Shown one piece after another: positions 1 through 56,239 of a stretch of DNA of 56,239 nt. The stretch's first letter is position 1. Each line of letters begins with the position of its first letter. Made by a program: the position numbers and the translations under genes. Source of the DNA: Acidimicrobiia bacterium. GTDB taxonomy: Bacteria; Actinomycetota; Acidimicrobiia; Acidimicrobiales; Aldehydirespiratoraceae. The notes below the pieces were generated by a model. It did not search any database. It was not told where the DNA came from and saw only the letters and a program-made list of their open reading frames with translations. The stretch lies in NCBI GenBank assembly GCA_021296315.1, contig JAGWAO010000024.1:12605-68843 (forward strand). Reading direction: 5' to 3'.

Positions 1-79
1 TGGTCCCGTACTGATCAGCCCGCCGGGGTGCTCGACACGTTCCCGATGACGCTGGTCCCGTACTGATCAGCCCGCCGGG
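1..79. repeat. 52-bp-period direct repeat at the window edge
   Basis: A 27-bp sequence beginning TGGTCCCGTACTGATCAGCC occurs at 1-27 and again at 53-79. It lies just downstream of the stop of the minus-strand Rieske gene. No gene is visible in 1-88. Whether the array continues upstream cannot be seen. Confidence 0.85.
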
Positions 80-88
80 ACGGCCGGC

Positions 89-1438
89 TCACTCAGCCGG
101 ATCCGGCTCCCGGCCGCCGGGCTCCAGGCCCAGGTAGCGCTCCAGGTGGCGGTGCATGTTGATGATGCGGCACTCCTCGCCTGACAGCAGCACGTGGGTG
201 CAGCCGGGCTGGTGCAGGCCGTTCTGCATTGTGCGGATCACGCTGAGGTCCTGGTTGAGCACGAACCCGAAGTCGGCTGCGTCGATGGGAACGGTCACAT
301 GCACCGGCGACGAGGCCGGGGCGCCCGCCGAGGGCATGCGGCGGAGGTTGATGATGGCCAGCACGCCCTCGTCGGGGGTGGGGCCGGGCCGGGCAGTCAT
401 CACGGTGAACAGGTCGGCACTGACCAGCACGGTGCTGTTGGGGAACAGGTTGTACTGGCTGAGGCGGGTGATCTGGGAGGTGTCGTAGCCCGACAGGTCC
501 ACCCCCAGCGTGGCCTGGTGGTCGCGGATCTTCTGGGCGATGACGTCCTGGAGGGTCTGGCCGTCGGGCACATCGGGAGCAGCGCAGGGCTCGCGGTACT
601 CCGGTCCCATGCGCCCGCCCTGGGTTTCCACGAATGAGTCCCACACCGTCTGGGTGTCAACGTTGCGGCCCAGCCGGGGGCTGGGCACGCCGTAGGCCTG
701 GAAGGAGGCACTGTGGCGGTTCCAGATGCGCTGGGGGGCGTTGACGTCGTCGATGCTGGCCAACATCTCGCGGTGCAGGCCCTGCACGTGGTAGGTCTCC
801 GAGAAGCCCTCGTTGACCACCTTCCAGTTGCAGTTCACCGGCGTGACGGTGGAGTAGTCGCTGCGGAACTCGTCCAGGCCGGCCCAGGCGATGTCGCCGG
901 GGACGCCCTCCAGCCAGTCGGCCAGCGGCTCGGCATCGAGGTCCAGGTTGACGAATACCAGCCGGGCCCAGGTGTCCACCCGGACCGGCACCAACCCCAG
1001 ATCTTCATTGCGCAGCGGGCCGAAGCCTCGCCGGGACGGCAGCTCGCGCAACCGGCCGGCAAGGTCCCACGTCCACCGGTGGTAGGGGCAGCGCAGCTCG
1101 CTGGCTCCGCTTCCCGAGCCCTGGCAGATGGTGTTGCCCCGGTGTCGGCACACGTTCTGGAATCCCCGCAGCACGCCGTCGTCGCCCCGCACCAGCACGA
1201 CCGAGTACCGCCCCAACCGGTGCTCGAACCAGTCGCCGGGGTCGGCGACGTGATCGGTGGTGCAGGCCACGTGCCACACCCTGGGCCACAGCCGCTCGTG
1301 CTCGAGGTCGGCGAACCCAGCCGAGATGTAGCGCTGCACGGGGATCCGCACCGGGGCCTCCGCGGCCAGCGGAGACGCGGTGACCGCGGTGCCAAGAATC
1401 TCGGCCTCGTCCGGGGGTGCGGTGTCGACCATGCCCAC
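89..1438 (-). CDS. Rieske non-heme iron oxygenase, large (alpha) subunit
   Basis: Predicted ring-hydroxylating or demethylating oxygenase alpha subunit of 449 residues. The Rieske [2Fe-2S] ligands are visible as C97-x-H99 and C117-x-x-H120. The catalytic non-heme iron site is visible as ETYHVQGLH (H217 and H222), with D397 in NQDLSVIRTMQ as the likely third ligand. Length fits the family (about 420-460). No ferredoxin or reductase partner is encoded nearby, so electrons must come from elsewhere. The start is a GTG at 1438 or the ATG two codons later at 1432. It is divergent from a GcvT-like methyltransferase, amidohydrolase and acyl-CoA dehydrogenase. Some family members (glycine betaine, stachydrine and carnitine oxygenases) attack N-methyl compounds, which would suit that neighbourhood, but the substrate is not shown by sequence. 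Confidence 0.88.
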   Translation of the reverse strand: MGMVDTAPPDEAEILGTAVTASPLAAEAPVRIPVQRYISAGFADLEHERLWPRVWHVACTTDHVADPGDWFEHRLGRYSVVLVRGDDGVLRGFQNVCRHRGNTICQGSGSGASELRCPYHRWTWDLAGRLRELPSRRGFGPLRNEDLGLVPVRVDTWARLVFVNLDLDAEPLADWLEGVPGDIAWAGLDEFRSDYSTVTPVNCNWKVVNEGFSETYHVQGLHREMLASIDDVNAPQRIWNRHSASFQAYGVPSPRLGRNVDTQTVWDSFVETQGGRMGPEYREPCAAPDVPDGQTLQDVIAQKIRDHQATLGVDLSGYDTSQITRLSQYNLFPNSTVLVSADLFTVMTARPGPTPDEGVLAIINLRRMPSAGAPASSPVHVTVPIDAADFGFVLNQDLSVIRTMQNGLHQPGCTHVLLSGEECRIINMHRHLERYLGLEPGGREPDPAE

Positions 1439-1482
1439 AATCGTTGCACACGGGTTGGGTGGCTACCCTGAGCCGGCCCACC

Positions 1483-1620
1483 AGAGGCCGAGCGGATTGG
1501 AAGCGATTCATGGGCATCCTCGTAGACAGCCGAGCGAGGCCGTGGCCCGAGCGGCCCGTGAGCGCAGCGAACAAGAGCGGGGGTGACACCGCTGCGACGC
1601 GACAGGGATCACGCCTGTGC
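1483..1620 (+). repeat. Dispersed bipartite repeat, copy 1
   Basis: Module A (CAGAGGCCGAGCGG, about 1484-1497), a 36-bp unique spacer, module B (GAGGCCGTGGCCCGAGCGG then GAACAAGAGCGGG, about 1533-1580) and module C (hairpin-prone CCGCTGCGACGCGA) follow one another. The copy sits between the divergent Rieske and GcvT-like genes and fills most of that spacer. Seven further loci in the window carry the same arrangement. Confidence 0.85.
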
Positions 1621-1648
1621 GCGCTCACTCCAAGCGCTTGAGGGATCG

Positions 1649-2842
1649 ATGACCACCGACAGGCACTTCTACATCGAGTCGTTCGGCACCATCCAGCTGA
1701 GCGCGTTCCGCATCGGGCAGTCCCCGTTCGCCCACCGCTACGCGACCGATCAGACGGTCTTCTGCCTGTACTGCGACCGCCTCTACCCCGTGAAGATGAC
1801 TCCCGGCGAGGACCCCGTCCCCAACTATTGGAAGCTGCGCCGCGGCGTCATGCTGTACGACGTCCCGGAGAAGCCGCTCGAGATCATCGGCCCCGATGCG
1901 AGCCGGCTGCTCGGGAAGGTCCTCACCTGCCGGGTCGAGACGCTCCCGGTCGGGCGAGCCCGGTACGGCCTCGCCTGCCGTTCCGACGGCACCATCCTGA
2001 TGGACGGGGTGGTGATGCGGCTGGCCCCCGACCGATTCTGGTACGTCAAGGCCAACGGCGAGTTCCAGAGCTGGCTCGAGGCCAACGCCATCGGTCTCGA
2101 CATCAGGGTCTCGGATCCGGATTCGCGGGTGCTGCAGATCCAGGGACCGAAGTCGCTCCATGTGCTCAACGCGGCCATGGGCGGCGGGCTGTCGGAGGAC
2201 TTCAAGTACTTCCACGCCGACTTCTTCGATGTCTGCGGCCAGCGTCTGTGGGTGTCCCGCACCGGGTGGACGGGGGAGACGGGGATCGAGATCTATTGCA
2301 ACAGCGGTCCGGAACCCACCGACCACGACGCCCTCTGGGACGGCCTGCTCGCCTGCGGGGAGCCCTTCGGTATGGAGTTCAGTTCGTCGTCGTCGATGGG
2401 CCTGCGGCGAGTCGAGTCGGGGATCCTCGACAACGGCACCGACATCGAGCCCGGGTTGACGCCCTACGGTGCCGGCCTCGGGCAGTTCGTCAAGTTCGAC
2501 AAGGACGGCTTCATCGGCCGGGACGCACTGGAGACCGCGGATCGCAGCCAGCTGCTGTTCGGCCTGGTCTGTGCCACCGCCACGCCGGAAGCCGGTATGC
2601 ACGTCCACTTCAACGACCGCCCGGTCGGCCACATGACCGTCGGATCGTGGTCGCCGACGCTCGACGCCGGCATCGGCTACGTGCGCTTCGACCAGCCGTT
2701 GCCGGGCGGCGACTGGTACGGCAAGACCGTGTTCCTGCACGATCGCGACGGAACGCCCCATGAGGCCACCGTCGACACCCTGCCGTTCGTCGACAAACAG
2801 AAGCAGCTGCCCCGCGCCGTATGGAGCGGTTCCGGCAGCTGA
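1649..2842 (+). CDS. GcvT-like aminomethyltransferase / tetrahydrofolate-dependent demethylase
   Basis: A 397-residue protein of the glycine cleavage T-protein fold. It has the folate-binding-type segment SRTGWTGETGIEIYC around residue 200 and the C-terminal segment LRRVESGILDNGTDIEPG followed by FIGRDAL. It differs clearly from the true gcvT at 47369 and lacks gcv neighbours, so it is probably a demethylase relative (DmdA, LigM and dimethylglycine-type enzymes are in this superfamily) moving a methyl or C1 group to tetrahydrofolate. The start chosen is ATG 1649, after AGGGA; an in-frame upstream extension to 1583 runs through the dispersed repeat and is unlikely. It is first in an operon with the amidohydrolase 29 bp downstream. 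Substrate unknown. Confidence 0.82.
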   Translation: MTTDRHFYIESFGTIQLSAFRIGQSPFAHRYATDQTVFCLYCDRLYPVKMTPGEDPVPNYWKLRRGVMLYDVPEKPLEIIGPDASRLLGKVLTCRVETLPVGRARYGLACRSDGTILMDGVVMRLAPDRFWYVKANGEFQSWLEANAIGLDIRVSDPDSRVLQIQGPKSLHVLNAAMGGGLSEDFKYFHADFFDVCGQRLWVSRTGWTGETGIEIYCNSGPEPTDHDALWDGLLACGEPFGMEFSSSSSMGLRRVESGILDNGTDIEPGLTPYGAGLGQFVKFDKDGFIGRDALETADRSQLLFGLVCATATPEAGMHVHFNDRPVGHMTVGSWSPTLDAGIGYVRFDQPLPGGDWYGKTVFLHDRDGTPHEATVDTLPFVDKQKQLPRAVWSGSGS

Positions 2843-2871
2843 CCCGTCCCGATCACGCCTGGAGGGGATGG

Positions 2872-3888
2872 ATGGATCTGAACCGCTTGGAGTGGCTGGC
2901 GCGGCGGCAGGAGGCGGCCGTCGACCCGGACCGGATGATCGTCGATCCGCACCACCATCTGTGGGACGGGCATCAATGGCGGGGAGCTCTGGGCACCTAT
3001 CTGGCCCCTGAGTTGCTGGAGGATCTGACCGGCAGCCACAACGTCGTCAAGACGGTGTTCGTCGACTGCATGTCGAACTACGACACCGGCTGCGCCGAGC
3101 ACATGAAGCCGGTGGGGGAGACCAGGTTCGTGGCCGGCCAGGCCGACTGGCTCGATGTCGCGGGCGGTCCGACCATCGCGGGCATCGTCAGCCACGCCGA
3201 CTTGATGCTCTCCGACGCTGTCGAGGAGGTCCTGGCCGCCCACGACGCGGCCGGCGGGGGCCGGTTCCGGGGGATCCGCCACGCCACCGGCTGGGACGCC
3301 AGCGACGACGTCCACAACAGCCACAGCAACCCGTTCGAGCACATGATGGGCACCGAGGAGTTCCGCGCCGGAGCCCGCCGGCTGGCGGCGATGGGGTTCA
3401 GCTTCGACGCCTGGCTGTACCACCCCCAGCTCCCGGAACTGGCCGCGCTGGCTGAGGCCGTGCCGGAGTTGACGATCGTGCTCAACCATCTGGGCGGGCC
3501 GCTCAGGATCGGCCCTTACCGCCGTGACGGCGACCGGGTCCGGGCCGGTTGGAGAGCATCGATGCGGCTGGTGGCGGGCTGCGGAAACGTGGTGCTCAAG
3601 GTGGGCGGCATCGGCATGGACATGTACTACGGAACGGGCTGGACGAACCGGGACGAACCGCCGGGCTCCGAGGAGGTGGCCGCGCACTGGGGCGACGACG
3701 TGCGGTTCTGCATCGACACCTTCGGCCCTGACCGGTGCATGTTCGAGTCCAACTTTCCGGTCGACCGCCAGACGCTGCCGTATCCCGTGCTGTGGAACGC
3801 GCTGCAGATCATGGCCGCCGGCTACAGCGACGCCGAGCAGGAGGACCTGTTCTCGGGCACCGCCACCCGGATATACAGGCTGTCGTGA
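2872..3888 (+). CDS. Amidohydrolase family 2 (metal-dependent TIM-barrel hydrolase)
   Basis: A 338-residue TIM-barrel hydrolase. The metal-binding HxH is in IVDPHHHLWDG near the N terminus, and a C-terminal MFESNFPVDRQ matches the last-strand Asp/Phe-x-x-Pro region of the 2-pyrone-4,6-dicarboxylate lactonase / decarboxylase group. The start is ATG 2872 behind GGAGGGG at 2861-2867; an earlier in-frame ATG at 2821 would overlap the GcvT-like gene. Its stop overlaps the GTG start of the acyl-CoA dehydrogenase (GTGA), so the two are probably translationally coupled. It may hydrolyse or decarboxylate an intermediate of the same degradation route. Confidence 0.85.
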   Translation: MDLNRLEWLARRQEAAVDPDRMIVDPHHHLWDGHQWRGALGTYLAPELLEDLTGSHNVVKTVFVDCMSNYDTGCAEHMKPVGETRFVAGQADWLDVAGGPTIAGIVSHADLMLSDAVEEVLAAHDAAGGGRFRGIRHATGWDASDDVHNSHSNPFEHMMGTEEFRAGARRLAAMGFSFDAWLYHPQLPELAALAEAVPELTIVLNHLGGPLRIGPYRRDGDRVRAGWRASMRLVAGCGNVVLKVGGIGMDMYYGTGWTNRDEPPGSEEVAAHWGDDVRFCIDTFGPDRCMFESNFPVDRQTLPYPVLWNALQIMAAGYSDAEQEDLFSGTATRIYRLS

Positions 3889-4997
3889 GCCTCGACTTCT
3901 CCATGCGCCCCGAGTGGGAGGCGCTGCGGGCCCGGGCCCGGGCCGTGGCCGAGCAGGGCGTGGCCGACTACGGCCAGTGGAACGACTCGTGGATCAACGG
4001 CCACTCCAAGGAGTTCTCCAAGGTCCTGGCGGCCGAGGGCTTCATCGGGATGACCTGGCCGGCGGAGCACGGCGGGGGAGGCCGGCCCGGCATCGAGCGC
4101 ATCATCATGGCCGAGGAGATGATCAGCGCGGGCGCGCCTATCGCGGCCAGCTGGTTCGCCGACCGCCAGATGGGCCCGTCCATCTACACCTACGGCACCG
4201 GCGCCCAGAAGGCCGAGTTCCTGCCCGGCATGCTGTCGGGAGAGGCGTCCTGGTGCATCGGGATGAGCGAGCCCGACGCCGGCTCCGACCTGGCCTCGCT
4301 CAAGACGTCCGCGGACCGCGACGGCGATCACTACATCGTCAACGGCCAGAAGATCTGGACCAGCGGCGCGGCCACCGCCGAGTACTGCTACGTGATCTGC
4401 CGCACCAGCCGCGAGGGTCCGCCCCACCGGGGCCTCAGCGAGCTGATCGTGCCCATGGACCTCGACGGCATCGAGGTCCGGCCGGTGCGCGACATGGTCG
4501 GCAACTCGCACTTCTGCGAGATCTTCCTCAGCGATGTGCGGGTGCCGGTCACCAACCTCGTCGGCACCGAGGGCGGGGCGTTCAAGCAGACCATGGTGCA
4601 GCTCGGCTACGAGCGGGGAGGCATCGACCGGCTGGTGTCCAACCGGCCCCTGTATGACCTGGCCCTGGAGCACGCCGACCGCACCGATGCTCTGACCCGC
4701 CAGGAGATCGCGGCCATCGAGACCGGCTACCGGCTGGGGCGGCTCATGGTGTACCGGGGCGCGCTGGGCGAGGGCTCCGCCGACTACAGCGCGGGCACCA
4801 AGGCCTTCTGCACCGAGCACGAGCAGCGGGTGGCCCAGTTCGCGGCCCGGATGCTGGGCCCGGCGGCCACCGTGGGCGAGACCGTGCCCACCGCTGTCTG
4901 CTACGCCCCCGCCTACACCATCCAGGGCGGCACGTCGGCCATCATGCGCAACATCCTCGGCGAGCGCATCCTGGGCCTCCCCCGCGAGCCCCGGTAG
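3885..4997 (+). CDS. Acyl-CoA dehydrogenase
   Basis: FAD-dependent alpha,beta-dehydrogenation of an acyl-CoA, 370 residues. Family signatures are MSEPDAGSDLASLKT with NGQKIWTSGA (FAD/substrate region) and the C-terminal YTIQGGTSAIMRNILGERIL. The start is GTG 3885, overlapping the amidohydrolase stop by four bases; upstream in-frame codons lie inside that gene. It is the last gene of the GcvT-like / amidohydrolase / dehydrogenase operon. It resembles the mycobacterial FadE proteins active on bulky or ring-derived acyl groups, which would fit a partner Rieske oxygenase, but chain-length specificity cannot be read from sequence. Confidence 0.92.
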   Translation: MSLDFSMRPEWEALRARARAVAEQGVADYGQWNDSWINGHSKEFSKVLAAEGFIGMTWPAEHGGGGRPGIERIIMAEEMISAGAPIAASWFADRQMGPSIYTYGTGAQKAEFLPGMLSGEASWCIGMSEPDAGSDLASLKTSADRDGDHYIVNGQKIWTSGAATAEYCYVICRTSREGPPHRGLSELIVPMDLDGIEVRPVRDMVGNSHFCEIFLSDVRVPVTNLVGTEGGAFKQTMVQLGYERGGIDRLVSNRPLYDLALEHADRTDALTRQEIAAIETGYRLGRLMVYRGALGEGSADYSAGTKAFCTEHEQRVAQFAARMLGPAATVGETVPTAVCYAPAYTIQGGTSAIMRNILGERILGLPREPR

Positions 4998-5023
4998 CTC
5001 CGCCGGCGACCCGTCCCCGCGGT

Positions 5024-5150
5024 TCTCTCGGGGCGATTCTTGTGGATCTAGCGCAGAGAACAGACCCAAGATTCTGGGGTGACCCTGGCCCGGGAATCTC
5101 GGGGCGATTCTTGTGGACCCAGTGCAGAAGACCGACCCGAGATCTTGGGG
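5024..5150. repeat. Palindromic dispersed repeat family 2, two tandem copies
   Basis: Two related copies (about 5024-5078 and 5095-5150) of a unit containing CTCGGGGCGATTCTTGTGGA and ending GACCCAAGATT or GACCCGAGATC. In the second copy TCTCGGG at the left pairs with CCCGAGA at the right. They fill the junction between the convergent acyl-CoA dehydrogenase and SDR genes, where they could act as a bidirectional terminator. Close relatives are at 15583-15689 and about 51995-52023. Confidence 0.8.
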
Positions 5151-5175
5151 GTGAGATGGGAGACCCCGGTGGGGC

Positions 5176-5946
5176 CTACTCCGGGGTGACGTAGGCGGCG
5201 GTGAGGCCGCCGTCGACCTGCAGGTTGGCGCCGGTCATGTAGGACGAGTCGTCGGAGGCTAGGAACAGGGCGGCCGAAGCCATCTCGGCGGCCTCGCCGA
5301 AGCGGCCCATGGGCACGTGCACCAGGCGGCGCTGGCGCTTCTCCTCGGTGTCGAGGTACGACATCAGCAGCTCGGTGCGCAGCGGCCCCGGTGACAGGGC
5401 GTTGACCCTGATGTTCTCCCGGGCGTGGATCACCGCCAGCTCGCGGGTCAGCGACAGCACCGCCCCCTTGGACGCGGTGTAGGCGATCTGGGGCGTGGCC
5501 GCGCCCACCGACGCCACGAACGACGCCGTGTTGATGATCGAGCCTCCACCGGCCCGGCGCATGGCCGGGATCTGGTGCCGGCAGCCGTACAGCACGCCCT
5601 TGAGGTTGACGGCCAGGGTCTTGTCTATGGTCTCGGTGGTGGTGGCAATGGCGTCGGCATCGTCGGCCAGCATGATCCCGGCGTTGTTGAAGGCGATGTC
5701 CAGCCGCCCGTAGGTGGCCTCCGCGGTCTTCACCGCCAGCGCGACGGCGGCGGCGTCGGACACGTCGGCGTCTACCGCGATGGCCTCGCCCCCGCCGGCA
5801 AGGATCATCTCGACGGTCTCGCCATTGGCCTCGACGATGTCGGCCGCCACGACCCTGGCGCCCTCGGAGGCGAAGCGCAGCGCGGTGGCTCGCCCGATGC
5901 CGCTGGCCGTGCCGGTGATCAGGGCCACCCTGCCCTCGAGTCTCAT
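5176..5946 (-). CDS. Short-chain dehydrogenase/reductase (SDR)
   Basis: NAD(P)-dependent oxidoreductase of 256 residues, classical SDR. Visible are the nucleotide-binding TGTASGIGRATA near residue 10, NNAG near 90, the catalytic Ser in NTASF, YTASK as the YxxxK pair and the C-terminal QVDGGLTA. The start at 5946 has GGGAG about 7 nt upstream. It is the last gene of a minus-strand run of three SDR genes, 19 bp after the previous one, suggesting one transcript. The substrate is unknown; paralogous SDRs in series often catalyse successive alcohol/ketone steps of one catabolic route. Confidence 0.93.
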   Translation of the reverse strand: MRLEGRVALITGTASGIGRATALRFASEGARVVAADIVEANGETVEMILAGGGEAIAVDADVSDAAAVALAVKTAEATYGRLDIAFNNAGIMLADDADAIATTTETIDKTLAVNLKGVLYGCRHQIPAMRRAGGGSIINTASFVASVGAATPQIAYTASKGAVLSLTRELAVIHARENIRVNALSPGPLRTELLMSYLDTEEKRQRRLVHVPMGRFGEAAEMASAALFLASDDSSYMTGANLQVDGGLTAAYVTPE

Positions 5947-5965
5947 AGCCGCTCCCTTCTCGCGG

Positions 5966-6703
5966 TCAGCTCGTCAGCGAGCCGCCGTTGATGCCGATCG
6001 TCTGGGCGGTCACCCAGGCAGCCTCCTCGGAGGCGAGCCACACGCAGGCCGCGGCCACGTCCTCGGGCCAGCCAGTGCGGCCGGCCGGTATCGCCCGGGC
6101 GAATTGCTCCGTGATCTGGTGGTTCTTGCGCTCGAAGAGCCCCAGCGCCAGCGTGTTGGCCGTCACGCCGGAGCGGGCCACCTCCAGGGCAAGCGAACGG
6201 GTGAAGGCCAAGCCGCCGCCCTTGCCCGCGCTGTAGGGCGCCACCCCGATGTTGACGCCGTGGGTGCCGGCAGCCGACGAGATGGTGATGAGGCGTCCCC
6301 AGCCCCGCTCGCACATGCCGTCGAGCACGGCGTGACAGCAGTTCATGACCCCGTAGAGGTTCACGTCGACCGCGGACCGCCAGTCGGCCGGATCCATGTC
6401 GCGGAACTGCTCCGCCTTCAAGCCGGTCGGCCCGGCCAGGCCGGCGTTGTTCACCAGAATGTCGACCACACCGATCCCGGCCACGGCTTCTGTGACCGCG
6501 TCCAGGTCGGTCACGTCGAAAGCGGCGGGCGAGGCGCTCCCGCCCGCCCGCGAGATCTCCGCGGCTACCTCGTCGGCCCGCTCCAGGAAGTAGTCGTTGA
6601 CGACGACATGCGCTCCCTGGCCGGCCAGGCCGCGTGCGATGCCCGCGCCGATGTTCTGGCCCGCGCCGGTCACCAGGGCGGTCCGCCCGCTCAGATCGAA
6701 CAT
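5966..6703 (-). CDS. Short-chain dehydrogenase/reductase (SDR)
   Basis: Classical SDR of 245 residues, with TGAGQNIGAGIA for dinucleotide binding, NNAG, Ser in TISSAAG, and YSAGK as the catalytic YxxxK. The C terminus ends GINGGSLTS. The start ATG 6703 is preceded by GGAGGGA. It is the middle gene of the three-SDR operon; a copy of the dispersed repeat lies between it and the upstream SDR. The FabG-like layout suggests a 3-oxoacyl or polyol substrate, but this is not decidable from sequence. Confidence 0.92.
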   Translation of the reverse strand: MFDLSGRTALVTGAGQNIGAGIARGLAGQGAHVVVNDYFLERADEVAAEISRAGGSASPAAFDVTDLDAVTEAVAGIGVVDILVNNAGLAGPTGLKAEQFRDMDPADWRSAVDVNLYGVMNCCHAVLDGMCERGWGRLITISSAAGTHGVNIGVAPYSAGKGGGLAFTRSLALEVARSGVTANTLALGLFERKNHQITEQFARAIPAGRTGWPEDVAAACVWLASEEAAWVTAQTIGINGGSLTS

Positions 6704-6762
6704 CGACTATCCCTCCGCTCTCGTCGCCACCATCATGGTCTAGAGGCGGCGGGGATCAGATA

Positions 6763-6898
6763 CCAGCGCATCGCGATGCGGCGGGGTCATCCCCGCTCTT
6801 GTTCGCTTCGCTCACGGGCCGCCCGGGCCACGGCCTCGCTCGGCGACTCGCGCCATGCCTCATCCGTCGCTGCCTAGCCGCTCGGCCTCAGGGGGACC
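6763..6898 (-). repeat. Dispersed bipartite repeat, copy 2 (reverse orientation)
   Basis: Read on the minus strand: module A (CTGAGGCCGAGCGG, 6881-6896) lies inside the last codons of the upstream SDR gene. A spacer containing the stop codon follows, then module B (about 6795-6835) and module C with GGGGATGACCCCGC. The repeat therefore contributes the Glu-Ala-Glu-Arg end of that SDR. Confidence 0.85.
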
Positions 6899-7801
6899 GT
6901 GGACCCGGCCGAAGCGGTAGGCATCGGGCCAGCCCCGGCCGGCGAGGCTCTGCTCCTGGCGGGCGATGATGCCGGGGAGATCGTCGGGCTGCCAGCCCTC
7001 GACCAGCTCCTCGCCCCGCAGGTCGCGTACGGGGCGCTGCAACTCGACCAGCAGCTGCAGGCTGAACGCCAGGCGTCCGGTCAACACCGCCGGATCGGCG
7101 GTGCACAGGGCCAGCGTCGCCTCGGCCATCGTCTCCAGCGGCTCGAACATCACGCCCTCGACCCACCCTGCGGCCACCAGCGCCGGAGTGGCGATCGCAC
7201 CCTGGGGCGCGAGCGCGTTCACCGCGATTCCCTGGCCCTCGCACTCGCTGGCCACCGAGACGGTGAGCCGGTTCAGAGCGGCCTTGCTCGCGCCGTACAT
7301 CGCCCCGGCCTTCGACGGCTTGTTGGTCGGGAACGGCGGACCGGGCGGGAGCTCGGCCGAGAAGGTGGTGATGTTCACGATCGCGCCGCGGCCCCGCTCG
7401 CGCATCCCGCCGACGACCTCCGCCATCAGCATCCACGGCGCCCACAGGTTCACCTGCAGGGCCCGCTCCAGGCGTTCGGGACCGACGGACTCGAAAGCGC
7501 CGTAACCGCCGGCGGCCGCGTTGTTGACCAGGATGTCGACAGGGCCCAGCGCGTCCTCGGTGCGGGCCACCAGCTCGGTCCGGGCGCCGTGAGGGTCACT
7601 CAGATCCGAGGGCAGCACCACGCATTCGCCGCCCATCTCCTGGATGCGAGTTCGGGTGGCCTCCAGGCCGTCGACGCTCCGAGCCGTGATCGCGACGCGG
7701 GCTCCCTCAGCCGCCAAACGCAACGCAATCGCAGTACCGGTGCCGCCCTTGCTGGCCCCGGTGACCACCGCAACCTGTCCCTCGCACAGCCGCTGAGACA
7801 T
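6860..7801 (-). CDS. Short-chain dehydrogenase/reductase (SDR)
   Basis: SDR of 313 residues, longer than usual because of about 60 extra C-terminal residues. Visible are TGASKGGTGTAIA (an unusual glycine motif, with GGTG in place of GIG), NNAA, a Thr-rich NITTFS at the catalytic Ser position, and YGASK as YxxxK. The start ATG 7801 overlaps the stop of a small upstream gene (ATGA), indicating coupling. The last residues (EAER) are encoded by dispersed-repeat module A. Function beyond a NAD(P)-dependent oxidoreductase is not determinable. Confidence 0.88.
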   Translation of the reverse strand: MSQRLCEGQVAVVTGASKGGTGTAIALRLAAEGARVAITARSVDGLEATRTRIQEMGGECVVLPSDLSDPHGARTELVARTEDALGPVDILVNNAAAGGYGAFESVGPERLERALQVNLWAPWMLMAEVVGGMRERGRGAIVNITTFSAELPPGPPFPTNKPSKAGAMYGASKAALNRLTVSVASECEGQGIAVNALAPQGAIATPALVAAGWVEGVMFEPLETMAEATLALCTADPAVLTGRLAFSLQLLVELQRPVRDLRGEELVEGWQPDDLPGIIARQEQSLAGRGWPDAYRFGRVHGPPEAERLGSDG

Positions 7802-7995
7802 CAGCTTCGGCCGTCCGCGTGCGCAGTGAGGTCTCGCAGCGCGTTGGCGAGGACCCCGGAAGCTCGCAGCTTGCCCAGCAGTACGCCGGCCTCGGCCGGC
7901 ACGTCAAGCGTGTCGCCGAACATCGACCAGGGGTCGGGGCGCTGAATGAGCACGCCGCCCACAGCTATCAGCATGAGATCGCAGCTCCGAGCCAC
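7801..7995 (-). CDS. Small conserved-looking hypothetical protein (64 residues)
   Basis: A short gene not matched to any family I recognise. The start chosen is GTG 7995, because GGGAGGAGAG lies about 5 nt upstream and the frame runs to a TGA that overlaps the ATG of the following SDR. The predicted product is mixed alpha with no signal peptide or membrane segment. It contains LIAVGGVLIQ, PDPWSMFGDTLDVP and an Arg/Leu-rich C terminus. It is the promoter-proximal gene of the SDR operon, so it may be an accessory subunit or regulator, but that is inference from position alone. An alternative start is ATG 7974. Confidence 0.6.
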   Translation of the reverse strand: MARSCDLMLIAVGGVLIQRPDPWSMFGDTLDVPAEAGVLLGKLRASGVLANALRDLTAHADGRS

Positions 7996-8125
7996 TCGCT
8001 CTCCTCCCAATGCCGGGACTGGACTCGCGCCAGTCTCGCGCTGCCACGGCGAATCGAGGAGACAGGTGCTCCCCAGTGTGCCAAGTGTCACGTCGCGTCA
8101 GCCGAGGGACCGAGGCCGGGGCCGG

Positions 8126-8138
8126 TAGCTTCGACTGG
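8126..8138 (+). promoter_or_regulatory. -10 box of a leaderless promoter
   Basis: TAGCTT at 8126-8131 is followed by exactly six bases and then the GTG start of the MFS gene. There is no Shine-Dalgarno sequence. The arrangement recurs at several genes in this window. Confidence 0.6.
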
Positions 8139-9388
8139 TGCAAAGTCCGGTTCGACTCGTCTACCTGCTGCGGCCCACTGTCAAGGTCGGCATCCTGCTC
8201 GCGGTCGGCTTCAGCGTGCTGGCCTTCGTGTCGACGCCGTTCCTGCTGCCCGAGATCGCCGACCATTACGGCATCAGCCTCGGCGTGGCGTCGCTGATCG
8301 GCGTGTTCCAGCTCGGCGGTTTCGTGATCGCCTCCTGGAGCGCCGGACGGTGGCTGCAGCCCCGCGAGCGGGTCTTCGTGTCCTCACTGCTGGCCGCGGC
8401 GGCCGCCAACCTCGTCTCGGCGGCCCTGCCCGCCTTCGCGTTGTTGGTGCCGCTGCGCTTGATCAACGGCGTGGCCCTGGGCCTGCTGGCCTGGTACGGC
8501 TGGGTGCAGGCCTTCGGCGACGACCGCCGCATGGGAGACGTGGCCGTGGCCGGGCCCGTGGTCGGCGTGGTGGCTGCGCCGCTGGTGTCGCTGCTGCTGG
8601 ACGCGGGCGGTCCCAGGCTGGTCTTCGCCGCGTTGGCCGGAGTCTCGCTGGTCCCGCTCGCATTCGGGTTCCGCAGTGAGGTCGCGGAGCTTCCCAAGGA
8701 TCGGGCGCGCCATCGGGCCGTGCCGGCAGCCCGGGTGCTGCTGGTCTGCCTGGGCCTGTTCACGCTCGGCGGGTCGGCGGTGTTCATCTACGCCGTGGTG
8801 TTGGGCACGGGCGACCCGGGGCTGTCGGTGGCACTGGTCGCGATCGGATTCAGCCTCAACGCGGTGGTCGCCATCCCCGGCGCACGTCTGAGGGCCACCC
8901 GCAGGTTTCCCAGCCCGTGGATGGCCGCCACCGCGGTCTGTGCGATCGTGGTCGCGACCGCCGACTGGCCGTGGTTGTTCGTGGGCGCCCTGGTGGTGTG
9001 GGGGTTCTTCTTCTGGGCCGCGATACCGGGCGTGTTCGAGGTGCTGGCCAGCCGGTCCCGCTATCCCGAGGAGCGCGTCGGCGACGCCCAGGCGCTGATG
9101 GCCGCAGGCCGCGCCGGCGGTCCCCTCCTCGGCGGCCTGCTCCTCGACAGCGCCGGAGCCACCGTCCTCGGCATAGTCGGCAGCGGCCTCATGCTCGCCG
9201 CTGCCATCGGGGTATTCGCTACCAGAACGGTGGCTCAGCCCGTTGGAGCGGCGCCGACCGGCCGGGCGTCCGGCCACGAAGAACGGCAGATCACGATGGC
9301 GTCGCGTCGCCGAGAGTCGCTGACGGGGTCGCCGTCGCGCTCCGGCAGGCGCTTGACGAGATGGCGTCGCGTCGCCGAGAGTCGCTGA
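8138..9388 (+). CDS. MFS transporter
   Basis: A 416-residue multi-pass membrane protein of the major facilitator superfamily with about 12 hydrophobic segments. It begins LLRPTVKVGILLAVGFSVLA, and an Arg-rich loop near residue 185 separates the two halves. The substrate is unknown. The start is GTG 8138, apparently leaderless. The last ~30 residues (from MASRRRES) are encoded by the first copy of a 65-bp tandem duplication, and the stop codon lies in the second copy read in another frame, so this Ser/Arg-rich tail is probably acquired and not part of the transporter fold. A class II aldolase gene follows. Confidence 0.8.
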   Translation: MQSPVRLVYLLRPTVKVGILLAVGFSVLAFVSTPFLLPEIADHYGISLGVASLIGVFQLGGFVIASWSAGRWLQPRERVFVSSLLAAAAANLVSAALPAFALLVPLRLINGVALGLLAWYGWVQAFGDDRRMGDVAVAGPVVGVVAAPLVSLLLDAGGPRLVFAALAGVSLVPLAFGFRSEVAELPKDRARHRAVPAARVLLVCLGLFTLGGSAVFIYAVVLGTGDPGLSVALVAIGFSLNAVVAIPGARLRATRRFPSPWMAATAVCAIVVATADWPWLFVGALVVWGFFFWAAIPGVFEVLASRSRYPEERVGDAQALMAAGRAGGPLLGGLLLDSAGATVLGIVGSGLMLAAAIGVFATRTVAQPVGAAPTGRASGHEERQITMASRRRESLTGSPSRSGRRLTRWRRVAESR

Positions 9389-9412
9389 CGGGGTCGCCGT
9401 CGCGCTCCGGCA
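9296..9412. repeat. 52-bp tandem duplication with 65-bp period
   Basis: Copies at 9296-9347 and 9361-9412 both begin ATGGCGTCGCGTCGCCGAGA. The first encodes the C-terminal tail of the MFS gene. The second, shifted by two in frame, supplies its stop and reaches to about 30 bp before the next gene. Confidence 0.9.
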
Positions 9413-9432
9413 AGCCTCGGAGCGGGCGGCGC

Positions 9433-9445
9433 TACGATCCGGCCA
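9433..9445 (+). promoter_or_regulatory. -10 box of a leaderless promoter
   Basis: TACGAT at 9433-9438 is followed by six bases and the ATG of the class II aldolase gene at 9445. No Shine-Dalgarno is present. Confidence 0.6.
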
Positions 9446-10248
9446 TGAGTTCTGATCACGACAGCGAGGGCGAACCGGCGTTGGAGCCGGAGTGGTACCT
9501 GCCCACCTTCGACACGGCGGAGGAGGAGCGCCAGCACCGCAAGCAGCGACTGGCCGCCACCTACCGAATTTTCGCCAAGCTCGGATTCGAGGACGGCGCG
9601 GTGGGCGCCGCCGGCCACGTCACCGTGCGCGACCCCGAGGATCCCGAGACGTTCTGGGTCAACCCGTGGGGCGTGCCGTTCTCCCACATCACCACGTCGA
9701 GCCTGATCCGGGTGGACTCCGACGGCAACATCGTCGACGGCGAGGGCGCGCTGCTGAACGGAGCGGCCTTCGCCATCCACTCCCAGATCCACGCGGCCCG
9801 TCCCGACGTGGTGGCCGCGGCCCACAGCCACTCCATGTACGGCAAGTCCTTCTCCGCGCTGGGACGGCACCTGCGGCCCCTCACCCAGGACGCCTGCGCC
9901 TTCTACGACGACCACGTCATCTTCGACGGCTACAGCGGCGTCGTGATGGAGCTGGACGAGGGCAAGCGCATCGCGGCCGCGCTGGGCGACTGCAAGGCGG
10001 CCATCCTGCAGAACCACGGCCTGCTCACGGTGGGGGCCTCGGTGGACGCCGCCGCGGGAGCCTTCGTGGCCATGGACAGGGCCTGCCAGTCCCAGCTGCT
10101 GGCCGAGGCCGCCGGCGACCCCATCGACATCGGTGACGACGTCGCCCGTCACACCTACTCGATGGTCGGCTCCGGCCTTGCCATGTGGTTCACCTTCCAG
10201 CCCCTATACACCGAGATAGCCCGCGAGCAACCCGACCTCCTCGACTGA
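9445..10248 (+). CDS. Class II aldolase/adducin family protein
   Basis: A 267-residue zinc-dependent aldolase or decarboxylase fold of the fuculose-phosphate aldolase / adducin group. Zinc-ligand motifs are HSHSMYGKSF (two His) and LQNHGLLTVG (third His), with the N-terminal GHVTVRDPEDP typical of the adducin-like branch. The start ATG 9445 follows a -10 box by 6 nt. It stands alone between the MFS gene and convergent selD. The substrate is unknown; bacterial members of this branch act on hydroxy-acids and sugar phosphates, and some are uncharacterised. Confidence 0.88.
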   Translation: MSSDHDSEGEPALEPEWYLPTFDTAEEERQHRKQRLAATYRIFAKLGFEDGAVGAAGHVTVRDPEDPETFWVNPWGVPFSHITTSSLIRVDSDGNIVDGEGALLNGAAFAIHSQIHAARPDVVAAAHSHSMYGKSFSALGRHLRPLTQDACAFYDDHVIFDGYSGVVMELDEGKRIAAALGDCKAAILQNHGLLTVGASVDAAAGAFVAMDRACQSQLLAEAAGDPIDIGDDVARHTYSMVGSGLAMWFTFQPLYTEIAREQPDLLD

Positions 10249-10252
10249 CCCC

Positions 10253-10380
10253 AGAGGCCGAGCGGGAGCTGCCGATTGGCCGTCATTCTGGCTACACGCT
10301 CAGTGAGGCCGTGGCCCGAGCGGCCCGTGAGCGCCGCCAACAAGAGCGGGAATGACCCCGCTGCAACGCGAGGCGGCATC
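10253..10380 (+). repeat. Dispersed bipartite repeat, copy 3
   Basis: Module A (CAGAGGCCGAGCGG, 10253-10266), a 39-bp spacer, module B (about 10303-10352) and module C (GGGAATGACCCCGCT, a hairpin of AGCGGG with CCCGCT) occupy almost all of the junction between the convergent aldolase and selD genes. Confidence 0.88.
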
Positions 10381-10403
10381 ACCTACCCGCGCATCTTCGT
10401 GGA

Positions 10404-11438
10404 TCAGGGCCGGAGACGGATGCGGCCTGAGCCTTCGGTGGCCTCGCCGATGATGGCGGCCTCGTGTCCGGACAGTCTCAGTTCGGTGACCGCGGCCAGG
10501 CCGGCGTCGTGGCTGACCATCCCGAGCAGCAGGCCGCCCGAGGTCTGAGCATCGGCCAGCAGGGTCACGGACATCTCGCCGGCGTCGCCGGTGTCGAGAT
10601 GGGGCGACACCCAGTCGAGATTGCGCTGGGTGCCGCCGGGAACCATGCCCAGCGTGGCCAGCTCGCGGGTGCCCTCGACGACCGGCACCTCGCCGACCGA
10701 GATCTCCAGGTCGACACCCGACTCCTGGGCCATGCGCAGGCCGTGGCCCAGCAGGCCGAACCCGGTCACGTCGGTGGCCGCGGTGGCACCGTGACGATGC
10801 GCGGCCGCCGCCGCCTTCGCGTTGGACCGGACCATCTCGTTCACGGCTCGATCCACCACCTCGGCGCGGGCTTCACCCCGCTTTATGGCGGTCGAGATCA
10901 CGCCTGAGCCCAGCGGCTTGGTCAGCACCAGCGCGTTCCCGGGGCGCAGCCCCGCGTTGGTGAGCATGCGCCCCGGGTCGACCTCGCCCACCACGGCCAT
11001 CCCGTACTTCGGTTCGGGATCGTCCACCGTGTGGCCGCCTCCCACCACGAAGCCGCAGGCCCGGGCGGCGTCCTCGCCCCCGGCCAGAACCTCGGCCAGC
11101 AGGTCGTTGGACAGCTCCTCGGAGTTCCACGCCACGAGATTCAACGCCAGCAGCGGCCGACCGCCCATGGCGTACACGTCGGAGACGGCGTTGGTGGCCG
11201 CGATGCGGCCCCAGGTGCGCGCGTCGTCCACCACCGGCGTGATGAAGTCGGCGGTGAGCACCAGGGCTCGCCCGCGGCCGATCCGCCACACCGCGGCGTC
11301 GTCCGCGGTGGCCAAGCCGACAAGCAGCTCCGGCGGGGGATCAGGGGTCAGGCCGCGCACCACGTGCGCTAGATCGCCGGGGGCGATCTTGCAGCCTCAA
11401 CCAGCGCCGTGGCTGAACTCGGTGAGCCTTCTGGCCAT
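10404..11438 (-). CDS. selD: Selenide, water dikinase, a selenoprotein (in-frame UGA = Sec14)
   Basis: Makes selenophosphate from selenide and ATP for selenocysteine and selenouridine synthesis. Without recoding, the frame appears to start only at 11363. Reading upstream through the TGA at 11397-11399 gives ATG 11438 and an N terminus MARRLTEFSHGAG-U-GCKIAP, which aligns exactly with the catalytic G-C/U-G-C-K site of SelD (Cys17/Lys20 in E. coli). So codon 14 is almost certainly selenocysteine. Further signatures are ATADDAAV, DVYAMGG, TDVTGFGLLGH and LADAQTSGGLL. Total length is 344 residues, normal for SelD. GAGGGGG lies about 8 nt before the ATG. SelA, SelB and tRNA-Sec are not in the window. 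Confidence 0.93.
11371..11399 (-). promoter_or_regulatory. UGA codon with candidate SECIS hairpin
   Basis: On the minus strand the TGA (11399-11397) is followed seven bases later by AGATCGCC-CCC-GGCGATCT (11389-11371), a perfect 8-bp stem with a 3-nt loop. It is extendable by TGC/GCG pairs across an A-A mismatch. Position just 3' of UGA is as expected for a bacterial SECIS. The short CCC loop lacks the usual G/U, and the loop is somewhat closer to UGA than in E. coli fdhF, so the SelB contact is uncertain. Confidence 0.6.
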
Positions 11439-11596
11439 CGCGGTCACCCCCTCTCGTGCGCACCGTTGCGGATCCCGCGGGACGCAGTCCCGGCAGGACT
11501 GGAGTCCCCGCAGGATAGGCGCAGCGTTCTGCGGCACCGGCGGACACCCAGTCGCCGAGCGTCTGCTCGGCCTCAGACCGGTGGGAGAGCGGCCGG

Positions 11597-11609
11597 TAGG
11601 GTGCAGCCG
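11597..11609 (+). promoter_or_regulatory. -10 box of a leaderless promoter
   Basis: TAGGGT at 11597-11602 is followed by six bases and then the GTG start of the nitronate monooxygenase gene at 11609. Confidence 0.6.
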
Positions 11610-12679
11610 TGAGCGTCGACCGCCGGCTCCGGACCCGGGCCACGGAGCTGTTCGGCGTCGACTATCCGATCGTCCAGACCGGGATGGGATGGGTCGCCGG
11701 TCCGTCGCTGGTGACCGGCACCGCCGAAGCGGGCGGCCTCGGGATCCTGGCGTCGGCCACCATGACCCTCGACGAGATGAACTCAGCCATCGGGGAGGTT
11801 CAGGCCCACACCGACCGGCCCTTCGGCGTGAACCTCCGCCCCGACGCAGCCGACCTGGACGACCGGGCCGACCGGCTGGTGCGCGCCGGCCTGCGGGTGG
11901 CCAGCTTCGCCGGCCCGCCCCCGGCGAGGGTGGTGCAGCGCCTGCGAGACGGCGGGGTGCTGGTCATGCCGACGGTGGGGGCCCGCCGCCATGCAGAGAA
12001 GATGGCCGAACTCGGTGCGGACGCCATCCTGTGCCAGGGCGGCGAGGGCGGCGGCCACACCGGCTCCGTGCCCACCTCGCTGCTGCTGCCCCAGGTGCTC
12101 GACGCGGTGGACGTGCCGGTGATCGCCGCCGGCGGGTTCCACGACGGGCGGGGTCTGGCCGCCGCCCTCGCGTGGGGCGCCGACGCAGTGGCCATGGGCA
12201 CCCGCTTCCTGCTCACCGCAGAGTCGAAGGTGCCCGACGCGGTCAAGGCGGTGTACCTCGGCACGCCGGTCACCGGCACCGTGGTGTCGAACAGCATCGA
12301 CGGCAAGCCCCAGCGGGTGATCCGCACCCGGCTGGTCGACTCCCTCGAATCGGCCCGCCTCACCCGCCTGGCGCGGGCTGCGGTCAACGCATGGCGGTTC
12401 CGGAGCCTCACCGGCTTGCCGGTATCCGCCATGCTGCGGGAAGGGCTGGCCATGCGCCGCAGCCAGGAATTGACCTGGAGCCAGATGGCGATGGCGGCCA
12501 ACGCCCCCATGCTCACCCGAGCGACCATGGTGGACGGCGACATCGACGCCGGCGTCCTGCCCACCGGCCAGTGCGTGGGCGTGGTGGACGACCTGCCCAC
12601 CTGTGCCGAGCTGATCGAGCGGATCGTGGCCGAGGCCATCGCCGCCCTCGACCGGGTCGCCCCGCCGCGGCCCCAGTAA
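11609..12679 (+). CDS. Nitronate monooxygenase / 2-nitropropane dioxygenase family FMN enzyme
   Basis: A 356-residue TIM-barrel FMN enzyme. Family motifs are PIVQTGMGWVAGP at the N terminus, CQGGEGGGHTG around residue 147 with the catalytic-type His, and VIAAGGFHDGRG plus MGTRFLLTAES for phosphate binding. The nearest named activities are nitronate monooxygenase and FabK-type enoyl reductase; lack of acyl carrier protein or fab neighbours favours the first. The start is GTG 11609, six bases after a -10 box. It is divergent from selD and followed 11 bp later by the SRAP gene. Confidence 0.85.
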   Translation: MSVDRRLRTRATELFGVDYPIVQTGMGWVAGPSLVTGTAEAGGLGILASATMTLDEMNSAIGEVQAHTDRPFGVNLRPDAADLDDRADRLVRAGLRVASFAGPPPARVVQRLRDGGVLVMPTVGARRHAEKMAELGADAILCQGGEGGGHTGSVPTSLLLPQVLDAVDVPVIAAGGFHDGRGLAAALAWGADAVAMGTRFLLTAESKVPDAVKAVYLGTPVTGTVVSNSIDGKPQRVIRTRLVDSLESARLTRLARAAVNAWRFRSLTGLPVSAMLREGLAMRRSQELTWSQMAMAANAPMLTRATMVDGDIDAGVLPTGQCVGVVDDLPTCAELIERIVAEAIAALDRVAPPRPQ

Positions 12680-12690
12680 CTTCGCATCCC

Positions 12691-13407
12691 ATGTGCGGGC
12701 GCTACGTGTCGGCCACCCCGCACGACGAGCTGGCCAAGTACTTCGGGGCGACGGCCCCACCCCCCGACCTCACCCTGCCGCCCAACCACAACGTGGCACC
12801 GACCCAGACCGTGTACGCCGTGCGGGAGCGGGCCGCTGCCCGCAGCCTCGACCCGCTCCACTGGGGGCTGGTGCCGTTCTGGGCCAAGAATCCCAAGATC
12901 GGCAACCGGATGATCAACGCCCGGGCCGAGACGGTGGCCCACAAGAACGCCTTCCGGGTGCCCTTCACCCGGCGGCGCTGCATCATCCCCGCCGACGGCT
13001 TCTACGAATGGCGCCGCCTCGAGGGCTCCAAGCGCAAACAGCCCATGTTCATCAGCCGTCCCGACGGCGAGCCCTTCGCGTTCGCGGGCCTGTGGGAGCA
13101 GTGGCGCGACTCCGACAACCTCGACCCCGACGGCGAGCCCCTGGAGCTGCACTCGTGCACCATCATCACCTGCGAGGCCAACGAGGCCATGGCCGAGGTG
13201 CACGACCGGATGCCGGTGGTGCTCCCGCCCGGCGCCTGGGACTTCTGGCTCGATCCCGCCAACACCGACGCCGAGGCCACGGCCGGCCTGCTCCTCCCGG
13301 CGCCGTCGAGCCTGATCAGGATGCACCCGGTGTCGACCGAGGTGAACAACGCCCGCAACAACGGCGCCCACCTAGTAGAGAAGGCCGACCCCATCGAATT
13401 GATGTAG
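12691..13407 (+). CDS. SOS response-associated peptidase, SRAP/YedK (HMCES-like)
   Basis: A 238-residue protein that in characterised relatives covalently caps abasic sites in single-stranded DNA. MCGRY at the start gives the catalytic Cys2 after Met removal. The active-site Asn is in NHNVAPTQ, Glu in NARAETV and His in EVHDRMPVVL. The start is fixed because Cys2 must be exposed. A TAACTT box at 12677-12682, overlapping the end of the preceding gene, could give a nearly leaderless message (8 nt). It is convergent with the HIT gene. Confidence 0.95.
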   Translation: MCGRYVSATPHDELAKYFGATAPPPDLTLPPNHNVAPTQTVYAVRERAAARSLDPLHWGLVPFWAKNPKIGNRMINARAETVAHKNAFRVPFTRRRCIIPADGFYEWRRLEGSKRKQPMFISRPDGEPFAFAGLWEQWRDSDNLDPDGEPLELHSCTIITCEANEAMAEVHDRMPVVLPPGAWDFWLDPANTDAEATAGLLLPAPSSLIRMHPVSTEVNNARNNGAHLVEKADPIELM

Positions 13408-13437
13408 TTGACGACCTCTGAGGGCCACAACTACATC
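13401..13437. terminator. Inverted repeat between convergent genes
   Basis: GATGTAGTTG (13401-13410) and CAACTACATC (13428-13437) are perfectly complementary, with a 17-nt loop. The left arm includes the stop codon of the SRAP gene. The arrangement fits a bidirectional terminator for the convergent SRAP and HIT genes, although it lacks a long T tract. Confidence 0.55.
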
Positions 13438-13467
13438 GATTCTGCTAGCGCGTCGCCTGGCAGGAGC

Positions 13468-13872
13468 TCAGCCTCCGCCCAACTCGGCCTGTAGCAGGGC
13501 GGCCACCGTGTCCAGGTCGTCGGGGTCGGGGCTGGTGTCGGCCGATGAGAAGTCGAGATCGGCCATGGTCGAGATGGGCACGACGTGGACGTGCACGTGG
13601 GGAACCTCGAAACCGGCGATCATAAGACCCACCCGGTCCGGTGCCAGTCCGGCGGCCTGCTGGGCCGCGGCAACCCGGTGGGCCACCGCCATGAGATGGG
13701 CCGCGGTGTCGGCGTCGAGATCCACCCAGTGGTCGACCTCCGCTCGGGGCACCACCAGCACGTGGCCCCGGTTGAGGGGGCGCACGTCCATGAACGCGAC
13801 GCACGTGCCGTCTCGCCATACGAACCGGCCGGGAATCTCGCCGTCGATGATCCGGGTGAAGATTGAGGGCAT
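13468..13872 (-). CDS. HIT (histidine triad) family hydrolase
   Basis: A 134-residue nucleotide hydrolase/transferase. The N terminus IFTRIIDGEIPGR and the catalytic triad HVHVHVVP near residue 105 are diagnostic of the HinT-like branch, which cleaves AMP-lysine or AMP-amide bonds. The start ATG 13872 follows TACGAT (13884-13879 on this strand) by six bases, giving a leaderless message. Longer upstream readings in the same frame have no support. Divergent from the phosphatidyltransferase gene across a three-copy tandem repeat. Confidence 0.93.
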   Translation of the reverse strand: MPSIFTRIIDGEIPGRFVWRDGTCVAFMDVRPLNRGHVLVVPRAEVDHWVDLDADTAAHLMAVAHRVAAAQQAAGLAPDRVGLMIAGFEVPHVHVHVVPISTMADLDFSSADTSPDPDDLDTVAALLQAELGGG

Positions 13873-13878
13873 GCGCTG

Positions 13879-13884
13879 ATCGTA
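13879..13884 (-). promoter_or_regulatory. -10 box of a leaderless promoter (HIT gene)
   Basis: TACGAT on the minus strand lies six bases upstream of ATG 13872. It is adjacent to the first unit of the 34-bp repeat array. Confidence 0.6.
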
Positions 13885-13985
13885 GGTCGGACGGATGCTC
13901 GTGGGCAGAACCGCTGCAGGTCGGACGGATGCTCGTGGGCAGAACCGCTGCAGGTCGGACGGATGCTCGTGGGCAGAACCGCTGA
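13884..13985. repeat. Three tandem copies of a 34-bp unit
   Basis: Units start at 13884, 13918 and 13952, each beginning AGGTCGGACGGATGCTCGTG and ending GGGCAGAACCGCTG. The array is bracketed by the same 12 bases, GCTGATCGTAGG, near 13876 and 13981. It occupies the divergent promoter region between the HIT and phosphatidyltransferase genes, so unit number would change promoter spacing. Confidence 0.92.
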
Positions 13986-14002
13986 TCGTAGGCTGCACGG
14001 CC

Positions 14003-14605
14003 ATGGCAGCGCCGAGCACCGGCGAGGACCGGATCCTCACTGTCCCCAACCTGATCTCGGCGGCCCGCCTGGCCTGCATCCCGTGGTTCCTTTGGATGCT
14101 GTTCAGTGCTGGGGACCGCTGGGGGGCTGCGTTGCTGTGGGGGGCGCTCGGCGCCACCGACTGGGTGGACGGCTGGTGGGCCCGCCGCTTCAACTCGGTC
14201 AGCAAGGTCGGCAAGATGCTCGACCCCATCACCGACCGGGCGGTGCTGCTCGTCGGCGTGATGGCGGTCGGGATCGACGGCTCGGTCCCATGGTGGCTGG
14301 TGGTGCTGACCCTGGCGCGGGAGGGCCTGGTCGCCATCGTCGGGCTGGTGCTGCTGTCGCTGGGCGCCAAGCCGATCGACGTGACGTGGTGGGGCAAGTG
14401 CGCCACCTTCGGGCTGTACTTCTGCTTCCCCCTGCTGCTGGCCGGCGCCTCCGACCTAGGCGTGGCCGAGGGCTTCCGGATCGCAGGATGGGTGTGCGCC
14501 GTGCCTTCGCTGGTCTACAGCTACCTGTCCGCGGTGCAGTACATACCGCTGGGCCGCGAATCGCTGCGCCAAGGACGGGCCGAACGGGAGGCACAGGACT
14601 CGTGA
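14003..14605 (+). CDS. CDP-alcohol phosphatidyltransferase (PgsA-like)
   Basis: A 200-residue integral membrane enzyme making a phospholipid headgroup from CDP-diacylglycerol. The family signature DxxDGxxARxxxxxxxxGxxxDxxxD is visible as DWVDGWWARRFNSVSKVGKM followed by LDPITDR, near residues 52-80. About five hydrophobic segments follow or flank it. Actinobacteria carry several paralogues (PgsA, PssA, PIS); similarity in length fits glycerol-3-phosphate as acceptor, but this is not certain. The start ATG 14003 has a TAGGCT box 8 nt upstream. An LLM oxidoreductase gene follows after 34 bp. Confidence 0.87.
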   Translation: MAAPSTGEDRILTVPNLISAARLACIPWFLWMLFSAGDRWGAALLWGALGATDWVDGWWARRFNSVSKVGKMLDPITDRAVLLVGVMAVGIDGSVPWWLVVLTLAREGLVAIVGLVLLSLGAKPIDVTWWGKCATFGLYFCFPLLLAGASDLGVAEGFRIAGWVCAVPSLVYSYLSAVQYIPLGRESLRQGRAEREAQDS

Positions 14606-14639
14606 GCATGCGGTGGGCCGAAGAGTCTGAAGCGGCGCC

Positions 14640-15566
14640 ATGAGCGTGCCCTGGGGAGTGTGGTTCGAGCCGACGCAGCCGGTGCGCCGACTGGTCGATC
14701 TGGCTCGCGTGGGAGAGTCGCTGGGGGCCGAGATGTGCTTCGTGGCCGACGAGGGCACCGAGCGGGACGTGTACGTCGCGCTCACGGCCATCGTCGAGGC
14801 CACCGGCCTGACCGTCGCGCCGGCCATCACCAACCCCTTCAGCCGCCATCCGGTCGCCACCGCGGCGGCCATCGCCACCCTCGCGGAGCTGGCGCCGGGT
14901 CGGGTCATGCACGGCCTGGGCGTCGGTGGCAGCCGGGTGCTCCAGCCGCTGGGGATGGACCCCGAGCGACCCTTCACCGCGCTGCGAGAGACGTTCGAGC
15001 TCAACCGGCGCCTGCTGGCGGGGGAGACGGTGGGGGAGGCGTCGCTGCCGTGGTTCCGCCCCGACCAGCCCATGCCCATCGCGGTGGCCGGGAGGGGGCC
15101 GCGCGTGCAGCGACTGGCGGCCGAGCACTCCGACTGCGTGATCCTCTCCGCGGCGCCCCCGGCGCAACTCCCAGCCGCCGCCGAACGGATCAGGAACTCG
15201 GGTTCCGCCAAGATCGCCTGGTCGGCCTATCTGGCCTACAGCGACACGGAGCGGCGGCGGGTGCTGCCCCATTTCTCCTACATGGCCGTCGACGCGCCCG
15301 CCGACGTGAGGGAGGCCGACGGCCTGGACGATGACACCACCGAGGAGGTCCGCCGCCTTATGCTGGCGGGACGCATGGACGAGGCGGCCAAGCTGCTGCC
15401 CGACGCCCTGGTCGACCGCTACGGCCTGGCCGGCACCCCCGCGGCCATCTCAGCCCGGATCGGCGAGCTGCGCGACTGCTTCGACATATTCATGCTGCCC
15501 ATGAACGACGAGGCCACCGCGGCCGACCACATCCGCCAGAGCGCCGAGATCTTCAACGCCGCCTAG
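14640..15566 (+). CDS. LLM-class flavin/F420-dependent oxidoreductase
   Basis: A 308-residue luciferase-like monooxygenase with TIM-barrel fold. It has VWFEPTQPVRRLVDLARVGE at the start, APAITNPFSRHPVATAAAIA, and the HGLGVGGSRVLQPLG segment typical of the F420-using methylene-tetrahydromethanopterin reductase-like branch. Its substrate is unknown. Cofactor F420 is likely in an actinobacterium, but FMN cannot be excluded. It is probably cotranscribed with the phosphatidyltransferase 34 bp upstream, though functional linkage is not evident. Confidence 0.85.
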   Translation: MSVPWGVWFEPTQPVRRLVDLARVGESLGAEMCFVADEGTERDVYVALTAIVEATGLTVAPAITNPFSRHPVATAAAIATLAELAPGRVMHGLGVGGSRVLQPLGMDPERPFTALRETFELNRRLLAGETVGEASLPWFRPDQPMPIAVAGRGPRVQRLAAEHSDCVILSAAPPAQLPAAAERIRNSGSAKIAWSAYLAYSDTERRRVLPHFSYMAVDAPADVREADGLDDDTTEEVRRLMLAGRMDEAAKLLPDALVDRYGLAGTPAAISARIGELRDCFDIFMLPMNDEATAADHIRQSAEIFNAA

Positions 15567-15582
15567 GCGACTCCGCGCATTC

Positions 15583-15689
15583 CTTGGGGCGAATTGTGTG
15601 CATCCAGCGCACAAGACCAACCCGAGATCTTGTGGGCGATTTCTTGGGGCGAATTGTGTGCATCCAGCGCACAAGACCAACCCGAGATC
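15583..15689. repeat. Palindromic dispersed repeat family 2, two tandem copies
   Basis: Two almost identical 47-bp copies (15583-15629 and 15643-15689, period 60) contain the inner hairpin TTGTGTGC-ATCCA-GCGCACAA and an outer arm pair CTTGGGG / CCCGAG. They lie between the convergent LLM and AhpD-like genes, the same context as the relatives at 5024-5150. They are likely to fold in RNA from either strand. Confidence 0.88.
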
Positions 15690-15704
15690 GCGTAGGGAGC
15701 CCCG

Positions 15705-16283
15705 CTAGGGGTGGGGGATGGCGGAGTAGGCGGGGAAGTCAGGGTCGACGACGGAGTGGATGCCAAGGCCCATTGCCACCCGGTTCACGTAGTTGAGGTG
15801 AGCGCACTGGGAGTTGGCGTCCACGATGTCGAGGTCGTCGAACCCCGCGGCCCGCAGCTCCTCGACGTCAGCCTCGGTCACCGAGGCGGGGGAGCGGGTG
15901 AGCTTCACCGCGTAGCGCACCATCGCGGCGTCGGCCGGCGACAGGCTCAGCGACTCGAAGCAGTCGGCATCGGCGGCCAGCTTGGCGATGGCCTCGTCGT
16001 CGAGCCCGGTCTGGCGCAGCTTGATGGTGACCTGGCTCATGCAGTGCACCGTGCCGTTGATGGCTGAGGTCACGAAGCTGATCAGGTTGCGCTGATGGGG
16101 TGTGAGCCGCGACGGGCACTTCTCGGTAGCCGCATAGAGGTCGAGCCGGGCCGCCACCAGCGCGGGGTGCAGCGATCCGGCCATGGTCATCTCGGTGGGT
16201 TCGCCCAGCGCTCGGGCCTGGCGGTCATAGTGAGCCCTCAACTCGCCCTCAGCCTCGTCGTATGGAATGGTGGAGATCCACAT
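15705..16283 (-). CDS. AhpD-like / carboxymuconolactone decarboxylase family protein
   Basis: A 192-residue all-alpha protein of the uncharacterised peroxidase-related branch of the AhpD fold. Visible are LYAATEKCPSRLTPHQRNLI and SAINGTVHCMSQ; the latter replaces the usual CxxC by a single Cys, so a peroxiredoxin-reductant role is not assured. A late DANSQCAHLNYVNRVA segment matches the same group. The start ATG 16283 has AGGAG about 7 nt upstream. It is divergent from the LLM oxidoreductase gene with only 35 bp between starts, so the two may share a regulator. Confidence 0.85.
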   Translation of the reverse strand: MWISTIPYDEAEGELRAHYDRQARALGEPTEMTMAGSLHPALVAARLDLYAATEKCPSRLTPHQRNLISFVTSAINGTVHCMSQVTIKLRQTGLDDEAIAKLAADADCFESLSLSPADAAMVRYAVKLTRSPASVTEADVEELRAAGFDDLDIVDANSQCAHLNYVNRVAMGLGIHSVVDPDFPAYSAIPHP

Positions 16284-16318
16284 TCGCAGCTCCTGTCGCC
16301 GTGACGATCGCGAGGAAA

Positions 16319-17335
16319 ATGAACGGGTTCCGAGGCCTGGGCCTTTCGCTGTCGAACGAGGATCCCGTTGCCGACACGCTAGCCGTGGTGGCTGCGGCGG
16401 ACCGTCTCGGCTTCGAGGAGGTGTCTCTCCCTGAGAGCCGGCTGTTCAACTCGGTGATGCCGGTGGCTGCTGTGGCGCTGCAGGCCACCCAGCGAGTCAC
16501 CGTGCGCATCGGGGTGGCCAACCCGGTATTCCGCAACCCGGTGCTGCTGGCACTGGAGGCCGCCACGCTGGCCGAAATCGGGCCGGGCCGGCTGCGCTAC
16601 GGGCTGGGCGCAGCCGAGTGGACGGTCCGGCGCTTCGGCATGGACCCTCCCGGCTGGCGTCCCCTCACCAACACCGTCGAGGCGGTGCGGGCGGTGCGCC
16701 GCCTCACCGCCGGCGAGGAGTTGGACTTCGTCCCGATGACGTTCTCGGTGGCGCCGGGCCTGCGCCTGGATCGGCCGCCGCCGGAGGCGGTGCCGGTGGA
16801 TGTGGGCGCGGTCAGCCGGCGGATGATGGAAGTCTCGGGGGAGTTCGCCGACGGCGTCCAGCTCGGTGCCATCACCAGCGTGGGCTACACCCGTTGGGCC
16901 CGCGACCGCCTCGCGGCCGGCGCGGAGCGAGCCGGTCGCAACGTCGACGACCTGCTGCTGAGCGCCAACGTGCTCACCAGCGTCGGCCCGGACCGCAGCG
17001 AGGCTCGCAACGCGGTCAAGGAAGTCCTCGCCTACTACCTGGCCCGGGTGGAGGGCGTGGTGGTCGACGAGGCCGGCGCCGACCCCGAGGCGGTGGCCGC
17101 GGTGCGGGCCGCGGTGGCCGAGGGCGGCGAGCAGGCCGGGGCCGCGGTGCTCAGCGAGAGCCTGGTGGACGTGTTCGGGGTGGCCGGCACACCAGACGAC
17201 GTGATCGAGGGGCTGCGACCCTTCGAGGAAGCCGGCCTCGACCTGCCCCTGGCCTGGTACACGTTCGGACCCGACCGCGACGCCGGAATACGCCTGCTGG
17301 CCGAGCAGGTACGCCCCGCCGTCGTCAGCTCGTGA
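16319..17335 (+). CDS. LLM-class flavin/F420-dependent oxidoreductase
   Basis: A 338-residue luciferase-like monooxygenase. It begins MNGFRGLGLSLSNEDPVADT and has VRIGVANPVFRNP and GRLRYGLGAAEWTVRRFGMD. The start is ATG 16319 behind GAGGAAA; an upstream in-frame ATG at 16262 lies inside the divergent AhpD-like gene. Sequence resembles the F420-dependent glucose-6-phosphate dehydrogenase / mer superfamily only at fold level. Substrate unknown. The divergent AhpD-like partner may indicate a peroxide- or alkyl-related reaction, but this is inference. Confidence 0.85.
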   Translation: MNGFRGLGLSLSNEDPVADTLAVVAAADRLGFEEVSLPESRLFNSVMPVAAVALQATQRVTVRIGVANPVFRNPVLLALEAATLAEIGPGRLRYGLGAAEWTVRRFGMDPPGWRPLTNTVEAVRAVRRLTAGEELDFVPMTFSVAPGLRLDRPPPEAVPVDVGAVSRRMMEVSGEFADGVQLGAITSVGYTRWARDRLAAGAERAGRNVDDLLLSANVLTSVGPDRSEARNAVKEVLAYYLARVEGVVVDEAGADPEAVAAVRAAVAEGGEQAGAAVLSESLVDVFGVAGTPDDVIEGLRPFEEAGLDLPLAWYTFGPDRDAGIRLLAEQVRPAVVSS

Positions 17336-17393
17336 TCGCTCACGGCGGCAACCGGAGATGACCGTCGCACCTCGGTCTGCGAAGATTGGTCCG

Positions 17394-18227
17394 ATGACCG
17401 AGGGACCGTTGGTATCGACACAGTGGCTGGCCGAGCACCTTGACGACCCGACGGTAAGGGTTGTGGACTGCCGCTGGTACCTGCGTCCCTTCGACTGGCG
17501 CAACGGCGACGACGAGTACACCCGAGCCCACATACCCGGCGCCGTGCACGCCCGCTGGGACACCGACCTGGCCGATCCTGAGCGGCCCGACCTGTGGATG
17601 CTGGCCGGCCCCGATCGCTTCGCCGACGCCATGGCCTCCCGCGGCATCGGAGACGACACCTTCGTGGTGACCTACGACGACCAGCACGTGACGGTGGCGG
17701 CCCGGGTGTGGTGGGCGCTGAGGGTGTACGGCCACACCGGCGTAGCCGTGCTCGACGGCGGGATCAACAAATGGCAGGCCGAGGGCCGCCCCACCGACGA
17801 CATGGTGCCCCACCGCCCGCGGGCGCAGTTCACCCCCCGATACGACCCGAGCCTCTACGCGACCCACCAGGACGTGCTCGCCGCCCTGGGCACACCGACA
17901 CGTCTGGTGGACGGGCGCATGGCCGGGGCCCGCGAGGCCGACGGCGGGGTCATCCCGGGAAGCATCACCGCGCCCGGCATCGAGTTCACCGGCGCCGACG
18001 GCACCTGGGCGGTGCCCGAAGAGGCCCGCCGGCGCCTCGCCACAGCCGGCGCCTGCGCGCCCGAGCCCACCATCGCCTATTGCCGTGGCGGGGTGGGGGC
18101 CTGCGGAACCGCCCTGGCCTACGCCATCGCCGGTCACGACGACGTTGCCGTCTACGACGGATCCTGGACCGAGTGGATCACCGACCCCGACGCGCCCCGA
18201 GCCATGGACGCCGAGCCCCGGTCCTAG
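17394..18227 (+). CDS. Thiosulfate / 3-mercaptopyruvate sulfurtransferase (tandem rhodanese)
   Basis: A 277-residue two-domain rhodanese. The N-terminal inactive domain has VVDCRWYLRPF and HIPGAVHARWDTDL (usual rhodanese HIPGA). The linker includes VLDGGINKWQAEG. The C-terminal domain carries VDGRMAGA and the active Cys in YCRGGVGAC. An active loop of six residues is typical for sulfur rather than phosphate transfer. The start chosen is ATG 17394, with AAGATT six bases upstream as a weak leaderless box; a longer reading from 17358 is possible. It is soluble and cytoplasmic. Confidence 0.9.
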   Translation: MTEGPLVSTQWLAEHLDDPTVRVVDCRWYLRPFDWRNGDDEYTRAHIPGAVHARWDTDLADPERPDLWMLAGPDRFADAMASRGIGDDTFVVTYDDQHVTVAARVWWALRVYGHTGVAVLDGGINKWQAEGRPTDDMVPHRPRAQFTPRYDPSLYATHQDVLAALGTPTRLVDGRMAGAREADGGVIPGSITAPGIEFTGADGTWAVPEEARRRLATAGACAPEPTIAYCRGGVGACGTALAYAIAGHDDVAVYDGSWTEWITDPDAPRAMDAEPRS

Positions 18228-18302
18228 CGCCCCGAATCTCACAAGTTGGAGGCGATAATGCATCTCCAGTGTCCAATATGACATCAATTTCGAGCGGCGG
18301 GG

Positions 18303-18315
18303 CAGAATGGGTTGG
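18303..18315 (+). promoter_or_regulatory. -10 box of a leaderless promoter
   Basis: CAGAAT at 18303-18308 is followed by six bases and then GTG 18315, supporting GTG as the aldehyde dehydrogenase start over the TTG at 18312. Confidence 0.45.
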
Positions 18316-19796
18316 TGACAGATCGCAGCGACACACCGGCCAGCCACAACTCGGGCCCTGAAGTGACGGTCGCGCCGGACTCGTCCTACTACTGCGGCCG
18401 ATGGGAAGGCCGCGGTCCGCGCCTGGCGGTAGTCAACCCGGCCGACGGCTCGACAGCCGCTTCCGTCGCCACGGTCACGCCCACGGAGGTGGCCGAGGCG
18501 CTCGACGCCGCCTCCATCGCTCTCCAGTCCTGGCGGCACACCGACCCCTGGGCCCGATCACAGCATCTGCGGGACGCGGCCACCTACATCCGCGACCACC
18601 TTGGCGCCATTGCAGCATCGGTGACCACTGAGCAGGGCAAACCGCTGGCCCAAGCCGAGGGCGAGGTCGCGGGTGCGGCCGACCAGTTCGACTGGTGCGC
18701 CGACGAGGCCCGCCGAATCTACGGAAGGGTGATCCCGGCCCGGGGTGCGGGCCGGCGCCTGCTCGTGCAACGGGAGCCGGTGGGAGTGGTGGGAGCGTTC
18801 GCTCCCTCGAACTTCCCGGCGTTGTTGCCGGCCCGCAAGATCGCGGCGGCCACCGCAGCCGGCTGCACGATCATCGTCAAGCCGGCTGAGGAAACGCCCA
18901 CCGCGGCCCTGTGGCTGGCCGCAGCCGCCGAAGCCGCCGGCATCCCACCGGGCGTCGTGAGCGTGCTCGTGGGCGATCCCGCGAGGATCTCCGAGATGAT
19001 CCTCACCGATTCCAGGGTCCGCAAGGTGACCCTTACCGGCTCGGTACCACTGGGCGGCCGCATCATGGAGGAAGCGTCCAAGCAACTGAAGTCGGTTTCT
19101 CTCGAGCTGGGCGGCCACTCTCCGGTGATCGTGCTCGACGACGCCGATCCCGAATGGGCCGGTGAGGCATCGGCCAAGGGCAAGTTCCGCAACGCGGGGC
19201 AGGTGTGCATCTCCCCGAGCCGGTTCCTGGTGCCGGCGGCGTTGCACCACCGGTTCGTGGCCAGCTTCGTGGCCACCACCGAAGCGCTGGCCATGGGTCC
19301 CGGCGACGACCGGTCCTGCGACATCGGTCCCCTCCAGAACGAGCGGCGCCTTCAAGCCATGGAACAGCTCGTGGCCTCCGCGGTGAGCGACGGCGCGGTG
19401 GTCGAGTCCGGGGGAAAGAGGATCGAAAGGGATGCCGGTTGGTGGTTCGAGCCCACTGTGCTGACCAACGTGGGACTCGACACCGAGATCATGGTCTCCG
19501 AGCCGTTCGGGCCCGTCGCGCCGATCTGCTCCTATGACGACGTCGACGAGGCCGTGCGCATCGCCAACGACACCGACTTCGGGCTGGCCGGGTTCGTGTT
19601 GGGCGGATCGCTGCAGCGGTGCCTGGACGTCGCCGATCGTCTCGAGGTGGGAATGGTCGGCATAAACGACTTCGCCATCGCGCTGGCCGAAGCGCCCTTC
19701 GGCGGGATCAAGCACAGCGGCTTCGGCCGGGAGGGCGGCGCCGAGGGCGTGGCCGAGTTCACCGTCGTCAAGTACATAAACGTGGCGCCCTCATAA
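18315..19796 (+). CDS. NAD(P)-dependent aldehyde dehydrogenase (succinate-semialdehyde-type)
   Basis: A 493-residue aldehyde dehydrogenase. The catalytic Glu is in LELGGHSPVIV near 260 and the catalytic Cys in FRNAGQVCISPSRF near 295. The NAD-binding PSNFPALLPARK and the C-terminal PFGGIKHSGFGREGG are also present. The closest named class by these motifs is succinate-semialdehyde / glycolaldehyde dehydrogenase, but substrate is uncertain. The start is GTG 18315 (see -10 box). No partner aminotransferase is adjacent. It is followed by a 36-bp tandem repeat array and then the polyol ABC cluster. Confidence 0.9.
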   Translation: MTDRSDTPASHNSGPEVTVAPDSSYYCGRWEGRGPRLAVVNPADGSTAASVATVTPTEVAEALDAASIALQSWRHTDPWARSQHLRDAATYIRDHLGAIAASVTTEQGKPLAQAEGEVAGAADQFDWCADEARRIYGRVIPARGAGRRLLVQREPVGVVGAFAPSNFPALLPARKIAAATAAGCTIIVKPAEETPTAALWLAAAAEAAGIPPGVVSVLVGDPARISEMILTDSRVRKVTLTGSVPLGGRIMEEASKQLKSVSLELGGHSPVIVLDDADPEWAGEASAKGKFRNAGQVCISPSRFLVPAALHHRFVASFVATTEALAMGPGDDRSCDIGPLQNERRLQAMEQLVASAVSDGAVVESGGKRIERDAGWWFEPTVLTNVGLDTEIMVSEPFGPVAPICSYDDVDEAVRIANDTDFGLAGFVLGGSLQRCLDVADRLEVGMVGINDFAIALAEAPFGGIKHSGFGREGGAEGVAEFTVVKYINVAPS

Positions 19797-19804
19797 CCGC
19801 GGCC

Positions 19805-19980
19805 GGCGGCATGGCTGCGCACCTGGGCATCGCCCCCACCGGCGGCATGGCTGCGCACCTGGGCATCGCCCCCACCGGCGGCATCGCCCCCACCGGCGGC
19901 ATGGCTGCGCACCTGGGCATCGCCCCCACCGGCGGCATGGCTGCGCACCTGGGTCGGCCCCACCGGCGGCATGGCCCCTC
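19805..19980. repeat. 36-bp tandem repeat array (4 full units plus partial units)
   Basis: Units of GGCGGCATGGCTGCGCACCT followed by GGGCATCGCCCCCACC start at 19805, 19841, 19895 and 19931. An 18-bp internal partial unit lies at 19877 and a degenerate tail at about 19965. Because 36 is divisible by three, each unit reads as the same 12 residues in one frame, but there is no ribosome-binding site, so it is probably not coding. It occupies the gap between the aldehyde dehydrogenase stop and the promoter of the ABC cluster. Confidence 0.92.
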
Positions 19981-20002
19981 AGTTGATCATCTCGCAACAG
20001 CA

Positions 20003-20030
20003 TTGACTATTTGGCACCACTTGGTAAAGT
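20003..20030 (+). promoter_or_regulatory. Promoter of the ABC / polyol cluster
   Basis: TTGACT (20003-20008) and TAAAGT (20025-20030) are separated by 16 bp. The binding-protein ATG follows 52 bp later, with GAGGGGA as ribosome-binding site at about 20072. No LacI-type operator is visible here, consistent with control by the IclR protein in the cluster, not the LacI regulon. Confidence 0.6.
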
Positions 20031-20082
20031 CCGGTCCGGCGCGGAGCAGGCCGCGCCGGTCCCGAGTTCACGAGGGGAACAC

Positions 20083-21357
20083 ATGACCAAACTCACCAAG
20101 TTCCGACGAGGCTACGCGCTTGGGCTCCTGGCGATAGTCGCGCTCGCGGCCGCAGCGTGCAGCGGCAGCAGTGACGACGACGGCTCGGGCCAAGTCGAAG
20201 TCGCCCACTACTACGGATCTGACCTCGGCCAGCAGGGCATACTCGACGTCAACGCCACGTTCGAGGCCGGCGAGGCCGTCGTCAGCCCCATCGAGCACGA
20301 AGCCTTCAAGGACCAGATCCTGGTCGCGCTGGCCGGCGGGGAGCCGCCCGACGTGTTCTCCTACTGGGCCGGGGCCCGGACCCAGTCGGTGTTCGAGAAC
20401 GGCCATCTGCAGCCCATCACGCAAGTCTTCGACAACGCCGACGTCTGGAACGCCTTCCCCCAGGCCCTGGTAGACGCAGGGATCCACGGCGGCGAGCCCC
20501 ACCTCCTGCCGTTCGGCTTCCACTATGTGGCCTTCTTCTACAACCCCCACGTGATGGAGGCGGCCGGAGTCACCGAGATGCCCACCAACGGCCCCGAATT
20601 CTGGGCGGCAGCCCAGCAGATAGCCGACAGCGGGGTCAAGCCAATCGCCCTCGGATCGATGAACCGCTGGCCGGCCCAGTTCTGGTTCGACTTCCTCATC
20701 CTGCGCACGGCCGGGCCCGACTACCGGGCCAAGCTGATGACGGGCGAGGCGTCCTACACCGATCCACAGGTCGTGGCGGCGATGGAGGTGTGGAAGGACA
20801 TGGTTGACTCGGGCTTCTTCGTCGACGATGCCAACGCCTACACCTGGACCGACGCAGCCGATCAGGTCGCCAACGGGGAGGCCGCCATGACCCTGATGGG
20901 CACATGGATCACCGGCTACTGGAACGGCATCGGGCTCGAGCCCGTGACCGACTACGACTTCTTCAACTTCCCGGTCCTCGATCCCGCCGTCGAGAACGCC
21001 GCCCTGGGACCGATCGACGGCTGGGCCCTGTCGGCCGACGCGGCCAATCCTGAGGGCGCCATGCTGCTGCTGGAGCACTACGCCGACGCCGGCAACCAGC
21101 TCACGTGGGCATTGGAGCAGGGGGCGCTGCCGCCCAACTCCAACGCGGACACAACCCAACTCAACCCGGTCATGGCCAAGGCGCTGGTGGAAGTGGGCAA
21201 CGCCGACTCCTACTCGTTCAACTATGACCTGGCGACACCCCCGCCGGTGGCCGAGGTCGGGCTGGACATGTTCCAGGCCTTCATGGACGACCCGTCGGGC
21301 TACGCCGACCAACTGTCGAGCGCCCAGGACGACGCCCAAGCAGCCTTCGCGGGCTAG
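20083..21357 (+). CDS. ABC transporter sugar/polyol-binding lipoprotein (extracellular family 1)
   Basis: A 424-residue substrate-binding protein anchored to the outer face of the membrane. The lipoprotein signal has a Lys/Arg N terminus, then GLLAIVALAAAAC with the lipobox Cys near residue 26. The mature part has the family 1 layout (KDQILVALAGGEPPDVFSYW; GSMNRWPAQFW; GEAAMTLMGTWITGYW). The start is ATG 20083 behind GAGGGGA. It delivers its ligand to the permeases at 21657 and 22522. The cluster holds no ATPase. Cotranscribed kinase and dehydrogenase genes suggest a polyol or glycerol-bearing ligand. Confidence 0.9.
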   Translation: MTKLTKFRRGYALGLLAIVALAAAACSGSSDDDGSGQVEVAHYYGSDLGQQGILDVNATFEAGEAVVSPIEHEAFKDQILVALAGGEPPDVFSYWAGARTQSVFENGHLQPITQVFDNADVWNAFPQALVDAGIHGGEPHLLPFGFHYVAFFYNPHVMEAAGVTEMPTNGPEFWAAAQQIADSGVKPIALGSMNRWPAQFWFDFLILRTAGPDYRAKLMTGEASYTDPQVVAAMEVWKDMVDSGFFVDDANAYTWTDAADQVANGEAAMTLMGTWITGYWNGIGLEPVTDYDFFNFPVLDPAVENAALGPIDGWALSADAANPEGAMLLLEHYADAGNQLTWALEQGALPPNSNADTTQLNPVMAKALVEVGNADSYSFNYDLATPPPVAEVGLDMFQAFMDDPSGYADQLSSAQDDAQAAFAG

Positions 21358-21494
21358 AGCCTTCACCTCCGTCGGACGTCTGACACCCGCCTGTCAAGCT
21401 GCCCCCGCTTTGAACAGGTGACGCTGGCCGGGGCCCGGCGCTGCTGGCTGCATTGCCATCGGCAGCCGGTAGTTGGTAGCCAGATAGGCGAGAT

Positions 21495-21600
21495 CGGAGG
21501 CCGAGCGGATGGACCGCAGTTGATAGAGCAGCGCCGGGGCGCGGAGCGAGGCCGTGGCCCGAGCGGCCCGTGAGCGAAGCGAGCGAGAGCGGACAACACC
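21495..21600 (+). repeat. Dispersed bipartite repeat, copy 4
   Basis: Module A (GGAGGCCGAGCGG, 21495-21507), a 35-bp spacer and module B (GAGCGAGGCCGTGGCCCGAG to about 21590; its end differs, GAGCGAGAGCGG). It lies in the 299-bp gap 21358-21656 between binding protein and first permease. The rest of that gap shows no gene or clear promoter. Confidence 0.8.
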
Positions 21601-21656
21601 ATGCTTCACCGCTATGACGTCACACCGATCCACTCGGTGCCACAGGTAGGCGGCGA

Positions 21657-22532
21657 ATGAGGCCGACAACCCGCTGGTCCCTTCTCTTCATGGGACCGCC
21701 CATAGCGCTGTTCGCGGCGATTGTGGTGCTGCCAACGGCCATGGCTCTGCGGCTGAGTTTCACCGACGCCAGCCTGTTGGGCCAAACCAGCGAGTGGATC
21801 GGCTTCGACAACTTCGTCGAGGCCTTCACCAACGAGCATGTCCGCAAGTCGATCCGCATAACGCTGGTATGGACACTGTTCGGCGCGTTGATCCCACCCG
21901 CGCTGGGTCTGGCCGTCGCCATGGCGCTGCAAGCCAACACCCGCTTCGCGGCGGTCATGAAGTCGGCCCTCTTCGTGCCGATCTCCATCAGCCTGGTGGT
22001 GGTCGGCCAGGTGTGGATCTGGATCTACCAGCCCGGCGACGGCCTGATCAACCAGCTCCTGGGGATGGCCGGTCTGGACAGCCTCGAGGAGGCGTGGCTG
22101 GCCAATCGTTCGACTGCGCTGTATGCCGTGTTCGCCGCCTGGGCGTGGCAGCAGACGGTGCTGGCCATGATCCTCTACCTGGCCGGGCTGACGTCGATCC
22201 CCGGCGAGCTCGTCGAGGCGGCCCGGGTCGACGGAGCCGGCCATTTCCAGGTCTTCCGCCGGGTGATGGTGCCGCTGCTGCGGCCCATAACGACCGTCGT
22301 GCTGTCCCTCATCGCCATCAACTCGCTGCGAAACTTCGACCTGGTGTTCGCCATGACACAAGGCGGCCCGGTTCGAGAGACCGAGACCATGCCGATGCTG
22401 GTGTGGCGCATCCTGTTCCGCCAGCATGAGCAGGGACTGGCCAGCGCGGTGTCGCTGATCCTGTTCGCCATGACGCTCGTCGTGATCGGCGGTCTCACGT
22501 GGTGGGGCCGGCGAGGCAGCTATGTCGACTAG
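21657..22532 (+). CDS. ABC transporter permease (MalF/UgpA type)
   Basis: A 291-residue inner-membrane permease with six predicted helices. The cytoplasmic EAA loop, which docks on the ATPase, is ELVEAARVDGAGHFQVFRR followed by VMVPLLRP near residue 185. It begins RWSLLFMGPPIALFAAIVVL. The start ATG is at 21657. It overlaps the second permease by 11 bp. It forms the heteromeric channel of the importer fed by the lipoprotein at 20083. Confidence 0.93.
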   Translation: MRPTTRWSLLFMGPPIALFAAIVVLPTAMALRLSFTDASLLGQTSEWIGFDNFVEAFTNEHVRKSIRITLVWTLFGALIPPALGLAVAMALQANTRFAAVMKSALFVPISISLVVVGQVWIWIYQPGDGLINQLLGMAGLDSLEEAWLANRSTALYAVFAAWAWQQTVLAMILYLAGLTSIPGELVEAARVDGAGHFQVFRRVMVPLLRPITTVVLSLIAINSLRNFDLVFAMTQGGPVRETETMPMLVWRILFRQHEQGLASAVSLILFAMTLVVIGGLTWWGRRGSYVD

Positions 22533-23433
22533 CACCGCCCATCCCGTCGCCCGCGGGCAGGGCGCCGCCGAAGGCGCCGCGGAAGCTCACGAGGCGGCGC
22601 GCCGCGGCCGCGCGCTGCGACGGCGGGCCGGGATGGCGCTGATAGTGGTGTTCGTCGCGCTCTACCTGGTGCCGGTGGCGGGCGTGGTCTCGACCTCGCT
22701 CAAGACCAACGCCGAGATCGCCGAACGGGGCATCTGGGCGTTGACCGGAAAGCTGACCCTGGCCAACTACATCGACGTGTGGAGCACGGCCAACACGGTC
22801 CGCTACCTGATCAACTCGTTCCAGGTGGCCATTCCGGCGGTAGCGGTCTCCATCGCCGGCGGGACGCTCATCGGCTATGCCCTGTCCAAGTTCCGGCCCC
22901 GGGGCGGCACCCTCATCCAGCTGGTCATCGTCTCGGGTCTCTTCGTCCCGCCCCAGGTGCTGCTCGTGCCCCTGTTCACGATGTTCAGGACCCTCGACCT
23001 CCTCAACACGCTGTGGCCCATGATCCTGATCCACTCCGCGGTGGGGTTCTCGATCTGCACCCTGGTGATGCGGAACTTCTTCGACCAGATCCCCGACTCG
23101 CTGCGGTACGCGGCCCTCATCGACGGCGCCAGCGAGGGAGACGTCTTCTGGCGGGTCATGCTGCCGCTGGCCCGGCCCGCGCTGGCCGCTCTGGCCACCC
23201 TGCAGTTCACCTTCATCTGGAACGACTTCCTGTACCCGCTGGTGTTCACCAGCGCCCGGGACGACGTGGCCACCATCATGCTGGGGCTGCTCAATGTGAA
23301 GGGCCAGTTCACTGTGGCCTACGGAACCCAGGCCTCGCTGGCGGTGATCGCCAGCATCCCGACCGTCGTGGTGTTCTTCGTCTTCCAGAAGCACTTCGTT
23401 CGGGGCCTGCTGTCCGGGGCCCTCAAGGAGTAG
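22522..23433 (+). CDS. ABC transporter permease (MalG/UgpE type)
   Basis: A 303-residue second permease of the same importer. The first ~35 residues are hydrophilic and cytoplasmic, then MALIVVFVALYLVPVAGVV begins the first helix. The EAA loop is present as SLRYAALIDGASEGDVFWR followed by VMLPLARP. The C terminus FVFQKHFVRGLLSGALKE is characteristic of MalG-type subunits. It overlaps the first permease gene by 11 bp, and the oxidoreductase gene starts two bases after its stop. Confidence 0.93.
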   Translation: MSTSTAHPVARGQGAAEGAAEAHEAARRGRALRRRAGMALIVVFVALYLVPVAGVVSTSLKTNAEIAERGIWALTGKLTLANYIDVWSTANTVRYLINSFQVAIPAVAVSIAGGTLIGYALSKFRPRGGTLIQLVIVSGLFVPPQVLLVPLFTMFRTLDLLNTLWPMILIHSAVGFSICTLVMRNFFDQIPDSLRYAALIDGASEGDVFWRVMLPLARPALAALATLQFTFIWNDFLYPLVFTSARDDVATIMLGLLNVKGQFTVAYGTQASLAVIASIPTVVVFFVFQKHFVRGLLSGALKE

Positions 23434-23435
23434 CC

Positions 23436-24578
23436 GTGCTGCGGGTGGGAATCATCGGATGCGGGCGGATCTCGGATCTGCACATGCTCGGCTACCGGGG
23501 CCGCGACGATGCCAGGGTCGTGGCGCTCTGCGACGTCGACCCCGAGAACACGGCAGCCAAGTCGAAGCAGTGGCAGCTGCCCGATGCGGCCATCTTCGAG
23601 GACTACCGCCAGATGTGCGAGTCGGGTCTGGTGGACCTGGTCGAGATCATCGTCCCTCACCACCTGCACTACGAGATCGCCGCCTTCGCCATCGGCCGCG
23701 ACCTGCACGTGTCGTTGCAGAAGCCCATGTCGCTCGATCTCGCCGACGCAGACCGGCTGATCAGTGCAGCCTCCGACACGTCCCGGGTGGTGCGCCTCTA
23801 CGAGAACTTCCTGTTCTACCCGCCGGTCCTGAAGGCCCTGGAGCTAATCGAGCAGGGCGTGATCGGCAAGCCCCTGTCGCTCCGGCTCAAGAGCAACGCC
23901 GGCTACAGCCCGAACGCATGGGACATCCCCTTCCCAGCGCTGCTGTGGCGACACACGCCAGAAGAGTGCGGTGGCGGTCCGCTGGTGTTCGACGACGGCC
24001 ACCACAAGTTCTCGCTGGCCTGGATAGTGCTGGGGCAGCCATCGGAGGTGCATGCCTGGATCGGGTCCACCTTCGTGCTGTCCTTCGAGCTGGACTCGCC
24101 GTCACTGGTATCGATGCGTTACGAGTCCGGCGCGGTGGCAAGCCTCGAAGTCGTGTACTCGCAGGACCTGCTCATCCAGGGCACCGAGCACTACGCGCAG
24201 GACGACAGGATGGAGGTCACCGGCACCAAGGGGGTCATCTGGGTCAACCGGGGCCACGGGCAGATCGGCGACGTGCCGACCGTCGTCAGCTACACCGACG
24301 GCCGGATCGAGACCTACGAGTGCCCGACGGGCTGGGAGCAGTCCTTCATCGGAGCCACCCGCAGCCTGCTGGACACAATCGCTTCGGGTCGCGAGCCGAT
24401 CCTCACCCTGGCGGAGGGCCGGGACGTGCTCGCGGCCGCTCTCGCCGCGCAGCAGTCCGCCAAGGACGGCTCCGTAGTCCTGGTGCCCGACCCGGTGGGC
24501 CGGTCGCCGCAGTCGGTGAGGGCGGAGTTGGTGCAGTCCGCTCCCGCCGGTGCCGACGCCGCTGGAGGAGGCGCCTGA
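23436..24578 (+). CDS. Gfo/Idh/MocA family NAD(P)-dependent oxidoreductase
   Basis: A 380-residue sugar or polyol dehydrogenase. The N-terminal Rossmann motif VGIIGCGRISDLH, the DVDPENT acidic end of beta2, and SLQKPMSLDLADA (the EKP-type catalytic Lys region, here QKP) are visible. FDDGHHKFSL is near residue 185, where many members have the GGxxxDxGxH substrate-site His. The start GTG 23436 follows the permease stop by 2 bp. It probably acts on the sugar or cyclic polyol brought in by the importer. Loss of the usual Glu in EKP (Gln here) is unusual. Confidence 0.88.
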   Translation: MLRVGIIGCGRISDLHMLGYRGRDDARVVALCDVDPENTAAKSKQWQLPDAAIFEDYRQMCESGLVDLVEIIVPHHLHYEIAAFAIGRDLHVSLQKPMSLDLADADRLISAASDTSRVVRLYENFLFYPPVLKALELIEQGVIGKPLSLRLKSNAGYSPNAWDIPFPALLWRHTPEECGGGPLVFDDGHHKFSLAWIVLGQPSEVHAWIGSTFVLSFELDSPSLVSMRYESGAVASLEVVYSQDLLIQGTEHYAQDDRMEVTGTKGVIWVNRGHGQIGDVPTVVSYTDGRIETYECPTGWEQSFIGATRSLLDTIASGREPILTLAEGRDVLAAALAAQQSAKDGSVVLVPDPVGRSPQSVRAELVQSAPAGADAAGGGA

Positions 24579-24579
24579 G

Positions 24580-25392
24580 TTGGCGGGGGCCGAGCCTCGT
24601 GTAGGGGGCGCGCTGATGACCGGTCTCGACGTGCTCGAGGCCCTCGGGTCGGCTCCCGGGCCGGTAGGGCTCAGCGAGCTGGCCAGGGCGCTCCAAGCCG
24701 ACAACGGCCATGTGCACCGACTGCTGGGGGTGCTCACAAGACGCGGCTACGTTCATCGCGACGAGGCCAACAAGACTTACACGCTGGGCACGGGCGTGGT
24801 TCAACTGGCCGGCTCACTGCTGCGGAACATGGACATCGTTGCCCAGGCCCGCCCGCTCATGCTCGATCTGGTGAACATGACGGGCGAGTCGGTCCACCTC
24901 GCGCACCGGACCATTGCCGGCGGCGTCTACATCGCCAGGGAGCGGCTGGCCCGCAAGGTCACGGTCGAGACGGAGATCGGGGCTCCGGTGGTTGTGCACG
25001 CAACCTCCACCGGCAAAGCCCTGTACTGCCGCGACTCGGCCGAGATGCTGGAGAAGGTGGTCGATCTCGATGCCCTCGAGAGGTTCACCGAGCACACCAT
25101 CACCGATCGGCTCGGGCTGCTCCGCGACCTGGCCGCGACCGCCGAGCGCGGCTATGCACTCGACAATGAGGAGTTGAGCATCGGCGTGCGGTGCGTGGCA
25201 TCGCCGGTGGTCGACATCGCAGGGAGAATCCGCGCCTCCATCGGCATTTCGGGTCCGTCGACGCGCCTGGATGAAAGGACGATAGGAAAGTGCGCCGTGT
25301 TGGTGTGCACGGCAGCCAAGTCCCTGTCAGAGCTGCTCGGTGGGGAATGGGACTTCCCGCTGCCCTCATCGAAGCCCGTCACCTTCGAATGA
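24580..25392 (+). CDS. IclR-family transcriptional regulator
   Basis: A 270-residue regulator. An N-terminal winged helix-turn-helix (VLEALGSAPGPVGLSELARA, then RLLGVLTRRGYVHRD) is followed by an effector-binding GAF-like domain (GGVYIARERLARK, APVVVHATSTGKALY, RGYALDNEELSIGVRCVASP). The start chosen is TTG 24580, just after the preceding stop and 9 nt from GGAGGAG; GTG 24550 and ATG 24616 are alternatives. It overlaps the next gene (ATGA). It is the likely local regulator of this cluster, sensing an intermediate. Confidence 0.92.
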   Translation: MAGAEPRVGGALMTGLDVLEALGSAPGPVGLSELARALQADNGHVHRLLGVLTRRGYVHRDEANKTYTLGTGVVQLAGSLLRNMDIVAQARPLMLDLVNMTGESVHLAHRTIAGGVYIARERLARKVTVETEIGAPVVVHATSTGKALYCRDSAEMLEKVVDLDALERFTEHTITDRLGLLRDLAATAERGYALDNEELSIGVRCVASPVVDIAGRIRASIGISGPSTRLDERTIGKCAVLVCTAAKSLSELLGGEWDFPLPSSKPVTFE

Positions 25393-26984
25393 GCGCTACA
25401 GGAGCGGCGGCGCCGCCCCACGGCGCGTTCCACGCAACCGCGGCGCGAGACCAGAGCCTGGAGCGGCTGACCACCCAGGACCACGATGCCCTCATCGTGG
25501 GCGGAGGCATCAACGGCGCTATATCGGCTCTGGCCATGGCCACCCACGGGCTGCGGGTGGCGCTCATCGACTCCGAGGACTTCGGTTCGGGCGTGAGCCA
25601 GGAGTCCTCCAACCTCATCTGGGGCGGCTTCAAGTACCTGCAGTCCTACGACGTGGCGCTGGTGGCGGGATTGTGCCGTTCCCGCAATCTGCTGGCCCGC
25701 TCGTACGCCAGTCGAATCCGGGAGGTCCGGTTCCTGGCCGCGCTGGGCTCTACATCTCCCTATTCACCTGCCTACGCGGCATTGGGCGCGCACGCCTACT
25801 GGGCCCTGGGGCGATTCGCCACTGATCGTCCCCGGTTCCTCTCGTCCAGTTCGCTGGCGGTGGCCGAGCCCGCCATCGACTCCGACGACGTCCAGGGTGC
25901 CGTCGAGTACTCGGACTACCTGCTGGCCGACAACGACGCCCGCTTCGTGCTCCAGCTCCTGCTCGATGCGGTCGACAACGGCGCGGTCGCGGTGTCGAGG
26001 GTGCGCCTCGACGGCGCGGAGCACGCCCGCCGCGGCTGGCGTGCCAACGTGACCGACCGGCTGACGGGCGACCGGCGCTCGATATCTGCCGCGATCCTGG
26101 TCAATGCGGCCGGCCCTCGAGCAACGGAACTCGCCACACTCACCGGCACCACGCTGAGCCAGGCTCTGTGCTACTCGAAGGGAGCCCACATCGTGGTGCC
26201 CCAGGTAACCGAGTCCGGGCGCGTGCTGGCCTTCTTCGACGATGACCAGCGGCTCTTCTACGTCATCCCGATGGGCCACCGGTCCCTTATCGGCACGACC
26301 GACACCCGCGTCGAGGACGCGGAGGCGTCGATCACCCATGATGATCGGGACTTCCTGCTCGAACAGGCCAACGCCCGGCTCCGGCTGCCCGGGGCGCTGC
26401 GCAGCGAGGACGTGATCGCGTACCGCTGCGGCGTGCGCGCCCTGGTGATCGACGAGGGCACCGACACCGACCGCGACTGGACCGAGTTGTCGCGCCGCCA
26501 CGCCGTCGAAGCCGACCAGCAGCGGGGGACCGTCTCCATACTCGGCGGCAAGCTCAGCGACTGTCTCAACGTGGGCGAAGAGGTCGTCGAGGCTGCTCGC
26601 CAGTGCGGCCTCGAGCCCATAGTCCCGAGCCGAGCCTGGTTCGGTGAGCCGCCCGAGGGCGTACGGGCCCGCTTTCACCGCAGCGCGGCGCGGGCAGGCA
26701 TCGGCGAACCCGCGGCGGCGAGGCTGTGGCGCCGTCACGGCCGCCGGGCGCTGGAGGTGGCCGACGTGGTCGGCGAGTCCCGGGAGTTGGGAGAGCCTCT
26801 CAGCGACCGCGTCGAGTGCTCCGCGGCTGAGGTAATGGTCATGGCCCGCCATGAGCACATCCTGACCATGGACGACTTCCTGAGGCGCCGTACCATGCTG
26901 GCGATGCTCGAGACGGCCGAGACGCTGCGCAGCGATCCGGGGGTCGAGCGGGCCGAGAGCCTCCTGTTCAGATCAGCGGCATGA
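25389..26984 (+). CDS. FAD-dependent glycerol-3-phosphate dehydrogenase-like oxidoreductase
   Basis: A 531-residue GlpD-family flavoprotein. The FAD-binding motif DHDALIVGGGINGAISALA is near residue 30, followed by SGVSQESSNLIWGGFKYLQ (the family has SSKLIHGGLRYLE), IPMGHRSLIGTTDT near 300 and a C-terminal helical domain. It passes electrons to quinone at the membrane in known relatives. ATG 25389 overlaps the IclR stop and its own stop overlaps the kinase start, so IclR, dehydrogenase, kinase and SDR form one coupled unit. Alternative: a polyol-phosphate dehydrogenase of the EryB kind. Confidence 0.87.
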   Translation: MSATGAAAPPHGAFHATAARDQSLERLTTQDHDALIVGGGINGAISALAMATHGLRVALIDSEDFGSGVSQESSNLIWGGFKYLQSYDVALVAGLCRSRNLLARSYASRIREVRFLAALGSTSPYSPAYAALGAHAYWALGRFATDRPRFLSSSSLAVAEPAIDSDDVQGAVEYSDYLLADNDARFVLQLLLDAVDNGAVAVSRVRLDGAEHARRGWRANVTDRLTGDRRSISAAILVNAAGPRATELATLTGTTLSQALCYSKGAHIVVPQVTESGRVLAFFDDDQRLFYVIPMGHRSLIGTTDTRVEDAEASITHDDRDFLLEQANARLRLPGALRSEDVIAYRCGVRALVIDEGTDTDRDWTELSRRHAVEADQQRGTVSILGGKLSDCLNVGEEVVEAARQCGLEPIVPSRAWFGEPPEGVRARFHRSAARAGIGEPAAARLWRRHGRRALEVADVVGESRELGEPLSDRVECSAAEVMVMARHEHILTMDDFLRRRTMLAMLETAETLRSDPGVERAESLLFRSAA

Positions 26985-28465
26985 CCGTCGTACTGGCCAT
27001 CGATGCGGGCACCACCAGCGTGCGAACCATCGCGTTCGACGACTCCGGCCGGATCGTCGCCTCGGCCCAGCGGGAGTTCCCCCAGTACTTCCCGATGCCC
27101 GGGCGCGTAGAGCACGACGCCTCCGAGATCTGGAACGCAGTGCAGTCCACGCTGGGAGAGGTGGCCGGCGGGCTGGATGAGCCTCCTGCGGCCATCGGCG
27201 TGACCAACCAGCGCGAGACGGTGGTGGCTTGGAGCCGGCAGAGCTCCGAGCCGGTCCACCGGGCCATCGTGTGGCAGGACCGCCGGACCGCGTCCCGATG
27301 TGCCCAACTCGAACAGCACGGTGCGCTGCCCATGGTCCGCGAGTGCACCGGCCTGGTGCTCGACCCGTACTTCTCGGCCTCGAAGCTGGAGTGGATGCTC
27401 ACCGAGGGCGGTGTGGCGGCCGACCCCGACCTTGCGTTGGGGACGATCGACAGCTGGATCGTGTGGAACCTCACCGGCGGCGAGGCTCACGCCACCGACG
27501 CCACCAACGCCGCCCGCACCATGCTGTTCGACATCGGGACGCTGCGATGGCACCCCGACCTGTGCTCGCTCTTCGGCGTTCCCATCGAGGCGCTGCCGCA
27601 GGTGCGACCCTCCAGCGGCACGTTCGGAGTCACCGATTCCAGCGCCGCGTGCGGCCCGGGTGTGCCGATCGCCGGTATCGCCGGCGACCAGCACGCGGCT
27701 CTCTTCGGTCAGGCCGCCTTCGCTCCGGGCGATGCCAAGAACACCTACGGCACCGGCTCGTTCGTGCTGATGAACGTCGGGGCAGAGGTCCCGCCGCCCG
27801 CGGACGGCCTGCTCACGACCGTCGCCTGGCTGCTGGACACGCCGCAGGGACCGGCTCCGACGTACGCGCTGGAGGGAGCGATCTTCGCCACCGGAGCGGC
27901 CGTCCAGTGGCTTCGAGACGGCCTCGGGATCATCGCGGAGGCCGCCCAGATCGAGGAACTCGCCCTGCAATGCGACTCGACCGGCGGGGTGTTCATGGTG
28001 CCGGCCTTCGCGGGGCTCGGCAGCCCGCACTGGGATCCCTACGCCCGCGGCGCCATGGTCGGCCTCACCCGAGGCACCGGGCGAGCGGAGATCGCCCGAG
28101 CCGCGGTGGAGGCCATGGCCTTCCAGACACGCGATGTTGTCGAGGCGATGGCCGCCACCACCTCCACACCGGTTCGCAACCTGCGCGTCGACGGGGGCGC
28201 GTCGGTGATGAACTCCATGCTGCAACTGCAGGCCGACCAGCTCGGCGTGACCGTCCAGCGCCCCAAGCTCCAGGAGGCGACCGCGCTCGGGGTCGCCTAC
28301 CTGGCCGGGCTGGCCACCGATGTCTGGCCCTCGCTGGAAGCAATCGCCGGGCATTGGGAACTCGACTTCGAAGCCGTCCCCAGCGCGGAGAGAGATCTTG
28401 CCGATTCCGCGTACGCCGACTGGAGGCGCGCCGTCGAGCGCAGCAAGGGGTGGGCGACGGAATGA
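26981..28465 (+). CDS. glpK: Glycerol kinase (FGGY family)
   Basis: A 494-residue ATP-dependent kinase. Signatures are IDAGTTSVRTIAFD at the N terminus, VTNQRETVVAW, IVWQDRRTA, ATDATNAARTMLFD, GIAGDQHAALFGQ, KNTYGTGSFVLMN and the C-terminal LRVDGGAS. These match GlpK closely at the glycerol site, so glycerol is the best substrate guess; a related triol or tetritol is possible given the ABC importer. ATG 26981 overlaps the preceding stop by four bases. Product glycerol-3-phosphate would be oxidised by the upstream dehydrogenase. Confidence 0.9.
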   Translation: MTVVLAIDAGTTSVRTIAFDDSGRIVASAQREFPQYFPMPGRVEHDASEIWNAVQSTLGEVAGGLDEPPAAIGVTNQRETVVAWSRQSSEPVHRAIVWQDRRTASRCAQLEQHGALPMVRECTGLVLDPYFSASKLEWMLTEGGVAADPDLALGTIDSWIVWNLTGGEAHATDATNAARTMLFDIGTLRWHPDLCSLFGVPIEALPQVRPSSGTFGVTDSSAACGPGVPIAGIAGDQHAALFGQAAFAPGDAKNTYGTGSFVLMNVGAEVPPPADGLLTTVAWLLDTPQGPAPTYALEGAIFATGAAVQWLRDGLGIIAEAAQIEELALQCDSTGGVFMVPAFAGLGSPHWDPYARGAMVGLTRGTGRAEIARAAVEAMAFQTRDVVEAMAATTSTPVRNLRVDGGASVMNSMLQLQADQLGVTVQRPKLQEATALGVAYLAGLATDVWPSLEAIAGHWELDFEAVPSAERDLADSAYADWRRAVERSKGWATE

Positions 28466-29172
28466 GCCGGGTAGCGGTAGTGACGGGTGCAGCCGGCGCC
28501 ATCGGCTCGGCGGTGTGCGCTCGGTTGCGAGCTTCAGGGGACACCGTGGTCGGCCTGGACACGTCCACAGACCCCGAGCACGCCGGCACGGAGATCCTCT
28601 CATGCGACGTTGCCGACACCGAGTCGGTCACCGCGGCCTTCGACACCATCCGCGATCAGCACGGAGATCCGACCGTGCTCGTCAACAACGCAGGCGTCAC
28701 CGGTGCCGGAGGAGTGGAGGAGGAGAGCCCAGAGGACTGGCGTCGCATCATCGATGTGAACCTGACCGGCGCCTACCTGTGCACCCGTCAGGTCGTCGCG
28801 GGCATGCGAGCGGCCGGTGGAGGCCGGATCGTCAACATCGCGTCCGCCAACGCCCGGTTCGGCGGATCGGCCCTGTCGGGTCCGGCCTACGCGGCCAGCA
28901 AGGGCGGGCTGGTCACCCTCAGCCGCTTTCTGGCTCTGCACCATGCCGCCGACAACATCACCGTCAACGCGGTGGCCCCCGGGCCCCACGACACGCCCAT
29001 GTGGCACGCCCTCGACCCTGCCTTGCGCGAGCGAATCCTGGCGATGGTGCCAGGCGACGCACCCGGCGATCCCGACGATCTGGCCGCGATGGTGGAGTTC
29101 CTGTGCGGACCGCACGCCGGCTACATCACGGGAGCCACCATCGACGTGAACGGCGGTCAATGGATGGGCTAG
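28462..29172 (+). CDS. Short-chain dehydrogenase/reductase (SDR)
   Basis: Classical SDR of 236 residues, with VVTGAAGAIGSAV for dinucleotide binding, DVAD, NNAG, Ser in NIASANARF, and YAASK as catalytic pair; it ends DVNGGQWMG. ATG 28462 overlaps the kinase stop, so it is translated with it. It probably oxidises a polyol or sugar intermediate of the cluster and marks its 3' end. The LacI gene begins 25 bp later and may belong to a new transcription unit. Confidence 0.92.
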   Translation: MSRVAVVTGAAGAIGSAVCARLRASGDTVVGLDTSTDPEHAGTEILSCDVADTESVTAAFDTIRDQHGDPTVLVNNAGVTGAGGVEEESPEDWRRIIDVNLTGAYLCTRQVVAGMRAAGGGRIVNIASANARFGGSALSGPAYAASKGGLVTLSRFLALHHAADNITVNAVAPGPHDTPMWHALDPALRERILAMVPGDAPGDPDDLAAMVEFLCGPHAGYITGATIDVNGGQWMG

Positions 29173-29196
29173 AGGTCCAGGCTAAGTTCGGGAGCC

Positions 29197-30279
29197 GTGG
29201 CCAATAGCCGTCCGACCATCAAGGACATCGCACGGGTGACGGGAGTCTCGGTGGCCACGGTCAGCCGCGCCCTGCGCGACCTTCCCTACGTCGCGCCCGC
29301 GACACGGTCCAGGGTGGTAGAGGCCGCAGCCGAGCTCGAGTACGAGGCCCACCCCCAGGCCTCCCGTCTCGCGTCGGGACGGACCTGGACCATCGGGGTG
29401 GTGGCGCCCCAATTCGGGACGTGGTTCCCGTTCCGGGCATTGGGCGGAATCAACTCGGTGTTCGCCAAGGCCGGCTACGACGTGCTGATCTCCATGATGA
29501 CCGCGCCCGGGGACCGTCGACGCTTCCTGAGGGATGCTCGCTCCTTCTGCCGGCGAGTCGACGGGATAGTCCTCATCGATACTTTCGTCAGCGTCGGGGG
29601 GGACTCCGCCGAAGCGTTCTTCGATCGGCCGGTCGTCGCGGTGGGGGAGCAGCTCGGGGGCGCCTCATCGATCACCATCGACAACCGCCGTGCGGCTCGA
29701 CGAGCCGTCGAACATCTCATCGAGCTTGGACATACGCGCATCGGCCTCGTCGCAGGGCCTCATCTGCCGGACCTGCCGACTCCAGTGCCCGAACAGCGCC
29801 GCCTCGGCTACGAGGACGCCCTGCGGGCCGAAGGTCTGCACGTCGATGCGGAACTGGCGATCGACGGCGAATGGACCGCGGCCGGCGGCGCCGCCGCGCT
29901 GTCGAGACTCCTCGAGTGCGCAAGTCCGCCCACTGCGGTGTTCTGCATGTCCGACGAGATGGCCTTCGGCGTACTGCGGGCGGCCGACAAGCGCGGTCTG
30001 GCCGTGCCCGACGACCTCTCTGTGATCGGGTTCGACGACCACGATCTGGCCGGCGCGCTGGGGCTTACGACCATGCGCCAGGCGGTGGACGAGATGGGAG
30101 TCCGGGCCGCGGAGACTGTGATGGAGTTGATCGACGGCGAGCCCGTTGCCGACATCACCTGGGAGGTGCCCCTGATGGTGCGGGAGACCACCGCGACAGC
30201 CAGAGGCCGAGCGGATCGGTTGCTTCTGACGAGAGGCTTGCGGCGCGCTGAGCGAGGCCGTGGCCCGAGCGGCCCGTGA
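29197..30279 (+). CDS. LacI-family transcriptional regulator (AglR-like)
   Basis: A 360-residue repressor. The DNA-binding domain TIKDIARVTGVSVATVSRAL with the hinge HPQASRLASGRTWTIGVV is at the N terminus. The periplasmic-binding-like sensor domain includes GHTRIGLVAG and DLSVIGFDDHDLA. Start GTG 29197 has TAAGTT 8 nt upstream. The last ~30 residues, from TARGRADR, are encoded by modules A and B of the dispersed repeat, which also supplies the stop, so the native C terminus has been replaced. It lies directly upstream of the alpha-glucoside binding protein and is the best candidate to bind the operators at 30389, 37957 and 43393. Confidence 0.92.
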   Translation: MANSRPTIKDIARVTGVSVATVSRALRDLPYVAPATRSRVVEAAAELEYEAHPQASRLASGRTWTIGVVAPQFGTWFPFRALGGINSVFAKAGYDVLISMMTAPGDRRRFLRDARSFCRRVDGIVLIDTFVSVGGDSAEAFFDRPVVAVGEQLGGASSITIDNRRAARRAVEHLIELGHTRIGLVAGPHLPDLPTPVPEQRRLGYEDALRAEGLHVDAELAIDGEWTAAGGAAALSRLLECASPPTAVFCMSDEMAFGVLRAADKRGLAVPDDLSVIGFDDHDLAGALGLTTMRQAVDEMGVRAAETVMELIDGEPVADITWEVPLMVRETTATARGRADRLLLTRGLRRAERGRGPSGP

Positions 30280-30330
30280 GCGAAGCGAACAGGAGCGGGA
30301 TAGGCGAGGCTGCACTGCGAAGGCATGGCG
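30201..30330 (+). repeat. Dispersed bipartite repeat, copy 5 (enters the LacI gene)
   Basis: Module A (CAGAGGCCGAGCGG, about 30201-30214), a 35-bp spacer, module B (30250-30299; GAGGCCGTGGCCCGAGCGG then GAACAGGAGCGGG) and a degenerate C module. The LacI stop TGA at 30277-30279 lies within module B. Confidence 0.88.
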
Positions 30331-30352
30331 CCTGACCGCGTTGCCTTCTGGG

Positions 30353-30401
30353 TTGATTCTGGGTGCCCAGTGCGCTACGGTGCCTTCTGTAAGCGTTTGC
30401 A
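30353..30401 (+). promoter_or_regulatory. Promoter with LacI-type operator, alpha-glucoside binding-protein gene
   Basis: TTGATT (30353-30358), a 17-bp spacer, and TACGGT (30376-30381) form a promoter. Seven bases further is TGTAAGCGTTTGCA (30388-30401), a near-palindrome centred on CG with the LacI/CcpA-type shape. The operator covers the expected transcription start, so binding should block initiation. The ATG follows at 30419 with GGGAGGGA as ribosome-binding site. Confidence 0.78.
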
Positions 30402-30418
30402 TCCCTGGGAGGGAAATC

Positions 30419-31825
30419 ATGAGAAAGCACTCGCGCCTATGGCTGATGCTCGGCGCCCTACTGGCCTTCACCCTGGTGGCGGCAGCCTGCGGGGACGATG
30501 ACGACGAGCCCGAGGCCGCTCCGGCGACGACCGCGGCCCCGGCCGACGACATGGCCGACGAGGACATGGCCGACGAGGACATGGCCGACGAGGACATGGC
30601 CGACGAGGACATGGCCGACGACATGTCTCTTGCCGGCACCTCCGTCGAGATACTCGGTCCCGAGACCGGCGCCGAGGCCGAAGGCTTCCTGGCGGCTTTC
30701 GCGCCGTTCGAGGAGCGCACCGGCATCGACGTGCAGTACAGCGGCACCCGCGACGCCACCACCGAGCTGAACCTGGCCCTCGAGGCCGGCGAGCCGCCCG
30801 ACATCGTGGTCATTCCCCAGCCGGGCCGGATCATCCAGTTCGCCGAGTCCGGCGACGCGGTCGCGATTCCCGACTCGGTCATGGGCAACATCGGCGGCTC
30901 GTACGACTCGTTCTGGTTCGACCTCGCCGCCACCGGCGGCCATGTCTACGGCGTGCCCAACAAGGGCGACGTGAAGAGCCTGGTCTGGTACAGCCCGCAG
31001 GGCTTCGCCGACAACGGCTACGAGATACCGGCGACCTGGGCCGAACTCGAGGCTCTCACCGAGCAGATGAAGGCCGACGGGAACGTTCCGTGGTGTGTCG
31101 GAATCGAGTCCGGCGACGCCACCGGCTGGGCCTTCACCGACTGGATGGAGGACATGATGCTCCGCCTCCACGGGCCTGACGTCTACGACCAGTGGGTGTC
31201 CAACGAGATCCCGTTCGACGACTCCCGCGTGGTCGACGTGGCCACCTTCGTCGGCGACATCTGGTTCGCCGAGGGCAACGTCCTCGGCGGGCGCGACCTG
31301 ATCGCCACCACCGGCTTCAAGGAGGCCGCCCTGCCGATCGCTTCCGGCGACTGCATGATGCACCGCCAGGCCAACTTCGCCGGAGCGTTCTTCACCGAGA
31401 TCGGTGCGTCGCTCGGGCCCGACGGCGATGTCAACGTCTTCTACCTGCCGACCGTCAGCGACGAATTCGGCCAGGTGGTCCTGGGTGCCGGCACCCACGC
31501 GGTCGCCTTCACCGACAAGCCCGAGACCCTGGCCGTGCTGGAGTACATCGGCACCGCCGAGTACGCCGACACCCGCATCAAGGCCGACAAGGGCGGTTTC
31601 CTGTCGCCCAACCGCGACCACGACACGTCGCTGTACTCCTCGGACTTCGACCGCACGCTGGCCGAGATCCTGGTGAGCGCCAGCCCGTTCCGCTTCGACG
31701 CATCAGACCTGATGCCCGGCGAGGTGGGCGCAGGCGAGTTCTGGCGCTCAGGGACCGACTTCGTATCGGGCGCCAAGACCGCAGAGGAGTTCGCCGAGGA
31801 CGTGCAGGACGCCTGGCCGTCCTGA
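30419..31825 (+). CDS. ABC transporter alpha-glucoside-binding lipoprotein (AglE-like)
   Basis: A 468-residue extracellular solute-binding protein. The signal MRKHSRLWLMLGALLAFTLV is followed by AAAC as lipobox. Then comes an acidic low-complexity linker of five DMADE-type repeats (about residues 44-68) before the folded domain (ALEAGEPPDIVVIPQPGRI; NKGDVKSLVWYSP; GDCMMHRQANFAG). Length and motifs fit the AglE / trehalose-maltose group. The linker probably spaces the domain from the membrane. Start ATG 30419, after GGGAGGGA; regulated by the operator just upstream. Partners are the permeases at 31998 and 33655. Confidence 0.88.
   Translation: MRKHSRLWLMLGALLAFTLVAAACGDDDDEPEAAPATTAAPADDMADEDMADEDMADEDMADEDMADDMSLAGTSVEILGPETGAEAEGFLAAFAPFEERTGIDVQYSGTRDATTELNLALEAGEPPDIVVIPQPGRIIQFAESGDAVAIPDSVMGNIGGSYDSFWFDLAATGGHVYGVPNKGDVKSLVWYSPQGFADNGYEIPATWAELEALTEQMKADGNVPWCVGIESGDATGWAFTDWMEDMMLRLHGPDVYDQWVSNEIPFDDSRVVDVATFVGDIWFAEGNVLGGRDLIATTGFKEAALPIASGDCMMHRQANFAGAFFTEIGASLGPDGDVNVFYLPTVSDEFGQVVLGAGTHAVAFTDKPETLAVLEYIGTAEYADTRIKADKGGFLSPNRDHDTSLYSSDFDRTLAEILVSASPFRFDASDLMPGEVGAGEFWRSGTDFVSGAKTAEEFAEDVQDAWPS
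30548..30622 (+). repeat. Five in-frame 15-bp units (DMADE linker)
   Basis: GACATGGCCGACGAG is repeated from 30548, 30563, 30578 and 30593, with a fifth unit ending GAC at 30622. Each adds five residues to the acidic linker after the lipobox without changing frame. Confidence 0.95.
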
Positions 31826-31858
31826 CATCCGGCAACCGAGGGACACCCGGAACCCCCA

Positions 31859-31898
31859 GGTGTGTGTGGGGGGCGGCAATGCGCCCCCCACACACACC
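31859..31898. terminator. Very strong hairpin between binding protein and permease genes
   Basis: GGTGTGTGTGGGGGGC (31859-31874) and its exact complement (31883-31898) make a perfect 16-bp stem with an 8-nt loop. It begins 33 bp after the binding-protein stop. No T tract follows, so an mRNA-stabilising or partial-termination role, raising binding-protein over permease levels, is more likely than full termination. The rest of 31826-31997 shows no gene. Confidence 0.8.
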
Positions 31899-31997
31899 CT
31901 CCTCACAGCACTAGTGTCCCGCTGGCCGCCCCCCGGCCGCCGCTCGCCCGCCCTCGCCGCGGCGACATCCAATTGACGAACTGAGAGGCTGAGGCCC

Positions 31998-33620
31998 GTG
32001 GACCAGTTCATCACCATGATCATCACGGTGGTGGTGTCTCTGGCCGCGGCTGCGATCGTCTTCGTCGGGGCCGACCGAGCCGTCGACCAGGCCGTGCCCC
32101 GCTGGCCTGTCTTCACCGGCGCGGTCGGCGCGGTCTTGGGCCTCGTCCTCGGGGCCGCGGCCCAGCACAACGGCTGGCTGCCGGCCGGGCCGGGCCTTGG
32201 TGGGCCACTGAAGGCGGGCTGGCTCGTCATCCTGGCCGGCGCAGCCGCCGGAGCCGCGCTCGGAGCGGGAGCGGGCCGCATGCTGCAGCCGTCACTCGAC
32301 CGCCGCAACGCGTGGGAGAGCCGGCTGAGACCGTGGGTCTTCGCCGGGCCCGCGCTGGCTTTCGTGGCCATCGGGCTCGTCATCCCCGGCCTTCGCACCG
32401 TCTTCCTGTCGTTCAAGAACGGTCCCAGGGGCCGCGAGCCCGGCTTCACCCTCGAGCACTACACCGACATCTTCACCGACGACGAGTACTTCACCGTCGA
32501 GGGATGGGCTCAGATCTTCACCAGCCGCCTCTTCATCGCCGGTCTGGCCGCCGCGGTGGTGGCCGCAGCGGCCGCATGGGCCAGTGCCGCCCGGATCGTG
32601 GGGAGCGCGAAGCAGATCGCAGTTGCGGGCCGCCTGATGAAGGCGCTGGGCCTCGCTGCGGCCGTGCTCGTGGTGGCACCGATCGTCGGTTTCGTCGAGT
32701 CGCTGGCCCGCGACCCGAACCAGTCGGCGATCATGGACGTGCTGACCGTGATCGTCTCCAGCCGGGTGACCCTCTGGGTCGTGGTGGTACTGGCCGCGGG
32801 GTCGCTCCTCGTCTGGATGCGGTCCCGGATCCGGCGCCAGAGAATGGAGCTCGACTGGGGTGCCCCGTCGTCGTCGATGATGCTCGCCCTGGGGGCGGTC
32901 CTGCTGGTGTTCGGCGCGCTGTCGACCCTTCACGCGGTCGTGTGGAACAACGTCTGGTGGGTGGTCACGGTGGCCGGGCTCTCCACGGCACTGGGGCTGA
33001 TGCTGGCCGTCCTGGCCGAGCGAGCCCGAGGGGAACGGTTCGCCAAGACACTGATCTTCATGCCCATGGCCATCTCCATGGTCGGTGCGGCCGTCATCTG
33101 GGACTTCATGTACGAGGTCCAGCCCACCGGCAACCAGACCGGGCTCTTCAACGCGGTGCTCCAGGGACTGGGCTTCAGCAGCCGGGGCTTCTTCATCAAC
33201 GCCACGATGATCCCCTGGAACAACTTCTGGATCATGTTCATCATGGTGTGGATCCAGACCGGATTCGCCATGGTTGTGCTGTCGGCGGCCATCAGGGCGG
33301 TGCCCGACGAGCTGCTGGAGGCCGCCCGGGTGGACGGCGCCAGCGAGACCCAGAGCTTCTGGCGGGTCGTGATGCCCCAGATCCGTCCAACCATCATCGT
33401 GGTGGTCACCACGCTCATCGTCATTGTCACCAAGGTGTTCGACCTGGTGAAGGCCACCACCAACGGCGCCAACCGCACCAACGTGCTGGCCAACGAGATG
33501 TTCGACCAGCTGCGCGACCGCAACTTCACCTCCAGCAGCGCGTTCGCGGTGGTGCTGCTGGCGCTGGTGGTGCCGGTGATGGTCTTCAACATCCGCCGGA
33601 TGCAGAAGGACCTGGCATGA
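31998..33620 (+). CDS. ABC transporter permease with long N-terminal membrane extension (AglF-like)
   Basis: A 540-residue permease, about 230 residues longer than usual MalF/AglF subunits. Residues 1-100 contain three hydrophobic segments (ITMIITVVVSLAAAAIVFVG first); further helices near 115, 180, 215 and 255 precede the canonical core. The core carries the EAA loop ELLEAARVDGASETQSFWR followed by VVMPQIRP near 445. It ends FNIRRMQKDLA. Start GTG 31998. Its stop overlaps (ATGA) a 13-codon reading frame preceding the next permease. The function of the extra helices is unknown. It transports alpha-glucosides with the neighbouring permease. Confidence 0.88.
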   Translation: MDQFITMIITVVVSLAAAAIVFVGADRAVDQAVPRWPVFTGAVGAVLGLVLGAAAQHNGWLPAGPGLGGPLKAGWLVILAGAAAGAALGAGAGRMLQPSLDRRNAWESRLRPWVFAGPALAFVAIGLVIPGLRTVFLSFKNGPRGREPGFTLEHYTDIFTDDEYFTVEGWAQIFTSRLFIAGLAAAVVAAAAAWASAARIVGSAKQIAVAGRLMKALGLAAAVLVVAPIVGFVESLARDPNQSAIMDVLTVIVSSRVTLWVVVVLAAGSLLVWMRSRIRRQRMELDWGAPSSSMMLALGAVLLVFGALSTLHAVVWNNVWWVVTVAGLSTALGLMLAVLAERARGERFAKTLIFMPMAISMVGAAVIWDFMYEVQPTGNQTGLFNAVLQGLGFSSRGFFINATMIPWNNFWIMFIMVWIQTGFAMVVLSAAIRAVPDELLEAARVDGASETQSFWRVVMPQIRPTIIVVVTTLIVIVTKVFDLVKATTNGANRTNVLANEMFDQLRDRNFTSSSAFAVVLLALVVPVMVFNIRRMQKDLA

Positions 33621-33679
33621 CCGCCCCCGCCACGATCCCGCTCGAGAGTCTGGCATGACCGCCCCCGCCACGATCCCGC
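33612..33679 (+). repeat. 38-bp duplication of a translation start
   Basis: A 30-bp sequence starting CTGGCATGACCGCCCCCGCC occurs at 33612 and again at 33650. The first copy opens a 13-codon frame (MTAPATIPLESLA) from ATG 33617 whose TGA overlaps the second ATG at 33655, so ATGA coupling is preserved at both junctions. Confidence 0.93.
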
Positions 33680-34590
33680 CCCCTGCCGGCCGACGGATGC
33701 GGCAGTTGCTGGGCTCGCTGCCCACCTGGGTGGTGTGGCTGGTGGTGCTGCTGTGGACGGTGCCGACCTTCGGGCTGTTCGTGTCGTCGTTCCGCAAGGT
33801 CATCGACATAAACGAGTCCGGCTGGTGGACGGCCTGGAACGACCTCGACAACCTCACCTTCCAGAACTACCGCGACATCTTCCGCGAGACCGCGGCACAG
33901 CCGTCGATGTGGGAGTTCGCCCTCAACTCCATCGCCATCGTGGTCCCGGCCACCATCATCCCCATCGCAGTGGCCGCCTTCGCGGCCTACGGCTTCTCCT
34001 GGATGGAGTTCCGGGGCCGCAACTGGCTGTTCATCGCACTGGTCTCGATGATCGCGCTGCCCAACCAGATGGCCTTCGTGCCGCTGCTGCAGCTGTTCAA
34101 CAACGGCGCCCGGCTTACCATCCCGGGCCTGGACTGGACCTTCGTGCTCTTCCCGGACCTGGGCATAGGCAACACGGCCGCCGCGGTGTGGTTGACCCAT
34201 ACCGCCTTCGGACTGCCACTGGCGGTGCTGCTGCTGCACAACTTCATCAGCCAGCTGCCGAGGTCGGTGTTCGAGGCGGCCCGGATCGACGGCGCCAGCC
34301 ACTTCACGATCTTCTGGAGGCTGGTGCTGCCACTGGCCCGCCCCGCGCTGGCCGCGTTCGCGGTGTTCCAGTTCCTGTGGACCTGGAACGACTACCTGAT
34401 CGCGGCGGTGCTGCTCACCGACAACGAACCGATGACGGTTGCCCTGGTGAACCTGGTGGGGGAGCGGGGCTCCAACTTCCAGCTCCGGTTCGCGTCCGCG
34501 TTCGTGATCATGGTGATCCCGCTGATCGTGTTCTTCAGCCTCCAGCGGCACTTCGTGCGAGGTCTGCTGGCCGGCTCCGTCAAGGGATGA
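33655..34590 (+). CDS. ABC transporter permease (AglG/MalG type)
   Basis: A 311-residue permease, six helices. The EAA loop is SVFEAARIDGASHFTIFWR followed by LVLPLARP near residue 220. The MalG-type C terminus FFSLQRHFVRGLLAGSVKG is intact, directly followed by the dispersed repeat. ATG 33655 is chosen over 33617 because the first ATG ends after 13 codons. It is the second half of the alpha-glucoside permease pair. ATP hydrolysis must come from the ATPase at 42188-43372. Confidence 0.93.
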   Translation: MTAPATIPPPAGRRMRQLLGSLPTWVVWLVVLLWTVPTFGLFVSSFRKVIDINESGWWTAWNDLDNLTFQNYRDIFRETAAQPSMWEFALNSIAIVVPATIIPIAVAAFAAYGFSWMEFRGRNWLFIALVSMIALPNQMAFVPLLQLFNNGARLTIPGLDWTFVLFPDLGIGNTAAAVWLTHTAFGLPLAVLLLHNFISQLPRSVFEAARIDGASHFTIFWRLVLPLARPALAAFAVFQFLWTWNDYLIAAVLLTDNEPMTVALVNLVGERGSNFQLRFASAFVIMVIPLIVFFSLQRHFVRGLLAGSVKG

Positions 34591-34790
34591 GCCAGAGGCT
34601 GAGCGGAGCGAGGCCGTGGCCCGAGCGGCCCGTGAGCGCAGCGAACAAGAGCGGGAAGCCAGAGGCCGAGCGGAGCGAGGCCGTGGCCCGAGCGGCCCGT
34701 GAACGCAGCGAACAAGAGCGGGAAGCCAGAGCCCGAGCGGCCCGTGAACGCAGCGAACAAGAGCGGGAAGCAAGAGCCCGAGCGGGTAGG
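34590..34790 (+). repeat. Dispersed bipartite repeat, copy 6 (three tandem units, no spacer)
   Basis: Two full 67-bp units (34590-34656 and 34657-34723) and a third shortened unit (34724-34768), with a further fragment to about 34790. Here module A (CAGAGGCCGAGCGG) runs directly into module B with no unique spacer. The first unit abuts the permease stop. The array is the whole junction between that gene and the convergent Gfo/Idh gene. Confidence 0.93.
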
Positions 34791-34802
34791 CGCACGAACG
34801 GC

Positions 34803-35888
34803 TCAGAGCACGTCGGCGAGGCGCACCGCGGATCCAGTGGCGATCGACCGGTTCCCTGCCACGCCCATGGCCACCGAGAGGCGGCCGGCTTGCAGGCTGG
34901 CCTCGGAGGAGGCCCTCCAGCCTTCAGCGCCGAGAGAGTCGACCGCGTCGAGGAAGTGCTGATGCTCGACGTAGCTGGAGCCGTGATGGAGGCCCTCGTA
35001 GGCGGCTGTAGTGGGCACGTCTGTGCTGCTCACACGACCGATGCCGTGGGTGCCCCGAAGCCCGATCCGCACGACGCCGGAGGGAACGAGAGCCTCGATC
35101 TTGCCCGCGTCGCCCATCACCGCGAACTCCTGCTGGTCGTGGGTGGCGTCGGCGAACATGCAGAGGTCGAGCAGCGCCCGGGCCCCGTCGTCGTAGTCGA
35201 CGATCACGTAGGCGCTGTCGATGATGTCGGGGGTGCGGCCGCCGTAGCTCTCGTCGAGGTGGTTCACCATCTGGCCGCCCGACGCGTACACCTGCTCGGG
35301 GCGGCCGGGCATCACCCGGTTCATCAGGTCGAAGAAGTGGCAGCACTTCTCCACCAGCGTGCCGCCGGTGTTGGCCGCGAAGCGGTTCCAGTCTCCGACC
35401 TTGTCCAGGAACGGGAAGCGGTGCTCGCGCAGCGACGCCATGCGAACCCGGCCCGCAGTGCCGGCGTGCACCTCCTCGATGAGGCGAGCGAACGGCGCCA
35501 TGTAGCGGTACTCGAGCCCGACCCAGACCAGCCCCCGGTGGGCGGTGGCGGCTTCGATGACTCTCCGGCAGTCGGCAACGTCGGTGCAAAGGGGCTTCTC
35601 CACCAGCACGTGCAGACCGGTGCCGAGCACGTCGTCGAGCACTGCGGCGTGCGTCATGTTCGGCGTGGCCACTACCACCGCGTCGCACAGGCCGGCATCG
35701 ATGAGATCGCGATGGTCGCTGAAGCGCGCTGCCGCGGGCGTGAGCGAGGCGGCCGCTTCCAGCGAGGGCGGGTGGGGGTCGGCCAGCGCGGTGACCCGTG
35801 CTCCGGGAAGGTGCGAGAGGTTGACGATGTGCTCGCGGCCCATCATGCCTGTGCCGATCACGCCGTAGCGCAGATCATCCACGCTCAT
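34803..35888 (-). CDS. Gfo/Idh/MocA family NAD(P)-dependent oxidoreductase
   Basis: A 361-residue oxidoreductase. Rossmann motif YGVIGTGMMGREH, DPHPPS acidic segment, canonical VLVEKPLCTD (EKP with catalytic Lys) near residue 98, and LVEKCCHFFDLMN near 180 with the conserved His. It acts on sugars or inositol-like compounds in known relatives. It points against the flanking agl-type genes, with 17 bp between its start and the divergent aldo/keto reductase start, and interrupts the transport cluster. It is not closely similar to the Gfo/Idh protein at 23436. Confidence 0.9.
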   Translation of the reverse strand: MSVDDLRYGVIGTGMMGREHIVNLSHLPGARVTALADPHPPSLEAAASLTPAAARFSDHRDLIDAGLCDAVVVATPNMTHAAVLDDVLGTGLHVLVEKPLCTDVADCRRVIEAATAHRGLVWVGLEYRYMAPFARLIEEVHAGTAGRVRMASLREHRFPFLDKVGDWNRFAANTGGTLVEKCCHFFDLMNRVMPGRPEQVYASGGQMVNHLDESYGGRTPDIIDSAYVIVDYDDGARALLDLCMFADATHDQQEFAVMGDAGKIEALVPSGVVRIGLRGTHGIGRVSSTDVPTTAAYEGLHHGSSYVEHQHFLDAVDSLGAEGWRASSEASLQAGRLSVAMGVAGNRSIATGSAVRLADVL

Positions 35889-35905
35889 ACGGAAGGCGTG
35901 ACCTG

Positions 35906-36811
35906 ATGGGATCCGGACTCATAGACCCCAATCGTCGCCCGCTCGGTCGGGATTTCCAAGTAGGCCCGCTCGGCGTCGGCTGCTGGCGGTTCTTGGCCCG
36001 GCCCGACGACGAGCTCCGGGCGGTGCTCGAGACCGGCCTGGACCTGGGCATGAACCTGGTCGACACCGCCGACATCTACGGGCTTGGGTGGGGCGGCAAG
36101 TTCTTCGGAGAGGCGGAGGAGAACCTGGGCCGGGTCCTCGCCGGTGCTTCCCGTCTGCGCGACCGGATGGTGCTGGCCACCAAGGGCGGCATCATCCCGG
36201 GAGTCCCCTACAACTCGGGCCGCGACGCGATCACCGCGGCCTGCGAAGCGTCACTGCGTCGCCTGGGCACCGACGTGATCGACCTATACCAGATCCACCG
36301 CCCCGACATGCTGACCCACCCCGCGGAACTGGCCGAGTCCCTCGACGAGCTGCGGGTCGCGGGCAAGATCCGCGAGGTGGGCGTCTCGAACTTCACACGG
36401 GACCAGCACGAGGCTCTGGCCGCCCATCTGCCGTTCCCGCTGGCCAGCGCCCAGCCCGAGTACTCCGCCGCGCATCTGGCGCCCCTGCGCGACGGCACGT
36501 TCGACCTGTGCATGCGCGACGGCGTGCTGCCGCTGGCGTGGAGCCCCCTGGGCGGAGGCCGCCTGGCCGACGGTTCCGGCGTGCGTGATGGGTTGCTGGC
36601 CGCTCTCGACCGCCTAGCCGAGCGCGAGGGCGTCGACCGGGCCACGCTGGCCGTGGCATTCGTGCTGGCCCATCCGTCCAGGCCGGTGGCCCTGCTGGGC
36701 ACCCAGCGCCCCGGTCGGCTGGCCCGGCTGGCCAGCGCAACCGGCGTGCGCCTCGACCGCAGCGACGTCTACGACGTGATCGAGGCCTCCGAGGGCGCCC
36801 GGCTGCCGTGA
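35906..36811 (+). CDS. Aldo/keto reductase
   Basis: A 301-residue (beta/alpha)8 NADPH-dependent reductase. Catalytic tetrad positions are visible as Asp and Tyr in NLVDTADIYGLGWG, Lys in VLATKGGII and His in YQIHRPDM. The cofactor region is SNFTRDQH and AQPEYS, with SPLGGGRL. Start ATG 35906 with GGAAGG about 12 nt upstream. It is followed 13 bp later by an LLM enzyme, suggesting cotranscription. Likely substrates are sugar ketones or aldehydes, perhaps made by the divergent Gfo/Idh enzyme. Confidence 0.92.
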   Translation: MGSGLIDPNRRPLGRDFQVGPLGVGCWRFLARPDDELRAVLETGLDLGMNLVDTADIYGLGWGGKFFGEAEENLGRVLAGASRLRDRMVLATKGGIIPGVPYNSGRDAITAACEASLRRLGTDVIDLYQIHRPDMLTHPAELAESLDELRVAGKIREVGVSNFTRDQHEALAAHLPFPLASAQPEYSAAHLAPLRDGTFDLCMRDGVLPLAWSPLGGGRLADGSGVRDGLLAALDRLAEREGVDRATLAVAFVLAHPSRPVALLGTQRPGRLARLASATGVRLDRSDVYDVIEASEGARLP

Positions 36812-36824
36812 ACGGCCAGATCGG

Positions 36825-37985
36825 ATGACGGCACCCAGTCCGGTGGAGGTCTCCTGGTTCGGCGCCCTGTGCGACGACGACTACCAGTACCTGGGCGTAC
36901 CCGACCCGGCCCTGGGCAGCAGCTGGGAGCACTGCCGTGGCATCACCCTGGAGGCGGAACGCAACGGCTTCGACAACATCCTGTTGCCTTCGGGGTACAC
37001 GCTCGGCATAGACGCCACCGCGTTCGCCGCCGGGATCGCACCCCTGACGGAACGCATGCGGCTGCTGCTGGCGGTACGGATGGGGGAGCTGTGGCTGCCC
37101 CAACTGGCTCGCCAGCTCGCCACCATCGACCGGATGCTCGATGGGCGGCTCACCGTCAACATCATTTCCAGCGACATGCCCGGCGAGTCAATGGAGTCGG
37201 CTCCGAGATACCGCCGCACGCTCGAGTGGATGCACGTGCTCCGCACGCTGCTCGACGGTCAGCCGGTGGACTTCCACGGCGAGTTCGTCGACCTGACCCT
37301 CGACCCTCCCAGGGCCTCCACCGTCTCGGGTCGCTGCCCACTGTTCTACTTCGGCGGGTTCTCCGAGGCGGCGAAGGAGACCGCGGCCGAAGCCTGCGAC
37401 GTCTTCCTCACGTGGCCCGACACCGTGGCCGGTGTGGCCGCCACGGTGGCCGACATGAGGGCCAGAGCAGCCCGGCGGGGCCGGCGCCTGCGCTTCGGGC
37501 TGCGCAGCCACGTGATCGTGCGGGAGACATCCGAGGCCGCCAGGGCGGCGGCCGCCGAGCTCGTGAACCGACTTGACGATGAGGTCGGCGCGGCGATCAG
37601 GGGCCGCTCCCTCGATGCGGCCTCGGTCGGTGTGCGCCGGCAGGCCGAGCTGCGGGACCTGAGCGACGACGACGGGTACGTGGAAGCCAACCTGTGGACG
37701 GGTATAGGCCGGGCCCGCTCCGGCGCGGGCGCGGCCATCGTCGGCGATCCCGACGAGGTGGTGGCCAAGATGCAGGCGTATCGCCGGGTGGGGATCGACG
37801 CATTCATCCTCTCCGGGTACCCGCACCTGGACGAGTGCGACCGGGTCGGCCGCTACGTCCTGCCCCGCCTGGATCACGGGCATCTCGCCCCGTTGGTCCA
37901 ACCCGAGGGCCGCCTGATTGACGCGAGTGGGGTCGCGATCTATAAGGTGCCCGTCTGTAAACGTTTACGGAAGGATTGCGGGTGA
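36825..37985 (+). CDS. LLM-class monooxygenase (alkanesulfonate monooxygenase SsuD-like)
   Basis: A 386-residue luciferase-like flavin monooxygenase. Features are VSWFGALCDDDYQYLGVPD, FDNILLPSGYTLGIDATAFA, LAVRMGELWLPQLARQLATI and VNIISSDMPGESMES (the NVVTGG-type segment of SsuD). SsuD frees sulfite from alkanesulfonates with FMNH2; the substrate here is only inferred. No flavin reductase is adjacent. The last ~20 codons (from GVAIYKVPV) contain the promoter and operator of the alpha-glucosidase, so the C terminus is shared with control DNA and may be extended beyond the enzyme fold. Confidence 0.87.
   Translation: MTAPSPVEVSWFGALCDDDYQYLGVPDPALGSSWEHCRGITLEAERNGFDNILLPSGYTLGIDATAFAAGIAPLTERMRLLLAVRMGELWLPQLARQLATIDRMLDGRLTVNIISSDMPGESMESAPRYRRTLEWMHVLRTLLDGQPVDFHGEFVDLTLDPPRASTVSGRCPLFYFGGFSEAAKETAAEACDVFLTWPDTVAGVAATVADMRARAARRGRRLRFGLRSHVIVRETSEAARAAAAELVNRLDDEVGAAIRGRSLDAASVGVRRQAELRDLSDDDGYVEANLWTGIGRARSGAGAAIVGDPDEVVAKMQAYRRVGIDAFILSGYPHLDECDRVGRYVLPRLDHGHLAPLVQPEGRLIDASGVAIYKVPVCKRLRKDCG
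37918..37975 (+). promoter_or_regulatory. Promoter, LacI-type operator and SD for the alpha-glucosidase
   Basis: TTGACG (37918-37923), a 17-bp spacer and TATAAG (37941-37946) form a near-consensus promoter inside the end of the LLM gene. Ten bases later is the perfect palindrome GTAAACGTTTAC (37957-37968). Right after it lies GGAAGGA (37969-37975), then a GTG at 37982. The operator again covers the start of transcription. Confidence 0.85.
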
Positions 37986-38060
37986 CGGGCAGCGGCGTAG
38001 AGCACAGCACGGTGACGGGCAGCGGGCAGCGGGATGGAGCACAGCACGGTGACGGGCAGC
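37982..38060 (+). repeat. 37-bp tandem duplication at the alpha-glucosidase start
   Basis: GAGCACAGCACGGTGACGGG occurs at 38000 and at 38037, period 37. GTG 37982 has the only strong Shine-Dalgarno, but because 37 is not a multiple of three its frame now ends after about 37 codons. Removing one 37-bp unit joins GTG 37982 in frame to the enzyme. Confidence 0.88.
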
Positions 38061-39680
38061 ACGCTGCAACGGTCCGCCGCTGGACACGACATGGCTGAGC
38101 CCTGGTGGCGCGGGGCCGTCGGCTATGAGATCTACGTGCGATCCTTCGCCGACTCCAACGGTGACGGCGTGGGCGACCTGGCCGGGATCACCAGCCGGCT
38201 CGACTACCTGAGCTGGCTGGGGGTCGACGCCGTCTGGCTCACGCCCTTCTATCCGTCCCCGGGCCACGACCACGGCTACGACGTCAGCGACTACTGCGCG
38301 GTGTCGCCGCGCCACGGATCGCTCGAGGACTTCGACACGCTGGTCCGCGAGGCTCACCGCCGCGGCCTGCGGGTGATGGTCGACATCGTGCCCAACCACA
38401 CGTCGATCGAGCACCAGTGGTTCGCCAGCGCCCGAAACCGGCCGGAGGGACCCGACCGGGACCGCTACCTCTGGGCCGACCCGGCATCCGACGGGGGACC
38501 GCCCAACAACTGGCGCAGCCATTTCGGGGGGCCGGCCTGGACCTTCGACGAGGCGTCCGGCCAGTACTGGTGCCATCTCTTCCTTCCCGAGCAGCCCGAC
38601 CTCAACTGGCGAAATCCCGCCGTCCGGGAGGATTTCGACTCGATCCTGCGGTGGTGGACGGATCGCGGTGTCGACGGGTTCCGGGTCGATGTGGCCCACG
38701 GCCTCGTCAAGGACGCCAGGCTGCGCGACAACCCTCAGATCGCGCCCATCACCGAGGGAATGGATCCCTTCGACGCCTTCGATGCCTTCGAGCACCGCCA
38801 CGACATGGACCAGTCCGAGAACGTCGAGGTCTTCCGCCGCTGGAGTCGCGTCTGCGCACCGCGGCAGGCGATGCTCCTGGGCGAGGTCAACGCCCCATGG
38901 CCCGACCGGATGTCGCGCTACGTCGAGCCGGGCGCGCTCGATCAGGTCTTCTTCCTGCGGACCGCCTTCCTCGGTTGGGCTCCGGAGACCCTGTTGACGA
39001 TGGTGCGGTCCATGCACGACGCCGCGCCCCAACAGATCTCCTGGGTGCTGAGCAACCACGACCGTTCCCGGCCCGTCACCCGCTTCGGCGGCGGCGAGTC
39101 CGGCCTTCAACGATCCCTTGCCGTCACCACCCTCTTCATGGCGCTCGGGGGCACTCCCTTCCTATTCCAGGGCGAGGAGCTCGCCCTGCCCGACGGAGTG
39201 CTGCGCGCCGGTCTCCACGATCCGGTGTCGGTCAGGAACGAGGGCGCCATCCACGGTCGGGACGGGTGCCGGACGCCCATGCCGTGGGACAGCAGCGCAC
39301 ACAACGGCTTCTCCACCGGCGACCCGTGGATCGATTCGGAGTTCCGCCCGCCGGAACACACCGTCGACGGGCAGCGGGACGACCCCGATGCGGCCGTGCA
39401 CCGCTACCGCAGCCTGCTTGCGGTGCGCCGGCGCCATCCCGACATGTGGCGGGCGCCGCTGCAATGGATCGAGACCGCGGATCCGCGTGTTGCCGCCCTG
39501 AGGCGAGGATCGATCGCAGTGGTCGCCAACCTGTCCGACCGTCGCGCCCGCGTCCCTCTTGGCTCGCCCGGCTGGCAGCCAGTCTTCGAGAGCCGAGCGG
39601 GGAGCAGTCTGGACAACCGGGAACATGAAGCGATTTCCGTCCCAGCCGAGTCAACCGTCGTCCTGGCAACCGATCAGTAA
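38034..39680 (+). CDS. GH13 alpha-glucosidase (AglA-like)
   Basis: A 548-residue cytoplasmic glycoside hydrolase family 13 enzyme cleaving alpha-glucosides imported by the neighbouring ABC system. Conserved regions are DIVPNHTS (region I), GFRVDVAHGL (II, nucleophile Asp), LLGEVN (III, acid/base Glu) and VLSNHDRSR (IV, His-Asp). The barrel starts at WWRGAVGYEIYVRSF. The start is uncertain: ATG 38034 is used here, ATG 38091 also fits, and the GTG at 37982, which has the good ribosome-binding site, is out of frame through a 37-bp duplication. Operator-controlled promoter upstream. Trehalose synthase or oligo-1,6-glucosidase activity is possible. Confidence 0.9.
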   Translation: MEHSTVTGSTLQRSAAGHDMAEPWWRGAVGYEIYVRSFADSNGDGVGDLAGITSRLDYLSWLGVDAVWLTPFYPSPGHDHGYDVSDYCAVSPRHGSLEDFDTLVREAHRRGLRVMVDIVPNHTSIEHQWFASARNRPEGPDRDRYLWADPASDGGPPNNWRSHFGGPAWTFDEASGQYWCHLFLPEQPDLNWRNPAVREDFDSILRWWTDRGVDGFRVDVAHGLVKDARLRDNPQIAPITEGMDPFDAFDAFEHRHDMDQSENVEVFRRWSRVCAPRQAMLLGEVNAPWPDRMSRYVEPGALDQVFFLRTAFLGWAPETLLTMVRSMHDAAPQQISWVLSNHDRSRPVTRFGGGESGLQRSLAVTTLFMALGGTPFLFQGEELALPDGVLRAGLHDPVSVRNEGAIHGRDGCRTPMPWDSSAHNGFSTGDPWIDSEFRPPEHTVDGQRDDPDAAVHRYRSLLAVRRRHPDMWRAPLQWIETADPRVAALRRGSIAVVANLSDRRARVPLGSPGWQPVFESRAGSSLDNREHEAISVPAESTVVLATDQ

Positions 39681-39770
39681 GCGCCTGACGGCCTGGCCGG
39701 TCGTCGTGCACCTCGACGTCTCAACTCCCTCCGGCGCGGCCAAACTTCCAGAGGGTGGGTGCAAATCATT

Positions 39771-39801
39771 CATGGCTTGAATGGATGTCACTCAAGCCAT
39801 G
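39771..39801. terminator. Hairpin between convergent genes
   Basis: CATGGCTTGA (39771-39780) and TCAAGCCATG (39792-39801) are perfectly complementary, with an 11-nt loop. They lie between the alpha-glucosidase stop and the stop of the convergent phosphotransferase gene, fitting a bidirectional terminator. Nothing else is seen in 39681-39809. Confidence 0.65.
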
Positions 39802-39809
39802 GGTAGTGG

Positions 39810-40889
39810 CTAGGAGAGGAAATCTTCGGCGCCCACCTCGAGGCAGTGCCGGGTGTGGCGGCGGATCATGGTCATGAACATCTCGTCGCCGCGGGGGTCG
39901 GGGCTGCTGAAGGTGGCGCCCAGAGCGGTGATGATGATCCCGTGCATCGCGCCCCGCCGGTACATGTCCCAGCATTCGGCCTCGCCCAGCTCGACGCCGG
40001 CCTCTGCGAACTGCCGGCGGCAGCTTGACACCAGCTTGCGCTCCCAGGACCTGCGGTCGTCGGCTTCGACGCTGCCGCCGATGAAGTACGAGATGTCGGT
40101 CAGCGGGCTCGCTATGGTCACGGTCTGCCAGTCGACGGTGGTGGCAGTGTCGCGGTGGAACAGGATGTTCTCGCTGCGGAAGTCGCCGTGCACGAGTGTG
40201 GTGGCGCCCTCGTAGGAGGAGGCGGCCGAGGCGTAGTTGGCCACGTAGCGCTCACCGAAGGCCAGTTGGCCGGCATCGAGCCCGTGACCGAACCGGTCCA
40301 CGAAGCCGGGCCAGGCGTCCTGCAGCAGCAGCTGCGCGAATCCGGCGTTTCCGGCGTTCTCGCTGCCGCGGGTCGAGCCGGCCACATGGTCGAGGCCGGC
40401 GAGACTGCTGTCGCCGTAGAAGGCAGCGGCCAGCTTCACCGCCTCGCGCAGCGCCACCACGGTGTGCGCGTGGCTCTCACCCACCATCTGGATGCCCGGC
40501 TCGGCCGGGCTCATGTCCTCCAGCAGCAGCAGGAACGACCCGCGGTCGGCGCCGATCTCGCTGCCGTAGACGGCCGGCGTGCGCATCGACGTTCTGGGCG
40601 CAAGCTTCCGGTAGAACATCACCTCGTTGTAGTAGGCGCCGGCCGCGCCGGCCAGGGACCGGGCCCGCTCGTCGGCGGCCGGGAACTTCGCGACCAGCGT
40701 CGACGGCGCATCTCCCGCATCGCCGTCATAGGACAGGAAGTAGCGGGCGTTGTCGCCCATCTTGCCCGTGCCGATCAGCTCGAAGCGGGCCTCAGTCACC
40801 CGGCCCCCGGCCGACACGCCCGCGGCCCGCAGGTAGTGCGTCAGCTCGTCGGGTCCCAGCGCCTCCGGCCTCGTCGGGAAGTCCGTCAC
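39810..40889 (-). CDS. Aminoglycoside/choline-kinase-like phosphotransferase family protein
   Basis: A 359-residue protein kinase-like small-molecule kinase of the APH / ecdysteroid-kinase-like group. The catalytic loop is VHGDFRSENILFH (HGDxxxxN) near residue 235 and the metal-binding Asp is in TVDWQTV. The N-lobe has STLVAKFPAADERA for ATP. Start taken as GTG 40889, 22 bp after the stop of the upstream amidohydrolase; longer readings run into that gene. Probably cotranscribed with the amidohydrolase. In actinobacteria this group is linked to lipid or steroid-like small molecules, with few proven substrates; an antibiotic-resistance role is not indicated. Confidence 0.82.
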   Translation of the reverse strand: MTDFPTRPEALGPDELTHYLRAAGVSAGGRVTEARFELIGTGKMGDNARYFLSYDGDAGDAPSTLVAKFPAADERARSLAGAAGAYYNEVMFYRKLAPRTSMRTPAVYGSEIGADRGSFLLLLEDMSPAEPGIQMVGESHAHTVVALREAVKLAAAFYGDSSLAGLDHVAGSTRGSENAGNAGFAQLLLQDAWPGFVDRFGHGLDAGQLAFGERYVANYASAASSYEGATTLVHGDFRSENILFHRDTATTVDWQTVTIASPLTDISYFIGGSVEADDRRSWERKLVSSCRRQFAEAGVELGEAECWDMYRRGAMHGIIITALGATFSSPDPRGDEMFMTMIRRHTRHCLEVGAEDFLS

Positions 40890-40911
40890 GACCTGGACGC
40901 GCCGGGAAGGA

Positions 40912-42117
40912 TCAAGGGCGGGTCCCGAACGCCATGCTCGGGTTGTCGGGCAGCTCCGCCAGGGGCTCGGCCACCTCGGCGACTGTCGGCCCGACCCCCA
41001 CCGCGGCCAGCGCGTCCAGGTCGAGGTGGTACACCTCCGCGGCGGTAGCGCCGAACAGCATCCGCAGGTCTTCCGGCGACCAGTCGCAGAACACGTGCCG
41101 CAACGACGCAACCGAGTCGGGGAACGTGCCCTCGGCGTGCGGGTAGTCGCTGCCCCACATGAACCGGTCGACTCCGATCTGCTTGATCGCCTCGGCCTCG
41201 TCCCGGCCCGGGAAGCTGGCCCCCATGTAGCAGTTGGTGGCGAAGTAGCTGCTCGGCGGCCGGGGCAGCTGCGACGCGTCCGCGGACATCTCCCCGACAT
41301 TGCCGCTGCCGGTGAAGAGCCGCCAGAACGTGTCCATCTTGGAGAGCGTCGCCGGGACCCAACCGACGCGCTGCTCGGTCATCACGAAGCGAAGCCCTCC
41401 GAAGCGCTCGAAGACGCCGCTAACGATGAGGTGCCACAGGCCGCGGTTGGCGAAGAACGGCACCTCCAGCAGCATCAGGAAGTTGCGGTTGGGAGACCCC
41501 TGAAGGTCGGGAATGCCCGCGCCGCCGTGCTGATTGACCGATAGCCCCGTGTCCTGGCAGGCGGCCCATAGCGGGTCGTAGCAGTCGCTCCACAGCGGCG
41601 GCACCGGCGAGTCGGGCGGGATGGCCGAGAACAGCACACCCTTGAGCCCGTGAGCGGCGCCCCACTCGACCTCGGCCACGGCCGCGTCGATGTCGTTGGG
41701 GAACACCTGGACCAGGCCGGCCCGGCGCCCGGGGAGTTCCTGGCACCAGTCGGCCAGCCACCGGTTGTGGGCCCGGAGCCCGGCCCACCTCTCCTCGAAC
41801 TCGGCCGCCGTCGCGGGCGGGCGAGCTACCAGCAGGCCGGAGGGGAAGAACGGGGGAACGGTGTTGGGGAACACGACCTCGGCGACCTGGCCGTCGGCCT
41901 CCAGGTCCCGCCGGCGGACGGCGGTGTCCCAGTTCCGGACCCGCTTCGAGTCCCGGAGGTCGGTGAAGGGGTTGATGTAGGCCTGCTTCCAGGCGTCGAA
42001 GTCGGAGTGCAGCCTCGACGGCAGGTATGGCCGGTAGTCGTCGATGTCGCCGCCCGCATGGCAGTCAGCGGACACGATCGTGTAGCGGTCTCGGTTCGTC
42101 GCTGCGTTCATCATCAC
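40912..42117 (-). CDS. Amidohydrolase family 2 (TIM-barrel metal hydrolase/decarboxylase)
   Basis: A 401-residue protein. N-terminal SADCHAGGDIDDYRPYL (family members have D-x-H at this point), SVNQHGGAGIPD with a metal-ligand-type His, FVMTEQRVGWVP, and MWGSDYPHAEGTFPDS with the catalytic Asp and the conserved DYPH. The last matches the amidohydrolase 2 / o-pyrocatechuate decarboxylase branch common in actinobacteria. Substrate unknown. A phosphotransferase gene follows after 22 bp. Start ATG 42117, one of several Met codons at the N terminus. Confidence 0.88.
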   Translation of the reverse strand: MMMNAATNRDRYTIVSADCHAGGDIDDYRPYLPSRLHSDFDAWKQAYINPFTDLRDSKRVRNWDTAVRRRDLEADGQVAEVVFPNTVPPFFPSGLLVARPPATAAEFEERWAGLRAHNRWLADWCQELPGRRAGLVQVFPNDIDAAVAEVEWGAAHGLKGVLFSAIPPDSPVPPLWSDCYDPLWAACQDTGLSVNQHGGAGIPDLQGSPNRNFLMLLEVPFFANRGLWHLIVSGVFERFGGLRFVMTEQRVGWVPATLSKMDTFWRLFTGSGNVGEMSADASQLPRPPSSYFATNCYMGASFPGRDEAEAIKQIGVDRFMWGSDYPHAEGTFPDSVASLRHVFCDWSPEDLRMLFGATAAEVYHLDLDALAAVGVGPTVAEVAEPLAELPDNPSMAFGTRP

Positions 42118-42187
42118 CTCATCCTGGCGCCGGCCCCAACTCTACGACCGCCGCTGGTGCGGCCCCGGGCGATGTAGGCCAGGTCGC

Positions 42188-43372
<1,185 letters not shown>

Positions 43373-43392
43373 CGGACACTCCCAGAACGGTC

Positions 43393-43416
43393 GTAAACGC
43401 TTGCAACTGCACGATA
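43393..43416 (-). promoter_or_regulatory. LacI-type operator and -10 box, ATPase gene
   Basis: On the minus strand TATCGT (43416-43411), six bases, then GCAAGCGTTTAC (43404-43393), followed 20 bases later by the GTG of the ATPase. The operator matches those at 30389 and 37957 and has the same position relative to a -10 box. No convincing -35 is seen. Confidence 0.72.
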
Positions 43417-43515
43417 ACACCAACCCGACCTGCCGGGCGACCGAAAACCCCCGCATCCCCCCCGTATCAGCGCCCCGCCGCGCCGACCGGTCGCGAGTTC
43501 GTCGCCGGTATGGGG

Positions 43516-43528
43516 TAGCTTCGGGGCA
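43516..43528 (+). promoter_or_regulatory. -10 box of a leaderless promoter (gcvH)
   Basis: TAGCTT (43516-43521) is followed by six bases and ATG 43528. It is the same hexamer as upstream of the MFS gene. Confidence 0.6.
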
Positions 43529-43908
43529 TGAACATTCCTAAGGGACTGCGCTACTCCACGGACCACGAATGGGCTCAGGCCGACGGCGACGTCGTCCGAA
43601 TCGGCATCACCGACTATGCCCAGGACGCTCTCGGCGACGTTGTCTACGTGGAGCTGCCCCAGGTGGGGGACCGGGTCGACCAAGGAGAGCCGTTCGGAGA
43701 GGTCGAGTCGACCAAGTCCGTCTCCGAGCTGTTCGCTCCGGTCAGCGGCGTGGTGAGCGCGGTCAACGATGAGCTCGCCGGGGCGCCGCAGCGGCTGAAC
43801 GAGGACCCCTACGGCGACGGTTGGATCTGCACCGTCACATTCGATGACTCCGCTCAGCTCGACAGCCTGCTCGACGCTGACGGCTACAGGGATCTGATAG
43901 CGGGGTAG
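43528..43908 (+). CDS. gcvH: Glycine cleavage system H protein
   Basis: A 126-residue lipoyl carrier of the glycine cleavage system; it shuttles the aminomethyl group between P, T and L proteins. The lipoylation site Lys63 is in GEVESTKSVSELFAPVSG. The N terminus YSTDHEWA and the C-terminal EDPYGDGWI are typical. Length is normal. It is the first gene of the gcvH / FHA / MerR / hpt run; the FHA gene begins 4 bp after its stop. Gene order with FHA and MerR equals that of Mycobacterium (Rv1826-Rv1828). gcvT and gcvP are 4 and 12 kb away. Confidence 0.97.
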   Translation: MNIPKGLRYSTDHEWAQADGDVVRIGITDYAQDALGDVVYVELPQVGDRVDQGEPFGEVESTKSVSELFAPVSGVVSAVNDELAGAPQRLNEDPYGDGWICTVTFDDSAQLDSLLDADGYRDLIAG

Positions 43909-43912
43909 GGAA

Positions 43913-44386
43913 GTGGCGTCCACGCCGTGCCCGGCCTGCGGTCACAACAACCGCCGCCGAGCAGACGTCTGCGTGTCCTGCGGCTCGCAGCTGGCAGTCG
44001 AGGACGCCACCACCGAGCACCGGGCGGTTGAACCCGATGCCTCACCGGGCACGGTCTACGTCGACCGGTCCGCTTTCGGTCGCCACCAGGGCCTCTTCGT
44101 GGTCAACCAGGGCCCGAAGGCCGGCGCCCGCTACGCACTGGACTCCGACCTCGTGTCGGTGGGTCGGGATCCGCACAGCGACATCTTCCTCGACGACATC
44201 ACAGTGTCGCGGCGCCACGCCGAGGTGGCCCGCGACGGCGCCCGGTACTCGATCCGCGACGTCGGCTCGCTGAACGGCACTTACGTCAATCGCGAACTCG
44301 TCGATCAAGGCGAACTCAACGAGGGTGACGAGGTCCAGATCGGGAAGTTCAAACTCGTCTTCGTGCACGGAACGTCGCCCCGATGA
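43913..44386 (+). CDS. FHA-domain protein, GarA-like, with N-terminal zinc ribbon
   Basis: A 157-residue protein. Residues 5-26 form a zinc ribbon (CPACGHNNRRR then CVSCGS). The FHA domain has VGRDPHSDIFLDDITVSRRH, DVGSLNGTYVNRE and GDEVQIGKFKLVF, closely like GarA. In Mycobacterium GarA inhibits 2-oxoglutarate dehydrogenase and glutamate dehydrogenase and is turned off by phosphorylation of an N-terminal ETTSVF-type site. That site is not visible here, its place being taken by the zinc ribbon and a TTEH segment, so control may differ. Start GTG 43913. Its stop overlaps the MerR start (ATGA). Confidence 0.9.
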   Translation: MASTPCPACGHNNRRRADVCVSCGSQLAVEDATTEHRAVEPDASPGTVYVDRSAFGRHQGLFVVNQGPKAGARYALDSDLVSVGRDPHSDIFLDDITVSRRHAEVARDGARYSIRDVGSLNGTYVNRELVDQGELNEGDEVQIGKFKLVFVHGTSPR

Positions 44387-45147
44387 GCCGCGGGTACCGA
44401 TCCATCGGCGAGGTTCTCTCGCTGCTCGAGGAGGAGCACCCCGACCTGACCATCTCGAAGATCCGCTTCTTGGAGAGCCAGGGGCTGATCGCCCCCCAGC
44501 GGACCCCCTCGGGCTACCGGAAGTTCTTCGACGCCGATGTCGAGCGGCTCAATTGGGTGCTCATCCAGCAGCGCGACAACTTCCTGCCCCTCAAGGAGAT
44601 CAAGCGTCGACTGGCAGAGGGGGCGGTGGCGAAGACGGCCCCGAGACATGCCTCCGGCGAGTCCGAGGGGGCGTCGGCTACGCCGTCGCTGTTCGCAAGC
44701 CGGTCCCGCGACGAATCCGCCGGAGACGGCGTCGAGCCGGGGGCGGATTCGGTGGACGGCTCGGTCAGCCTCACTCTGGCCCAATTGGCTCGGGCGGTCG
44801 GCATCGACGTTGAGCACATCGCCGAACTCCAGCGGCTCGGCATCATCACCCCGGTAACGGAGCGGTCCGGCGTCGATGGCGACGCCGGACCGGTGTTCGA
44901 CCACGATGCGCTGCTGATCGCGAGGACGGCCGCCGCTCTGGCCGACCACGGCATACCGGCCCGCAATCTGAGAATGTTCAAGGTCGCGGCCGACCGCGAG
45001 GCCGGCATCTACGAGCAACTGCTGGGCGCGCTGATCGCTCGAGGCGACACGGACCGGCTGCGCGCCGAGCTCACCGAGATCGTCGACCTGACCGAATCGC
45101 TCCGGCGGCTGCTCCTGCAGCGGGCGATGCGCCCCCATCTGGACTGA
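44383..45147 (+). CDS. MerR-family transcriptional regulator (FtsR-like)
   Basis: A 254-residue regulator. The MerR helix-turn-helix YRSIGEVLSLLEEEHPDLTI, then SKIRFLESQGLIAPQRTPSG and YRKFFDADVERLNW at the N terminus is followed by a Ser/Glu-rich linker (85-120) and a C-terminal helical dimer domain. Length and position next to garA match Rv1828 / FtsR, an activator of ftsZ in Corynebacterium. ATG 44383 overlaps the preceding stop, indicating coupling. hpt follows after 6 bp. DNA target not visible in this window. Confidence 0.88.
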   Translation: MSRGYRSIGEVLSLLEEEHPDLTISKIRFLESQGLIAPQRTPSGYRKFFDADVERLNWVLIQQRDNFLPLKEIKRRLAEGAVAKTAPRHASGESEGASATPSLFASRSRDESAGDGVEPGADSVDGSVSLTLAQLARAVGIDVEHIAELQRLGIITPVTERSGVDGDAGPVFDHDALLIARTAAALADHGIPARNLRMFKVAADREAGIYEQLLGALIARGDTDRLRAELTEIVDLTESLRRLLLQRAMRPHLD

Positions 45148-45153
45148 ACAACG

Positions 45154-45738
45154 GTGTCCTCCGACTCCCCGGACCGGGGCGAGCCGCGCGTGTTGCTGAC
45201 CGCGGCGCAGATCGACGAGATCATCGCCCGTCTTGCCGCCGCGATGTCGGCCCGCTATCCCGACGGCGCGGTGCTCATCGGCGTACTGCGTGGCAGTGTG
45301 CCGTTCCTGGCCGACCTCGTGAGGGCCATGACCGTCCCCGTGAGCGTGGACTTCATGGCCATCACGCCCTACACCCCGGACTCCGGCCGGGTCCGCCTGC
45401 TCAAGGACCTCGATCTCGACATCGCCGGCCGCGACGCGGTGATCGTCGAGGACATCGTCGACACCGGTCTCAGCACAGCCTTCCTTCGCTCGGAACTGGA
45501 GAGGCGCCGACCCCGGTCGGTGGCGGTGTGCACCCTCCTGGACCGTCGGGTCCGGCGGGTGGTTCCGGTGGAGATCGACTTCGCAGGAGCCGAAGTCTCC
45601 GACTCGTTCGTGATTGGCTTCGGGCTCGACCATGAGGGCCGCTACCGCAACCTCCGCCTTATCGCCGCGGCCGACATGGAGCTGCTGGCCGCCGACCCCG
45701 ACGCCTACGTTCCGGTCCTCTACGGATCCGGCGACTGA
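45154..45738 (+). CDS. hpt: Hypoxanthine phosphoribosyltransferase
   Basis: A 194-residue purine salvage enzyme (hypoxanthine/guanine + PRPP to IMP/GMP). The PRPP-binding motif VIVEDIVDTGLS is near residue 105. The N-terminal VLIGVLRGSVPFLADLVRA and SVDFMAITPY loops and the C-terminal SDSFVIGFGLDHEGRYRNL base-binding segment are typical. Start GTG 45154, 6 bp after the MerR stop. In Mycobacterium the corresponding locus lacks hpt, so its presence between the two regulator genes is a variation of the block. Confidence 0.93.
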   Translation: MSSDSPDRGEPRVLLTAAQIDEIIARLAAAMSARYPDGAVLIGVLRGSVPFLADLVRAMTVPVSVDFMAITPYTPDSGRVRLLKDLDLDIAGRDAVIVEDIVDTGLSTAFLRSELERRRPRSVAVCTLLDRRVRRVVPVEIDFAGAEVSDSFVIGFGLDHEGRYRNLRLIAAADMELLAADPDAYVPVLYGSGD

Positions 45739-45742
45739 GGCG

Positions 45743-45812
45743 AGAGGCCGAGCTGAGCGAGGCCGCCGGGGCCCGAGCGGCCCCTGAGCGCAGCGAACAA
45801 GAGCGGAAGCGA
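45743..45812 (+). repeat. Dispersed bipartite repeat, copy 7
   Basis: Module A (GAGAGGCCGAGCTGAGCGAGG) joined directly to a diverged module B (GCCCGAGCGGCCCCTGAGCG then GAACAAGAGCGG). It sits between the hpt stop and the -10 box of the bifunctional nuclease gene. Confidence 0.8.
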
Positions 45813-45816
45813 AGGC

Positions 45817-45829
45817 TAGGATTCCGGCG
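45817..45829 (+). promoter_or_regulatory. -10 box of a leaderless promoter (bifunctional nuclease gene)
   Basis: TAGGAT (45817-45822), six bases, then GTG 45829. Confidence 0.6.
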
Positions 45830-46329
45830 TGCAGCAGATGGAACTGGTCGGGGTGAGGGTGGAACTGCCGTCCAACACGCCGATCGTGCTGCTCCGGGAG
45901 ATGTCCGAGTCGGCTCGATTGCTGCCGATCTTCATCGGCGCTCCCGAGGCGACGGCCATCGCCATAGCCCTCGACGGGGTCACCACGCCCAGGCCCATGA
46001 CCCACGACCTGCTCCGCAACGTGCTCGAGGAGCTGTCAGCCGACGTTGAGCGCGTGGTAGTGACCGAACTGCGTGACAAGACGTTCTTCGCGGAACTGCA
46101 CCTGCTGCGTGACGGCGCCCGCATCGTGCTGTCGAGCCGCCCGTCGGACGCCATTGCCCTTGCGGCCCGCACCGGTACACCGATCTTCGCAGAGGAGGCG
46201 GTGATACAGGAGGCGGGCTACACCACCGACGGCGTCGCCGTAGCGGGCCAGCAGCAGGCCGACGAGGTTGTGGAGCAGTTCAAGGAGTTCATCGACTCCG
46301 TCTCTCCCGAGGATTTCGGCAACCAGTAG
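45829..46329 (+). CDS. Bifunctional nuclease (BFN/DUF151) family protein
   Basis: A 166-residue protein of the BFN domain family, plant and bacterial members of which show RNase and DNase activity; the mycobacterial homologue Rv1829 occupies the same place. Visible are LREMSESARLLPIFIGAPEA, RPMTHDLLRNVLEEL and SSRPSDAIALAARTGTPIFA, all diagnostic. The C-terminal ~30 residues are acidic. Start GTG 45829, six bases after a -10 box. It lies between hpt and the second MerR gene. Confidence 0.92.
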   Translation: MQQMELVGVRVELPSNTPIVLLREMSESARLLPIFIGAPEATAIAIALDGVTTPRPMTHDLLRNVLEELSADVERVVVTELRDKTFFAELHLLRDGARIVLSSRPSDAIALAARTGTPIFAEEAVIQEAGYTTDGVAVAGQQQADEVVEQFKEFIDSVSPEDFGNQ

Positions 46330-46398
46330 AGAGCCGGGTGTGGCCCAGGCCAGGGCCCGCGACTCAAGCGGTGGAGACAGGGCGCGATGGGCTGGTAG

Positions 46399-46427
46399 TT
46401 GACTCGCGCGCCGTGTCACCGTAGAGT
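46399..46427 (+). promoter_or_regulatory. Promoter of the second MerR gene
   Basis: TTGACT (46399-46404), 17 bp, TAGAGT (46422-46427): a clear sigma-A-type promoter, with AAGGAGCGG ahead of ATG 46501. It probably also drives the nuclease-like gene and gcvT. Confidence 0.78.
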
Positions 46428-46500
46428 TTCCACAGGTGACAGCGTCGTAATTCCGGTGTTGTCATTGCGTTGCTCGTCCGCGACAAGCAAGGAGCGGCTC

Positions 46501-47019
46501 ATGGACCTCACGGCCCACACCAGCCATGGTTACAGCGCGAGCCTGACCGCCGACGTCGTCGGTATCACCTACCGCCAGCTCGACTACTGGGCCCGCACCG
46601 ATCTTGTCGTGCCCTCACTGGTCAAGGCCACCGGCAGCGGGAGCCGCCGCCAGTACAGCTACTCCAACCTGCTCGAGCTCAAGGTGATCAAGCGCCTGCT
46701 CGACTCGGGGATCAAGCTGGAGAAGGTCCGGTCGATCTTCGACTACATGCGCAGCGAGCTGCAAGAGGACATCTCGCGGGCCAATCTCGTGATCGACGGA
46801 TCCAACGTCGTGTGCGCCCGCAGCGACGCCGAGTTCATCGACGTGCTGCAGCGGGGACAGGGCGTGCTGAACGTGCTGCCACTGTCGAATGTGAAGCAAG
46901 AGGTGGACGCGGCCATCATCGAGTTCAGGCCGTCCGTCGACGACGCCGAAGCAGAGCCTGCGGACGAAGCGGGCGAGGAGTCCGCAGACGAGTTCCAGAC
47001 GGCGATCGGCGAGACCTGA
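46501..47019 (+). CDS. MerR-family transcriptional regulator (Rv1830-like)
   Basis: A 172-residue regulator. Helix-turn-helix SASLTADVVGITYRQLDYWA and GSRRQYSYSNLLELKVIKRL, then DSGIKLEKVRSIFDYMRSEL, a beta-rich middle (LVIDGSNVVCARSDAEFIDV) and an acidic tail. Gene order (FHA, MerR, nuclease, MerR) matches Rv1827-Rv1830. Start ATG 46501 after AAGGAGCGG; preceded by a strong promoter. Probably cotranscribed with the small nuclease-like gene 17 bp downstream and gcvT. Confidence 0.9.
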   Translation: MDLTAHTSHGYSASLTADVVGITYRQLDYWARTDLVVPSLVKATGSGSRRQYSYSNLLELKVIKRLLDSGIKLEKVRSIFDYMRSELQEDISRANLVIDGSNVVCARSDAEFIDVLQRGQGVLNVLPLSNVKQEVDAAIIEFRPSVDDAEAEPADEAGEESADEFQTAIGET

Positions 47020-47036
47020 CGTCGAGACCTGACCTG

Positions 47037-47357
47037 ATGACGTTCGCCCATCCCTCCGAGCAGGCCTTCGCCAGCCTGCTCGACTCCTATGGGATCCGCT
47101 GGGAGTACGAGCCACGCATGTTCGTGCTGGAACGCGACTCCGACGGCAACACGGCGCGCGGATTCACCCCCGATTTCTACCTGCCCGACTTCGACACGTA
47201 CGTGGAACTGACCACGCTGCGGCAACGGCTGGTCAACCGCAAGAAGCAGAAGGTGCGGCTCCTGGCGGAGAACTATCCGAACGTTAGGGTGAAGCTCCTG
47301 AACCGGCGCGACATGGAGTGGATCGGCCGCAAGTACGGCCTGCCCGTTGCCGCCTGA
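47037..47357 (+). CDS. Small PD-(D/E)XK endonuclease-like hypothetical protein
   Basis: A 106-residue soluble protein. It has EPRMFVLERDS, then FTPDFYLPDFDTYVELTT, followed by a basic helix RQRLVNRKKQKVRLLAENYP. The PDF...E arrangement resembles PD-(D/E)XK nucleases (as in DUF559 or TnsA-like proteins), but the expected Lys of ExK is Thr in ELT, so catalysis is doubtful. Start ATG 47037, 17 bp after the MerR stop; gcvT begins 11 bp after its stop. The operon position suggests conservation, but its role in glycine metabolism or regulation is unknown. Confidence 0.75.
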   Translation: MTFAHPSEQAFASLLDSYGIRWEYEPRMFVLERDSDGNTARGFTPDFYLPDFDTYVELTTLRQRLVNRKKQKVRLLAENYPNVRVKLLNRRDMEWIGRKYGLPVAA

Positions 47358-47368
47358 ACCGCTTCGAG

Positions 47369-48445
47369 ATGGCTGAAGATCTAAGACAGTCGCCCCTGCG
47401 CGACGTGCATGAGCAGGCTGGCGCCAAGCTGGTGCCCTTCGGCGGCTGGAACATGCCCCTGCAGTACGAGACCGGCACGGTGGCCGAGCACATGGCGTGC
47501 CGCACGAGCGCCGCCGCCTTCGACGTTTCGCATCTGGGGACGGTGCGGGTGCAGGGCACCGCGGCGCACCGCTCCCTACAGTGGGCGCTGACCAACGATC
47601 TCGACCGCGTCGGGGTCGGATCGGCCCAGTACACCCACCTGCTGGACCCCTCCGACGCCTCCGTGCTCGACGACATCATCGTGTGGTGGATCGGTCCCGA
47701 CCTCTTCGACGTGATGCCGAACGCCTCCAACACCGACCGGGTCGTCGCTGCCCTGCAAGAGGAGTCGAGCGACATGGACATCGCGGATGTGACCGCCGAC
47801 CGGGCCGTGATCGCAGTCCAGGGCCCCGAGGCCCGGGCCCGGCTCGCGGCCGCGGGCGCCGAAGACATCGCCTCAGTGGGACGGTTCAAGGTTGCGGCCA
47901 GCCACTTCGGCGAGATTCCGGTCACAGTGGCCGGAACGGGCTACACCGGCGAGGACGGCGTGGAGATGGCCGTCGGCGTCGAGGATGCTCCGACGGTGTG
48001 GAAGCGACTGGTCGACGCCGGAGTCTCACCGGCCGGGCTCGGGGCCCGCGACACTCTGCGCCTAGAGGCCGGACTGCCGTTGCACGGGCACGAGTTGGGT
48101 CCCGGTATCACGCCCCTGCAGGCCGGATTGGGCTGGGTCGTTCGCTGGGACAAGGGTGACTTCAGAGGCCGGGCCGCGCTGGAGGCTGAGCGCGAGGCCG
48201 GGCCGTGGCGGCGACTCCGGGGCCTGCTGGCGGCCAAGGGCCGCCCGCCTCGCGACGGTTGCGCGGTCCGCCGAGGCGACGATGAGGTCGGAGTGGTCAC
48301 CAGCGGCAACTTCTCGCCGGTACTGGGACAGGGCGTCGCGCTGGCGTTCCTGGCTCCCGATGTCAGCCTGGGCGACGAGTTGGTCATTGACATTCGCGGC
48401 CGGGATCTTCCGGCCGAGGTGGTCAAGCCCCCCTTTCACCGCTGA
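47369..48445 (+). CDS. gcvT: Glycine cleavage system T protein (aminomethyltransferase)
   Basis: A 358-residue tetrahydrofolate-dependent aminomethyltransferase that frees ammonia and forms methylene-tetrahydrofolate from the H-protein-bound group. It has SPLRDVHEQAGAKLVPFGGW, AAFDVSHLGTVRV, GTGYTGEDGVEMAV, LGARDTLRLEAGLPLHGHEL and GVVTSGNFSPVLG. Length is normal. Start ATG 47369, 11 bp after the upstream gene; the upstream frame extension overlaps it. It is the real T protein, in contrast to the relative at 1649. It is convergent with aroC. Confidence 0.95.
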   Translation: MAEDLRQSPLRDVHEQAGAKLVPFGGWNMPLQYETGTVAEHMACRTSAAAFDVSHLGTVRVQGTAAHRSLQWALTNDLDRVGVGSAQYTHLLDPSDASVLDDIIVWWIGPDLFDVMPNASNTDRVVAALQEESSDMDIADVTADRAVIAVQGPEARARLAAAGAEDIASVGRFKVAASHFGEIPVTVAGTGYTGEDGVEMAVGVEDAPTVWKRLVDAGVSPAGLGARDTLRLEAGLPLHGHELGPGITPLQAGLGWVVRWDKGDFRGRAALEAEREAGPWRRLRGLLAAKGRPPRDGCAVRRGDDEVGVVTSGNFSPVLGQGVALAFLAPDVSLGDELVIDIRGRDLPAEVVKPPFHR

Positions 48446-48492
48446 CTCGCCGTCTCTTATGGTCCGGCAGGCGGCCTCGCCGGTCGCGCGAG

Positions 48493-49599
48493 TCAGGGGC
48501 GTTCGGGAAGGGGATCGAGTACGTCTACTGCCTTCTGGCGCAGCCAGTGGTCGGCCAGCACAAGCAGGGCCATGGCCTCCACCATGGGCACGGCGCGGGG
48601 CAGCACGCACGGATCGTGGCGGCCCCGGGCCGCAAGGGTCGCGGCCTCGCCGTCCCGGGTGACCGTCTGCTGCTTTGAGGCGATGGTGGAGGTGGGCTTG
48701 AACGCCACCCGCACCACGATGTCCTCGCCGTTGGAGATGCCGCCCTGCACGCCGCCGGAACGATTGGACGCAGTGTGTATCCCGTCGCCCTCGTCCGGTG
48801 TGAACGGATCGTTGTGGGCCAGGCCGCTGAGTCGGGTTCCGCTGAAGCCGCTGCCGATCTCGAAGCCCTTGGCCGCGGGCAGTGACAGCATCGCACCGGC
48901 GAGGGCCGCTTCGAGCTTCTCGAACACCGGCTCACCGAGTCCGGCCGGCACGCCCCGGCAAACGCATTCGACCACGCCTCCCAAGGAGTCGCCGTCGCGG
49001 CGGGCTGCCTCGATGGCTTTGACCATCAGATCTGCCGCAACCGGATCGGGGCAGCGAGTGGGCCCGGCCTCCACATCCTGGTGGGTGACCGCAGCTGGAT
49101 CGGCGGCGGCTTCGATGTCGCGCACCGACTGCACCCACCCCAGCACCTCGATGCCGGCCGTAGTTTGCAGCAGTTTGCGGGCGATGCCAGCCGCAGCGAC
49201 CCGCCCGACGGTCTCACGCGCCGAGGCCCGGCCTCCGCCGGTCCAGTCACGGAAGCCGTACTTGGCGTCGTAGGTGTAGTCGGCATGAGAGGGCCGGTAG
49301 ACGTCGCGCAGATGCTCGTAGGCCTCGGGCCGGGCGTCCTTGTTTCGCACCAGCACCGAGATGGGGGTTCCCGTGGTGTAACCGCCGAAGACCCCCGAGA
49401 GGATCTCGGCCGTGTCGGACTCGGCCCGCTGAGTGACCAGCCGGCTCTGTCCGGGACGACGCCGGTCCAGGTCGGCCTGAATGTCCGCGGGGTCGAGGGC
49501 CAGCCTGGGCGGGCAGCCGTCCACCACCACCCCGACGCCGCCGCCGTGCGACTCGCCGAAAGTGGTGACCCGGAACAGGGTCCCGAACGTGCTGGCCAT
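48493..49599 (-). CDS. aroC: Chorismate synthase
   Basis: A 368-residue FMN-dependent enzyme converting 5-enolpyruvylshikimate-3-phosphate to chorismate, the last shared step to aromatic amino acids. Signatures are [20 protein letters not shown] at the start, [41 protein letters not shown] and [14 protein letters not shown]. Start ATG 49599, six bases after TATGCT on the same strand (49611-49606), so leaderless. No other shikimate gene is adjacent; mycothione reductase follows upstream on the same strand, 36 bp away. Confidence 0.97.
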
Positions 49600-49605
49600 A
49601 CATCC

Positions 49606-49611
49606 AGCATA
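49606..49611 (-). promoter_or_regulatory. -10 box of a leaderless promoter (aroC)
   Basis: TATGCT on the minus strand lies exactly six bases upstream of ATG 49599. Confidence 0.55.
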
Positions 49612-49635
49612 CGGACCACCCAGGCAGGGCTTGTT

Positions 49636-50997
49636 CTAGAGCTCGAGGAGGGCCTGTTCGACCACTTCGGGCAGGGCGGGGTGGATGTAGTACTGCTGCC
49701 GGGCCATCTGGTCGACGGTCAGGTCGAAGTGCATTCCCTGGATGAGCTGCTGGATCAGAGTGGAGGCCTGCGGGCCGATGATGTGCGCGCCGAGTAGGCG
49801 GCGGGTCTCTGCGTGGGCGATGACCTTCACCGCGCTCTCGGTGTCCTCCATGGCCCAGCCGTAGGCGGCCGAGCTGAAGGGCTGCACGTGGCTGCGGTAG
49901 GGGAGCGAGCGCTCCCGGCAGTCCCGCTCGGTCAGGCCGACGCTGGCCACCTGGGGGTGGCCGAACACGGCGTGAGGCACGAACCGATGATCGACCCGGG
50001 CCGGGTCTTCGGGATGGGACAGGTTGTGGCGCACCACCCGGGCCTCGTGGTTGGCCACGTGCTTGAGCTGCACCGGGTTTGTCACGTCGCCCAGCGCCCA
50101 CACACCCTCGACGGTGGTTCGCAACTGGTCGTCGGTGACCACGTATCCGTCGCGGTCGGTTCCGATGCCTCCCGCGGCCACTTCTAACCGGTCACCGTTG
50201 GGTATTCGGCCGGTGGCCACCAGCAGTTCATCGGCTCGCAGATCGGCGCGGTTGCCCCCATCGTCCTGGACCTCAAGCACTACTTCGGCCCCGTTGAGAC
50301 GGGCGGCCAGTAACCGCGTGTTGAACCGAACGTCGAAGCGTCGGCTATAGGCCTCGGTGAAGCGCTCGCGGATCTCGTCGTCCTCCCGGCGCAGGAAGGT
50401 GTCGCCCCGCAGCACGAACGTCACCTGCGAGCCGAAGGCGCCCATGACCGAGCCCAGCTCGGCTGCAATATAGCCCCCGCCGAGGACCAGCAGCCGCTCA
50501 GGAAGGGCGTCGAGACGCATAATGGTGTCGGACGTGTGGTACCCGCAGTCGGCCAAGCCGGGAACGTCGGGTACGGCTGGCCGGGCCCCAGTTGCGACCA
50601 CGACCCGATCCGCGGTGATTGTCTCGCTTCCGACCGCCACGGTGCGGGTGCCGACGAAGCGGGCGGTGTCGGTGTAGACGGTGATGTTGGCTAGATCCTG
50701 GCGATAGTCGAGACCGCTGGCGGCGATCGGGTCGATCCGGCCGAAGATTCGGTCGCGCACCCCGGGCCAGTCCACGCCGTCGAAGCTGGTGCGGATGCCG
50801 AGGCGCTCGGAGTCGGCAGTCAGCTCGGCTACCTCGGCGGCGTACACGAACATCTTGGAGGGGATGCACCCGACGTTGAGACAGGTGCCGCCGAACAGGC
50901 CGTGCTCGGCGATGGCTATGTCCCAGTCGTCGTGCTCCGGGCCTATCACTGAGTTGCCCGAGCCCGCACCGATGATCAGCAGATCGAAGTGCCGCAT
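49636..50997 (-). CDS. mtr: Mycothione reductase
   Basis: A 453-residue NADPH-dependent flavin disulfide reductase that keeps mycothiol reduced. FAD-binding LLIIGAGSGNS, redox-active Cys39 and Cys44 in GGTCLNVGCIPSKMFVYAA (the FVYAA ending is typical of Mtr rather than lipoamide dehydrogenase), NADPH-binding LVLGGGYIAAELGSVM and the C-terminal YYIHPALPEVVEQ with the His-Glu pair. Start ATG 50997; longer readings run into the tandem hairpin repeat at 51030-51147. Strong marker for Actinobacteria. Alternative: lipoamide dehydrogenase serving the gcv system, less likely. Confidence 0.9.
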   Translation of the reverse strand: MRHFDLLIIGAGSGNSVIGPEHDDWDIAIAEHGLFGGTCLNVGCIPSKMFVYAAEVAELTADSERLGIRTSFDGVDWPGVRDRIFGRIDPIAASGLDYRQDLANITVYTDTARFVGTRTVAVGSETITADRVVVATGARPAVPDVPGLADCGYHTSDTIMRLDALPERLLVLGGGYIAAELGSVMGAFGSQVTFVLRGDTFLRREDDEIRERFTEAYSRRFDVRFNTRLLAARLNGAEVVLEVQDDGGNRADLRADELLVATGRIPNGDRLEVAAGGIGTDRDGYVVTDDQLRTTVEGVWALGDVTNPVQLKHVANHEARVVRHNLSHPEDPARVDHRFVPHAVFGHPQVASVGLTERDCRERSLPYRSHVQPFSSAAYGWAMEDTESAVKVIAHAETRRLLGAHIIGPQASTLIQQLIQGMHFDLTVDQMARQQYYIHPALPEVVEQALLEL

Positions 50998-51029
50998 CGA
51001 GCGCGGCACCCTACCGGCTACGTCCTCGG

Positions 51030-51147
51030 GAATTGGCAGCGTTGCGCACGGATGGCGTGCATTGTGCTGCCAGTTCGCGGTAGCAGGATCGCGACCTCCG
51101 GAATTGGCAGTGCTTTGCACGGATGGCGTGCATTTCGCTGCCAGTTG
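51030..51147. repeat. Two tandem hairpin units, period 71
   Basis: Unit 1: AATTGGCAGC (51031-51040) pairs with GCTGCCAGTT (51066-51075). Unit 2: AATTGGCAG (51102-51110) pairs with CTGCCAGTT (51138-51146). Each loop holds a second small stem, with GCAC / GTGC around GGATGGC. They lie between the enoyl-CoA hydratase stop and the mycothione reductase start on the same strand, so they could end or process that transcript. Confidence 0.88.
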
Positions 51148-51156
51148 TCCGGGGGG

Positions 51157-51954
51157 TCAGGTGCCGGTGAAGTTGGGGGCCCGCTTCTCGGCGAAGGCCT
51201 TCGGGCCCTCCTTGGCGTCGTTGGATAGGAAGACCGCCTGCCCGTAGTCCCACTCGTGGCGAAGCGCGTCATCGAGTTCCATGCCATCGCACTCGTGCAG
51301 GGTTCTGGTGATGGCCGCGGAGGCCAGAGGACCATTGGCCGCCACCACCCCGGCAATCTCCAGCGCCTTCTCCAGCGCCTGCGCGTCGGGCACCACATGG
51401 CCGATCAGACCGATCTCGAGGGCTTCGGCCGCGCTGATGTGCTTGCCGGTGAGCAGTATCTCCGCTGCGTGGGTGTAGGGGATCTGGCGGGGCAGGCGCA
51501 CCGCGGAGCCCCCCATCGGGTAGAGCGACCAGCGGACCTCGCTCACCCCGAAGCGGGCCGACTCGCCCGCGACCCTGATCTCCATGGCTTGCAGGAGTTC
51601 GGTGCCGCCCGCGATGGCCACACCCTCCACCGCGGCCACGATCGGCTTGGTCGGGCGGTAGCGGCGGAACAGGGCCTTGTACACGATGTCGGGGTCGGTG
51701 GCCATGCGGGCCCGGGTGTCGAGCGGGTCGGTGGCGTCGGCGTCGCCCGCCATGGCCCTCAGGTCCGCGCCCGAGCAGAAGTTGCCCCCCGCCCCGGTGA
51801 CCACGATGCAGCGCACCTCGGGGTCGTTGGAGGCCTCCTCGTAGGCGTCGTACATGCGGATGAGCATCGGACCGCTGATGGCGTTCATGCGCGCCGGCCG
51901 GTTCATGGTGATGATCATCACGTGGCCGTCGCGTTCGACTAGGGCGTCGGGCAT
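51157..51954 (-). CDS. Enoyl-CoA hydratase/isomerase family protein
   Basis: A 265-residue crotonase-fold protein. The oxyanion-hole motifs are [20 protein letters not shown] and the second [19 protein letters not shown]. Catalytic Glu positions look incomplete: [20 protein letters not shown] carries one Glu in the usual region. Acts in beta-oxidation or related ring degradation. Start ATG 51954 with AGGAG about 6 nt upstream and TAGATT further upstream. No other beta-oxidation gene is adjacent. Confidence 0.92.
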
Positions 51955-51994
51955 GGTCGGCTCCTTCTATGAGAATCTAGGTGCGGTCATTGTG

Positions 51995-52023
51995 CATGCA
52001 CGGCACACAAGTAACCCGAGATC
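51995..52023. repeat. Palindromic dispersed repeat family 2, single degenerate copy
   Basis: TTGTGCATGCACGGCACACA followed by AGTAACCCGAGATC matches the 3' half of the units at 15583 and 15643 and keeps the TTGTGC / GCACAA stem. It lies between the enoyl-CoA hydratase start and the dispersed repeat copy 8. The gap 51955-52170 otherwise shows no gene. Confidence 0.7.
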
Positions 52024-52079
52024 CGCTCCGGAGAGCAGCCTTCGAGGAGCTTCTGAGGCCGCTCGGATAGGTGTCTCCG

Positions 52080-52201
52080 TCTCGCGGTGCAGCGTCGTAT
52101 CTCCCGCTCTTGTTCGCTCTGCTCACGGGCCGCTCGGGCCACGGCCTCGCTCATCGCCTGATACGCCACATCAACTGCTGTGCTCACGCTCGGCCTCCAG
52201 G
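52080..52201 (-). repeat. Dispersed bipartite repeat, copy 8 (reverse orientation)
   Basis: On the minus strand module A (GGAGGCCGAGCG, 52199-52188) lies in the last codons of gcvP (EAER), then a spacer with the stop, module B (52151-52102) and a degenerate module C. As with copy 2, a gene end is built from module A. Confidence 0.85.
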
Positions 52202-55045
52202 GCGAGGTCCTCGATCGACGGGCACGAGCACATGATGTTGCGGTCGCCGTAGGCCCCGTCGATCCGGCCGACCGGCGACCAGTACTTGTTGGCCCGGTCG
52301 AAGGCCTCGGGGTAGGCGGCCTCGGTGCGGGTGTAGGGATGGGTCCACCCGTCGGCGGTCACGTCCTCGCAGGTGTGGGGGGCGTTCACCAGCGGGTTGT
52401 CGTCGGCGGGCCATTCGCCCCGTCCGACCCGCTGCGCCTCCTCGGCGATGGCCAGCATGGCGCCGCAGAACCGGTCCAGTTCGGCCTTACCCTCCGACTC
52501 GGTGGGCTCGATCATCAGCGTGCCCGCCACCGGGAAGCTCATGGTCGGGGCGTGGAAGCCGTAGTCGATGAGCCGCTTGGCGATGTCGTCGACGGTTATG
52601 CCGCAGGTGTCGCGCAGCACGCGGGTGTCGATGATGCACTCGTGGGCGACGAACCCCTCCGACCCGGTGTAGAGGATCGGGTAGGCCTTGCTGAGCCGGG
52701 TGGCGACGTAGTTGGCATTGAGGATGGCGACCTCAGTGGCCCGCCGCAGACCCTCGGCTCCCATCATGTGGATGTACATCCACGGGATGGCCAGGATCCC
52801 GGCCGAGCCCCACGGCGCGGCCGCGACCGGACCCGGCCCGGTCGGCGGTCCCGCCACCGGCGCGAGCGGATGGTTCGGCATGAACGGGATCAGGTGCTCG
52901 GCCACACCGATGGGCCCGACACCCGGGCCTCCTCCACCGTGAGGGATGCAGAAGGTCTTGTGCAGGTTGATGTGGCTGACATCGGCGCCGAACCGGCCCG
53001 GCCGGGCCAGGCCCACCATGGCGTTGAGGTTGGCCGCCGTGCTCGTGGACGACGTCGCAGATGTGGCGCACTGCGGTCTCGAACACGCCGTGGGTGGACG
53101 GGTAGGTGATCATCAGGGCGGCCAGGGTGTCGCTGTGGTCGACGGCCTTGCGCTTGAGGTCGTCCACGTCCACGTTGCCCATGCCGTCGCAGTCGACCAC
53201 CACCACCCGCATCCCGGCCATCACTGCGCTGGCCGCGTTGGTGCCGTGGGCCGACGACGGGATCAGGCACACGTCGCGGCCGGTGTCGCCCCGGCTGCGG
53301 TGGTAGGCCCGGATGGCCAGCAGGCCCGCGAGTTCGCCCTGCGCACCGCTGTTGGGCTGCAGCGACACCGCCGCGAAGCCGGTGATCTCAGCCAGCCAGT
53401 GCTCGAGCTGGTCGATCAGCCGCTGGTAGCCGACGGTCTGGTCCAGGGGGGCGAAGGGATGGATGTTGGCCAACTCGGGCCAGCTCACCGGTTCCATCTC
53501 CGTGGCCGCGTTGAGCTTCATGGTGCACGAGCCGAGCGGGATCATCGACCGGTCGAGGGCGATGTCGCGGTTCACCAGGCGGCGCATGTAGCGCACCAGC
53601 TCGGTCTCGCTGCGGAAGGCTGAGAAGATCGGGTGCGACAGCGGGGGAGTGGTGCGACGATAGTCGACGGGCCGGGGGTCGTCGACGATGCGGTCGAGGA
53701 TGCGGAAGTCGGCCCGGTAGCCGAACGCCCTCCATACCGCTTCCAGGTCGGCCGGCGTTGTTCTCTCGTCGACGGTGGCGGAGACAGTGTCGGCGTCGAC
53801 CCGGCGCAGGTTCACGCCACCGGCCAGAGCCACCGCGATCACCTTGTCGGCCCGGCCAGGCACGCGGATGCACACCGTGTCGAAGAACTGGTCGTGGACG
53901 ATCTCGATGGCGTTCTCCCGCAGCCCGTGCGCCAGGATGGCGGCCACGCGGTTGACCCGCAGCGCGATCTTGGACAGTCCCTCGGGCCCGTGATGGATGG
54001 CGTACATCGACGCCATCACGGCCAGCAGCACCTGCGAGGTGCATATGTTGGACGTGGCCTTCTCCCGGCGGATGTGCTGCTCGCGCGTCTGCAGGGCCAG
54101 CCGTAGCGCCTGGCGGCCTGCGGCGTCCCTGGACACCCCGACCAGGCGGCCGGGCAGGGCCCGCTGGTACTCCTCGCGCACCGCGATGTAGGCGGCGTGG
54201 GGGCCGCCGCCGAAGCGCTGGGTGGAGCCCACAACGACGTCGGCGCCGATCTCTCCCGGCGGGGTGAGCACGCACAGCGCCAGCGGGTCGGCGGCCACCG
54301 CCACCAGAGTGTCGGAGCCGTGGGCCCGCTCGATTATGGATCGCAGATCGGGGACGGCCCCGGTTGTGCCCGGATACTGCACCAGCAGCCCGTAGACGCC
54401 GTCGAGGTCCACGGTGGCCGGATCGCAGACAACGACCTCCAGGCCGATCGGCTCGGCCCGGGCCTCCACCACCGCGATGGTCTGGGGATGGCAGGCCTCG
54501 TCCACTGCAAAGCGGTCTCCCTGGCGGCCCCGCCCCACCCGGTGCAGCAGGGTCATGGCCTCGGCCGCGGCGGTGGCCTCGTCCAGCAGCGAGGCGTTGG
54601 CCAGGTCCATGGCCGTCAGCTCGCTGACCATGGTCTGGAAGTTGAGCAGCGCTTCCAGGCGGCCCTGCGAGATCTCCGGCTGGTACGGGGTGTAGGCCGT
54701 GTACCAGCCCGGATTCTCGAACACGTTGCGGCGGATGACCGCCGGCGTGATGGTGTGGTGGTAGCCCATGCCGATCATCGAGACCATCAGGCGGTTGGAG
54801 CGGGCCATCTCCAGCAGCTCGTCGTAGTCGGTCAGGCGGGGCCCGAGGGTGGGCAGCTCCATCGGCTCGCGCTGGCGGACGTCGTGGGGGACGGTGCGGT
54901 CGATCAACTCGTCGAGGTCGGCAACCCCGACGGTCGCGAGCATCTCGGAGATGTCTTCGGCGGTCGGACCTATGTGGCGGCTCTGGAAGGCTCGCCGGTC
55001 GCGTAGATCGTCAAACCGGGGCCTGGCACGTCTGATATCTGTCAT
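52171..55045 (-). pseudogene. gcvP: Glycine cleavage system P protein (glycine dehydrogenase), frameshifted
   Basis: P protein decarboxylates glycine with PLP and loads the H protein. The 5' part (55045 to about 53040) is intact with SRHIGPT, PLGSCTMKLNAATEM and [15 protein letters not shown]. The frame then breaks after HEHGGQ. The 3' part resumes in another frame as [17 protein letters not shown] with the PLP Lys in NLHKTFC and runs normally to 52171. The family has GGQVYVDGAN here; bases for VYVDGA and adjoining positions (20 nt) are missing between GGCGGCC and AACCTC, a net shift consistent with the observed frames. The corrected length, about 964 residues, is normal. Real mutation or assembly error cannot be told apart here. 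Confidence 0.9.
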
Positions 55046-55094
55046 CGATACGACAATCTACCCGAGAGCTGTGCCAGCCCGTATCCGGCGGGTG

Positions 55095-56237
55095 CTAGTC
55101 GAAGAGGTCGCCCCGATCGGTCAGGCCCAGCTTGGGGAACGGGCCGAAGAAGCCGTGCTCGTAGAGCCCGTACCCCTCCTGGGGGCCGCGGACCGGGTCG
55201 TCGTAGGTGAAGCGGGCCACCGAGTCCACCACGCCGTACTGGCCCAGTCCCCGGATCTCGCTCACCTTGTAGGCCCGGGCCTGCTCCACCAGTTCCTCGC
55301 CCTGCCACATGCCGTGGCGCCAGTCGGCCTCGACGCCGTAACCCGCGCCGATGGAGATGAAATTGGTGGCCAGCGGCTCGACATGGACGGTGATGGGTCC
55401 GCCGGGCGCTTCGGGGAACGTGATGTGCGACCCGGACAGCAGGCGGGTGCCGCTGACGGGGTCATGGGCCCACTCGGGCCGCCCGAGATAGTCGCGTGGG
55501 CGGTCGGGGTCGGTCCAGACCCGCATACCGGTCTGCATGGTGCGGTTGCCGTCGGGCTCCTCGTGGCACAGGTAGATGACCCAGTGGTCGCCGTAGTCGG
55601 CCGGCATGTAGTTCCACATGCCCGGCAAGGCCGCGAGGTTCTGGCGGATGCCGTCGGGCTGCTTCTCACCGACGGGGCGCACTCCCCATGACCGGTCACG
55701 GGCCCCGCCGCAGCGGTCCGGAGTCACTGCGATGTCGGTCCCGTCGACGGAAAGGGTGCCCTCCCAGCGGCCGAGTTGGGCGAACCGCTGGGTGTCGAAC
55801 ACCAGCGTGCCCCTGGTCCGCAGATACTGGCGGGGCTCCTCGAAGGGGTCGACGGGGGAGGTCCAGGTGACGTCCATGCCCAGCTGCGAGTCGGCGGGCC
55901 GCCCCGGCTCCACGATCACCCGCAGCTTGCGCAACGGCTCGACCACCTCGATGCGCACCGGCCCGACCGAGATGTCGGACCGGTCGACGAGGGGCTTGCT
56001 GGCCCGCACGACGAGGTGGTCGTCGCCCCGGGTGACGGCGAGATAGGCGTCGGTGGTGCCCAGGTTGGGGTACTGGCCCAGCCCGAAGATGGCGAAGTAC
56101 TCGCCGCCCGAGGGGTGCAGGTTGAAGTAGTAGCGGTCGTAGAAGTTGCGGTCCGAGGTGGCCGGATGGCGCACGTACTCGGAGGTCTGGTGGACCGGGA
56201 AGTCGTCCCAGGCCGAGATCGATCGATACGAGTTCAT
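55095..56237 (-). CDS. Unrecognised large hypothetical protein (380 residues)
   Basis: No family name recognised with confidence. The protein has no signal peptide and no membrane segment. It is rich in Trp, Tyr and aromatic beta-strand-like stretches (GGEYFAIFGLGQYPNLGTTD, FDTQRFAQLGRWEGTLSVDG, MWNYMPADYGDHWVIYLCHE). Together with the C-terminal GYGLYEHGFFGPFPKLGL this suggests a lipocalin-like or hydroxyneurosporene-synthase-like double barrel, as in large actinobacterial proteins of unknown function near steroid or lipid catabolism. It starts with ATG 56237 at the window edge, so a longer N terminus or a promoter cannot be checked. It is downstream of nothing visible and 49 bp upstream of gcvP. 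Confidence 0.7.
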   Translation of the reverse strand: MNSYRSISAWDDFPVHQTSEYVRHPATSDRNFYDRYYFNLHPSGGEYFAIFGLGQYPNLGTTDAYLAVTRGDDHLVVRASKPLVDRSDISVGPVRIEVVEPLRKLRVIVEPGRPADSQLGMDVTWTSPVDPFEEPRQYLRTRGTLVFDTQRFAQLGRWEGTLSVDGTDIAVTPDRCGGARDRSWGVRPVGEKQPDGIRQNLAALPGMWNYMPADYGDHWVIYLCHEEPDGNRTMQTGMRVWTDPDRPRDYLGRPEWAHDPVSGTRLLSGSHITFPEAPGGPITVHVEPLATNFISIGAGYGVEADWRHGMWQGEELVEQARAYKVSEIRGLGQYGVVDSVARFTYDDPVRGPQEGYGLYEHGFFGPFPKLGLTDRGDLFD

Positions 56238-56239
56238 GG

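Follow-up and report, generated by a model that had tools for sequence, protein, structure and literature searches.

The SECIS hairpin of Escherichia coli fdhF carries the loop GGUCU. In the model derived for bacterial SECIS elements, a stem of 4-16 bp is closed by a loop of 3-9 nt located 16-37 nt from the UGA, with a G within the first two positions of the loop and an energy of at most -7.5 kcal/mol (PMC13188914). SelD is an established selenoprotein family and, together with one other, the most widespread in bacteria (PMC1794560, PMC13188914), and selenoprotein-bearing Actinobacteria are already known (PMC1794560). A search of the open literature returned no paper pairing 'Acidimicrobi' with selenocysteine and selenoprotein. 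The selD gene described here, located on the minus strand of the window (the whole 56,239-nt stretch of DNA that was analysed), belongs to this known and widely shared kind of gene.

The coding sequence of selD (10404..11438, minus strand) opens with an ATG at 11438, which is preceded by ...GAGAGGGGGTGACCGCG and, at a distance of 8 nt, by the purine run GAGGGGG (11447..11453, minus strand), on inspection similar to a ribosome-binding site. From the ATG the frame reads MARRLTEFSHGAG, a TGA (11399-11397) and GCKIAPGDLAHVVRGL. As originally predicted, the TGA is codon 14 of the frame opened at 11438; read as selenocysteine, it leads to a product of 344 residues with the stop codon at 10406-10404. 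The alignment of this product to SelD, proposed with the original prediction as a check, gave a match of 368.5 bits to the SelD profile TIGR00476 (cut-off 125) over residues 4-308, and the solved SelD structure PDB 3U0O aligns over nearly the full product (E 3e-76). Residue U14 is placed on the catalytic Cys of the 3U0O motif HGAGCGCK, which corresponds to the catalytic Cys in the E. coli enzyme, with K17 aligned as well, so that both the full-length TIGR00476 match and the catalytic Sec/Lys of HGAG(C/U)GCK are present. The closest named relative, with 90%, comes from an Acidimicrobiia metagenome-assembled genome (MAG), and further relatives are found in Acidimicrobiaceae, Acidimicrobiales and other actinobacterial MAGs. 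Because of the TIGR00476 match and the position of U14 on the catalytic Cys of 3U0O, we assign the gene with high confidence to selenide, water dikinase (SelD), with a predicted catalytic selenocysteine inserted at UGA codon 14.

A mechanical ORF caller reports only the frame from GTG 11363 to 10404, which has 319 aa and misses the catalytic loop, in agreement with the earlier statement that this apparent start lacks the catalytic N terminus. Automated annotation would indeed truncate selD, as had been expected, since ordinary ORF calling yields just this frame. Gene callers drop the first 25 residues of selD in these genomes, including the catalytic residue, and the truncated calls mask the use of selenium in a mostly uncultured actinobacterial group. 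Besides selD, three candidate frames with TGA read-through were detected in the window by base composition; none of them showed a motif recognisable by eye.

The source genome is a 2.66 Mb draft metagenome assembly in 83 contigs, with a completeness of 86% and a contamination of 2.6%. It contains selA (369.7 bits) and selB (286.7 bits), both over the cut-off and as full-length frames, adjacent to each other on contig C25. A molybdopterin oxidoreductase gene on C82 (L238) holds a single TGA at locus position 1729, and its read-through product, NNIDSCNRT-U-HAPSVVGLATVFG, has this TGA at the Sec position (NRT-U-HAPSVVGL). The frame matches formate dehydrogenase alpha (fdhA) with 608.6 bits, which is below the curated cut-off of 666, and the first 39 profile positions are missing. 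A hairpin with the loop GGUCU, starting 19 nt after the UGA, follows the fdhA TGA. Taken together, the TGA codons of fdhA and selD therefore indicate at least two selenoprotein genes in this genome. The N-terminal part of fdhA appears to be absent or to lie in another frame.

The search for selA, selB and a tRNA-Sec, likewise proposed with the original prediction, was only partly successful: selA and selB are present, but both copies of the tRNA-Sec gene (selC) lose their 3' half. The two copies (G000 C68:5440-5518, L012/L020, and G000 C27:10826-10904, L011/L019) are identical over 79 nt, have the anticodon loop CUUCAAA (anticodon UCA) and end in the T-loop at GGTTCG|CA[CT]GA. The missing half was not found elsewhere in the draft genome with up to 3 mismatches allowed. 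A further match to tRNA-Sec on C34 (48.5 bits) was rejected as selC, as it represents tRNA-Ser(UGA). A permuted or split tRNA-Sec was also rejected for the lineage, given the ordinary, intact genes of the relatives and the lack of a 3' half in this genome; in the relatives selC is complete wherever no contig end cuts it. The flank of the C68 copy is closest (86-87%) to G009, G007 and G014, the genomes with the selD nearest to that of the window, and the flank of the C27 copy is nearest to G013 (92-94%). Judged from this flank, the C27 copy may be a contaminant that belongs to another species of the genus.

The lesion in selC is either an assembly effect in the draft genome or a real break. If selC had been broken by T-loop recombination in this strain, the UGA would now be a real stop codon and selD a dying gene. 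Both assembly copies stop at the same point with no 3' half to be found, and the DNA directly 3' of selC varies from relative to relative, as noted in favour of such an event. However, selD, selA, selB and the visible part of fdhA are intact frames, and selD, 92% identical to its relatives, is without decay and retains perfect SECIS hairpins. The C27 copy is probably a contaminant, and a break at an identical place in two species within one sample points to an assembly effect; the contigs of G011 also break inside selC. We therefore regard the loss of UGA decoding in this strain as improbable and retain the reading of selD as a selenoprotein gene.

The surroundings of selC show some features of their own. 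A YqeC gene (selenium cofactor biosynthesis, TIGR03172) adjoins it (L019:9901-10635, L020:4516-5412), which suggests that selenium is used in molybdenum hydroxylases too. This upstream side is conserved among the same-genus relatives, whereas the DNA 3' of selC differs in each of them (L136-L148, L245-L253) and includes genes for an ISL3 transposase, AAA, KAP NTPase and macro-domain proteins. The downstream region hence looks like a variable spot. No integrase domain that would mark selC as an integrase target was detected among the scanned ORFs, the tRNA 3' end was not repeated within 5.4 kb of selC in nine relatives, and a scan of viral contigs gave no match to the 5' part of selC.

The in-frame TGA is conserved in the SelD gene of 14 out of 15 same-genus relatives, the remaining one (G011) having no SelD match. 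TGA-containing SelD matches are also common among 296 sampled genomes of the class. In total, the homologues obtained comprised 99 distinct sequences of the TGA type and 71 of the Cys type, and the UGA of selD aligns with the Cys of the latter. By a hand tally, SelB scored above the cut-off in 34/37 genomes with TGA-type SelD compared to 11/24 of the others; of the three TGA-type genomes without such a score, G005 and G014 are 84% and 87% complete, and in G057 the SelB score is just below the cut-off. The original claim that selD is a selenoprotein gene with an in-frame UGA is thus well supported by the SelD match, the location of the TGA on the catalytic Cys, the presence of selA and selB, the second selenoprotein gene and the retention of the TGA in relatives. 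The suggestion that the lineage decodes selenocysteine is likewise supported, but the supposed rarity of this trait does not hold, as a Sec-type SelD is frequently found throughout the class. In one locus from an uncultured Acidimicrobiia MAG (L124, match from 5001), a Cys-type SelD (TGC) retains the Sec-type peptide ELAHVLRHL next to a decayed hairpin 2, which looks like a Sec-to-Cys conversion.

Two hairpins follow the UGA on the minus strand. Hairpin 1 (11371..11389, +8 to +26 after the UGA), which had been described in the original prediction as a perfect 8-bp hairpin 7 nt after the UGA, is present in exactly this form (AGATCGCC-CCC-GGCGATCT) and is conserved among relatives. Hairpin 2 (11355..11369, +28 to +42), which is missing from the original prediction, has the sequence GCGCAC-GUG-GUGCGC, and its apical loop is the GTG (11361..11363) chosen as start by the gene caller. 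In the window sequence alone, neither stem stands out from chance, with P about 0.07 for each; recoding the same peptide with synonymous codons yields a perfect stem as long as that of hairpin 1 in about 7% of cases. The reality of the predicted hairpins hence rests on their conservation across relatives. For this comparison the DNA after the Sec/Cys codon was taken from 185 SelD genes, deduplicated to the 99 TGA-type and 71 Cys-type sequences and aligned without gaps.

Mean pairing was 89% in the Sec genes and 64% in the Cys genes for hairpin 1, and 92% and 44%, respectively, for hairpin 2 (n=99, 71). Synonymous recoding of the Sec genes gave null values of 72.5% (sd 1.1) for hairpin 1 and 68.4% (sd 1.4) for hairpin 2, figures that are approximate, as the codon frequencies of selD in the window were applied to all sequences. 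Since pairing in the Sec genes lies above this null, selection acts on the RNA beyond the encoded protein. In the Cys genes, pairing of hairpin 1 was at the null and that of hairpin 2 slightly above it (44% vs 36%). When one arm was slid by 1-3 nt, pairing fell to 19-68% for hairpin 2 and to 22-38% for hairpin 1. Compensatory double changes in hairpin 2 were seen in 42 cells, compared with 1 to 20 in the slid registers, and its pairs occur as GC, CG and UA at +30/+40 and as GC and AU at +28/+42, every less frequent pair type being present at several loci that belong to different genomes. Within the loop of hairpin 2, all 99 Sec genes have an invariant G at +34 and U at +35. The two-hairpin pattern was also found in individual Sec-type SelD genes from a few Gemmatimonadetes and one Anaeromyxobacter.

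These data also bear on the start of the protein. Translation from GTG 11363, the longest ordinary ORF, would give a SelD-like protein of 319 residues that lacks the catalytic loop, and would leave the upstream frame untranslated. We consider this very unlikely, as the 13 upstream codons and HGAG-U-GCK are conserved as amino acids in the TGA-type relatives, the same residues occur in the Cys homologues, and the GTG itself forms the loop of a conserved hairpin with an invariant GU. A sequencing error in a Cys codon, conceivable in a draft metagenome assembly of 83 contigs, can be practically dismissed, since independent genomes of the genus and class carry TGA at the same codon and the hairpins are present in TGA-type genes and mostly absent from Cys-type genes.

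For the selenoprotein reading, it had been proposed that the 8-bp hairpin is the SECIS, with an atypical loop for recognition by SelB. This proposal has to be corrected. The CCC loop of hairpin 1 lacks the required G and would belong to a spacer hairpin, and hairpin 2 further downstream fits better, with the expected G in its loop, which is thus not atypical. An Rfam scan at the site gave no SECIS match at the gathering score and returned chance matches only, with E up to 10. Based on the loop G and its agreement with the bacterial SECIS model, hairpin 2 (11369-11355) is likely the SelB-binding SECIS hairpin. As hairpin 1 is also Sec-specific and selected, the element looks bipartite. We tentatively propose that such a bipartite SECIS is shared by the Sec-type selD genes of Acidimicrobiia and some other bacteria: hairpin 1 might fold the first 26 nt as a spacer and allow the SelB-binding hairpin 2 to work at normal efficiency at 33 nt, with both hairpins under Sec-dependent selection. 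This proposal is possible, though still rather doubtful.

In the corresponding mechanism, SelB carrying Sec-tRNA-Sec would bind hairpin 2 via the GU of its loop, and hairpin 1 (11389-11371) would take up the long spacer and thereby bring hairpin 2 near the ribosome. The SelB-bound Sec-tRNA-Sec could then decode the UGA upon its arrival in the A site. The resulting SelD would make selenophosphate for the charging of tRNA-Sec, which would serve its own synthesis as well as that of formate dehydrogenase. The conserved two-hairpin layout bears on the distance from the UGA at which a bacterial SECIS can act, and on the structures that may lie in between.

Compared with the bacterial SECIS model, hairpin 2 agrees in all respects, with a stem of 6 bp, a GUG loop, a distance of 33 nt from the UGA, which is close to the upper end of the usual range, and an energy of -9.5 kcal/mol. 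Hairpin 1, in contrast, departs from the model, as its CCC loop contains no G and is located 15 nt from the UGA; a separate 8-bp hairpin filling the spacer is what sets selD apart from the model. The fdhA gene of this genome shares its GGUCU loop with the SECIS of E. coli fdhF. Relative to this fdhA/fdhF type, the hairpin loop of selD lies ~15 nt further downstream and reads CGUGG, or GUG if the C-G pair closes. With the Sec-type SelD (SPS2-like) genes of other bacteria, selD shares the N-terminal catalytic Sec, the in-frame UGA and a predicted SECIS just downstream, and it differs from them in sequence and in the two-hairpin detail only.
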